This document shows, one piece after another, positions 1 through 35,229 of a DNA stretch of 35,229 nt (positions are counted from its first letter, which is position 1; every line of letters starts with the position of its first letter). Origin of the DNA: Singulisphaera sp. (GTDB lineage: Bacteria; Planctomycetota; Planctomycetia; Isosphaerales; Isosphaeraceae); the NCBI GenBank assembly GCA_027451445.1, contig DAIDJG010000223.1, forward strand, positions 1 to 35,229, given 5' to 3'. The position numbers were made by a program, and so were the translations under genes. The notes below the pieces were generated by a model. The model was not told where the DNA came from. It ran no database searches and saw only the letters and a list, made by a program, of their open reading frames with translations.

Positions 1-197
1 GAGTGACGTGGCGGGCACAGGGATTCGGAGCGTCATGAAGTCGCGATAAGCGACATAAACATAGCCTGGGCTATCAGGCTGTCGGCTGATGTGACGCACC
101 GGGAAACGCCGCGCGAAGAGAGGATGAGAAGAATCGGTTACCTCGATCTCGTCCACGTCGGGACGAGTCGGGTTGTGGAGGGGGGCATTCTGTTGGT
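1..197. other. Left edge, no recognisable gene
   Basis: No coding sequence is supported here. The frame that encodes the downstream reverse transcriptase stays open leftward past position 138, but its translation upstream of about 198 does not resemble a group II intron protein. The intron sequence therefore appears to be broken near 186-200. A small 6-bp hairpin (63-68 with 75-80) is the only structure noticed. Confidence 0.4.
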
Positions 198-953
198 GTC
201 TCGTTCGACACGATCCCGCACGACCGCCTTCTGACCCTGGTGGGTCAGAAGGTGTCGGACGGTCGGGTGCTGCAACTGATCGAGGCGTTCCTCAAGCAAG
301 GCGTCTTGGACGGCTTGAAGGAGTGGACCCCCGAGATGGGCAGCCCTCAGGGCGCGGTGATCAGCCCGCTGCTCAGTAACATCTATCTCAATCCCCTGGA
401 CCATCTGATGGCACAGTCCGGATTCGAGATGGTGCGCTATGCGGACGATTTCGTGATCCTGTGTCGAAGCGCGGAGGACGCGACCCGAGCCTTGGCGGTG
501 GTTCAAGAGTGGACGGCGCAAGCCGGCCTGACCTTGCATCCAACCAAGACGCGGATCGTCAACGTGCAGGAGGATGGCTTTGACTTCCTCGGCTACCGGT
601 TCATCTGGGATAAGCGAATCCCTCGGACCAAGAGTCGAGAGAAGCTCAAGGACACAATCCGAGCGGAGACGAAACGTGCCAACGGGAAGAGTCTTCCGGC
701 GATCATCGCGAAGCTGAACCCGACGTTGCGGGGCTGGTTTGAGTACTTCAAGCACAGTGCCCGGTCGACGTTCCGACGGATGGATCAATGGATCCGCGGT
801 CGGTTGCGGAGCATTCTCCGCAAACGGGCAGGCCGACGAGGTCGTGGCCGGGGATTGGACCATCATCGCTGGACCATCGCGTACTTTGATAACCTGGGCT
901 TGTACAGCTTGGAAGCAGCCCGTGTGTTAGCGCATCAATCCTCTCTGAGGTAA
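198..953 (+). pseudogene. 5'-truncated group II intron reverse transcriptase/maturase
   Basis: This is the C-terminal part of a group II intron-encoded protein, which as a full-length enzyme (usually more than 400 residues) assists intron splicing and retrohoming by target-primed reverse transcription. Homology starts abruptly at about 198 (FDTIPHDRLL, the RT block with the first catalytic Asp). It continues through PQGAVISPLLSN (345-380), the catalytic YADD box (438-449) and the maturase domain X with GWFEYFKHS. No plausible start is seen; the first in-frame GTG is at 240. The fingers subdomain is missing, so this copy cannot be an active RT by itself. The intron RNA 3' end follows directly downstream, which supports a 5'-truncated retrohoming product or a rearranged intron. 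Recognition is from motifs and is firm; the exact truncation point is approximate. Confidence 0.88.
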
Positions 954-968
954 GACCACCAACCGGAA

Positions 969-1041
969 AGCCGTGTGCGGGAGATCCGCCAGCACGGTTT
1001 GGAGGGAGGGGGGGCTCTGAACGAGTCCTCCCTACCCCTAT
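969..1041 (+). ncRNA. Group II intron domains V and VI (3' end)
   Basis: About 15 bases after the maturase stop lies a typical domain V hairpin (969-999). It begins AGCCGTGTGCGG, has a GAGA loop and ends in CACGGTT. It is followed by a GC-rich hairpin (1001-1038) that fits domain VI and a TAT end near 1041. This order and spacing are those of bacterial group II introns of the class C kind. Domain V is the catalytic core of the ribozyme. The exact 3' splice site is inferred. Confidence 0.8.
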
Positions 1042-1329
1042 CGACGGAGCCAATAGAGCCCTTGATGCCGGTGGGCTAGCCACAGACTTCCTTCACCAGC
1101 CACACAAGGTGACTGGGGTCGGGGACGCATGGCGCCAGCATGCCGTCTACTGCGCCCGAATTTCGTGTAAGGTTATTTAGCTCGCGAGTCGAATGGCTCC
1201 GCGCGGCGTGGAGACCAAAAACCGAGCCTGCCTCCGATTCTCCCGTGATTCCCGTGCCCGTCTCGTGAGGGGACAGCCGTCGCCGCCTCAGCCCCGAATC
1301 AATGGCATCCGCGCAGGTCCACTTCGCCC

Positions 1330-1986
1330 TCACAGGATCGACTTGCGGTGGGTTTCCGTACGCGGATACACCTTCGCGTCCTTCAGTTTGCCGATCAACG
1401 CGGCCGCCCCATACTCCTGGGCGTACTCCATCTCACTGCGCGTAATGCCAATACAGCGAAGGACATTGAAGTGCTTGCCCTCGATCTCCATCTCGGAAAA
1501 CTTCTCGAACGCTACCCCTTGTATCGAGTCGCTGGCTTTGACCCATGCGCCCACGTCGACGGTGTGGAGGTGCCCGAACGGCTCGTCGAACGACATGCGG
1601 CCGATGGCTGAGACGATGGTTCTCACCCATGATTCATCATCGCAGGTGATCAAGAACTCGTAACGCCCGGACTCGTTGGGCTTCTGATCGGGATGGACCG
1701 CCAGTTCGCACGAGACATACGTCACGAATGGCGTGCCCCGTCCTCTCCCGATCGTGGCAAAGCTGAGCGGTCCGCCGGCATCGAATCCCACGATGGCCGC
1801 GAGCGTCCCACGGTCGATGGGGCCGACCCGCTCTTCCAAGGGCGCGAACAACGTGCGGTAGAACCTTTCGTGGTTCGGACGTGCGGGTTTCATCGGGTTG
1901 TTGGCTTTCTCCTCCGCCGGCTTGCTCTCGCATCCTTGCGCGGTGAGCGATGCGGTGATGAGCCCTGCCATCAGCAATCGAGTCAC
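1330..1986 (-). CDS. SUFU (suppressor-of-fused) domain protein, probable lipoprotein
   Basis: A 218-residue protein whose C-terminal half resembles the bacterial suppressor-of-fused domain, ending in the family-like segment VYPRTETHRKSIL. Bacterial SUFU proteins are known mostly as immunity proteins or accessory factors of polymorphic toxin systems; no enzyme activity is expected. I chose the GTG at 1986 because a GAGGGGA ribosome-binding site lies just upstream; an ATG at 2031 in the same frame lacks one. The new N-terminus is short and hydrophobic and ends in TAQGC near residue 18, a loose lipobox, suggesting an exported lipoprotein. That is odd for SUFU immunity proteins, which are usually cytoplasmic. 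It is divergent from the SUKH gene at 2231. Family call is moderate, lipoprotein call is inference. Confidence 0.68.
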   Translation of the reverse strand: MTRLLMAGLITASLTAQGCESKPAEEKANNPMKPARPNHERFYRTLFAPLEERVGPIDRGTLAAIVGFDAGGPLSFATIGRGRGTPFVTYVSCELAVHPDQKPNESGRYEFLITCDDESWVRTIVSAIGRMSFDEPFGHLHTVDVGAWVKASDSIQGVAFEKFSEMEIEGKHFNVLRCIGITRSEMEYAQEYGAAALIGKLKDAKVYPRTETHRKSIL

Positions 1987-2230
1987 GTCTTCCCCTCGGT
2001 TTTGAGATTCGTCGTTTGCTCCATGAATCACAAACTAGCGAATTCCAAGAGGCTTGGCTAATCTCGCGTTATGATCCCTGTCGACTTGCGCGCCCGGTGA
2101 AGGCACGGTCCGCAGGAGATGCTGTTCCCCGGCCTCTGGGCGGGATTCCACGAAAACCAGCCGCCACAGCAATGCATCGTCTGGCGTCTCTCCGAGCTGT
2201 TGAAGAATTGCAACGTCGAGGACTGCCCCC

Positions 2231-2677
2231 ATGATGCCCGATACGATCAAGCGACTTGACGCCAAGTTTGCCGGCTGTCCAATCATACGCGCCGCCGATG
2301 TCCCGACTGCGACCGAGATCATACAAGCGGAACTCGAGATCGGGGTACGATTCCCTGATGACTACCGGGAGTTCCTTCTCCGCTACGGAGGAGCGACGGT
2401 GGGGCCATATCCCGTTTTCGGACTGCGTCCAGTCGAGGTCATGGGAGTGAATCACTGGTCAGTCGTCGATGTCACTCGGCATTATCGATCCGATGGTGTT
2501 CCTGGTACGGATCAATGGGTGGTGATTTCAGAGGACCATGCGGGAAACCCGATCGGAATCGACCAGGGCGGCACGGTCTGGATTCACGATCACGATTTTG
2601 GCGGGCGCGCTCTGTTAACGACGAGCTTCGAAGACTATATCCGAACGCGTTGCCTGAAATTGTCGAGCGGTGACTGA
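2231..2677 (+). CDS. SMI1/KNR4 (SUKH) family protein
   Basis: A 148-residue protein with the SUKH hallmarks: ELEIGVRFPDDYREFLLRYGG in the N-terminal third (residues about 34-54), a central VFGL, the stretch WVVISEDHAGNPIGID, and a C-terminal TSFEDYI. SUKH proteins in bacteria serve chiefly as cytoplasmic immunity proteins that bind and neutralise nuclease and other toxins of contact-dependent or polymorphic toxin systems. No toxin gene is visible beside it, so it may be an orphan immunity gene. It is divergent from the SUFU-domain gene, a second immunity-type fold. GAGGA about 9 bases upstream supports the start; the second ATG at 2234 is equally possible. Confidence 0.87.
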   Translation: MMPDTIKRLDAKFAGCPIIRAADVPTATEIIQAELEIGVRFPDDYREFLLRYGGATVGPYPVFGLRPVEVMGVNHWSVVDVTRHYRSDGVPGTDQWVVISEDHAGNPIGIDQGGTVWIHDHDFGGRALLTTSFEDYIRTRCLKLSSGD

Positions 2678-2731
2678 CCCCGAAAGTACAGACGGCAGGA
2701 CACGCACTTCGGTGGCATCCGGGCGGGATTC

Positions 2732-2748
2732 CGCGGATGGCATCCGCG
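2732..2748. terminator. Short GC hairpin downstream of the SUKH gene
   Basis: CGCGGAT pairs perfectly with ATCCGCG around a 3-base loop, about 55 bases after the SUKH stop. There is no T-run, so a terminator role is only a possibility. Confidence 0.3.
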
Positions 2749-2894
2749 AGTTAAGATACATCTTCCGGAGTCTCTGTAAATCGATGGAGTGTGAAGAACC
2801 GGCTGGATGTTAGGCTTTGACATGTTTGGCGTTTCTGGCAGATCGACGCCATCGAATGGGCGTCGCTTGGCGATCTGTAGCCGAGGAGCAAACG

Positions 2895-3194
2895 ATGAGT
2901 GAACCCGCGATCGTACACGACGTTGATGCTCCGACCTTGATGGATGTCGATGGCCCGATCCCAGCGTTTCCCCCGCGTCAGCGCGACGCGGACGGGTCCG
3001 TGATGCCCATTACCGAGGAAGAAGCCCACTCGCGCGCCGACGCGTTTCGCCGTGCCATGGCCGCGATTCCGCCCGACGAGAGCGACGAAGGGAACTGGTG
3101 GTTGGAAGGCATGAAGGACATTGACGCAATGAGGGGGAGCGGCCGAAAGCTCTTCGAGGAGTTCTACGCGCATGGCGCGAGTCGTGGTGCTTGA
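2895..3194 (+). CDS. Putative antitoxin of a VapBC-like pair
   Basis: A 99-residue acidic protein. The start at 2895 is chosen for the GAGGAG-like site immediately upstream; an earlier ATG at 2817 has none. I do not recognise a DNA-binding fold. The C-terminal half (residues about 36-95) is helical and charged, as expected of a toxin-wrapping tail. The assignment rests on context: its last 23 bases overlap the start of the PIN-domain gene, the usual arrangement of toxin-antitoxin operons where the antitoxin comes first. It would bind and block the downstream RNase. It could also be an unrelated small protein co-translated with the toxin. Confidence 0.55.
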   Translation: MSEPAIVHDVDAPTLMDVDGPIPAFPPRQRDADGSVMPITEEEAHSRADAFRRAMAAIPPDESDEGNWWLEGMKDIDAMRGSGRKLFEEFYAHGASRGA

Positions 3195-3630
3195 TACGAG
3201 TCCCCTCTGGTTGGCGTCGCTTGCGCCGGGCAAGCCGAAGGCCGACGATTGCCGCAACTGGATCGCAGGACTGCTCGGGAAAGGTCACGTGGTCGCGTTG
3301 CCGGAGATCGCTGATTATGAAGTCCGTCGTGAGTTACTTCTTCGCGGCGCGACCGCGAGTCTGCGACGGCTCAACTCCCATAGATCCACGCTCGACTTTC
3401 AGCCCATCGACACCCCAATCATGCTCAAGGCGGCGGAGCTTTGGGCGCTCCTTCGGCGAACTGGAGGGCCGACGGCGGGAGCGCAGGAACTTGACGGCGA
3501 TGCGATTCTCGCAGCGACCACTCTCATGGCATGGAGCACTGGCGACACCGTGACGCTCGCGTCGAGCAACGTTTCGCATCTCATGCGGTTCCCAGGTGTC
3601 GACGCTCGTGACTGGACCACGATCACCTGA
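3172..3630 (+). CDS. PIN-domain ribonuclease toxin (VapC-like)
   Basis: A 152-residue protein, normal length for VapC. The Mg2+-binding acidic residues of PIN domains are in place: D8 in VVLDTSPL, E50 in IADYEVRRE, and D108/D110 in LDGDAILAAT. The C-terminal strand SSNVSHLMRFPGVDARDW matches the usual VapC ending. VapC toxins are site-specific endoribonucleases, often cutting tRNA or rRNA, and are held inactive by the antitoxin. The start overlaps the upstream gene by 23 bases, implying translational coupling. The active site looks intact, so the toxin is probably functional. The RNA target cannot be told from sequence. Confidence 0.88.
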   Translation: MARVVVLDTSPLWLASLAPGKPKADDCRNWIAGLLGKGHVVALPEIADYEVRRELLLRGATASLRRLNSHRSTLDFQPIDTPIMLKAAELWALLRRTGGPTAGAQELDGDAILAATTLMAWSTGDTVTLASSNVSHLMRFPGVDARDWTTIT

Positions 3631-3633
3631 GCG

Positions 3634-3656
3634 GAATCCACACGGTGTGGGATTCT
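3634..3656. terminator. Hairpin after the VapC-like gene
   Basis: GAATCCACAC and GTGTGGGATTC pair with one bulged G, three bases beyond the toxin stop codon. It is well placed for an operon end but has no T-run. Confidence 0.35.
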
Positions 3657-4285
3657 GGCCACGCCCGGAATCTCCTGGCGTTTGGCGCGATTCCGCGGAC
3701 TCTGCGGCTCGGCCGCCTCAATCGTCCCGACGCGATCGAGCAAAGCCGTCGTTGCAATCGGCCATCATTTCGTGTCAGGCCGGTGTCGCTTTTTGTCTCT
3801 CGCTTCGACGGTGAGGACCGTAAACCGGCCACTCGAAAGGGTGCGGGAAGTGCCAAGAGCGATACCATGGGCCTTGACTCACCCGTAGCGCGAGTCACGA
3901 TCGGGAAGGAATTCCGGAGAAGGTTCGTGCTTGCACAAACCGACGGACTGGACATTGCTGGCTCCTCGACCCGATTCTGCGAAATCGAGCCGCTCGAAAA
4001 ACTAGGTCCTTGAATCTTCCTTCGGGCGCCAAGAAGAGACTGGACAAAATTTTAGAAAAATCGACGGAGTGGGCTTGCCTTCGTGTTGACCGATACGTAT
4101 CATGTATACACTAGAAGTGAACCGTATACGTCTCGACGCGCCCCTAAGTGTCAGTAAGATCGGCAGGCCGATGAACGGTCCAACCACCATCAACCATGTT
4201 CTCAATCCGCGCGGATCCTCGCGCGCTGAACACCTCCCGGCCAGCGTCTGTATCTTGGGAAAAGGAAGCGAAACAACTTCGCGAA
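3657..4285. other. Gene-free stretch left of the low-GC element
   Basis: No open frame here has a convincing start, family resemblance or codon pattern. Base composition falls toward the right, especially after about 4010. This may be chromosomal spacer or decayed sequence next to the integration site. Confidence 0.4.
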
Positions 4286-4305
4286 AAAACTCCGAAACTT
4301 CGAAA
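4286..4305 (+). repeat. Candidate attL (left copy of direct repeat)
   Basis: AAAACTCCGAAACT, two differing bases, then GAAA. The same 20-bp pattern is at 7335-7354 just upstream of the integrase gene. Tyrosine integrases typically leave such short direct repeats at the element ends. No tRNA gene is seen as target. Confidence 0.45.
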
Positions 4306-4341
4306 TCGTTGACAGTTCCCGACTTGCGTATTTCGGAGTTT
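4287..4341. promoter_or_regulatory. 11-bp inverted repeat at the left element end
   Basis: AAACTCCGAAA (4287-4297) and its exact reverse complement TTTCGGAGTTT (4331-4341) are 33 bases apart. The same 11-mer recurs at 7336-7346. Next to the second arm, TTTCTCCAAAACTC (4339-4352) recurs at 7328-7341. These look like integrase binding sites shared by the two ends. Confidence 0.5.
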
Positions 4342-4370
4342 CTCCAAAACTCTTGACTGCTTGCACTAGA

Positions 4371-4413
4371 TGACTGGTATTAAAGAGTTTACGGCAAATC
4401 TCATTACCAGTCA
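4371..4413. repeat. 9-bp inverted repeat
   Basis: TGACTGGTA (4371-4379) and TACCAGTCA (4405-4413) are exact reverse complements with a 25-base spacer. It sits between the left candidate att site and the iteron-like repeats, a place where recombinase or replication proteins would bind. Confidence 0.4.
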
Positions 4414-4426
4414 AGGGCTTGGAAGA

Positions 4427-4519
4427 AGGTAATGTCGCCATTCGGGGGTTCATAATAGAGATTCTAGGCAATCTGGGAAAGCGGATTGCTGGCATTCTAG
4501 GTAATGCTACCGAGGTAAT
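4427..4519 (+). repeat. Iteron-like AGGyAAT repeats
   Basis: The heptamer AGGyAAT occurs at 4427, 4466, 4499 and 4513. Two copies lie in a longer 12-base repeat ATTCTAGGyAAT (4461-4472 and 4494-4505) spaced 33 bases, close to three helical turns. Such spacing suggests bound protein on one face of the DNA, for example Rep iterons or integrase arm sites. No gene is supported between 4306 and 4703. Confidence 0.45.
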
Positions 4520-4650
4520 AGCGAACAATCGATCACTAGGATTCGGGGGGATAACCCACTTAATTGTGCATTCGATTGGCATGCGTCTAGCGGGATGGCG
4601 GTTGAAAGGTTTCTTGCCACCCCTACTGTGTGCAAATTGGGTTCAAAAAT

Positions 4651-4904
4651 GCGTGCGGTGGCGACACCGCTCACGCGGATCCGAAGGTGGATTTGTTGAA
4701 CCCCTATGGTGGCTTGCTGGCAAGCCGAGTGTCAGCCGATGGGAGAACCGTCCTTGAACCGTGCGTGAATCGCTCACGCGAGCGTATACCGCTTGCTAGC
4801 GGTGTTCTCGCGGATGGGGGAACGGGATGCGTTGTGTCGTTGCCATCGTGAGTTGTTTCGGCTGACGCCGAAACAAGATTGGCACGCTGGGGGGCGTGCC
4901 AATC
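4651..4904. repeat. Array of perfect hairpins at the Rep 3' end (origin-like)
   Basis: Successive hairpins: 4655-4670 (6-bp stem), 4711-4726 (7 bp), 4763-4779 (6 bp), 4788-4803 (6 bp), 4853-4876 (10-bp perfect stem, loop TGAC) and, directly abutting, 4877-4904 (11-bp perfect stem, 6-base loop). Three of the hairpins are followed by related tails (TCACGCGGAT 4671-4680, TCAGCCGAT 4732-4740, TCTCGCGGAT 4806-4815), so the array seems to contain diverged repeat units. It overlaps the last 66 codons of the Rep-like frame. A rolling-circle double- or single-strand origin is the simplest idea; a structured RNA is an alternative. Confidence 0.55.
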
Positions 4905-5687
4905 AGTTGCCTTTTTCAAAGATTCTTTATTCTTAGATTCGTATGCATCCATGCACTCTTGATGGCATGCTTGTGGTGTGGGAAACCATTCAGATATTAG
5001 TGATTTCCATATTTGCTTTTCCGTCGTGTTGAGCCAGAAACCTGCTGTCGAGAAGGTGCTGTCGATGCCGGATTCTTTGCGTCGTTTTAAGAGAAAAGAT
5101 TGCTTACTTTTTGTCGTAATGTTGTCTTTATTATTGGACGACACAAACTTACATTGATAGAACAGCGTCTTGATGATTTCGTCACCAACCATCGGAACGC
5201 AAGTCGAAGACTTACCCCCTGCGTATTTCCAAGAATCATAGATTGCTTGCCTTAACACACTTCGTGGAGCATCTGAATAACATGCGAAATCATAGTGACA
5301 ATTCAACTTGTCGGTAGGGTGTGCAATCGCGTGAATCCCGACAAAGTATCCATGCCGTTTCCTCATGCTGTTTATCAGTCGAAGGAATCTTCGCTTGACT
5401 TTCTTATGTTCTTCTGGACTCGCATCGATCGCCAGTTTGAGGCAACCACGATAAATCGTGAAATCGTTTGATAGCGATTGAAGGTGCCTTGCGACACAGT
5501 TTGCATGTTTGTATGCCCATTTATTGCGGCATTCTCTACTGCATCGTGGATTCCTGCATCGTGGCAGGTGTTCCAAGCCAAGATACTCTTGTGTCTTTTT
5601 GAGATTACTGACATTTCGACATTTGGCACTAGGGCGTTTTTGGATAAAGTCATGTTGACTTTTAACGGAATTTTCGCTAATATACAT
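4704..5687 (-). CDS. Rep-like protein of the integrated element (possible HUH initiator)
   Basis: A 327-residue protein, AT-rich in codon use compared with the chromosome. The N-terminal part has clustered cysteines (C44, C49, C53, C64), a possible zinc-binding knuckle. It is followed by a basic helix and NCHYDFACYSD (129-139), which sits like the H-x-H motif of rolling-circle initiators but has only the first His. YDSWKYAGG (150-158) and TLFYQCKF (174-181) follow, reminiscent of Rep motif regions. I infer a DNA nicking or initiation role from this and from the element context; the family is not firmly recognised. Residues 262-327 are encoded by the hairpin array and look low in complexity, with a repeated LPSAxTxLAS-like phrase, so the functional protein may end near 260. 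No clear ribosome-binding site precedes the ATG. Confidence 0.5.
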   Translation of the reverse strand: MYISENSVKSQHDFIQKRPSAKCRNVSNLKKTQEYLGLEHLPRCRNPRCSRECRNKWAYKHANCVARHLQSLSNDFTIYRGCLKLAIDASPEEHKKVKRRFLRLINSMRKRHGYFVGIHAIAHPTDKLNCHYDFACYSDAPRSVLRQAIYDSWKYAGGKSSTCVPMVGDEIIKTLFYQCKFVSSNNKDNITTKSKQSFLLKRRKESGIDSTFSTAGFWLNTTEKQIWKSLISEWFPTPQACHQECMDAYESKNKESLKKATDWHAPQRANLVSASAETTHDGNDTTHPVPPSARTPLASGIRSRERFTHGSRTVLPSADTRLASKPP

Positions 5688-5728
5688 TGGTGATTTCGTG
5701 CTTTGGCGGGCACAACCTTTCTAATAAG

Positions 5729-5757
5729 TGCCGTGATGGCTTCCAACCGTCACGGCA
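5729..5757. promoter_or_regulatory. 11-bp hairpin between the Rep-like and Xis-like genes
   Basis: TGCCGTGATGG pairs with CCGTCACGGCA (one G-U pair) around a 7-base loop. On the plus strand it is followed by TGTTTCATTAT. It lies about 40 bases before the Rep-like start, so it could be a terminator for the Xis-like gene, an attenuator of the Rep-like gene or a plus-strand terminator. Confidence 0.45.
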
Positions 5758-5787
5758 TGTTTCATTATATCGTTATATTAGATTTTG

Positions 5788-6033
5788 TTATCGCCATTTT
5801 TCCGAGACGGGATTCCACTCTCTCCGTCTTCCCGTCATAGTTCCTTTGATTTTACACGCTTTCACTTTTTCTTGAAACTCTTCCCAGTCAGTCTTCAAAA
5901 CACGAATCGCACGCCGAAAACGGCATGCTGGCAAAGTGCCTTGATCGATGGCTCGATAGACGGATTTGACGGAAAAACCAGAGAGTGCGGCAATCTCTTT
6001 TGGCGTGTAGAACTTTGATTGAAGGTATTGCAT
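5788..6033 (-). CDS. Excisionase-like helix-turn-helix protein
   Basis: An 81-residue basic protein. Residues about 7-45 (FYTPKEIAALSGFSVKSVY) form a MerR/excisionase-type winged helix-turn-helix of the HTH_17 kind, in which a tyrosine-rich start and SVKSVYRAI recognition helix are usual. Such proteins bend att DNA to favour excision, or act as repressors. It is encoded about 100 bases downstream of the integrase gene on the same strand, separated by a strong hairpin. This is the usual place for a recombination directionality factor. The C-terminal tail (46-81) is basic and without recognised domain. Confidence 0.75.
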   Translation of the reverse strand: MQYLQSKFYTPKEIAALSGFSVKSVYRAIDQGTLPACRFRRAIRVLKTDWEEFQEKVKACKIKGTMTGRRREWNPVSEKWR

Positions 6034-6078
6034 GTTTTTTGCTTCTAAAAAGTAAAACGATAAGTGAATGTAAACAAC

Positions 6079-6119
6079 GAGACACGGGGCTAGGGCTTGC
6101 CTAGTTTACCCCGTGTCTC
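6079..6119 (-). terminator. Strong terminator-like hairpin after the integrase gene
   Basis: An 11-bp perfect outer stem (GAGACACGGGG, 6079-6089, with 6109-6119) encloses a second 5-bp stem (CTAGG, 6090-6094, with 6100-6104) and a 4-base bulge. It begins 18 bases beyond the integrase stop. On the minus strand it is followed by GTTGTTT, fitting a rho-independent terminator of the integrase gene. Confidence 0.65.
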
Positions 6120-6137
6120 AATTATCTTCTAGTCCTA

Positions 6138-7193
6138 TCAGAACAGCAACGAAGCAACGGCGGCTTTCTTGGCTTCATTCCGCACGCGAGCGTAGACTTG
6201 TGTCGTATTCAAGTCTTTTTGTCCGAGGCATTCACAGATAGTCAGAATGGGCTTCTCTGCGTCCACCAAAGCCGTTGCGAATGTGTGTCGGAGTTGGTGC
6301 GGATGAATCCCGAACTTGCTTTTCAGTTGGTAATAAGCAGTCGCATAGGTGATGTTCGGAAAGATGCGTCCCGTCGCATGGAGCGTCTTTCGGCGTGCGA
6401 GAACGGCTTTTCCAATCGGGGCGACTTCCGCCGTATATCCCGTTTTCGTTTTCGTCGGGATGGCAGTTGACGATGGCGGGACTTGGATGCCACCATCAGC
6501 CGTCAACCACTCCCATTGCATGTTGACGGCGGCATTGGCACGCATCCCCGTTGCAAGCATGACCTTGAACACATCGGCAAAATCAATAGTGAGTTTGCCT
6601 TCCTTGACGGCGGAATCAACCCGTTCCAAGAAGTCTTTCCGTTCTCCATCGGTGAGATACTTGATGTTCTCCGTCGGCGGGAATCGCTTGTTGTAGTCTC
6701 TCAACACGGGCGAAACTGGATTCTTGTCGATGATGCCGCGTTCGAGGGCTTGCTTGAACAGTGCCGACAAATAAATCAAGTCAGACTTGATTGTCTGTCC
6801 CTTCACCTTGCCATCACGACTGTTCGCCCATGCTCTCACGGTGTCCGTCGTGATGGCGGACACCGAACAGTCTTTCCCGATGAATTCGCGGAACCATCGG
6901 ATGATGCGTTCCATTCGCACGGCGGATCCAGCGGCTTTCATCTTCGGGTAGTCCACGCCGAACCAGTCCATGAATTCCATGATGGATTCGGGGTTTGCTG
7001 CTCGCGTCGTTGAACCCGACTCTTTTGATTCAAAAACGCCAGTGTGCTTGCTGGCGAGAACCAGAACATCAGGGGGCTTGTTCGCGTTGGATTCCCCAGG
7101 AAGTGCCTTGCGGAGCGTGACTCTGGTATCCTTGCCGTTTCGTTTCGTTTTGAGTTTCCAATTGCCAGATTGCTTGTCAATGTAAACCGTCAT
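6138..7193 (-). CDS. Tyrosine recombinase (phage-type integrase)
   Basis: A 351-residue site-specific recombinase. The N-terminal third (about 1-65) resembles an arm-binding region, the SAM-like core-binding domain covers about 70-165, and the catalytic domain about 175-345. Catalytic residues are visible: R218 in TGMRANA, H299 and R302 in HPHQLRH, and the nucleophile Y334 in TTQVYAR. The second His position is Gln (LGQKD, Q325), a substitution tolerated in some members. It would catalyse integration and excision through a 3'-phosphotyrosine intermediate. AAGGA about 10 bases upstream supports the ATG. The gene is nearest the right candidate att site, as expected, and is lower in GC than the chromosome. 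Confidence 0.92.
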   Translation of the reverse strand: MTVYIDKQSGNWKLKTKRNGKDTRVTLRKALPGESNANKPPDVLVLASKHTGVFESKESGSTTRAANPESIMEFMDWFGVDYPKMKAAGSAVRMERIIRWFREFIGKDCSVSAITTDTVRAWANSRDGKVKGQTIKSDLIYLSALFKQALERGIIDKNPVSPVLRDYNKRFPPTENIKYLTDGERKDFLERVDSAVKEGKLTIDFADVFKVMLATGMRANAAVNMQWEWLTADGGIQVPPSSTAIPTKTKTGYTAEVAPIGKAVLARRKTLHATGRIFPNITYATAYYQLKSKFGIHPHQLRHTFATALVDAEKPILTICECLGQKDLNTTQVYARVRNEAKKAAVASLLF

Positions 7194-7297
7194 CGTTCTG
7201 TGTCCTTGTCATTCCAGTCTCCGATGCAAAGTCGAGTTGCGAATCAAGAGTGTAAGAAACCCATTGTCTCTCACTTGGAAAGGCATCTTACCATAAA

Positions 7298-7359
7298 GAA
7301 ACCATTATCTCAATGGTATCTCTATGGTTTCTCCAAAACTCCGAAACTCTGAAACCATT
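7298..7359. promoter_or_regulatory. Right element end: inverted GAAACCAT repeats and candidate attR
   Basis: GAAACCAT (7298-7305) and ATGGTTTC (7324-7331) are exact inverted repeats, and GAAACCATT recurs at 7351-7359. The 20-bp direct repeat shared with the left end is at 7335-7354. The cluster lies about 105-165 bases upstream of the integrase start, so it likely combines integrase binding sites, crossover site and integrase promoter region. Confidence 0.5.
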
Positions 7360-7816
7360 CCCCGTGGAGGGTCGGTTAGGGAAACCCGCGTCCTACAGCG
7401 GGGCGTGTCCCGTCGCGGAAAACACGGTTGCGCACCACGCTCTTGCGATCCTAGCGGACGCGAGAATCCGTGAGCGTGGGCAACGTTCAACGCGCCACGC
7501 TGCCAGGTGTTGGCGGCGAGAGCGGCTTATCAGCGGGTCAACCTGCAAGGAAACGCCGAGGATCCACTCCGCAATTCGGAAGGGTCATTGGCGCGTAAGG
7601 ACTTACGGCATTCCGAGTTGGCTTCCGAGTGTGCCACGGCCACACGGAACGTCGGATATCCGGAATGGGGACAGCGGGAAAGGAGATCCCAGGAGGATCG
7701 TGTTCCAGCGATCAACGAGTCCCGTGAGCGGGCCATCAAATCGCGGACAAACCAGCGCGCGTTTCACGCGGCGTAACCCGTCTCACGGGGAGAGGACCCG
7801 GCGGGCGCCGTGCCGT
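7360..7816. other. Gene-free stretch right of the element
   Basis: High-GC sequence with no credible coding region. Frames that stay open have no family resemblance and run across the antisense of the PLP-enzyme gene. It separates the element from the next chromosomal gene. Confidence 0.4.
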
Positions 7817-9004
7817 TCAAAACGATGCGCCGGCGAGTGCGGTGTCGAAGTCGGACCAGAGGTCGCGGGGATCTTCCAGGCCGAAGGAAAGGCGCACCAG
7901 GCCAGGTGTGATTCCTTGGCGCGCCCACTGCTCGGGCGACTGGTTGCGGTGGCTCGTCGTGGCGGGATGGCTCACGGTGGTGGCGACGTCGGCCAGGCTG
8001 GGCGCGAAGGGGATATGGCGGAGGGCGGTGATGAAGGCATCAGCACGGGTGCGGTCGCCCAGGTCGATGGTGACGATCGTGCCGTATCTCCCGTTCAGCA
8101 ACTGGCGAGCACGGGCGTTGTCCGGGTGCGAGGGAAGCCCGGGGTAGTGGGCGTGCGGAACGCGAGGGTCGGCGGCGAGCCGTTCGGCGAGTGTCAGAGC
8201 CGTCTCGCAGGCACGGGCGGAGCGGAGGCTCAAGGTGGCGGTGCCCCGGAGCGCGAGCCAGCTTTCGAATGGGTTGCCACTTAGGCCGAAGGCGGAGGCG
8301 ATCGCGGCCGCCCGCTCGATGAGCCGCCCCGCGCCGGCGACCACGCCAAGGGTCAGATCGCTGTGGCCGCCGATCAGTTTGGTCGCGGAATGGGTGACGA
8401 GGCTAGCCCCCAGCGCGAGAGGGCGGCAGAGGAGCGGAGCGAAGGTGTGATCGATGATCAGGAGTGCACCGGCCGCGGTGGCGACCTCGGCCAAACCCGC
8501 GATGTCAGCGAGTCGGAGCAGGGGGTTGGAGAGTGTCTCGGCGAAGACGATTCGGGTCGTGGGGGTCAGGGCCGCGCGCAAGGATTCGGGTCGGGTCGCG
8601 TCGAACAGGGTATGGGAGATGCCGAAGCGGACCAGTTCGCGGGTAACCAGGACTCCGGTCTTCCCATACAAACCCTCCGAAAGGGCCACGTGGTCACCCT
8701 GATCCAGGTAACCAAGGAAGATCGCGGCTTCCGCGGCCATCCCCGAAGCACAAACGAGACCCGCCTCGGCTCCTTCGAGCGCGGCGATTTTCGCGGCGAG
8801 CTGGGCGGCGTTCGGGTGCCCGTCGCGCGCGTAAATGAAACCGCTTTCCCGTTTTTCGTAGAGGGCGTCGATTTGCTCCAGGCCCGCAATCCGGTAGACC
8901 GCGCTAAGCTGAAGCGGCGGTGCAAGGGGCGCCGTGGCCGAGGGAGGCAACTCGACGGGCCGAGCGCACGTGGTCGAAGGGTCGGGCTCGTCAGGGCTGG
9001 ACAT
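7817..9004 (-). CDS. Cys/Met metabolism PLP-dependent enzyme (cystathionine gamma-synthase/beta-lyase family)
   Basis: A 395-residue fold-type I PLP enzyme of the trans-sulfuration family. Seen: the phosphate-contacting YARDGHPN (58-65, family YxRxGNPT), SGMAAEA (88-94), the cofactor-ring Asp D185 in LIIDHTFA, and the Schiff-base lysine K209 in SATKLIGGHSD. Family members act on cystathionine, O-acyl-homoserine or methionine in the cytoplasm; which reaction applies here cannot be decided from motifs. It begins 42 bases after the PP2C gene on the same strand and may be co-transcribed with it, with no obvious metabolic link. No other methionine or cysteine genes are nearby. Confidence 0.88.
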   Translation of the reverse strand: MSSPDEPDPSTTCARPVELPPSATAPLAPPLQLSAVYRIAGLEQIDALYEKRESGFIYARDGHPNAAQLAAKIAALEGAEAGLVCASGMAAEAAIFLGYLDQGDHVALSEGLYGKTGVLVTRELVRFGISHTLFDATRPESLRAALTPTTRIVFAETLSNPLLRLADIAGLAEVATAAGALLIIDHTFAPLLCRPLALGASLVTHSATKLIGGHSDLTLGVVAGAGRLIERAAAIASAFGLSGNPFESWLALRGTATLSLRSARACETALTLAERLAADPRVPHAHYPGLPSHPDNARARQLLNGRYGTIVTIDLGDRTRADAFITALRHIPFAPSLADVATTVSHPATTSHRNQSPEQWARQGITPGLVRLSFGLEDPRDLWSDFDTALAGASF

Positions 9005-9046
9005 GGAAGGCCGTCGCTCAAGGAGGGAATGAACGGGAAGGAGAGA

Positions 9047-10219
9047 TCAGGTGCTGGTCGCCTTCCGGTGGTAGCGGGCGGCTTTGCCCAGCAGGTCGAT
9101 GATCTCGCCGATGGACTTGAGGGCGCGTCGGAGATCACCGGCGGTGCGGGCCTCTTGCTCCTTCCGGCGGTGTGTTGTGAGGGCGCCCCAGTCGACCGAC
9201 CAGGCTTGTTCGACGGCGGACGACTGCACCTTGCGCGTCAGCTCCGCGAGCTTGTCGACGATTTCCTCGCTCACGGGGCAGTCGTGCGTCACATAGATGT
9301 GCTCTTCGACGAGCGCAAGTTCGTTGGCTCGTTTCTTGCCGCGGAACAGGCTCGCGAGTTTCTCCTTGATGCCGCCGGTTGGACGACCGTTGACCGGGGC
9401 GGCGGCGTGTGTGGGGACATCCTGCGCCGAGTCGGGCTCGACCCAGGGTCCATTGCGGAGGACGACGACCGTGATGTTGTCGTGACCGCCTCGGAGGTTG
9501 GCGAGCTGGACCAGATACCGGCACGCGTCCTTGGGGTGGAAGTTGCCGGCGAAGGTCCCGAGCTCGACATCCGAAACGGGACCGGAGAGGCCGTCGGAGC
9601 AGAGCAGAAAGACGTCGTTCGGTTCAACCTTGAGCGGACCCTCGATATCGACCTCGACGCTGGGGTCGGGACCGAGGCTGCGCGTGATGACGTTCTTGGG
9701 AACGCGCAGGTTGGCCTGGTCGGGGCTCAGGTGATGGCGGCGGATGAGCTCCCAGTTGAGGCTATGGTCGAACGTAAGCTGATCGATCCGTCCCTTGCGG
9801 ATTCGGTAAACGCGGGAATCGCCGACGTGCGCGATCAGGGCGCCTTCGGGGAGGAGGACAAGGGTGGAGCAGGTGGTCCCCATCCCTTGAAAGTCCCGGT
9901 TGGCGCTTGCCTTGCCGTGAATGAGCGAACCCACCTCACGGTAGGCCTTCGTGATGGCCTCGGACGGCGGGCTGTTCTTCGTCTTCATGTAGTTGTGGGG
10001 GATATTGTCGCAAGCGAGTTTGCTCGCGAGCTCACCCACGGCGTGCGCACCCATGCCGTCGGCCACGATGTAGACGTGCCCCCGTTGCCGCCAGGTCTCC
10101 GCGGACGAGGCGCGGACGATCGCGTGACTGTCCTGGTTATTGGAACGCCGCATGCCGGTGTCGGTGGCTGCGGCTTCGATTATCGTCTCATCCCAGTTCA
10201 CAACGCGGCCTTGCCTCAT
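9047..10219 (-). CDS. PP2C-family Ser/Thr protein phosphatase
   Basis: A 390-residue cytoplasmic PPM/PP2C phosphatase that would reverse Hanks-type kinase phosphorylation. Metal-binding and core motifs are all present: NNQD (27-30), DGMG (54-57), MGTT (113-116), GDSR (133-136), SDGL (208-211) and GGHDN (244-248). The catalytic domain ends near 255. The remaining 135 residues are a charged, largely helical extension of unknown role, longer than the short Stp/PrpC-type enzymes. No membrane segment is visible. The gene heads a probable two-gene unit with the PLP enzyme and is divergent from the M16 peptidase. The membrane kinase encoded 5 kb away is a possible partner, by inference only. Confidence 0.93.
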   Translation of the reverse strand: MRQGRVVNWDETIIEAAATDTGMRRSNNQDSHAIVRASSAETWRQRGHVYIVADGMGAHAVGELASKLACDNIPHNYMKTKNSPPSEAITKAYREVGSLIHGKASANRDFQGMGTTCSTLVLLPEGALIAHVGDSRVYRIRKGRIDQLTFDHSLNWELIRRHHLSPDQANLRVPKNVITRSLGPDPSVEVDIEGPLKVEPNDVFLLCSDGLSGPVSDVELGTFAGNFHPKDACRYLVQLANLRGGHDNITVVVLRNGPWVEPDSAQDVPTHAAAPVNGRPTGGIKEKLASLFRGKKRANELALVEEHIYVTHDCPVSEEIVDKLAELTRKVQSSAVEQAWSVDWGALTTHRRKEQEARTAGDLRRALKSIGEIIDLLGKAARYHRKATST

Positions 10220-10536
10220 TCGTCGGTCTTGATTCGGTGGAACGCGGTTCGACTCAGGCGGGGGGGAGGGGGGTGATCAGGCTGTTGCCTATCATGACAA
10301 GTGCTCAATGGGCTTGCACCCCCGAAATCTATTCTACAATATCGAGGCATTGTAACGCTCGCACAATGGTCGGAAAGAGAAAAACGCACCAGCCTGTTCC
10401 TCTTGCCTGACCGGCATGAGCATCGGATTCGTTTGAGTCAGTGATTCGAAGGGCTGGATAGGCATCAACTACTACATTCGGTATCGTGGTCTTGTGACCC
10501 ACGCCGATATTTTGCCCCGGGACTCGCGCGCTGCCC
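10220..10536. promoter_or_regulatory. Divergent intergenic region with a TACAAT/ATTGTA dyad
   Basis: The region separates divergent PP2C and M16 genes, so promoters for both are expected. A 6-bp dyad, TACAAT (10335-10340) and ATTGTA (10349-10354), lies centrally and may be an operator or overlap a -10 element. A TTGCAC at 10314-10319 is 15 bases before TACAAT. Nothing else was recognised. Confidence 0.35.
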
Positions 10537-13191
10537 ATGACATCCGCCCTCCGTCTCCCCGCGTTCCATTTCACCAAGACAACTCTCGTCAACGGTCTGG
10601 ACGTGATCGTGCGCCGGCAAGAAAACTTGCCGTTGGTGGCCGTAAACCTTTGGTATCATGTGGGCTCGAAGAATGAAGAGCGTCGTCAACGCGGGTTTGC
10701 GCACCTCTTCGAGCACCTGATGTTCGAGGGGTCGGAGCATTACCCCGGTGATTTCTTCAAACCCTTGCAGCGCCTGGGCGCCAATATCAACGGCTCGACC
10801 TCGACGGACCGGACGAATTATTTCGAAGACCTGCCCGCGGCCCATTTTGAAGTCGCCCTTGCGATGGAATCGGACCGAATGGGGCATTTCCTGCCGGCCC
10901 TGAGCGATCACAAGCTGCGCGTTCAGAAAGACGTGGTGAAGAACGAGTATCGTCAAAACTACGCCAACCGGCCCTATGGAATGGTCTGGCGGCACCTTGC
11001 CGAGGCGCTATATCCGCCCGACCATCCGTATAACTGGCTCACGATCGGCGTGATGGAGGACGTCGAGGCCGCCAGTCGGGAGGATGTCGAGGCCTTCTTC
11101 CGCCGGTTTTACGTGCCGAGCAATGCGAGTCTTTGCCTGGTCGGCGACCTGGACGAGGACCATGCGCTGGGGTTGGCGGAGCGTTACTTCGGCGCGATTC
11201 CGGGCGGGGCGCGTGCCCTTCTGCCGAGGGTGCCGTCAGTGGATCTGCCGGAATCCGTGAGCATCCGGCTGAACGATCGGGTGGAGCTGGACCGGCTTTA
11301 CCTTTGCTGGCCGACCGTGCGTCAGTTTCATAAGGAGGACGCGGCACTTACGCTCCTTGCCGACATCCTGGCGCGGGGGAAGTCGAGCCGGCTTTATCAG
11401 AAGCTGGTCGTCAAGCGCGAGTTGGCGCAAGACGTTACGGCGTACCAGTCGGGCCGGGAACTCGCCGGGACGTTCGGAGTGTACGTGACGCTGCGGCCCG
11501 GACAGTCGCTCTCCGAGGCGCTGGATCTCGTCGATCAGGAGCTCGCAGCAATTGCCGCGGAGGGGGCGACGCCGGAGGAGTTGGCCCGAGTTCAGAACGG
11601 CAGGCTCGCCGGGTTCTTCTTCGCGCTTGACAACATTGGCGGGTTCGGCGGCGTGGCCGATCGGCTCAACGCGTACAACATCTACCAGGGCGATCCCGGG
11701 CGGATCACGTCGGACTTCGCGCGATATCAGGACGTGACGGCGCCGCTGGTGCAGAGCGTCGCGGCGCGGTATCTGGTGGAGCGGTCGAGGGTTCGGCTCG
11801 ATGTGGTCGGGCGTAAGGAACGGTCCACTGGGCCAATCCTCGACCGCTCGAAGCCACCGGCCAGTGCGCCTGCGGCCGCGTTCCGGGCTCCTGTGCCCGA
11901 GGTGCGCCAGCTCAAATCGGGTCTGCCGCTTTGGGTCATCCCACGCCGGGACTTGCCGATTGTGGCGGCCACGATCGTGCTCGACGGAGGCGCCAGCCGG
12001 CAGGGTCCAGGGCTGGGAGGGCTCGCGCAATTGACGACAAGCCTGATGGACGAGGGGACCGTCAACCACTCTTCACTCGAGCTCGCCCTCGCCGCCGAGG
12101 GGATGGGGACGCATCTTTCGACAAGTTGCGGCTGGGATGGTGCTTACGGGAGCGTTCAGTGCCTCTCGCCCCATTTAGGTGCGAGCCTCGACTTGATGGT
12201 CGACGTGCTCCGGAACCCGACCTTCCCCGAATCGGAGTGGGACCGCATTCACGGTCAGACGCTGGCCAGCTTGCGCGCCGAGCGGGATAGCGCTGAGGCG
12301 CGGGCGTACCGGCGCCTGCTGGCGGAGCTCTACGGGAAGGAACACCCTTACTGTTTGCCGATCGACGGAGACGAGGAGGGCGTTGCACGACTTTCGCGCG
12401 CGGAGGTCGTGGGTTTCCACGAGCGTTATCACGGCTCGCACGGCGCGGCATGTGTTGTGGCGGGAGACGTTGATCCTGACGCGATCGCGCGCGAACTTGA
12501 CTCGCGGCTCGACGGCTGGGGGGGGCCGGAGAACCCGCGTCCCGAGATGCCCGCGCTTGCAAGGTCTCGACGGCCTCGGATTGTCTTGCTCGATCGCCCA
12601 GGTGCGCCGCAGGCGGTGGTGCGGGCAGGGTACGTCGGGTTGGCAAGGCTTGATCGGGATTATACGGACTCGCTCGTGCTCAATCACATTCTTGGCGGTC
12701 AGTTCACGTCGCGACTGAACGCCAAGCTGCGCGAAGAGAAGGGGTTTACCTACGGCGTTCGGAGTCACTTCGACTGCCGCCGCGGCGCGGGTCCGTTCTC
12801 GATCGGAGCCTCGCTTCAGAGCGATCGTCTGGCCGAGGCACTCGACGATATGTACCGGGAGGTCGTCGCGCTGGTATCCGACCGGCCGGCCACCTCGGCC
12901 GAACTCGATGACGCTCGCCGGTCACTCATCGAAGGGCAGGCGCGGCACTTCGAAACGCCGTCATCGCTGGTTGCCCGATATGCCGGGCTTTTTGTTCACG
13001 ATCTGCCGCCTGAACATCACGCACAGTTCGCCAGTCGGCTCGAGGGCGTGACGGTCGAGAGTCTCGCGGCCGCCGCACAGCGGCAGATCCTGCCAGACTC
13101 GCTCGTGGTGGTTGTGGTGGCCGATGCCGAGCTTGCGGCGAGTCCGATGCGGTCGCTGGGCTGGGCGGATGTCGAAGTCATCCGCGAGTGA
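10537..13191 (+). CDS. M16 family zinc metallopeptidase (two-repeat, pitrilysin-like)
   Basis: An 884-residue protein made of two M16 halves. The N-terminal half has the inverted zinc motif HLFEH (56-60) with E137 as the third ligand at the expected spacing (KNEYRQNYANRP). The C-terminal half (about 445-880) keeps the fold, including the conserved FTSRLNAKLREEKGFTYG near 725-745, but lacks HxxEH; at the equivalent place it reads LAQLTTSLMDEG. This is the usual active/inactive pair that forms a clam-shell chamber for degrading short peptides. No signal peptide is evident, so it is probably cytoplasmic. The start has no strong ribosome-binding site. Confidence 0.93.
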   Translation: MTSALRLPAFHFTKTTLVNGLDVIVRRQENLPLVAVNLWYHVGSKNEERRQRGFAHLFEHLMFEGSEHYPGDFFKPLQRLGANINGSTSTDRTNYFEDLPAAHFEVALAMESDRMGHFLPALSDHKLRVQKDVVKNEYRQNYANRPYGMVWRHLAEALYPPDHPYNWLTIGVMEDVEAASREDVEAFFRRFYVPSNASLCLVGDLDEDHALGLAERYFGAIPGGARALLPRVPSVDLPESVSIRLNDRVELDRLYLCWPTVRQFHKEDAALTLLADILARGKSSRLYQKLVVKRELAQDVTAYQSGRELAGTFGVYVTLRPGQSLSEALDLVDQELAAIAAEGATPEELARVQNGRLAGFFFALDNIGGFGGVADRLNAYNIYQGDPGRITSDFARYQDVTAPLVQSVAARYLVERSRVRLDVVGRKERSTGPILDRSKPPASAPAAAFRAPVPEVRQLKSGLPLWVIPRRDLPIVAATIVLDGGASRQGPGLGGLAQLTTSLMDEGTVNHSSLELALAAEGMGTHLSTSCGWDGAYGSVQCLSPHLGASLDLMVDVLRNPTFPESEWDRIHGQTLASLRAERDSAEARAYRRLLAELYGKEHPYCLPIDGDEEGVARLSRAEVVGFHERYHGSHGAACVVAGDVDPDAIARELDSRLDGWGGPENPRPEMPALARSRRPRIVLLDRPGAPQAVVRAGYVGLARLDRDYTDSLVLNHILGGQFTSRLNAKLREEKGFTYGVRSHFDCRRGAGPFSIGASLQSDRLAEALDDMYREVVALVSDRPATSAELDDARRSLIEGQARHFETPSSLVARYAGLFVHDLPPEHHAQFASRLEGVTVESLAAAAQRQILPDSLVVVVVADAELAASPMRSLGWADVEVIRE

Positions 13192-13307
13192 CAGCTCGGG
13201 GGTCAGACCGGGTCGGCGTGATTCTTGCGGGGAGGGTCTGGATTCGACGCATCGCGATCCTAAAATAAGGTGCACCTCCCCCTTTCGCCTTACGATCGGT
13301 CGGTCAC

Positions 13308-14972
13308 ATGCGCCACAAGCCCCCTCGTGTATGGCGGATCATTCGGATTCGGTCTCGCCGTTTCTTCGCTAGACTCGATCACCGAGCGGCTCTCTTCTTG
13401 GCATGGGTGCCATCGTGGGGAACTAGCCTCCTCCTCCATGCGGTCCTCATCCTCCTCCTCGGATTGTACTTCTATGCTTTCGGCAGGGACGGAAGCGATC
13501 CGAACGCGGCGATCCGGGCGGAGTTCCCTACGCAACTTCGCGATAACGTTGTTTCGCTCTTGCCTTCGGACCATGCGGGCGACCCGTTTGTCGTCGAGAA
13601 GAAGCCGGACTCGCCATCACTCTCACTCGAGCGTCCTGACCCAGAGGTCACGCTGATTGCTCAGCCCGAGATCCCACAACTGGCGCGGTTCGCCCCTGTC
13701 GCGAGCAGCCCTGAGCCGACGCTGCTACCCGCGAACGGGACGACGGGCGAACCAAGGCGACGCGGAACAGGGAAGGGCGGGGCCGTTCCGACTCAGCTTC
13801 ACTCCGAGGACACCACGGCGCCATTCTCCGGGCGATCGGCCGAGACGAAGGCCATGCTGGTGCGTCGCGAAGGCGGGACGGTGCGGTCGGAGAAGGCTGT
13901 GGACGACGGTCTTGACTGGATCATCCGCCACCAAAAGGTCGACGGTGGTTGGAGTTTGAATTTCCAGGGCGAGTGCAAGGGTGATGGATGCTCCCTCTTC
14001 GTCGCGTCCGCCGACTCGGACACGGCGGCCACGGGCCTCGCGCTATTACCGATTCTAGGTGCCGGCCACATCCACACGGTGAAGAGCCGTTACCAGGGGA
14101 ACGTGCGTCGCGGGCTCGACTGGCTCATCGAGCGGCAGAATCCCGCGGGCGAGCTTTATCTCGGCGGTGCCGAAAATACGCGTATGTACAGTCACGCGAT
14201 CGCGACCATGGCGCTTTGCGAGGCTTACGGACTGTCGCAGGACCAGAGGCTCCTTGAGCCAGCGACGCGGGCGATTCGCTTCATCATCGACGCGCAGAAC
14301 ACCCAGACTGGTGGGTGGCGCTATCAGCCTGGGGACCCGGGTGACACGTCGGTTTTTGGCTGGCAGATGTTCGCGCTCCGCAGCGCCCGGCTGTCGAAGA
14401 TCGACGTACCTCGAAATGTGTTAAGAGGGTGTAAGGCCTATCTTGACGAAGCCGCGGCCGACGACCGTCGAATCACCTACTCGTACCTGCCGGGCCGGCC
14501 TGCGACATTCCCCATGACGGCCGAGGCGCTACTGTGTCGCCAATACCTTGGATGGCCTCGCGATTTTCCTGCGCTGGTCAAAGGCGCCGCCCACGTCGCA
14601 TCAGACCTCGAACACTCGCCGGAGCGGAATATCTACTACTGGTATTATGCGACGCAGTTGCTGCACAACATGCAGAACAAGGACTGGGAGCGCTGGAACG
14701 TCAAGGTAAGAGACCTGCTGGTCGCGATTCAAATGAAGGGGCTCGGTTGTGACCGCGGGAGCTGGGATCCCTTTCTTCCCCAACCCGACCGTTGGGCGCG
14801 CGCGGGTGGGCGGTTGTACGTGACGTCGCTTTCCTTACTGACCCTTGAGGTCTATTACCGCTACTTGCCTCTCTACCGCACCAGCGAGAAAGATCCGAAA
14901 GACGACCCCTCGAAAGCGGCTGCCGACGGCGCTCCCAAGTCTGGGTTTAACCCCGTTTCCGACCCGAAGTAA
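13308..14972 (+). CDS. Membrane-anchored squalene-cyclase/prenyltransferase-type toroid protein
   Basis: A 554-residue protein with a basic N-terminus, one membrane segment at about 38-57, a Pro/Ser-rich linker (about 65-190) and an alpha/alpha-toroid domain (about 195-540). QW-like repeats are visible (HQKVDGGWSLN near 208-218, TGGWRYQPGDPGDTS further on). The cyclase acid motif DxDDTA is degenerate, reading ADSDTA (about 235-240), so triterpene cyclisation is unlikely. Planctomycete genomes carry many such proteins of unknown role. The topology puts the toroid outside the cytoplasm. It precedes the kinase gene by about 250 bases on the same strand; a structural or sensing role is inference. 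Confidence 0.8.
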   Translation: MRHKPPRVWRIIRIRSRRFFARLDHRAALFLAWVPSWGTSLLLHAVLILLLGLYFYAFGRDGSDPNAAIRAEFPTQLRDNVVSLLPSDHAGDPFVVEKKPDSPSLSLERPDPEVTLIAQPEIPQLARFAPVASSPEPTLLPANGTTGEPRRRGTGKGGAVPTQLHSEDTTAPFSGRSAETKAMLVRREGGTVRSEKAVDDGLDWIIRHQKVDGGWSLNFQGECKGDGCSLFVASADSDTAATGLALLPILGAGHIHTVKSRYQGNVRRGLDWLIERQNPAGELYLGGAENTRMYSHAIATMALCEAYGLSQDQRLLEPATRAIRFIIDAQNTQTGGWRYQPGDPGDTSVFGWQMFALRSARLSKIDVPRNVLRGCKAYLDEAAADDRRITYSYLPGRPATFPMTAEALLCRQYLGWPRDFPALVKGAAHVASDLEHSPERNIYYWYYATQLLHNMQNKDWERWNVKVRDLLVAIQMKGLGCDRGSWDPFLPQPDRWARAGGRLYVTSLSLLTLEVYYRYLPLYRTSEKDPKDDPSKAAADGAPKSGFNPVSDPK

Positions 14973-15224
14973 GCGCGGGAGGCAAATGGTCGCAATCGTT
15001 GCTTCTCGGCGGACGGAAGTTCGGTTCGCGCCTGCACTTCGCGCTCTCCTTGCGCCAGGGTCTTGGGAATGTCAGCCGACCAGAGGCGCGGCGAGTGTGG
15101 GAAGAACTGCCGTCAGGAGCGAATCATCTATGCGATAACGTCGCGGGTACCGTACATTATTGTTGGGGCCAAGCGCGTCGAGTGTGACCACTCGCCCCGA
15201 CCGGGCCCAACCGACGAGGATGTC

Positions 15225-16964
15225 ATGAGCCAGCCGGAAAAGATCGCCTCGCATCGCGAAGAGGATACACTTTCCTGGTCGTCGGGAGGTTTAGAATCTT
15301 TGCGCGATTTGACGGGCCAAACGCTGGGTGATTTTGAGGTCGAACGCCTTCTGGGTCGTGGGGGGATGGGCGAGGTCTACGTCGCCCGTCAGATCAGCCT
15401 GAATCGTCAGGTTGCGCTCAAGGTACTACGGCCGGACATGCTCGCCAAGGAGAACAACCTCAAGCGATTCGAGGCGGAGGCGACGGCCGTCGCGAAGCTG
15501 AACCATCCGAACATCGTCCACATCTATACCCTCGGCGGTATCGAAGACACGCGATTTATTGCGATGGAGTTCGTGCAGGGGACAAACCTTCGGGACTACA
15601 TTGCGAAAAAGGGTCCGCTTGATCTGGCGCTTGCATTTTCGATCATGAAGCAGGCAACGGTCGGCGTCGGTGCGGCGGGCGAGATTGGGTTGGTGCACCG
15701 CGATATCAAGCCGGAGAACATCCTGCTCACGAAAAAGGGGCAGGTGAAGATCGCCGATTTCGGCCTTTGTCGCGACACCGATGCGAATCAGGTGCACCTG
15801 ACACAACCGGGTGTGGCCATGGGGACGCCTTTATACATGAGTCCCGAGCAGGCGCAGGGGCACCCCACCGATCACCGGAGCGATCTTTATTCGCTCGGTG
15901 TGACGTTTTATCACATGCTCGCGGGTCAACCACCGTTCAAGGGAGATTCGCCGCTCGCCATCGCCGTCCGCCACATCAAGGATACTCCCGTCCGACTCTC
16001 GGTCCACCGGCCGGAGATTCCACCCGAGCTCGATCGGTTGGTGATGAAGTTGCTCGAGAAGGATCCCAAGGATCGTTATCAGTCAGCCGCAGAGATGCTT
16101 CGTGATCTGGCGCGCGTCAAGGAGGTGTTACACGCGCCCTCCGTCGTCGTCGCCGCACCGGATGTGAGAGGAGAAACGGTCGGGCTTAATGGCAATCCTA
16201 GCTCGTCTGGACGAACCGGTTCAACGACTCTGACGCCGACGAATTCGAGCGTCGCGGACACGCTGTCGCACTTGCATATTCGTGGCAAGGCGATGTGGGG
16301 GCTGGTCACGGCCGGGCTGATTGTGGGACTGCTTGCGGGATGGTTCACGCGACCGGAGGATCTCGTTTCGTCGAGCGCAAAGGATTCGACTGGCACGCTT
16401 CCGGCCCTGTGGATGGTTCCGGATTGGCGCGCGTCGATCCCTCAAATGGCAAGCGCGGAGGAACAATATCGATACGCCCAGATCGCGGCAGCACGTGGTG
16501 ATCAGGAAGCCGCATGGGTCGCCGTACCGGGTTACTTCAACAATGCCGCGAAATGGAACGTGCCCGCGTACACCCAGCTCGCGCGTTGGCTCCTGCGTCA
16601 CCACGACGCCGACCGCTTGAAGGTATTTGCAGGCGAGCTTGCCCGATGGCACGAGCACAAGACCCAGGAACAAGAGCTCTCGGATATCATCCGGGCGGCC
16701 TCCGAGGCGCTCAAGGGAGATTTCGACAGCGTCGTGGAATGCTTCTACTCCAAAGCCCAGCCGGATTCGATAACGGACCCCGGACTCCTCGAGTTAAGTC
16801 TGGAAGTCACCAACGAGGCGTTGAAGAATGCCGATCGCGAAGGCGGTTCCCCTCTCCAGCTCGAGAAGTTGCGTTCGATCCAGAACAAGCTCGTGTCGGA
16901 TCTGTTGAAGGCCGAGCACTTGACGCGCGTACCCAAACCTGCCGGACGGTCTACCGCGTCATAA
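15225..16964 (+). CDS. Transmembrane Hanks-type Ser/Thr protein kinase
   Basis: A 579-residue kinase. The ATG at 15225 is chosen because GACGAGGA precedes it; the frame is open further upstream without a good start. The kinase domain covers about 36-298: glycine loop LGRGGMGEV (43-51), K66 in VALKVL, HRDIKPEN (158-165), DFG (178-180) and GTPLYMSPEQ (200-209). All catalytic residues are present. A Ser/Thr-rich linker leads to one membrane helix (about 357-374), and about 205 residues follow outside, helical and without a recognised domain; no PASTA repeats are seen. It is followed after 60 bases by an FHA-GAF-SpoIIE gene, so kinase, phosphothreonine reader and phosphatase may form one pathway. 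Confidence 0.93.
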   Translation: MSQPEKIASHREEDTLSWSSGGLESLRDLTGQTLGDFEVERLLGRGGMGEVYVARQISLNRQVALKVLRPDMLAKENNLKRFEAEATAVAKLNHPNIVHIYTLGGIEDTRFIAMEFVQGTNLRDYIAKKGPLDLALAFSIMKQATVGVGAAGEIGLVHRDIKPENILLTKKGQVKIADFGLCRDTDANQVHLTQPGVAMGTPLYMSPEQAQGHPTDHRSDLYSLGVTFYHMLAGQPPFKGDSPLAIAVRHIKDTPVRLSVHRPEIPPELDRLVMKLLEKDPKDRYQSAAEMLRDLARVKEVLHAPSVVVAAPDVRGETVGLNGNPSSSGRTGSTTLTPTNSSVADTLSHLHIRGKAMWGLVTAGLIVGLLAGWFTRPEDLVSSSAKDSTGTLPALWMVPDWRASIPQMASAEEQYRYAQIAAARGDQEAAWVAVPGYFNNAAKWNVPAYTQLARWLLRHHDADRLKVFAGELARWHEHKTQEQELSDIIRAASEALKGDFDSVVECFYSKAQPDSITDPGLLELSLEVTNEALKNADREGGSPLQLEKLRSIQNKLVSDLLKAEHLTRVPKPAGRSTAS

Positions 16965-17024
16965 CCGCGAACATACTCTTACATTGCTGATACTGACGAG
17001 CGAAACGCGACGGAGCTTCCTCGC

Positions 17025-18725
17025 ATGGCAATCCTGAAACGCGTAACTGGGAACGCTGCCGGCCAGATCATCGAATTGGGCTCCGACGTCATGGTGATTG
17101 GACGGGCTCCAGACTGCGACATCGTCCTGGATCCCAACGGAGTCAGCCGGCGCCACGCTGAGATTCGCCGCCAGGGAGAGGCCTTCTACATCGCGGACCT
17201 CAAGTCCCGCAACCTGACCAAGGTGAATAACCAGAAGGTTGAACCGGGAAACGACCATCGCCTGAAACCGGGCGACCGGATCAACATTTGCGATGTCGAA
17301 TTCCTTTACTACAACGCACCTCCACCCCCGGACGAACGGCCTGCGATTAATGCGACAGTCATGGAGGTCTTCGACTCAGATGGTCCCGAAGATCCCAACA
17401 TGCACACGCTGGACGCTTCGCGTTCCAGTTTGATGGCTAGCGCAGTGCGTCCTGAGGTCAAACTGCGCGCGATTCTCGACATCACGCGCAGCCTCTGCAG
17501 TGAGTTGAAGATGGACACCGTCGCGCCGAAAGTCCTCGACTCGCTCAAGGAACTTTTCCCTCAGGCCGAACGCTTGTTCCTGCTTCTGGAGGACAAAGAG
17601 ACAAAACGGCTCGTGCGCAAAGCCTTCAAGTACTGCCCAAACAAGCGCATGGGCTTCACGGGGAACACGGTCCCCGACGACGAAGTGCCGATGAGCATCA
17701 GCCGATCGATTGTCAATTACGTGATGGGCGAGAAGAAAGCCGTCCTCAGTCAGGATGCGGGCAACGATAAGAACTTGCCCACGAGCGCCTCGATTGCTGA
17801 CCTGAAAATTCGCTCGGTCATGTGTGTTCCGTTGCTGACGCCGGAAAACAAGGCCCTGGGGATCATTCAACTCGACACGAGCGATCGCAAACAATTCATG
17901 CAGGACGATCTTGACGTCCTCGCCGCTGTCGCCAGCCAGGCGGCAATCGCGATCGAGAATGCCTCGATGCACGAGAACATGATCAGCCAGGAACGCATTT
18001 CGCGGGACCTGAAGCTAGCCGAGCAAGTTCAGAAGCGTTTCATTCCCCAGAAGGTTCCCACGATTCAGGGGTACGAATTCTTCGCGTACTACCACGCTGC
18101 GCTGGAAGTGGGGGGTGATTTCTACGACTTCGTACCTCTCCCCAACGGACGGATCGCTGTCGCTCTGGGCGACGTCGCGGGCAAGGGGGTCGCGGCAGCG
18201 CTGATGATGGCGAAATTCTCGGGCGATGCGCGGTACGCCATCAGCACTGAAGAATCGCCGGGCAAGGCGGCGAATTTGCTGAACAACTTGCTTATCAGCG
18301 CCGGCATCGAAGAGAAGTTTATTACGTTTAGTTTGTCTATTCTCGACGTCGAAAAGCGGCGCTTCACCCTGGCGTCAGCGGGCCACATGCCGATCTTGAT
18401 CCGCCGCGCTAACGGGACTTTGGAAGAGATTGGCGAGAACATCGCCGGCTTTCCGCTCGGCATCATGCCCGACATGGAATATGACGAGATTGAGGCGACA
18501 CTCGAGCCGGGTGATATCGCAATCGTCTACTCGGACGGCGTTACCGACTCGCGGAACATGAAAGAAGAACTGTACAACCGCCGCCTGATGAGTCGCGTTG
18601 CTGAGAGCACAGGGGGGCCAGCGAACCTTGGCCGAGCCGTCCTGCAGGACATCCGAGAGTTCTCCAAGGGTCATTCGCAGGCTGACGATATCACGCTAAT
18701 CTGCTTCGGACCGACGGAAAGCTGA
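17025..18725 (+). CDS. FHA-GAF-SpoIIE (PP2C-type) phosphatase, paralogue 1
   Basis: A 566-residue cytoplasmic signalling protein. Domains: FHA (about 1-98, with GR at 26-27 and SRRH at 41-44, the phosphothreonine-binding loops), GAF (about 150-320), a short linker with a helix, and a SpoIIE/RsbU-type phosphatase (about 335-565). Phosphatase motifs GGDFYDF (about 363), GDVAGKG, YSDGVTDS (about 502) and QADDITLI (about 552) are intact. RsbU-type enzymes dephosphorylate anti-sigma antagonists in partner-switching systems, but no such antagonist gene is in this window. The gene directly follows the kinase, whose products the FHA domain might read. A close paralogue is encoded at 26611-28269. Confidence 0.93.
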   Translation: MAILKRVTGNAAGQIIELGSDVMVIGRAPDCDIVLDPNGVSRRHAEIRRQGEAFYIADLKSRNLTKVNNQKVEPGNDHRLKPGDRINICDVEFLYYNAPPPPDERPAINATVMEVFDSDGPEDPNMHTLDASRSSLMASAVRPEVKLRAILDITRSLCSELKMDTVAPKVLDSLKELFPQAERLFLLLEDKETKRLVRKAFKYCPNKRMGFTGNTVPDDEVPMSISRSIVNYVMGEKKAVLSQDAGNDKNLPTSASIADLKIRSVMCVPLLTPENKALGIIQLDTSDRKQFMQDDLDVLAAVASQAAIAIENASMHENMISQERISRDLKLAEQVQKRFIPQKVPTIQGYEFFAYYHAALEVGGDFYDFVPLPNGRIAVALGDVAGKGVAAALMMAKFSGDARYAISTEESPGKAANLLNNLLISAGIEEKFITFSLSILDVEKRRFTLASAGHMPILIRRANGTLEEIGENIAGFPLGIMPDMEYDEIEATLEPGDIAIVYSDGVTDSRNMKEELYNRRLMSRVAESTGGPANLGRAVLQDIREFSKGHSQADDITLICFGPTES

Positions 18726-19792
18726 CGAGTTCATTAGGATATGCAGCGACTGATCTTGAACGGGCCGTCGATGTCCCGTGGAACCTGATGATTCTTTCCT
18801 AGGCACCATTGCAACGCGGGTGCCGATGGCTTCGTGAACCACGCAGTCACGGCTGTTTGGGCTGTAGCGAGACGGATAGATTTCCAATGAATCGGCGCGC
18901 GAATCTACCAAACGCCATGCGCAGGGACTGACTCCGGTCGTGATTTCCGTGTCAGAATCGACCGAACCTACGATCGAACCGATTCTGTCAGAACAGATGC
19001 GAGAATGGAACAAGAGCCCCTGATCGCGGTGAGGGTCGTTTGTCTCGCGACTCACCGTACGTCTTCTTCAGTGTGCGATCACCACGCGGGCGCGTGTGAT
19101 AATCCGTAACCTCGCGGCGAGCAAGGTCTAAGAACGCGAGGACGAGCCAGGGAATCGGTGGGAGCGATTGAGACGGTCAGAGAATCTTGAAAATACTGCG
19201 AAACTTCCGGGCGATTTTGCGCGTATATAACCAGCAGCAGACGACTCTGTGCGTTCCACCCGACCAATTGTACTACGGTTGGTTAAGCGGGTGACGTAGG
19301 AGAATCGAGCTCGCAGAAAAACGCAGCGTTTAGTTCTCTTTTTGAAATCGTCCTCAAGACGAGAGGGTACACTGGGTTGAGTCAAATACTCTAGAAAACG
19401 CCTTGTTTTCCGGGGTTGATTCACAGAAAAAGATTCGTAGAAATCTGATTTTTTTGTTGACACTCACAGTGTCATTCCCAATGATGTTCGAACGCTGGGT
19501 GTGGTAGGCCCGAGGCGGTTTTATTAGCCGTCGCTTCATTTCGGCCATTCTCCAGCCAGGTGCAAGGATTTCATCTGGGCGCGCGGAAGCATTGTTCGGG
19601 ATACTGCGGGAGTTTTGCCCTTCGTTGGGTGCGGCTCTCCAAACCGTGGGCATCGATGGCGATGCGATTCGAGCGCCGGTTGCGTTCGTTTGGGAGTTTC
19701 GGCTGAACGTTCTTGTGTTTGGTCGAATTCTCTTTCCCCCAAACTCGTTTGGTCAGTGCTAAGGATGGCACGTCGGGCGAAGGAGCCCTTAA
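18726..19792. other. About 1 kb without a supported gene
   Basis: Several short minus-strand frames are open but none has a ribosome-binding site or family resemblance. Around 19300-19470 the DNA becomes AT-rich and holds a perfect dyad (19458-19474). The stretch may be the regulatory region of the small gene at 19793 plus decayed sequence. Confidence 0.4.
19458..19474. promoter_or_regulatory. Perfect 7-bp dyad, operator-like
   Basis: TGACACT and AGTGTCA flank CAC. TTGACA (19457-19462), a good -35 hexamer, overlaps the left arm. It fits a repressor operator over a plus-strand promoter, though the next gene starts 320 bases away. A clear -10 was not identified. Confidence 0.45.
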
Positions 19793-20080
19793 ATGACGAG
19801 AAATCCGTACGATGAGTTGCTCGCAACGACTGGCGAAGATGGCGCCTCCGTTCCCTGGGGGACGGTGTCGAAATCCCACTGTGATGAGCTCGACGACCTG
19901 ATGCAGGCGTGGTTTCAGGAGCGTCGGGACAACATCGAAACGAGGATGTTCTTGGACCAAGCCTGTCAGCTATTGGGGCGCATTTTGGCCGAGGGATCGG
20001 TGTCATCGAGTACCCATCGTCGCGCCAAGGGTTTGATTCTCGCGATCAAGGCTTCGCGACGGGCCGAGAAGGCCCGTTAG
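19793..20080 (+). CDS. Small protein of unknown function
   Basis: A 95-residue protein that I do not recognise. It is preceded by a strong AAGGAG at the right spacing, which is why I accept it as real. The sequence is hydrophilic and mostly helical in appearance (LDDLMQAWFQERRDNIETRMF, residues about 31-50), ends in a basic helix (RRAEKAR) and has no membrane segment. It stands alone between the FHA-GAF-SpoIIE gene and the M20 peptidase gene, about 320 bases downstream of the dyad at 19458. Confidence 0.6.
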   Translation: MTRNPYDELLATTGEDGASVPWGTVSKSHCDELDDLMQAWFQERRDNIETRMFLDQACQLLGRILAEGSVSSSTHRRAKGLILAIKASRRAEKAR

Positions 20081-20315
20081 GATCGGTTTTTCGGCCGTCT
20101 TCGTGACGCGACTCTGGCACGGCGAATGCGCGACCGCGCGTTGCGACGTCGTGCTGGTTTGGGACTCACGGGGCTCGGAGCCAACATCCGACGATCGGGT
20201 TCCGCATTGGCATCAGCAGACATCAACAGTAGAGTGAAATCGGGTCCGTTACTCCTTGAGAATGGCCGCCCTCGCGAACGTGCGCGGGGTGTGGTCGAGA
20301 TGGGGAGCCCGCCCG

Positions 20316-21644
20316 ATGCACCGTATTGCCTCACGGTCAGCCATCGCCTGCGTGGTTGGGCTGATGGGTCTCTTCACGATTCTTCCCTGTGCCCCGGCGC
20401 TTGCGGACGGATCGACGGGGCAAGACGACCATCTTGGCGAGCTCATTGCCCTCTACGAAGATCTCCATCGCCACCCCGAGCTTTCGGGCCGAGAAGTCAA
20501 TACGGCAAAGCGATTGGCGAGCGAGCTCCGGCGCGCGGGCGCCGAAGTAGCGACGGGGATCGGTGGCCAGGGAGTGGTCGGAATTCTGAGGAACGGCCCC
20601 GGTCCGACGGTCCTGGTCCGGTCGGAGATGGACGCGCTGCCAGTTACCGAAGCGACGGCCGTCCCCTATGCCAGCCAGGAGACCATGGTGACAGAATCGG
20701 GGACACGGGTGGGCGTAATGCACGCCTGTGGTCACGACGTCCACATGGCGAATCTCGTCGGCACGGCAATCTGGCTGGCCGAGCACCGCACTCGCTGGGC
20801 CGGTACGGTCGTCCTCATCGCTCAACCGGCGGAGGAATCAGGCAGCGGGGCGCGTGCGATGCTCGCGGATGGTCTCTACACCCGATTTCCGCGCCCGGAT
20901 TTCGCGCTGGCGCTGCACGTCGCGCACGACTTGGCGGCGACGAAGGTCGGATACCATTCCGGCCCGACCATGGCAGGGACGACTGGGGTCACGATCGTCG
21001 TTCTGGGTCGGGGTGGCCATGGGGCCTTGCCGCAGACGACCGTGGATCCGATCGTGATTGCCTCGACCTTGGTGCTTGACCTTCAGTCGATCATAAGTCG
21101 CGAGATCAATCCGCTCGATCCAGCCGTCCTGACCGTCGGGTCGTTCCAGGGTGGGAATGAATCAAACATCATTCCCGATTCCGTCCGCTTAAAACTGACC
21201 CTTCGGTCCTTTCGCCCTGAGGTGCGTGAGCAACTCGTTGCCGGAATCCGCCGCCGGGCTGCCGCTCTCGCGCAAGGGCACGGCGCTCCAGCACCGGTGG
21301 TCGAAGTGGGCGGAGGCGTACCTCCTCTGGTAAATGATCCGCCGTTGGTGGGTCGTGTCGTCCCCGCTCTCGAACGAGCCTTGGGTGCTTCCAATGTCGT
21401 CGAAGTCCCGGCCGAGATGATCGCCGAGGATTTCGCGCTCTACGCGCTTGGGAATGTGCCGACGTTCATGTTCCGGCTCGGCGCATTGCCACCATCGCGG
21501 TCGACCATGAACGGCAGCACCAAGGAACCGCCGCCCTCATTGCACTCAGCTCACTTTGCCCCTGATGCTCATGACGCCTTGCGCACGGGAATTCGCGCCA
21601 TGACCGCCGCAGTCACGACGCTGCTCCCTCCGACTCGAATGTGA
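20316..21644 (+). CDS. Exported M20-family amidohydrolase/peptidase
   Basis: A 442-residue enzyme of the M20D type (N-acyl-amino-acid amidohydrolase, hippurate hydrolase-like). The ATG at 20316 gives a clean signal peptide ending near CAPALA (25-30); the upstream ATG at 20256 would add 20 residues. Metal-site residues seen: H136-x-C138-x-H140 with H143, E173-E174 in AQPAEESGSG, and H201 in ALHVAHD. The dimerisation or lid domain occupies about 215-330. Such enzymes hydrolyse N-acyl or amide bonds of amino-acid conjugates using two metal ions. Export suggests scavenging in the periplasm. Substrate cannot be told. Confidence 0.88.
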   Translation: MHRIASRSAIACVVGLMGLFTILPCAPALADGSTGQDDHLGELIALYEDLHRHPELSGREVNTAKRLASELRRAGAEVATGIGGQGVVGILRNGPGPTVLVRSEMDALPVTEATAVPYASQETMVTESGTRVGVMHACGHDVHMANLVGTAIWLAEHRTRWAGTVVLIAQPAEESGSGARAMLADGLYTRFPRPDFALALHVAHDLAATKVGYHSGPTMAGTTGVTIVVLGRGGHGALPQTTVDPIVIASTLVLDLQSIISREINPLDPAVLTVGSFQGGNESNIIPDSVRLKLTLRSFRPEVREQLVAGIRRRAAALAQGHGAPAPVVEVGGGVPPLVNDPPLVGRVVPALERALGASNVVEVPAEMIAEDFALYALGNVPTFMFRLGALPPSRSTMNGSTKEPPPSLHSAHFAPDAHDALRTGIRAMTAAVTTLLPPTRM

Positions 21645-21769
21645 GACGCCGGGTCCTCGGCATCGTTCGTGCTAGTTTCCCCTGACACGTGGCCCCTGTT
21701 CATCGGGTGCCGTGATGATGCGATCCCCGTTGGGAATCGCCCCTAACGCGTGTCCATGGGGAGAAATCC

Positions 21770-22993
21770 ATGTCGTCTTTGGTGAGCGACCCGAAGGTCG
21801 CTTTGCAGTCACGCCCCCCAAGCCAAGAGACCAAGCCCCGTCTCGAATCCATCGACTTATTGCGCGGGCTCGCGCTGGTCGTTATGGCTCTTGACCACGT
21901 CCGCGACTACTTCTCGTCGGGGGAGTTCAGCCCGACCGACCTCGATCAAACGACCCCCGCTCTTTTCTTTACGCGCTGGTTCACGCACTTTTGTGCACCT
22001 GTGTTCGTCTTCCTCGCCGGGACATCCGTTTTGCTGTCGGCGGCCCGCGGCAAGTCTCGACCCGAACTGACGCGCTTTCTGATCACTCGCGGCGTTTGGT
22101 TGATCGTTCTCGAATTGACGGTCCTGCGTTTTGGAATGTGCTTCAGCTTCGATTACCACTGGGTCTCCCTGTCGATTCTTTGGGCCATTGGGTGGTCGAT
22201 GATCGCGTTGGCGGCTCTCATTTGGCTCCCAACGCCGGTAGTCGGAGCGATCGGTGTGGCTATCATCTTGGGGCATAATCTGCTCGATCCGATGACGGTC
22301 GATAAACCCGCCTGGCTGAAGGCCTTCTGGGTCGCGTTGCACGGACCACCGGAAACGTTGCCGACGCGTCAAGGGATCAAGGCGCATGTCATGTACCCGC
22401 TCTTGCCCTGGATTGGGGTGATGGCGGCGGGCTATGCGTTCGGCGAGATCGTCCGAATGGCGCGGCCCTGGCGGCGGAGGGCCTTTCTCGGCATAGGTAT
22501 CGGGATGACCTTGGGGTTCTTTCTCATCCGGGCTCTGAACGTTTACGGTGATCCTGAGCGCTGGACCATTCAGCGAACGCCTCTTTTCACGCTCCTGTCG
22601 TTTTTGAACGTCGAGAAGTACCCACCGTCGCTCGATTTCTTGCTGATTACTCTGGGACCTCCCATCGCGTTTCTTGCCTACCTTGATCGGGACTGGGAAC
22701 CGGGCGGACTGGACACTTGGCTCGTCACTTATGGACGCGTCCCGTTGTTTTTCTTTCTGCTCCATTGGCAGGTGGTACACGCTTTGGCCGTCATCTTCGC
22801 GGCGGTTCGCGGTCAGCCGATCGGTTGGATGTTCGAGGTTCCACCCTTCGACTCACCTCCGAGTTATGGCTATGGACTGGGAACCGTCTATCTGGTCTGG
22901 GCGCTCGTTGTTGTGGGCCTGTATCCCGCCTGCCGGTGGTTTGCCGGAGTCAAGAAGCGACGGCACGACCTATGGTGGCTCAGCTACTTCTGA
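21770..22993 (+). CDS. Heparan-alpha-glucosaminide N-acetyltransferase-like membrane protein
   Basis: A 407-residue multi-pass membrane protein with the heparan-alpha-glucosaminide acetyltransferase catalytic domain (older name DUF1624). The N-terminal signature IDLLRGLALVVMALDHVRDYF (about 28-48) with D42-H43 is typical, and about ten hydrophobic segments follow. By analogy to the lysosomal enzyme it may move acetyl groups from acetyl-CoA across the membrane to an extracytoplasmic sugar, but bacterial members are mostly uncharacterised. It lies 125 bases after the M20 gene on the same strand, possibly in one transcript. Confidence 0.85.
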   Translation: MSSLVSDPKVALQSRPPSQETKPRLESIDLLRGLALVVMALDHVRDYFSSGEFSPTDLDQTTPALFFTRWFTHFCAPVFVFLAGTSVLLSAARGKSRPELTRFLITRGVWLIVLELTVLRFGMCFSFDYHWVSLSILWAIGWSMIALAALIWLPTPVVGAIGVAIILGHNLLDPMTVDKPAWLKAFWVALHGPPETLPTRQGIKAHVMYPLLPWIGVMAAGYAFGEIVRMARPWRRRAFLGIGIGMTLGFFLIRALNVYGDPERWTIQRTPLFTLLSFLNVEKYPPSLDFLLITLGPPIAFLAYLDRDWEPGGLDTWLVTYGRVPLFFFLLHWQVVHALAVIFAAVRGQPIGWMFEVPPFDSPPSYGYGLGTVYLVWALVVVGLYPACRWFAGVKKRRHDLWWLSYF

Positions 22994-23215
22994 GGATCGA
23001 ACCTCGCGCGCCAGGGAAATCGCTTCGATTTGTTGCGTGAAACTCGATTTCCGAACTTGAGGTGCCGAAGCAAGAGAGACGAGAAGCCTCCCCCACCGGC
23101 CGATTTTTGCCCTCGATTTCGCTTGCGAAGCCCGCGCGGGGAGCGCATAATAACGGTTGCTAAACAATTGCCCAACCCGCCCCAAAACCTCCCTCGGCCC
23201 AAGAGGATTCCAAGC

Positions 23216-24556
23216 ATGCTGACTCTCGGTGGCAAGGTGCGAGGCGCCTTTTGCGACGGCGTCACTCGGCGCGACTTTCTGCGAGTCGGTGGGCTGGCCC
23301 TCGGTGGAATGTCCCTGCCTCAGATCCTCCAGGCGGAAGCACAGGCGGGCGTCCGAAAATCGCATAAAGCCGTGATCATGATCTTCCTGGCCGGAGGGCC
23401 TCCTCACCAGGACATGTTTGATCTGAAGCCCGACGCTCCGTCGGGGATTCGGGGCGAATTCAACCCGATTCATACGAACGTCCCCGGGCTTGATATCTGC
23501 GAGCATATGCCTCGGCTCGCGACGATGATGGACAAGTTCGTCGTGATTCGCTCGATGGTCGGCGCGGGGGGAGATCACTCGGGCGGACAAGCACTCACGG
23601 GTTTCACTGATCAAATCAGCAAGGTTCAGGGCGGTCGGCCCAGCCTCGGCGCGATCGTTTCGCGGCTCCAGGGTCCGGTTGACCCGTCGATGCCGCCGTT
23701 CGTCGGTCTTTCGCCTCGCACGGGTGAAGTGCGTTGGGGTAACCCGGGCGATCCTGGGTATCTCGGAATGAAACACGCCCCATTCACACCGTTTCGGACC
23801 GAGACGAAAGGGGAAAAGACGGCTGAGCAACTCGATCAGAGCCGGCTTCGCGGGCGCATGGGATTGCTCGGCGAGATGGACGTCTGGCGGCGGCAGGCTG
23901 AGGCGAGCGAAGCGGTCAACGGCATGGACGAGTTCAGTCATCGGGCGTATGAGATCCTCACCTCGGGCAAATTGTTTCGTGCACTCGACGTGACCAAAGA
24001 GGATCCCAAACTCCGGGCCAAGTACGGCGTTGGTGACATGATCAACGAGGCCGATGGCCCGCCGTGCTGTAATGACCACTTCCTGATGGCACGAAGGCTG
24101 GTGGAAGCCGGGGCGCGGTGCGTCACGATTTCGTTCGGCCGCTGGGATACGCACGGTCAGAACTTCAAATCCAATCGTGAGCGGATCCCCAAGCTTGATA
24201 AGGCGCTGTCGTCGCTGGTGCAGGATCTTCACGATCGTGGTCTCGACAAGGACGTCTCGGTCGTCGTTTGGGGTGAGTTTGGACGTACGCCGAAGATCAA
24301 CAAAGACGCTGGCCGCGACCATTGGCCTCCGGTTTCGTTCGCCCTTCTCGCGGGCGGCGGGATGCGGACGGGTCAGGTGATCGGGTCCACGAACCGTTAT
24401 GCCGAAACCGCCAAGGATCGGCCGGTCACCTTCCAGGAAGTGTTTGCGACTCTCTATAACCGGCTCGGTATCGGACCGGAAGACTACGTCACAGACCGTA
24501 GCGGACGTCCGATGTACCTGCTCGATCGCTTTGAGCCAATCCGGGAAGTGATCTGA
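23216..24556 (+). CDS. DUF1501 protein with Tat signal
   Basis: A 446-residue member of the DUF1501 family, abundant in planctomycetes and related to the alkaline phosphatase/sulfatase superfamily. The ATG at 23216 has AAGAGGA upstream and yields a Tat signal: TRRDFLRVGG (17-26) and a hydrophobic stretch ending near QAEAQA. Family segments seen are IMIFLAGGPPHQDMFD, GGDHSGGQALTG and WGEFGRTPKIN. Family members usually pair with a DUF1549/DUF1553 cytochrome-like gene; no such partner is present here. It is thought to act in the periplasm on unknown substrates. It ends convergently to the SDR gene. Confidence 0.92.
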   Translation: MLTLGGKVRGAFCDGVTRRDFLRVGGLALGGMSLPQILQAEAQAGVRKSHKAVIMIFLAGGPPHQDMFDLKPDAPSGIRGEFNPIHTNVPGLDICEHMPRLATMMDKFVVIRSMVGAGGDHSGGQALTGFTDQISKVQGGRPSLGAIVSRLQGPVDPSMPPFVGLSPRTGEVRWGNPGDPGYLGMKHAPFTPFRTETKGEKTAEQLDQSRLRGRMGLLGEMDVWRRQAEASEAVNGMDEFSHRAYEILTSGKLFRALDVTKEDPKLRAKYGVGDMINEADGPPCCNDHFLMARRLVEAGARCVTISFGRWDTHGQNFKSNRERIPKLDKALSSLVQDLHDRGLDKDVSVVVWGEFGRTPKINKDAGRDHWPPVSFALLAGGGMRTGQVIGSTNRYAETAKDRPVTFQEVFATLYNRLGIGPEDYVTDRSGRPMYLLDRFEPIREVI

Positions 24557-24584
24557 GCAAGACGCGCTCCCAACTTGACGACGG

Positions 24585-24607
24585 CCGAAGCATAAGACTT
24601 GCTTCGG
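24585..24607. terminator. Hairpin between convergent genes
   Basis: CCGAAGC (24585-24591) pairs with GCTTCGG (24601-24607), loop of 9 bases. Flanking ACGAC and GTCGT could extend it past a bulge. It sits in the 54-base gap between the convergent DUF1501 and SDR genes and may serve both; the plus side continues TTATGGTTTCTTC. Confidence 0.5.
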
Positions 24608-24610
24608 TCG

Positions 24611-25420
24611 TTATGGTTTCTTCATTGCTTCGAAGAGCAATCCAAATCCACCCGTCAGGCTGAGCCCTCCGTCGCTGACGATGATCTCGCCCTGGATGTT
24701 GGAGGCCGCTTCGCTCAGGACGAATAGAGCAAGGTTTGCAATGTCGTCGATCCGTCCCAGGCGGCGGACGGGGATGGCGCGTTCGACTTGACCGGCGATG
24801 GGGCCGGGCAAGAGCCTTCGAGTTCCTTCGGTGTCCCCGATCGGGCCGGGAGCAATCGCGTTGACGCGGATGCCTTGCGGTCCCCACTCGACGGCAAGGT
24901 TCTTTGTGAGGGCGTCGACCGCCGCTTTCGCCGCGGACACGTGAAGTTGGGCCGGGGTCCCACCGTAGTGCAATGTGGCGCTGATATTGAGAATCTGGCC
25001 GCCTTGGGAGCCGAGCCACGCCGTGTAGGCCGCCTTTGAGACGTTCCACGTGCCTTTCGCATCAATGTCCACCACGGTGCCGAAGCCGTTGTAGCTCAGG
25101 TCGGCCGCAGCGCAGAGGAAGTTGCCCGCGGCCGCGTTGACGACGATATCGAGTCGACCCAATTCACTGACCACACGCGCAACCGCGGACTCCACTTGTT
25201 CGGGGATCCGGACGTCAGCCACCAGCGGCAAACACGCGCGTCCGGTGGCCTCTGCGATCTCTCGTGCGGCCGGTTCGAGATGCTCTGCACTGCGGCTCAG
25301 GATCGCGACCTGAGCCCCGTGACCCGCTAACGCCATCGCAATCCCATGCCCGATGCCCGTCCCGCCACCCGTAATCAGGGCGACACGTCCCTCGAAGATG
25401 TTATCACGGAAGATGCTCAT
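24611..25420 (-). CDS. SDR oxidoreductase, 2,4-dienoyl-CoA reductase-like
   Basis: A 269-residue short-chain dehydrogenase/reductase. The ATG at 25420 places the nucleotide motif TGGGTGIG at 17-24, the usual position; 21 upstream codons are probably untranslated. NAAAGNFLC (95-103), LSYNGF and NISATLHYGGTP match the peroxisomal-type 2,4-dienoyl-CoA reductases rather than generic SDRs. In place of the classical YxxxK it has H160 and K165 (HVSAAKAA), also as in that subfamily. It would use NADPH to reduce 2,4-dienoyl-CoA during breakdown of unsaturated fatty acids. It follows the alpha/beta hydrolase gene on the same strand by about 80 bases. Confidence 0.88.
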   Translation of the reverse strand: MSIFRDNIFEGRVALITGGGTGIGHGIAMALAGHGAQVAILSRSAEHLEPAAREIAEATGRACLPLVADVRIPEQVESAVARVVSELGRLDIVVNAAAGNFLCAAADLSYNGFGTVVDIDAKGTWNVSKAAYTAWLGSQGGQILNISATLHYGGTPAQLHVSAAKAAVDALTKNLAVEWGPQGIRVNAIAPGPIGDTEGTRRLLPGPIAGQVERAIPVRRLGRIDDIANLALFVLSEAASNIQGEIIVSDGGLSLTGGFGLLFEAMKKP

Positions 25421-25498
25421 GATTGGATTTTTCTCTAGAATTGATATCGGAGATGGCTTAATCCTGCGCCGGGACGCCATCACGGACCAGCAACGGGT

Positions 25499-26593
25499 TT
25501 AGCCGCCGACGGCCGAAGGCGACGGCTTGAGCCAGCGCACGAACCAGTCGAGGGCCTCCTTGCGCTGTTCGGGCGTCACGGCGTGGCCTACTCCCTTTGC
25601 CACGTTGATCTTGAGCTTTTCGGAGGCGTCGGCCTCCTTGAACGCCGCCTCGGCTGCGGCAAAGGCCAGCTCCGCGCCGCCGAGTGGGCAATTCGGATCG
25701 AGCTCGCCGTTGAGGATCAGCAACGGACGGCCCGCGAAGAGCCGGATCAGGCTGGGACAGTCCGACGTATCGAGAATGCCCGGGATCACCTTGTCCCAAA
25801 GCGCGCGACAGACCTTCGCGTTGACCTCCGGCTCGCCCAGATCCTTCGCGGCTGCGTCATGAGCGCCTTTGATCGTCTTGGCTCGCCCTTGCCACTGCCC
25901 ATTCTCCAGGCTCCAACGGAAACTCTGCACGCCGATGGCCGGCACCGAGACCGCGACGCGGTCGTCCACCGAAGCGGCGAGCCAGGTCTCGATACCACCC
26001 ATACTGAATCCAATCATGCCGATCCGCTTTGCGTCCACGTCCTCGCGCGACTCCAGGTAATCGAGCGTGCGCCAGAGATCCCAGCATGTGTCGTAATAAA
26101 ACGGATGTTCGTGCGGCTCGCCGGTCGGGGTTTTCCAGGCACGCGTGATGGCCTGAACATAGGCGGTGGCACCTTTCTCGCCCCCGGAGCGTTCGCCGTG
26201 GTAGCGGGCATCGATCGCCAGCGCAAGGAAACCGCGGTTCGCGAAATCCTTGAGCCACCCGTCCATCCCCTCCTTGTTCCCGCCCGTGCCGTGGAGCACG
26301 ATGATCGCGGGGCGCTTGCCGTCGGGTTTCGCCCGATGCATGATCCGGACCGGCACGCGCTCAACGTCGCCGCTCGCCTTGCGTTCGCTGGCGAAGCTAA
26401 GCCGCTCGATCGTCAGACCGCCGCCCGACTGCGCGGGCTCAGCTTTCACATCGAGCGGAACACGCGGTCGGTCCAGCAGCTTCAGGAAGGCTGCCTTCGC
26501 GGACGCGGGGGCGACGCCGGACGCCGACGCTTGGGCCTGGACCGGCACAGCGAAACCAAGGAGCAAGGCGAGATACGACAGACGACGAATCAT
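25499..26593 (-). CDS. Exported alpha/beta hydrolase (dienelactone hydrolase-like)
   Basis: A 364-residue protein. The ATG at 26593 has GGGGA 6 bases upstream and gives a signal peptide ending at about VQAQA (18-22). Catalytic triad candidates are S197 in IGFSMGG, D299 in LNGELDPNCP and H337 in GVGHAVTP. HGTGG (101-105) forms the oxyanion region. Enzymes of this kind hydrolyse esters or acetyl groups in the periplasm; the substrate is unknown. The start is only 17 bases downstream of the FHA-GAF-SpoIIE stop on the same strand, so these two are likely one operon, perhaps with the SDR gene. Confidence 0.87.
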   Translation of the reverse strand: MIRRLSYLALLLGFAVPVQAQASASGVAPASAKAAFLKLLDRPRVPLDVKAEPAQSGGGLTIERLSFASERKASGDVERVPVRIMHRAKPDGKRPAIIVLHGTGGNKEGMDGWLKDFANRGFLALAIDARYHGERSGGEKGATAYVQAITRAWKTPTGEPHEHPFYYDTCWDLWRTLDYLESREDVDAKRIGMIGFSMGGIETWLAASVDDRVAVSVPAIGVQSFRWSLENGQWQGRAKTIKGAHDAAAKDLGEPEVNAKVCRALWDKVIPGILDTSDCPSLIRLFAGRPLLILNGELDPNCPLGGAELAFAAAEAAFKEADASEKLKINVAKGVGHAVTPEQRKEALDWFVRWLKPSPSAVGG

Positions 26594-26610
26594 CGGTGTC
26601 CCCATCTCCG

Positions 26611-28269
26611 TCAAAGTCTGGAGAAGCAAAGCAGAGTCAAATCATCATTTCGAGCGCGGTCGCCAACGTGGTCGCGCACCGCTTTGAGAATCGCCTCGCC
26701 GACCGCCGTGCTCGAGCCGCTCGTGCTGGACACGAGCCGTTTGAGTCGGTCGGAGCCGAGTGGCCTCCCCGCCGCGTCGAGTGCTTCGTTCACGCCATCC
26801 GTGTAGAGGACGACAACGTCACCGGGATCCAGCGCGGCGGCCGCCGGCCGATATTTGATCTGCTCGTCGATCCCGATGGGCATCTCCGTCGCGCTTTCGC
26901 CGATCACCTCAATGGTCCCGTTCGCCCGACGGACCAACGGACCCATGTGCCCGGCATTCACGACGGTCATTTCCTGATTCTTGCCATCGAGCATCACCAG
27001 CAAGAACGTGATAAACCGGTGCTCGAGTGCTGCGCGGGCGAAGTCGTGATTGAGCCGCTCGACAATCGCCGCGGGCTCGAGGCCGGAGAGGACCAGGAAC
27101 CGTACCTCAGCCGACAGCCGAGCCATCAGGAGCGCGGCGGGCATTCCCTTGCCGACGACGTCGCCGAGGACGATGACCCAGCGGGACGTCTGTCCGTCCG
27201 GCTGCTGCTGGGGCACGGCGATGTAGTCGAAGTAGTCGCCGCCCACGAAAAGCGCTGGCTCGTAATGATGCCAGAAGTCGTAGCCGTCTAGGACCGGCCG
27301 CTCGTTGGGCAGGAACGCCATCTGCACCTGCCGCGCGTCGCGCTCCTCGACCTCCATCTCGGTGCGCGCGATCATCGCCGCGTGAAGCCGGGCGTTCTCG
27401 ACCGCGACCCCAACAAGCACCGCAACCGCGGCAAGGATATCGAGGTCATCTTGCTGGAAGCGGCGGCGGTCGCCCTGCGTATCAATTTGAAGCACGCCCC
27501 GCGGCTGACGTTGCTGATCCAGCAAGGGGACACACAGCATCGTGCGAATCTGCGAGTGCGCCACGCTCTCGCTCTCGTTGAGCCGCGAGTCGTTCGCGAC
27601 GTCCGAGCTGAGGATCGCCTTACCCGCGTTCATGACGAGCTCGAAGACCGTGCGGCTGATCGTGAGATCACCCTGCTGTCCCCCTCGAAACTTGATCGCG
27701 CGCGGCGTCTCCTCCATCTCGTCGCCTTCTTTGAGGATCACGAAGGCGCGGTCGGCCTGCGGAAAAATGTTGAAGAGCGCTTCCAACGTTCGCGACAGGA
27801 CGAGGTCGAGGTGCAACGAGTCGGCGAGGTTGCGGCTAATCTCCAGGACGTGCCGTAGTTTCTCCTCCGGCTTCACGCTGAAGGAATGGTCATCCGATGA
27901 GCTCGGCAGTTCAACCTGCCCCAGAATCACCGACTGGCTCGAATCGTTGATCCGGAATGATGGGTCCGTGAACGAGAGGAAATATTTGCTGACTTCGATC
28001 AGGCTTCCGTCCCGGAGCAAGACCCGGCCAATCGCGGGTTTTCCATCCACCCGGCTGCCGCTGTCGCTGCCGAGGTCCTCGAAATAATAGTCGGGATCGA
28101 CGCGGAGGATCTGTGCGTGCCGCCTCGAGACGGAGATGCGGCTGAGAACGACTTCACATTTGGGACTGCGACCAATGACGGTCACGTCGCGCTTGAGCTC
28201 GAACATGCGTCCGGGCGCTTCACCGTTCAGGACGAGCAGCGAAGGGTAGACGGTGCGTCGCTTGGACAT
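26611..28269 (-). CDS. FHA-GAF-SpoIIE (PP2C-type) phosphatase, paralogue 2
   Basis: A 552-residue protein with the same architecture as the product of 17025-18725: FHA (about 10-110, GRSP and SVSRRHAQI seen), GAF (about 150-315) and SpoIIE phosphatase (about 335-550, with GGDYFDY, GDVVGKG, YTDGVNEA and NDDLTLL). The start at 28269 is where similarity begins; an open frame extends 61 codons upstream into non-family sequence and is rejected. The catalytic Asp and Gly residues are intact. The phosphatase may dephosphorylate a Ser on an anti-sigma antagonist. It is separated from the Gfo/Idh gene by a terminator-like hairpin and is followed by the hydrolase gene. Confidence 0.92.
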   Translation of the reverse strand: MSKRRTVYPSLLVLNGEAPGRMFELKRDVTVIGRSPKCEVVLSRISVSRRHAQILRVDPDYYFEDLGSDSGSRVDGKPAIGRVLLRDGSLIEVSKYFLSFTDPSFRINDSSQSVILGQVELPSSSDDHSFSVKPEEKLRHVLEISRNLADSLHLDLVLSRTLEALFNIFPQADRAFVILKEGDEMEETPRAIKFRGGQQGDLTISRTVFELVMNAGKAILSSDVANDSRLNESESVAHSQIRTMLCVPLLDQQRQPRGVLQIDTQGDRRRFQQDDLDILAAVAVLVGVAVENARLHAAMIARTEMEVEERDARQVQMAFLPNERPVLDGYDFWHHYEPALFVGGDYFDYIAVPQQQPDGQTSRWVIVLGDVVGKGMPAALLMARLSAEVRFLVLSGLEPAAIVERLNHDFARAALEHRFITFLLVMLDGKNQEMTVVNAGHMGPLVRRANGTIEVIGESATEMPIGIDEQIKYRPAAAALDPGDVVVLYTDGVNEALDAAGRPLGSDRLKRLVSSTSGSSTAVGEAILKAVRDHVGDRARNDDLTLLCFSRL

Positions 28270-28340
28270 GCGTTGCTCCAAGGACCGTCCCTGGGGCTGG
28301 TGAAATGATCGTATGGCAAGAACTGACGACAGAAACAGCA

Positions 28341-28379
28341 GGGAGGGACCGGCTTCCCGTTTGGGCGCCGATCCCTCCC
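28341..28379 (-). terminator. Terminator-like hairpin after the Gfo/Idh/MocA gene
   Basis: GGGAGGGA (28341-28348) pairs with TCCCTCCC (28372-28379), and an inner GGC/GCC pair extends the stem. It begins 12 bases after the oxidoreductase stop. On the minus strand it is followed by TGCTGTTTCTG, a weak T-rich tail. Confidence 0.55.
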
Positions 28380-28390
28380 CTTGGCAAACG

Positions 28391-29674
28391 TTACGCGAAT
28401 TTGGTGAACCCCGGTCGCGCGACCGGTTGCTGGGGCGCTGCCCCCCAAACATACTCTTTCGGCCCGAGATTCTCCGCGGAGTTCAGGGCCATATCCCACG
28501 TGATGACCTGGCCGGTGTAGGCTGCCATCCGCCCCATGATTGCGAGCAAACTGCTGTTGGCCGCGTACAGCCCGTTCTGGATCGGCTTCCCAGCGCGGAT
28601 CGACGCGAACAGCTCGTCATGCTCGGTCTGATACATGTTGTTCTTCGCGCCCCGATGGCGCCACTTGTTCGGGCCCGTCAGGGACGGCTCGAACACGTCG
28701 CACATCCCCTTGGCACCCAGGATGTAATCCTTCACCCGCAGGTCGGTCCCCGCCCAGTGCCGGCACGTGTGGTACCCGCGCACGCCGTTGGCATACTCGT
28801 AAACGAGCGAGAAGTGATCGTAAATGTTGCCGTACTTCGGCTCGGTCCGGACCTGCCGGCCCCCGGAACCCCAGCAGCGGACCGGCGGCTCATCGCCCAG
28901 GGCCCATGCCATCGTGTCGATCCCGTGCACCGCTTGCTCGACGATGTGGTCGCCGCTCAGCCACGTGTAGTAGTACCAGTTGCGCATCTGGTACTCCATG
29001 TCCGACTTGCACTGCTCGCGCGTCCGCCTCGGGTCCCACACCCCGCCGGAGTTGTACGTCGTCTCGACCGCAACGATGTCCCCGATCGCCCCATCCGCGA
29101 CCCGCTTCATGGCCTCCCTGCGCGGGTTGTAATAACGCCAGCACAGACCCGACACCACCGCCAGGTTCTTCTTCTTCGCCTCTTCGTACGCCTTCAAGAA
29201 CGCCCGGATCCCCGGCCCATCAGTGGCCACCGGCTTCTCGACGAACGTGTGCACGCCCTTCTCCGCTGCATACGCCATGTGGAGCGGGCGAAAGTGCGGC
29301 GTCGTCGTCAAAAGTGCGACATCAACCTGATCGATCACCTGCTTATAGGCGTCGAACCCCACGTATTGCCGTTCCTTCGGCACGTCGACCCTGGCCGCGA
29401 CCGACGAGCCTTTGAGGGCGGAGAGACTCTCTTCGAGCCGGTCTTCGAACGCGTCGGCCATCGCCACGAGCTTTACGTTGGAGTCGGCCGTGAGCGCCTG
29501 CTCGGCCGCGCCGGTCCCTCGGCCGCCGCAGCCAATCAGACCGACCCGCATCGAGTCGCTCCCCGCGGCGTGCGCATTCGGCAGAAACAACTCCGAGGCG
29601 GCCGAAGCCGCCGCCAGGGCCGTGGCCGATTGCGTGATAAATGTGCGACGTGACGACGTATTCGGTTCGCGCAT
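28391..29674 (-). CDS. Gfo/Idh/MocA family oxidoreductase with Tat signal
   Basis: A 427-residue NAD(P)-dependent sugar oxidoreductase. The ATG at 29674 has GGAG about 10 bases upstream and begins a twin-arginine signal (SSRRTFITQS, 7-16) ending near AHAA (34-37). The Rossmann motif GLIGCGGRG is at 45-53 and the family EKPVATD at 146-152. The C-terminal half is the substrate domain. Exported, Tat-dependent members are numerous in planctomycetes and probably act on polysaccharide breakdown products with cofactor bound before export. The same frame is open for another 3.2 kb upstream, but that translation is not protein-like. Divergent from the PfkB kinase gene. Confidence 0.93.
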   Translation of the reverse strand: MREPNTSSRRTFITQSATALAAASAASELFLPNAHAAGSDSMRVGLIGCGGRGTGAAEQALTADSNVKLVAMADAFEDRLEESLSALKGSSVAARVDVPKERQYVGFDAYKQVIDQVDVALLTTTPHFRPLHMAYAAEKGVHTFVEKPVATDGPGIRAFLKAYEEAKKKNLAVVSGLCWRYYNPRREAMKRVADGAIGDIVAVETTYNSGGVWDPRRTREQCKSDMEYQMRNWYYYTWLSGDHIVEQAVHGIDTMAWALGDEPPVRCWGSGGRQVRTEPKYGNIYDHFSLVYEYANGVRGYHTCRHWAGTDLRVKDYILGAKGMCDVFEPSLTGPNKWRHRGAKNNMYQTEHDELFASIRAGKPIQNGLYAANSSLLAIMGRMAAYTGQVITWDMALNSAENLGPKEYVWGAAPQQPVARPGFTKFA

Positions 29675-29880
29675 CGAGGTCAATCTCCGGGGGCGGGGTT
29701 GGTGGGAACCGGCCGTTCGAGCCAGCAGAGCCCGTTGGTGACATTGTGCCAGGTTTCCCCACCCCTGACAAACCCATAGTCCTGAATGATTTGCACGCGT
29801 GTTGCGGCCCAAAAAAACGCCGTGGAAAGGCGCCCGTCTTCGTAAGCGCTCGCCCGTTGGTGCGCGAAGATGGAATGCCC

Positions 29881-29980
29881 TGGGTGGCTGGGGTCGAGCC
29901 CGCAGGGCGATGCCCCCGGACGTTTGGGCCGTCCGCACGGACCGGGGGAATCGCCGTGCGGGCTCGAACCCAGCCACCCA
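29881..29980. repeat. Long imperfect inverted repeat (39-bp arms)
   Basis: Arm 29881-29919 is the reverse complement of 29942-29980 at 36 of 39 positions, around a 22-base loop. It lies in the gap between the divergent Gfo/Idh and PfkB genes. A long, nearly perfect arm suggests a MITE-like or REP-like mobile palindrome, or a strong RNA hairpin in the PfkB leader. No tRNA fold is present despite T-arm-like GCTCGAACCC. Confidence 0.75.
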
Positions 29981-30169
29981 CCCTCGACAGACGCCTTCAA
30001 GAGACAGAGCAAGCGTCAACTGACGAGCACTCGGGACTCTCCCAGTTCGGGCCCGTTCCCACCGTCCGATCCTGCGTTGCAAGCGGTGGAGCGCTCGGTT
30101 ACCTTGGATTTTGAACTCAGCGAGACGACGCCCCCCCTGATTCCTCGGGTTCGGAAAGGACAGGTTGCC

Positions 30170-31306
30170 GTGGGCTCGACGCGCGAGAAAGTCTGCAAAA
30201 CGACCGCCCAAAAGCTGGCTGAAGCCACGCAGGGACCCCTGAAAAAGAAGGCCGTCGTCGGACTCGACGGCTTCGTCGACTCGATCATCTCCGTGGTCGA
30301 CAAGCGCTACAGTTGCGACCACTACGACCCCGTCCGCACGATCAGCGCGCTCGCCGTCAAGATTCAGCACGCCGCTGGCGAGTCGAGCAACTACGAGCTC
30401 GTCGTCAAGCAGCGCAAACTCGGCGGCAACGGCCCCATCATGGCCAATGCGCTGGCGAGCCTGGGCTTCGACGTCGCGTATATCGGCTCGCTCGGTTACC
30501 CCACCTGCGACCCCGTTTTCGACGTCCTCGCCCGACGCGCCAAGGTCTACAGTGTCGCCGAAGCCGGTCACACCGACGCCCTTGAGTTCGACGACGGCAA
30601 GCTCATGCTCGGCAAGTACGAGAGCCTGAACGAAGTCACCTGGGAAAACCTGCTCGAACGCATCGGACGCGACGAGTTGTTTGGCCTGTTCAAGGGCGCC
30701 AACCTCGTCGGACTCGTCAACTGGACCATGCTCCCCCAGATGAGCCGGATCTGGACGAAGCTGATGGACGAGGTCTATACCCCCGCTCGAAAGCCCCAGA
30801 GCACGCTTTTCATCGACCTCGCCGACCCCGAAAAGCGCACTCCTCAGGACATTGCCGAGGCCCTCGGCCTGCTGTCGAAGTTTCAAGAGCGCGTCGACGT
30901 CGTTCTCGGCCTGAACCTGAAGGAGGCGACCGAGGTGGAACAGGTCCTCGGCTTCGCGCCTCGCAAGGATCCCGAGGCCGCGCTGGTGGAAGTCGCTGGC
31001 ACGATCCGCGAAGCGGTCGGCCTGAGCTGCGTGGTCGTGCACCCTCGCCGCAGCGCCGCCGCCGCGACCGCTCATGGAAGTGCCTGGTTTCGCGGTCCGT
31101 TCATCGAACTCCCTCTCATCAGCACTGGTGCCGGCGATCATTTCAACGCGGGCTTCTGTCTCGGGCGCACCCTCGGGTTCACGCTCGAAGAGTGCCTGTG
31201 TGCCGGTGTTGCGACCAGCGGCTACTACGTCCGCACGGCCCGCAGCCCCTCCGGCCCCCAACTCGCCGAGTTCTGCGAGCACCTCCCCGCGCCCGAAAAC
31301 GACTGA
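30170..31306 (+). CDS. PfkB-family carbohydrate kinase
   Basis: A 378-residue sugar kinase. I chose the GTG at 30170, with AAAGGA upstream; the frame is open 100 codons further but that part crosses the long inverted repeat and is not protein-like. The family features are VVGLDGFVDSI near 24-34, the glycine-rich KLGGNGPIMANALASLG, and the anion-hole signature STGAGDHFNAGF with catalytic D323. It transfers the gamma-phosphate of ATP to a hydroxyl of a sugar or nucleoside; the substrate is not evident. It is divergent from the oxidoreductase gene and is the last gene before a long palindrome-rich gap. Confidence 0.88.
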   Translation: MGSTREKVCKTTAQKLAEATQGPLKKKAVVGLDGFVDSIISVVDKRYSCDHYDPVRTISALAVKIQHAAGESSNYELVVKQRKLGGNGPIMANALASLGFDVAYIGSLGYPTCDPVFDVLARRAKVYSVAEAGHTDALEFDDGKLMLGKYESLNEVTWENLLERIGRDELFGLFKGANLVGLVNWTMLPQMSRIWTKLMDEVYTPARKPQSTLFIDLADPEKRTPQDIAEALGLLSKFQERVDVVLGLNLKEATEVEQVLGFAPRKDPEAALVEVAGTIREAVGLSCVVVHPRRSAAAATAHGSAWFRGPFIELPLISTGAGDHFNAGFCLGRTLGFTLEECLCAGVATSGYYVRTARSPSGPQLAEFCEHLPAPEND

Positions 31307-31360
31307 CGTTCCGCGTCGCTCTCGTATCGGAGAGGGCGCTGTTCGGCGGCCGGCGTCGGC

Positions 31361-31443
31361 GAGTTGATCGCGCACGCTCACGCGCGACAACTCCATCAAG
31401 GCGGCACGCCGCAAGCGCTTTCGTCCGGTGGGCGTTGCCCACC
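31361..31443. repeat. Two palindromes
   Basis: GAGTTG-A-TCGCGC (31361-31373) pairs with GCGCGACAACTC (31382-31393), one bulged base. GGTGGGC (31427-31433) pairs with GCCCACC (31437-31443) around GTT. They may be REP-like elements or a terminator region of the PfkB gene. Confidence 0.5.
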
Positions 31444-31589
31444 CGACAAGGGAACACTCTTGAGCGCCTTGGGGTCGGTCGGACGCACCCGTTCGAGCGG
31501 CCGCGTGCACCGCGCCCGAGCACCCCTCGCAGCCGTCCGCCGCCGCCGTTTGCGCTCGGGCTTGGCGCCTCGCGGCTCCGTCCCTTTTT

Positions 31590-31640
31590 CCGAATAGTCC
31601 CCATTCGGAATACGGAACCCTTTGGTAGCAAGGGGTTCCG
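31590..31640. repeat. Repeat copy A: paired hairpins
   Basis: CCGAAT (31590-31595) pairs with ATTCGG (31603-31608). CGGAACCC (31613-31620) pairs with GGGTTCCG (31633-31640), with TT/AA and one bulged G continuing to a 7-base loop. A diverged copy is at 32510-32550. Confidence 0.6.
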
Positions 31641-31868
31641 AATTTCCGATAAAGCCGCGCGCGCAAATTTACCCACGCTGCCCGCCCACGACCGTTGGTA
31701 TCTACACAAAGTTTCTCTTGGCGGGACAGGACGCGAATCCTCGTTCCCACGGTCCTCGGTGGGAAAGCCGTCTTGCTGCTCTGCGGCCGCATTTTCCCGA
31801 TTCGAAGAGACGTAGAGCATTGGGGACGGCATTCCCAGGGAAGGCAGGGAACGAGGGAGACTCGCTTC

Positions 31869-32063
31869 GTTGGGCGGCAAAAAACCCCTTGCGCCCAACA
31901 GTTCGTACGCCCCAACGAGCGGGATGGGTGGCCGGGGCAAAGCGGAGCGCAGCTCCACGTGCCCCGGTGGGCCGCGAGACGCTTCCGGGGCACGTCGGCC
32001 TTCCGGCCTTCTCTGCCCCGGCCACCCCAGGTCTCCCACATTCGCGCACAATCTGTTGGGCGC
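31869..32063. repeat. Nested inverted repeats, two hairpin units in opposite orientation
   Basis: Outer: GCGCCCAACAG (31891-31901) with CTGTTGGGCGC (32053-32063). Inner: GGGTGGCCGGGGCA (31926-31939) with TGCCCCGGCCACCC (32014-32027). Innermost: ACGTGCCCCGG (31957-31967) with CCGGGGCACGT (31985-31995). Each half is also a hairpin by itself with a different inner stem (GGAGC/GCTCC on the left, GGCC/GGCC on the right). GTTGGGCG (31869-31876) adds a further copy, pairing with 31892-31899. Confidence 0.7.
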
Positions 32064-32509
32064 CAGGAAAAAACCTCGAAGTCGATACCAATCCATCCGC
32101 GACGGCCGGGCGAGATCGTGCGGAGATAGGAACGCACTTGGGCTGACGGGACCGAAACGGGCGTTCGCGGCAGACGGACCGTCGATGCTTGGTGTGTTGT
32201 TGGGCCTTCTCCCGGGCCATTCCGCAAGCCACCGTGGTAACGGTTTCCCACTTCGGTTTTTGCTATATGTTTCTGATCGCGACTACGCGGCCACGGCGCT
32301 GGCGACGCCAGATCTGTCGTCCAAAAACACGAAAAACGCGCCCGATATTTACGAGAAATACGATTTATGCTCCCGTTCAGCTCGCAAATCGTGGCGTTGA
32401 CGCCTTTTTGGGTGGCTGGTGCTCGTCGTTGATTTGGCGATGCCTCCGGCCGCAGAAAAACGGTGGTTGGGAGCGGCTGTCGGCCTATCGAATCGTACGG
32501 AGACCGGTT

Positions 32510-32550
32510 ATTCGGAATCGAAGATCCCTTATTCTGCAAGGGGATCCGAG
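32510..32550. repeat. Repeat copy B: hairpin related to copy A
   Basis: ATTCGGAAT, then GATCCCTT (32523-32530), a 7-base loop and AAGGGGATC (32538-32546) with the same bulged G as copy A. Stem bases differ from copy A in a compensating way (AA/TT replaced by AT/AT). Confidence 0.6.
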
Positions 32551-32811
32551 TAGCCGAGTCGTCGATCAACAACGTCGACGACAGTGAAGGCCTGATGAAG
32601 GTTCGGCCAACGACGGCGCGCAGTCCGATCGTGCGAGAGACGAGCATTGGTGTGTCAGGGTTCATCGGGCAATGCGCTCTCCGCAGCGCGCGATCACCGG
32701 TTTCCCCGCCTGACGTTGGCGAGCGAGATCCATGGGGCGATCGCACGCCCCAGGCCGATGGACGGACGATGAAGAGGCTTGCTGGCGGCACGATGCACCA
32801 ACCCTTCGCTG

Positions 32812-32866
32812 CCGTTTTCCCACCGACCTTCGGTCGCGAGGGGCGCACCCTGGCGGTGGAAAACGG
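32812..32866. repeat. Inverted repeat with inner hairpin
   Basis: CCGTTTTCCCACC (32812-32824) pairs with GGTGGAAAACGG (32855-32866), one bulged C. An inner CGACC/GGTCG hairpin (32824-32836) starts at the base of the left arm. Confidence 0.55.
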
Positions 32867-32924
32867 GCGTAACTGATCTTCCGATCACTTAGTATACGTT
32901 AGCTGCCTTCAAATATTCGAAAGA

Positions 32925-32948
32925 AAAATCCGCGAGCCCACGGATTTT
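32925..32948. terminator. Terminator-like hairpin
   Basis: AAAATCCG (32925-32932) pairs with CGGATTTT (32941-32948), loop of 8. A T-run is part of the right arm and an A-run of the left, so it could act in either direction, but no gene ends nearby. Confidence 0.35.
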
Positions 32949-33248
32949 CGCCGGCTCACGACTGGACGCCGGGCGGGTTCGTTCGTGGGGGAAGGGTCGA
33001 CATGGATTGAAACCGTGAGGTCCGCGTTGGGCTACGCCGCGTCAAGTCGCCGTCTGTGAACGGATTAGCGAAGTAGAAGGAAAGGAAGAAACCGACGTAT
33101 CACCCATTCTGCATGTGCTCGTGATGGAGGAAGCGGACATAGGCGACCACAAGATTGGGTTGCTACCGGGGGCTGCGCCTCATCGGCGGTCGCTTAACGC
33201 AACTCCCCGATCTCTTTCATGAGAGGTGACTCTCGGCGACGGGCGTGC

Positions 33249-33310
33249 ATCGATAGTCGACTTTCGCTCCGCGAAAGAAATCTTTCGCGGAGCGAAAGTC
33301 GACTATCGAT
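33249..33310. repeat. Perfect palindrome with 30-bp arms
   Basis: Bases 33249-33278 are the exact reverse complement of 33281-33310 with only AA between. Each arm contains its own hairpin, CTTTCGC-TCC-GCGAAAG (33261-33277) and CTTTCGC-GGA-GCGAAAG (33282-33298), so the structure is an inverted pair of one hairpin unit. It lies about 320 bases before the BlaI start. Confidence 0.85.
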
Positions 33311-33557
33311 ACCATGTTGCGTCCTGACTCCGGTTCGATCAAAACGTGCAATGTGAAAGTTCTCTAAGGGGGGGAGTTAATATGTTCCTCCCTTGCGAAG
33401 CGAGAGAGCACGCGCGGTAAGTAAACCCGTTAGTGGAGTAGGGGGGGAAGGGCGCGGTAAGCGAGCCGGTGGGCCCTCCGCGCGCAGTCCAAACGTGAGG
33501 CACTCTCGTCTGACCGCCAGCGGTCCAAAACCACAATCCCCCCAACAGTCATACCCC

Positions 33558-33585
33558 TTGACCCACGATTCTAGTTTTATAGAAT
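33558..33585 (+). promoter_or_regulatory. Promoter with dyad operator upstream of the BlaI-type gene
   Basis: TTGACC (33558-33563), a 16-base spacer and TAGAAT (33580-33585) make a good sigma-70-like promoter. The -10 is the right arm of a dyad ATTCTA (33568-33573), six bases, TAGAAT. BlaI/MecI repressors bind dyads over their own promoters, so autoregulation is likely. The gene starts 47 bases downstream. Confidence 0.65.
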
Positions 33586-33631
33586 ACGAATCATCGCAAT
33601 CCTTCCACGGCTCAAAAGGATTCGAACCCCC

Positions 33632-34048
33632 ATGGCCCGACCCCCCAGCGCAAACCCGACCGACGCGGAGCTGGAGATCCTCAAGGTCCTGTGGGACGCC
33701 GGCCCGTCCGAGCTGGGCGCGATTGTCGCCGCGCTGAATCAACGGCGGACGGTGGCCACCACCACGGTCGCCACGACCTTGAAGGTGATGTTGCAGAAGG
33801 GATCCGTTGAACGCGCGGACGGCCCCCGAGGCTACCTCTGGAACGCACGCGTCGGCCGGAACGAGGCGACGTCCGGACTGCTGCGCAAGCTGCTCGATCG
33901 CGCCTTCGACGGCTCGGCCGGCCGGCTCGTGGCCCGGCTCGTCGAAGACGGCGCTCTGAGCCGGCAGGATCGCGACGAGATCCGCCGGCTCCTCGAGACC
34001 CACGACGAACCGGAGAAACCGAAACGACGCGAATGGAGGAAGCCATGA
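33632..34048 (+). CDS. BlaI/MecI/CopY-type transcriptional repressor
   Basis: A 138-residue winged-helix repressor. The DNA-binding part (about 8-80) begins with the family signature PTDAELEILKVLWDAG and contains TTTVATTLKVMLQKGSVER, the recognition helix and wing. The C-terminal helices (about 90-130) serve dimerisation. In the classical pathway the partner membrane protease cleaves the repressor to relieve repression. The dyad over the promoter at 33568-33585 is the probable operator. The stop overlaps the M56 start by ATGA, so the pair is translationally coupled. What signal it answers to is unknown; beta-lactamase genes are not in view. Confidence 0.92.
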   Translation: MARPPSANPTDAELEILKVLWDAGPSELGAIVAALNQRRTVATTTVATTLKVMLQKGSVERADGPRGYLWNARVGRNEATSGLLRKLLDRAFDGSAGRLVARLVEDGALSRQDRDEIRRLLETHDEPEKPKRREWRKP

Positions 34049-35100
34049 CGCTCGGTGCCTTGACCGGCTCAACGCCCTGGTTCGTGGCCGGCTGGACGAT
34101 GCTCCACTTCCTCTGGGTTGGCGCCCTTGCCGGCCTGTTCGCGGCGGTGCTGCGCCGGGCGCTCCGGCATGCCCGCCCAGAACTCCGCTACACCGCCGCG
34201 TTGTCGTGCCTGGCGGGAACCGCCCTGGCTCCGGTCCTCATCGCCGCGGCGGTCGCCGGGTCCGGTGCAACGGCGAATTCCAGCTCCACGCGTTTTGCCA
34301 CCCCTCCTGTTGCCGCAATTCCCCCCTCGATCCACGGACCCTCCTCAACGCCGCCGCCCGAGATCGTTCCCATCGAACCCCGCGCAGCGATTCGCCCGCG
34401 CATCGACCGTCTGGCCACCGCGCTCCCGTGGATCTGGGCCACGGGCTCGCCGGCCACGTTCGCCTGGCTTGCTCTCGGGCTCATCGGGGGCGAACGGCTC
34501 CGGCGCAAGGCGCAGCCCCTGAACGACGACGTCGAGCGCCTCTGTCGGCGTCTGAGCGAGTCGCTCGGAATCGCGAGGCGGGTCGCCCTGGGCATCTCCG
34601 AACGAATCGCCACACCGATCCTGATCGGCGTCGTCCGGCCGCTGATCCTTCTCCCGCCAGTCGCCCTGAAGGGCTGGAGTGCCGAGCAGATCGAGATGGT
34701 CTTGCTCCACGAGCTCGCACACGTCCGGCGCTTCGACAACCTCGTGAACCTGCTCCAGCGCGTGCTCGAATCGGTCCTCTTCTTCCAGCCGGCCGTCTGG
34801 TGGATCTCCGCCTGGGTCCGCGCCGAGCGCGAGCTGTGTTGCGACCGCCTGGTCATCGCCCAGACCGGCCGGCGCCGGCCTTCCGCCCAGCTCCTCGCGG
34901 CGCTCGCCACTCCGTGTCCGGCCCCTTGCGTGGCGTCGGCCGCCGCCGCTCACCCTGTCGTCGACCGCATCCGTCGCATCCTCGAACCGGAGATCCCCCC
35001 GATGAAGCTCCGCCGCACCGCGGTCGCCTGCGCCGCCGCCCTGACGTTCCTGCCCACGCTCTGGATCGGCTCCTCGTTCCCGCGCCTTGGGAAAAATTAG
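34045..35100 (+). CDS. M56 membrane metalloprotease, BlaR1-type without sensor domain
   Basis: A 351-residue membrane protease. The ATG at 34045 is chosen for the ATGA overlap with the repressor gene and GGAGGA just upstream; an ATG four codons earlier is less likely. Membrane segments are seen near the N-terminus (WTMLHFLWVGALAGLFAAV) and beyond. The zinc motif HELAH is at 222-226, followed by ERELCCD with the third ligand. It would cleave the BlaI-type repressor upon a signal. It lacks the roughly 250-residue penicillin-binding domain of BlaR1 and ends soon after a final hydrophobic segment (AVACAAALTFLPTLWIG), so the sensed ligand is probably not a beta-lactam. Confidence 0.9.
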   Translation: MTLGALTGSTPWFVAGWTMLHFLWVGALAGLFAAVLRRALRHARPELRYTAALSCLAGTALAPVLIAAAVAGSGATANSSSTRFATPPVAAIPPSIHGPSSTPPPEIVPIEPRAAIRPRIDRLATALPWIWATGSPATFAWLALGLIGGERLRRKAQPLNDDVERLCRRLSESLGIARRVALGISERIATPILIGVVRPLILLPPVALKGWSAEQIEMVLLHELAHVRRFDNLVNLLQRVLESVLFFQPAVWWISAWVRAERELCCDRLVIAQTGRRRPSAQLLAALATPCPAPCVASAAAAHPVVDRIRRILEPEIPPMKLRRTAVACAAALTFLPTLWIGSSFPRLGKN

Positions 35101-35104
35101 TGTC

Positions 35105-35137
35105 AGTTCATTTTGTTTCGGAGAAACAAAATGAACT
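35105..35137. terminator. Perfect 15-bp hairpin after the M56 gene
   Basis: AGTTCATTTTGTTTC (35105-35119) pairs exactly with 35123-35137 around GGA. It starts 4 bases after the stop codon. No T-run follows on the plus strand; the minus side reads CTAATTTTT a few bases on. The C-GGA-G loop is the same as in the palindrome at 33282-33298. Confidence 0.6.
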
Positions 35138-35229
35138 ACTCTGAAAATCGTGTGATATGTGCCGATTATATGGGCACACCACCCCCTACCCCCGCCATGG
35201 GGCGAGGATTCAACGGTTCAACGCGGCGG

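Follow-up and report, generated by a model that had tools for sequence, protein, structure and literature searches.

A 3-kb integrative element with a divergent, probably HUH-type Rep-like protein in a planctomycete chromosome

To our knowledge, little is known of the mobile elements of planctomycetes. A low-GC block of about 3 kb in a Singulisphaera sp. contig (DAIDJG010000223.1; the 35,229 nucleotides analysed are called the window) raises the question of whether its genes form a single mobile unit and, if so, of what kind. A preliminary description had proposed a compact integrating element without cargo, made up of three minus-strand genes, and had suggested an undescribed class. We find that the block is a genuine mobile element without cargo in a planctomycete chromosome, and we read it, with a probability of roughly 77%, as a minimal integrative replicon with a rep-xis-int core and no transfer gene. 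This reading builds on observed genes, ends and a restored target, and on the gene pair or trio found within direct repeats in related genomes that also show empty sites.

The three minus-strand genes were all confirmed as intact open reading frames, the integrase and excisionase also by family matches. They occupy a block of 48.2% GC between 3-kb flanks of 58.9% and 65.1%, bearing out the shift in base composition reported earlier. No other substantial gene was found between the attachment (att) cores (4338-7341).

4338..7326, no strand assigned: element as integrated, with a predicted circle of 2,989 bp, delimited by the att core-to-core distance and GC
6138..7193, minus strand: tyrosine integrase, 351 aa, from family matches and alignment
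5788..6033, minus strand: excisionase / HTH_17 DNA-binding protein, 81 aa, above the cut-offs of Pfam HTH_17 and TIGR01764
4704..5687, minus strand: Rep-like protein, 327 aa, from alignments of 6, 9 and 25 homologues, profile comparison and homologues that match PF23343

The integrase matches PF00589 (E 1.5e-14; 54.6 bits against a cut-off of 27.1) and the PHROG integrase family (E 2.6e-48), which places it in the tyrosine recombinase (phage integrase) family. Alignment indicates that the catalytic residues Arg218, Lys248, His299, Arg302 and Tyr334 are kept. The fifth catalytic position, usually His or Trp, is Gln; four relatives carry His there. The 81-aa protein encoded beside it scores above the cut-offs of Pfam HTH_17 (E 1e-10; 42.1 against 27 bits) and TIGR01764 (35.6 against 28.8 bits) and so belongs to the excisionase (Xis) family.

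The boundaries required revision. The preliminary description had placed them at a 25-nt repeat (4286-4310 and 7335-7359), which exists with 84% identity; we rejected it as an attachment site because each copy forms part of a dispersed host repeat of ~90 bp. The true ends are instead formed by a 15-mer.

4338..4352, plus strand: attL core GTTTCTCCAAAACTC, left end of the element, an exact 15-bp direct repeat of 7327-7341
7327..7341, plus strand: attR core GTTTCTCCAAAACTC, right end of the element, an exact copy of attL
4286..4352, plus strand: left part of the split host repeat, containing the left core arm TTTCGGAGTTT (4331-4341), from alignment with 11 uninterrupted copies
7327..7355, plus strand: right part of the split host repeat, containing the right core arm AAACTCCGAAA (7336-7346), from the same type of alignment with 11 copies
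Joined attB core: TTTCGGAGTTT-CTCCA-AAACTCCGAAA
attB: TTTCGGAGTTTCTCCAAAACTCCGAAA
Predicted attP (circle junction): TATGGTTTCTCCAAAACTCTTGAC
Predicted excision-junction product: ATGGTTTCTCCAAAACTCTTGAC

The 15-mer is the longest word common to both flanks, and shuffled flanks shared words of at most 13 (n=300) and, in a second set, 14 (n=100), so the att repeat exceeds chance. Joining the flanks at the 15-mer restores the dispersed host repeat, of which 11 uninterrupted copies lie elsewhere in the same genome. Of the 67 positions conserved in a consensus built from ten other copies, the joined flanks matched 63; elsewhere in the window the matches averaged 16 and never exceeded 34. Around attL the match to the host repeat lies on the left side (40/44 conserved positions, against 4/12 on the right), and around attR on the right (12/12, against 10/44 on the left). 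In the attB core, the two arms of an 11-bp inverted repeat enclose 5 bp. The idea that the repeats arose by chance and that the three genes do not form a single mobile unit could draw on the 15-bp repeat taken alone, which is only just above the shuffles, but it is refuted by the restoration of the split repeat and by like arrangements in relatives, with repeats of 19-49 bp and empty sites. The target repeat was absent from 44 other genomes of the family. A query of the flanks joined at the 4286/7335 repeat found no empty site of the exact window locus in the family genomes searched, since none of them shares the flanks; short stray matches pointed to the dispersed repeat.

A gene for a homologous Rep and an integrase gene lie inside direct repeats in two other Isosphaeraceae genomes and in one more distant planctomycete.

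G031a element: 3,192 bp, 19-bp repeat, 3' end of the glutamine synthetase III gene
G031b element: 3,343 bp, 27-bp repeat, 3' end of rpsI
Tautonia sociabilis element: 4,667 bp, 24-bp repeat (22/24), 3' end of rpsI
G522 C8 element: 4,484 bp, 49-bp repeat (94%), 3' half of tRNA-Lys

Integrase, HTH and Rep genes are adjacent in the window, in a second copy in the same genome (C410), in Tautonia and in G260. Neither G031 element yielded an excisionase gene, and attachment repeats were found neither for C410, which lies beside a 15-tRNA array at a contig start, nor for G260. In two sister species (L099 = G029, L100 = G027) the rpsI site is empty, and the sequence continues over the junction without a break. 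The compact, cargo-free element first proposed is thus supported: integrase and homologous Rep recur within direct repeats, in several cases with the excisionase, and related genomes show clean empty sites. Both observations that had been named as speaking against it, genes that never co-occur and genomes with no clean junction, fail to appear. Given relatives with clean insertion ends in other planctomycetes, the element represents a new branch within an established type of element and not a type of its own. To call it an undescribed class was too strong, since integrating elements with rep, xis, int and rolling-circle-type initiators are already known as AICEs, streptococcal IMEs and integrated HUH plasmids.

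The remaining gene encodes the Rep-like protein, whose Cys cluster and HYDF motif, both pointed out earlier, were upheld by alignment.

Cys cluster: CRNPRCSRECRNKWA, residues 44-58
Motif II: HYDF, residues 131-134
Motif III: YQCK, residues 177-180

HYDF is an HUH motif in which the second His is replaced by Asp; the His-hydrophobic-His of the HUH superfamily thus reads HYD here, and the YxxK motif is present. Tyr177 and Lys180 are invariant in the 6- and 9-sequence alignments, and YxxK occurs in 23 of 25 Reps, the other two being unaligned there. Most homologues have HxH, with motif II variants HYHF, HSHY and HYHL, accompanied by YxxK. HxD is found in the window Rep, C410, G031a, G031b, G538 and G522b. 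In a tree of the 25 Reps, the first five of these fall outside a split with 0.99 support that holds all HxH Reps. G522b is placed inside that split with poor support, so the tree does not demonstrate a single origin of HxD.

Towards its C-terminus Rep is not conserved among homologues, and it is here that a hairpin cluster falls.

4655..4904, no strand assigned: cluster of six short hairpins, rich in GC, that spans rep codons 262-326 and the 50 bp beyond the gene

Seven strong hairpin calls were made in this region (one hairpin being counted twice, in two forms), against 0.37 in shuffles, and its single-strand folding energy gave z = -6.6. The Gln of the integrase and the missing second His of Rep could each signal lost activity, as judged from the alignments. 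An unlikely reading follows from these substitutions and from the unconserved, hairpin-filled C-terminal part of Rep: a decaying remnant, with catalytic residues lost from both integrase and Rep, that no longer excises or replicates. Against this, none of the three reading frames is broken, the two att cores do not differ, as in a young or maintained insertion, and the Asp of motif II is common to five homologues, each no more than ~40% identical to the window Rep, which argues for conservation and not recent loss.

The preliminary description could not place Rep in a known family and had called for a profile search. The window protein itself indeed has no direct match in Pfam, PF23343 included, or in other family searches, and comparison with solved structures, plasmids, phages and IMG/VR gave no useful match. 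Its homologues do tie it to the HUH Rep family PF23343 (REP_ORF2-G2P; cut-off 27.8): the G630 Rep passes with 29.3 and two others fall just under with 26.5 and 26.6, so the window Rep is homologous to the family, yet not a member. The microvirus replication protein of phage phiMH2K, which scores 70.2 with PF23343, also carries a CxxCxxCR cluster. Profile alignment (hhalign, 95-99% probability) connects the Reps with HxD to those with HxH and to more distant Reps of planctomycetes. A low-confidence fold model (mean pLDDT 44) places HYDF on the third strand of a strand-helix-strand-strand order. Against a viral library, this poor model's named best matches were mostly microvirus replication initiators and inovirus Gp2; against solved structures it shared only a common fold arrangement, and a second aligner gave no HUH protein among the matches listed. 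A DNA pattern search for the Cys cluster across genome contigs recovered the Tautonia element and mostly unrelated loci. The homologue and profile matches support a divergent rolling-circle-type protein apparently related to microvirus and inovirus HUH Reps, and thereby the Rep assignment suggested at the outset, given that homologues with a full HUH motif and YxxK reach REP_ORF2-G2P.

This kinship, together with a homologous Rep gene in G019 whose neighbours are a large serine recombinase and a capsid gene of HK97 type, might instead point to a phage satellite, or to a single-stranded DNA phage reduced to a few genes, that a helper packages. We consider this quite improbable, as neither the window element nor the G031 elements hold a capsid, packaging or helper-hijack gene, and no relative was found among 50,697 phage records or in IMG/VR.

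These data allow us to outline how a minimal integrative replicon may work. The integrase would recombine the circular 2,989-bp form with a copy of the dispersed host repeat, and the excisionase would assist exit from the chromosome. Rep, as a divergent HUH-superfamily nickase, would cut one strand through Tyr177, its metal probably bound by His131 and by Asp133 in place of the second His. The circle would then be copied in rolling-circle mode with host polymerase and helicase, and the hairpin cluster, a candidate nick or lagging-strand origin, may serve as the origin. New cells could be reached by uptake or helper mobilisation.

Mobilisation is central to a competing view, credible if not favoured, in which the element is a minimal integrative and mobilizable element whose HUH protein acts mainly as a relaxase, nicking oriT for a helper conjugative system, with replication secondary or absent. 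Streptococcal IMEs have the same compact relaxase-excisionase-integrase order and relaxases derived from rolling-circle initiators (PMC5357655, PMC5704250), some such relaxases double as replication proteins, and known IME targets include the 3' ends of rpsI and tRNA-Lys. However, neither a coupling protein nor a recognisable oriT was found in the element, and the nearest named family of Rep is a phage replication initiator and no relaxase family. Returning to the replicon reading, we tentatively put forward, at a little under even odds, that these planctomycete elements make up a lineage not yet described: integrative replicons, nearly minimal and able to replicate autonomously, in which Rep works with a His-x-Asp metal site in place of HUH, and of which one has specialised in landing in a dispersed palindromic repeat of its host.

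For hosts with few genetic tools, a 3-kb element with exact ends offers a testable natural integrating vector, and its relatives supply other landing sites at rpsI, glutamine synthetase and tRNA-Lys. Diverged Reps retain Asp in place of His in motif II, and this exchange offers a clear biochemical test of HUH active-site tolerance.

Among known systems, the microvirus and inovirus initiators (PF23343, e.g. phiMH2K) share with the window Rep an HUH-type motif II, a Y..K motif III, an N-terminal Cys cluster with R after it and, in several members, also W-A. In contrast, the window Rep has Asp as its second His and lies below Pfam detection, and its element lacks capsid genes; the major capsid protein gene of a temperate microvirus was not found within 4338-7341. 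Integrated HUH/CRESS plasmids are likewise Rep-encoding, site-specific in bacterial chromosomes, bounded by direct repeats and devoid of viral structural genes (PMC6668415, whose text does not mention planctomycetes). Their pCRESS Reps fuse nuclease to helicase, whereas family searches found no helicase domain in the window Rep, which is nearer to microvirus initiators. AICEs such as pSAM2, which alternate between an integrated state and an excised replicating form (PMC3218068), have int, xis and rep together, and so does the window element. The latter differs in its size of only ~3 kb, in lacking the FtsK/SpoIIIE-type Tra gene that AICEs combine with rep, xis and int (absent between the att cores), pra and other regulators, and in a Rep undetected as RepSA, RepAM or Prim-Pol. 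Streptococcal IMEs, 35 of 118 of which have no coupling protein, resemble it in a compact arrangement of relaxase/Rep, excisionase and integrase genes on the same strand, without autonomous transfer (PMC5357655, PMC5704250), and resemble its relatives in att sites at gene 3' ends, including rpsI and tRNA-Lys. The window element, which also has no coupling protein, differs in lying in a dispersed repeat, in having no recognisable oriT and in its Rep lineage (HxD, Cys cluster, planctomycetes). What is new is the planctomycete branch, the insertion into a dispersed repeat, and a Rep lineage with Asp in its HUH motif, which searches of plasmids, phages and IMG/VR did not recover.

The block at 4338-7341 holds three intact minus-strand genes, transcribed in the order integrase, HTH_17 excisionase, Rep-like protein. 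The contig belongs to a genome of 10.9 Mb in 622 contigs, and the GC content of the block is 48.2%, compared with 58.9% and 65.1% in the 3-kb flanks. Its features are as follows.

4286-4352 and 7327-7355: split host repeat, interrupted by the element
4338-4352: left att core GTTTCTCCAAAACTC, exact 15-mer, identical to the right core
4704-5687, minus strand: Rep-like protein, intact reading frame, without direct family match
5788-6033, minus strand: HTH_17 excisionase, family profile matches
6138-7193, minus strand: tyrosine integrase, family profile matches
7327-7341: right att core GTTTCTCCAAAACTC, exact 15-mer, identical to the left core

Elsewhere in the window, the stretch 240-1041 holds a group II intron reverse transcriptase/maturase (RVT_1 and GIIM domains) and, after it, an intron RNA match at 966-1041(+) that scores 53.2 bits with Rfam RF00029; the window does not include the 5' part. 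A SUFU-domain protein, 1330-2031(-), lies near a SUKH-family protein, 2231-2677(+), within 1330-2677. Both families are often immunity proteins of polymorphic toxins.

The preliminary description had placed the attachment repeat at 4286-4310 and 7335-7359. This repeat exists, at 84% identity, but is ruled out as the att site, both copies being parts of a dispersed host repeat that the element splits. Querying the genome with the joined flanks returned short matches at other places, which are copies of a repeat of about 90 bp with the inverted core TTTCGGAGTTT-N5-AAACTCCGAAA. A pattern search allowing ≤3 mismatches found 11 other sites in this genome, all uninterrupted, and the reversed pattern found 0; a search of 44 further genomes of the family, one of them from the same genus, gave no copy at ≤2 mismatches. 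Outside the cores, 40/44 conserved positions match on the left and 12/12 on the right; inside them similarity ends (10/44 and 4/12). Joined at the 15-mer, the flanks agree with the host repeat at 63/67 positions; for other places in the window the mean is 16 and the highest value 34. An 11-bp inverted repeat has its 5-bp spacer at the centre of the core, and tyrosine-recombinase core sites usually take the form of an inverted repeat around a short spacer. The element is predicted to form a circle of 2,989 bp.

Rep homologues occur in 4/45 family genomes and, using a profile of nine sequences, in 16/248 genomes of the class. Four related elements carry an integrase and a homologous Rep within direct repeats, each with GC below its own flanks.

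G031a: 3,192 bp, exact 19-bp repeat, 3' end of glutamine synthetase III
G031b: 3,343 bp, exact 27-bp repeat, 3' end of rpsI
Tautonia sociabilis: 4,667 bp, repeat matching at 22/24, 3' end of rpsI
G522 C8: 4,484 bp, 49-bp repeat (94%), 3' end of tRNA-Lys

The Tautonia element also has an excisionase and one additional open frame of unassigned function, and shares an identical rpsI target sequence with G031b; the G522 C8 integrase is divergent. Empty rpsI sites in two genomes of G031's genus (G029, G027) are unbroken across the junction, and in three further genomes of that genus the rpsI match runs inwards from the repeat or ≤10 bases outside it. The three genes are also adjacent in G260 and on C410, a second contig of the window's own genome, where a 15-tRNA gene array lies directly beyond Rep (L003 3638-5055); an att site sought at this array was not found.

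The window Rep had no direct match in protein-family, solved-structure, plasmid, phage or IMG/VR searches, and its identity is revealed by its homologues. Their groups are linked by profile-profile comparison (probability 95-99%), and motif III, YxxK, is retained. A Cys-bearing homologue in G630 passes PF23343 (REP_ORF2-G2P) at 29.3 against a cut-off of 27.8, with two others at 26.5-26.6; as a yardstick, the microvirus phiMH2K replication protein, which carries a comparable CxxCxxCR cluster, scores 70.2. The fold predicted for the window Rep is a weak model (pLDDT 44), but its strands follow the expected order; most of the named proteins that it matches in the viral library are microvirus initiators and inovirus Gp2. 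Motif II is HYHF, HSHY, HYHL or similar in most homologues, while an Asp replaces the last His in the window (HYDF), C410 and G031b (HWDF), G031a (HWDV), G538 (HYDY) and G522b (HFDL). Reps that have this Asp in common with the window copy are no more than about 40% identical to it, which speaks against simple decay. HUH variants of the form His-U-Gln have been recorded (PMC10833120); a limited literature search found no report of a His-U-Asp form.

Rep relatives in G019, G602 and G725 adjoin serine recombinases, so that the Rep module is seen to be exchanged between integration systems. The relative in G019 (L011 1743-7841; the recombinase is large) also adjoins an HK97-type capsid gene, and this locus may be what is left of a prophage or a small element that carries a capsid gene. 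Separately, relatives in G522, G602 and G725 (L065, L066, L067) adjoin genes for proteins with PEP-CTERM-like tails (VPEPSSLALFGIGA), two serine recombinases being present in 2 of these 3 cases.

As the most likely mode of action we infer a cycle of excision, nicking, copying and transfer, in which integrase and excisionase would shuttle the element between a host-repeat copy and a circle, and Rep would nick one circle strand, starting rolling-circle copying with host enzymes. The end of rep that is not conserved is overlaid by a cluster of six GC-rich hairpins (4655-4904), which is far above chance and is the best candidate for a nick or lagging-strand origin. Initiator-like proteins double as relaxases in streptococcal IMEs and some ICEs (PMC5357655, PMC5704250), and helper-driven mobilisation is therefore a live rival.

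The element is of a known kind, since its rep-xis-int order is the AICE core minus tra (PMC3218068), the same order is found in streptococcal IMEs, with their compact layout of relaxase, excisionase and integrase (PMC5357655, PMC5704250), and HUH plasmids that lack structural genes have already been described in integrated form, in a paper whose text does not mention planctomycetes (PMC6668415). What is new is the planctomycete host, the near-minimal make-up and the divergent Rep lineage, together with a trait of the window copy itself, the use of a dispersed repeat as target.

Follow-up and report, generated by a model that had tools for sequence, protein, structure and literature searches.

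A hairpin array at the 3' end of a HUH-type rep gene in a small Singulisphaera integrative element: a candidate rep terminator and single-strand origin

What could be the function of a dense array of hairpins that overlaps the 3' end of a gene for a replication initiator? This question is raised by positions 4651-4904 of the window, that is, of the whole analysed stretch of 35,229 nucleotides, which is one contig of the 10.9-Mb genome of a Singulisphaera sp. Our answer is a tentative one, held with somewhat more doubt than confidence: the array would be a non-coding cis region of a small integrative rolling-circle element, serving as the terminator of rep and as a probable lagging-strand origin.

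Results

The array is carried by a 3-kb element with an integrase and a HUH Rep

The array lies in an element of ~3.0 kb between two 15-bp direct repeats, with the following features.

4338-4352, + strand: left direct repeat (att), GTTTCTCCAAAACTC, with a 15-bp exact copy at 7327-7341
4704-5687, - strand: HUH Rep, 327 aa, core to about residue 239, array corresponding to residues 262-327
5788-6033, - strand: HTH_17 excisionase/regulator-like protein (Pfam, E = 1.1e-10; PHROG excisionase/regulator, 3.6e-8)
6138-7193, - strand: tyrosine integrase (Pfam, E = 1.5e-14; phrog_1, 2.6e-48)
7327-7341, + strand: right direct repeat (att), the 15-bp exact copy of 4338-4352

Read along the - strand, the order is integrase, HTH gene, Rep gene, array (4904-4651), spacer, and the direct repeat at 4338. 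The integrase is of an ordinary phage type. Flanking direct repeats together with a tyrosine integrase, the hallmark of an integrative element, are found in the window and in two related loci, L024 and L025. Both of these, in genome G036, are evidently insertions, 3.2-3.3 kb in size, and in both Rep is followed by a non-coding tail. The repeat of L024 measures 27 bp and lies at the rpsI 3' end, and that of L025 measures 19 bp and lies at the 3' terminus of a glnA-like gene; the gene names were read from the translations. No empty integration site was found for the window copy, and its left flank was unmatched in ten relatives. A related Rep locus is also present in Tautonia sociabilis, of the same family, and searches of viral contigs, phages, and plasmids returned no relatives of the window Rep or integrase. 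We infer that the window carries a ~3.0-kb integrative rolling-circle element that is excised and replicates as a rolling circle. Elsewhere in the window, a strong inverted repeat (GAGACACGGGG...CCCCGTGTCTC, 6083-6122) is located between the integrase and HTH genes, and a group II intron occupies 240-1041, which comprises a fragment of a reverse transcriptase/maturase and, at 966-1041, a match to RF00029.

The protein encoded next to the array is a microvirus/G2P-type HUH initiator Rep. Among 15 homologues, H131, Y177, and K180 are the sole invariant columns, and the catalytic YxxK motif, formed by Y177 and K180, is present in 15/15 sequences. The HUH motif is incomplete in the window Rep, where it reads H131-Y-D133 with the first His invariant in all 15, whereas many relatives have H-U-H, in versions such as HYHF, HLHL, HSHY, and HFHY. 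A Pfam search with the window Rep gave no match, and several relatives match PF23343 (REP_ORF2-G2P) at E values from 2.4e-6 to 1e-3, which fall just short of the curated cut-off. When the AlphaFold model (residues ~64-227) was compared with the PDB, the best match was SIRV1 ORF119 (Z 8.3), which we take to be a HUH Rep; the parvovirus NS1 nuclease and pMV158 RepB scored Z 6.2 and 5.8, in a range (Z <8) that can mean merely a common arrangement. Foldseek with the same model found nothing in the PDB at E <0.001, and in the BFVD viral library the model matches microvirus initiators (E = 1e-7). The label "Rep-like," which a sequence-only reading of this DNA had used, is thus borne out by the invariant H131/Y177/K180, the sub-cut-off PF23343 matches, and the likeness of the model to microvirus initiators and pMV158 RepB.

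This Rep is comparable to the initiators of Microviridae and Inoviridae (PF23343 REP_ORF2-G2P) in being of the HUH/YxxK single-tyrosine type. However, it differs from them in having H-Y-D instead of H-U-H and no Pfam match of its own, and the element that carries it is integrated, ~3 kb long, and without a capsid gene.

The array consists of six perfect stems

The stems of the array are as follows, without a strand unless one is given.

4639-4703: outer stem GGGTTCAAAAA / TTGTTGAACCC around the first two small hairpins (from folds)
4651-4676, - strand: leftmost hairpin GCGTGagCGGTGtcgcCACCGCACGC, then ATTTTTG on the - strand (from the terminator scan and folds)
4655-4670: perfect 6-bp stem, part of the leftmost hairpin
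4711-4726: perfect 6-bp hairpin GGCTTG-CTGG-CAAGCC
4763-4779: perfect 6-bp hairpin GCGTGA-ATCGC-TCACGC
4777-4812: nested hairpin CGCGAG...ACCGCT-TGCT-AGCGGT...CTCGCG, outer stem read from the sequence
4788-4803: inner perfect 6-bp hairpin of the nested hairpin
4853-4876: perfect 10-bp hairpin TTGTTTCGGC-TGAC-GCCGAAACAA
4877-4904: perfect 11-bp hairpin, abutting the 10-bp hairpin with zero gap, terminator-like on the + strand

Within 4651-4904, there are six perfect stems that are 6 bp or longer, 45 bp in total, in agreement with the earlier claims of at least six hairpins in 250 bases and of perfect 10- and 11-bp hairpins that abut (4853-4876 and 4877-4904, no gap). In 500 dinucleotide shuffles, stems of this minimum length contained 2.6 ± 3.9 paired bases, with a maximum of 19, against the 45 observed. 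The array is also the top-scoring 270-bp stretch of the 35-kb window for hairpins, and its minimum free energy is far below that of shuffles both as RNA (z = -5.7 on the + strand and -5.4 on the - strand) and as ssDNA (z = -6.9 and -6.5, respectively). No strand asymmetry beyond base composition was seen in the RNA or ssDNA folds; both strands fold about equally well because the stems are nearly all Watson-Crick. On the + strand, the 11-bp hairpin is accompanied by a T run at ~4913-4917, which is offset from the end of the stem. Similar tails behind some hairpins had been taken to suggest repeated units. This is not established: only one pair of tails was found (4715-4748 versus ~4792-4824; score 14 compared with 10.9 ± 1.7 in shuffles, P = 0.08), and the case for repeat units in the array is weak.

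The Rep frame seems to cross the array by accident

The array had been said to encode the last 66 residues of Rep, which is exactly right for 4707-4904 and wrong for 4651-4703, beyond the stop codon. The companion claim that these residues look unlike folded protein was confirmed, as residues 264-327 have a pLDDT <50 and are predicted to be disordered by AlphaFold, and no codon bias was seen. The coding score of the array part of the frame is -0.10 nats/codon versus +0.16 in the 198 nt before it, to be read with caution as the training set includes the Rep body itself, and the GC content changes from 0.42 in the preceding 198 nt to 0.61. Moreover, 36% of shuffles of the array stretch likewise keep the frame open. 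Given the missing coding bias, the predicted disorder, and this proportion of open shuffles, the Rep frame seems to cross the array by accident, continuing because a stop codon happens to be absent there. Three features favor a non-coding role of the array: its codons show no bias, the residues they encode are predicted to be disordered, and the stretch folds extremely well. These results point away from amino-acid conservation with synonymous bias through the array.

On the - strand, the terminator scan places the hairpin GCGTGAGCGGTGTCGCCACCGCACGC, followed by ATTTTTG, ~28 nt past the rep stop. Judged from its sequence, this leftmost hairpin is likely a good intrinsic terminator of rep. The earlier interpretation, sound on the Rep-like protein, supported on a non-coding role, and not significant on the repeat units, had overlooked both this terminator and a conserved hairpin before rep.

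The array is particular to the window element

The array is single-copy in its own genome, which sets aside REP/BIME-type chromosomal palindromes. No convincing homologue was found in 45 genomes of the family, in plasmids, or in phages (an order-level search for relatives gave the family set again), and a search of 397 genomes of the class yielded short matches without a convincing homologue; the five matches inspected (E <0.01 or weaker) span 26-50 bp, and the sequence surrounding them is without an array. Pattern scans of viral contigs for the 10-bp and 11-bp hairpins returned zero hits, and five unrelated single hairpins. An Rfam structured RNA was likewise rejected, as 4300-5000 gave only chance matches at a relaxed threshold, the best with E = 0.7.

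An array comparable to that of the window is absent after Rep from 15/15 related Rep loci, so elements of this kind do not require one. A positional hairpin profile anchored on the Rep end has no clear common peak, and hairpin enrichment after Rep was rejected as a family trait (Fisher P = 0.81 for the 15 related loci without the window). The array is a single, unconserved case, particular to the window element. In relatives, the post-Rep slot holds different sequence, including extra coding modules. In L024, an exact 36-bp direct repeat (5295-5330 and 5619-5654) brackets a module of ~290 bp, which forms an in-frame fusion with the Rep 3' end, and L025 has a similar module. The sequence TTACCGACACTCC is common to the post-Rep regions of L024 and L025 and lies inside the exact 36-bp repeat in one of them.

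Two further observations were made among the relatives. In L027, where Rep is at 5786-6841 (- strand), an HK97-type capsid gene (3032-4468, - strand; Pfam, E = 2e-21) lies downstream of the HTH-Rep pair, a possible phage satellite; as proof of satellite life it was set aside, being one distant locus only. At its contig end, L026 has a long inverted repeat that is almost perfect (positions 1-85); a truncated integrase follows it, and the repeat may be an assembly artefact.

A conserved hairpin precedes rep

Two features were noted in the leader of rep.

5655-5683, + strand: candidate antisense promoter TTGACT-N17-TAATAT, not above chance (P = 0.19)
5730-5756, + strand: leader hairpin conserved in the family and resembling a terminator on the antisense strand, a candidate antisense-RNA terminator

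With the start of the Rep core as anchor, the hairpin profile of the seven close loci (the window, L013, L024, L025, L026, L027, and L037) shows a single dominant peak at about -85, which in the window is the hairpin at 5730-5756. The antisense strand gives the stronger signal, with a mean log-percentile of -3.96 (z = -6.6) compared with -2.82 (z = -5.4) for the sense strand. The leader hairpin ranks in the top 2% of its own locus at the same offset in six of the seven and is shifted in the seventh. In all of these loci except L024, whose stem is perfect, the antisense-strand stem (window, L013, L025, L026, L027, and L037) is Watson-Crick with one G.U pair, which separates a base of 6-9 bp from a short apical stem and corresponds to an A.C mismatch on the sense strand. 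The 9-nt tails contain 5.1 T on the antisense strand versus 3.3 T on the sense strand (P = 0.027, partly post hoc because the pattern was seen by eye before testing). Two distant loci, L051 and L054, also have antisense hairpins in the same region, followed by six- and four-T runs. Antisense-promoter candidates are present in the window, L026, and L027, above chance in L027 only, and none of the other four loci has one above chance. L024 and L025 have no HTH gene between integrase and rep.

In pMV158, the 48-nt RNAII overlaps the copG-repB intergenic region (PMC4485353). The leader of the window, rather than the array, resembles this copG/RNAII/repB arrangement in having a small regulator gene, an antisense terminator-like hairpin, and rep. 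However, the window Rep is of the microvirus/G2P type, the element has an integrase, and the antisense transcript is a candidate only. By this analogy, an antisense RNA from the leader would likely control rep.

Discussion

In rolling-circle replicons, the conversion of ssDNA takes place at a site dedicated to it, the ssi or sso (PMC5714925). In the mechanism we propose, the leftmost hairpin would end rep transcription, the excised circle would replicate by rolling circle, and the remaining hairpins would fold on the displaced single strand, where they would most likely act in cis as the single-strand (lagging-strand) origin or a comparable site. A replication role at the DNA level would be the most economical reading because a second-strand start site is needed and dense Watson-Crick hairpins stand beside a HUH rep. 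Like the sso/ssi of rolling-circle plasmids and of phiX174, from which the suggested single-strand-origin role is drawn by analogy, the array is non-coding, offers several ssDNA hairpins, and lies beside a HUH rep; the multi-hairpin, non-coding character of a single-strand origin is present. In contrast to them, it overlaps an open rep frame, is not kept in relatives, and is without a known sso motif, none having been recognised in the array. Its absence in relatives counts against a single-strand-origin role. The motif AAGCGG, presumably a primosome motif, occurs on the - strand at 4789; it was rejected, as it is at chance frequency and a literature search gave no support. The intergenic region of filamentous phage f1 also has several adjacent hairpins near its rep gene; they lie before rep, whereas the window array lies after it, in an element with no coat genes.

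The sites that HUH Reps nick are exposed within hairpin-like structures (PMC5714925), and the array might instead hold the double-strand (nicking) origin, with Rep binding the hairpins and nicking one loop; TTACCGACACTCC, in the post-Rep region of two relatives, could be such a nick or bind site. We regard this as rather unlikely, as TTACCGACACTCC is absent from the window element, the array comprises several different hairpins instead of one bind/nick pair, and the sole structure kept across relatives is before rep. The nicking origin could also lie at that leader hairpin.

It is unlikely, too, that the array is without function, a product of element-specific palindrome accretion in the variable post-Rep slot. 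That it occurs in one locus only, while other elements fill the slot differently, including with coding modules, is what such accretion would leave; however, the 45 bp in its six perfect stems, where shuffles never exceeded 19, speak for more than chance, and perfect 10- and 11-bp stems would erode under neutral drift. A broader reading would make the array a structured cis element of a new type, as ssDNA or antisense RNA, in little-known ~3-kb Isosphaeraceae integrative elements. These elements would combine a microvirus-type HUH Rep with a tyrosine integrase and with copy control by antisense RNA, and would possibly be phage satellites. This reading seems doubtful to us.

We give still less weight to a structured + strand RNA of ~4632-4917, which would run antisense to the rep 3' end. 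Its fold would be closed at the base by GCAA/TTGC (4632/4911) and end near the T5 run, the RNA z is -5.7, and the last hairpin is terminator-like on the + strand; however, the scan found no + strand promoter before 4640 at its threshold, the best Rfam match has an E of only 0.7, and both strands fold about equally well relative to shuffles. Least probable is a packaging signal by which a small-phage satellite would mark its DNA, for although the Rep is of the microvirus/G2P type and HTH, Rep, and HK97-type capsid genes occur close together in one distantly related locus, this 3-kb element is without a structural gene, no helper phage is known, and relatives of its Rep and integrase were not found in viral contigs, phages, or plasmids.

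The array itself, as a likely terminator and probable lagging-strand origin, is a striking yet single and unconserved case, and its interest is moderate. More is learned from the group of ~3-kb integrative elements with a Rep and from their conserved antisense leader. If our reading is true, planctomycetes would harbor minimal 3-kb integrative rolling-circle elements with a phage-type initiator, and the array and the antisense leader would provide two compact, directly testable cis regions.
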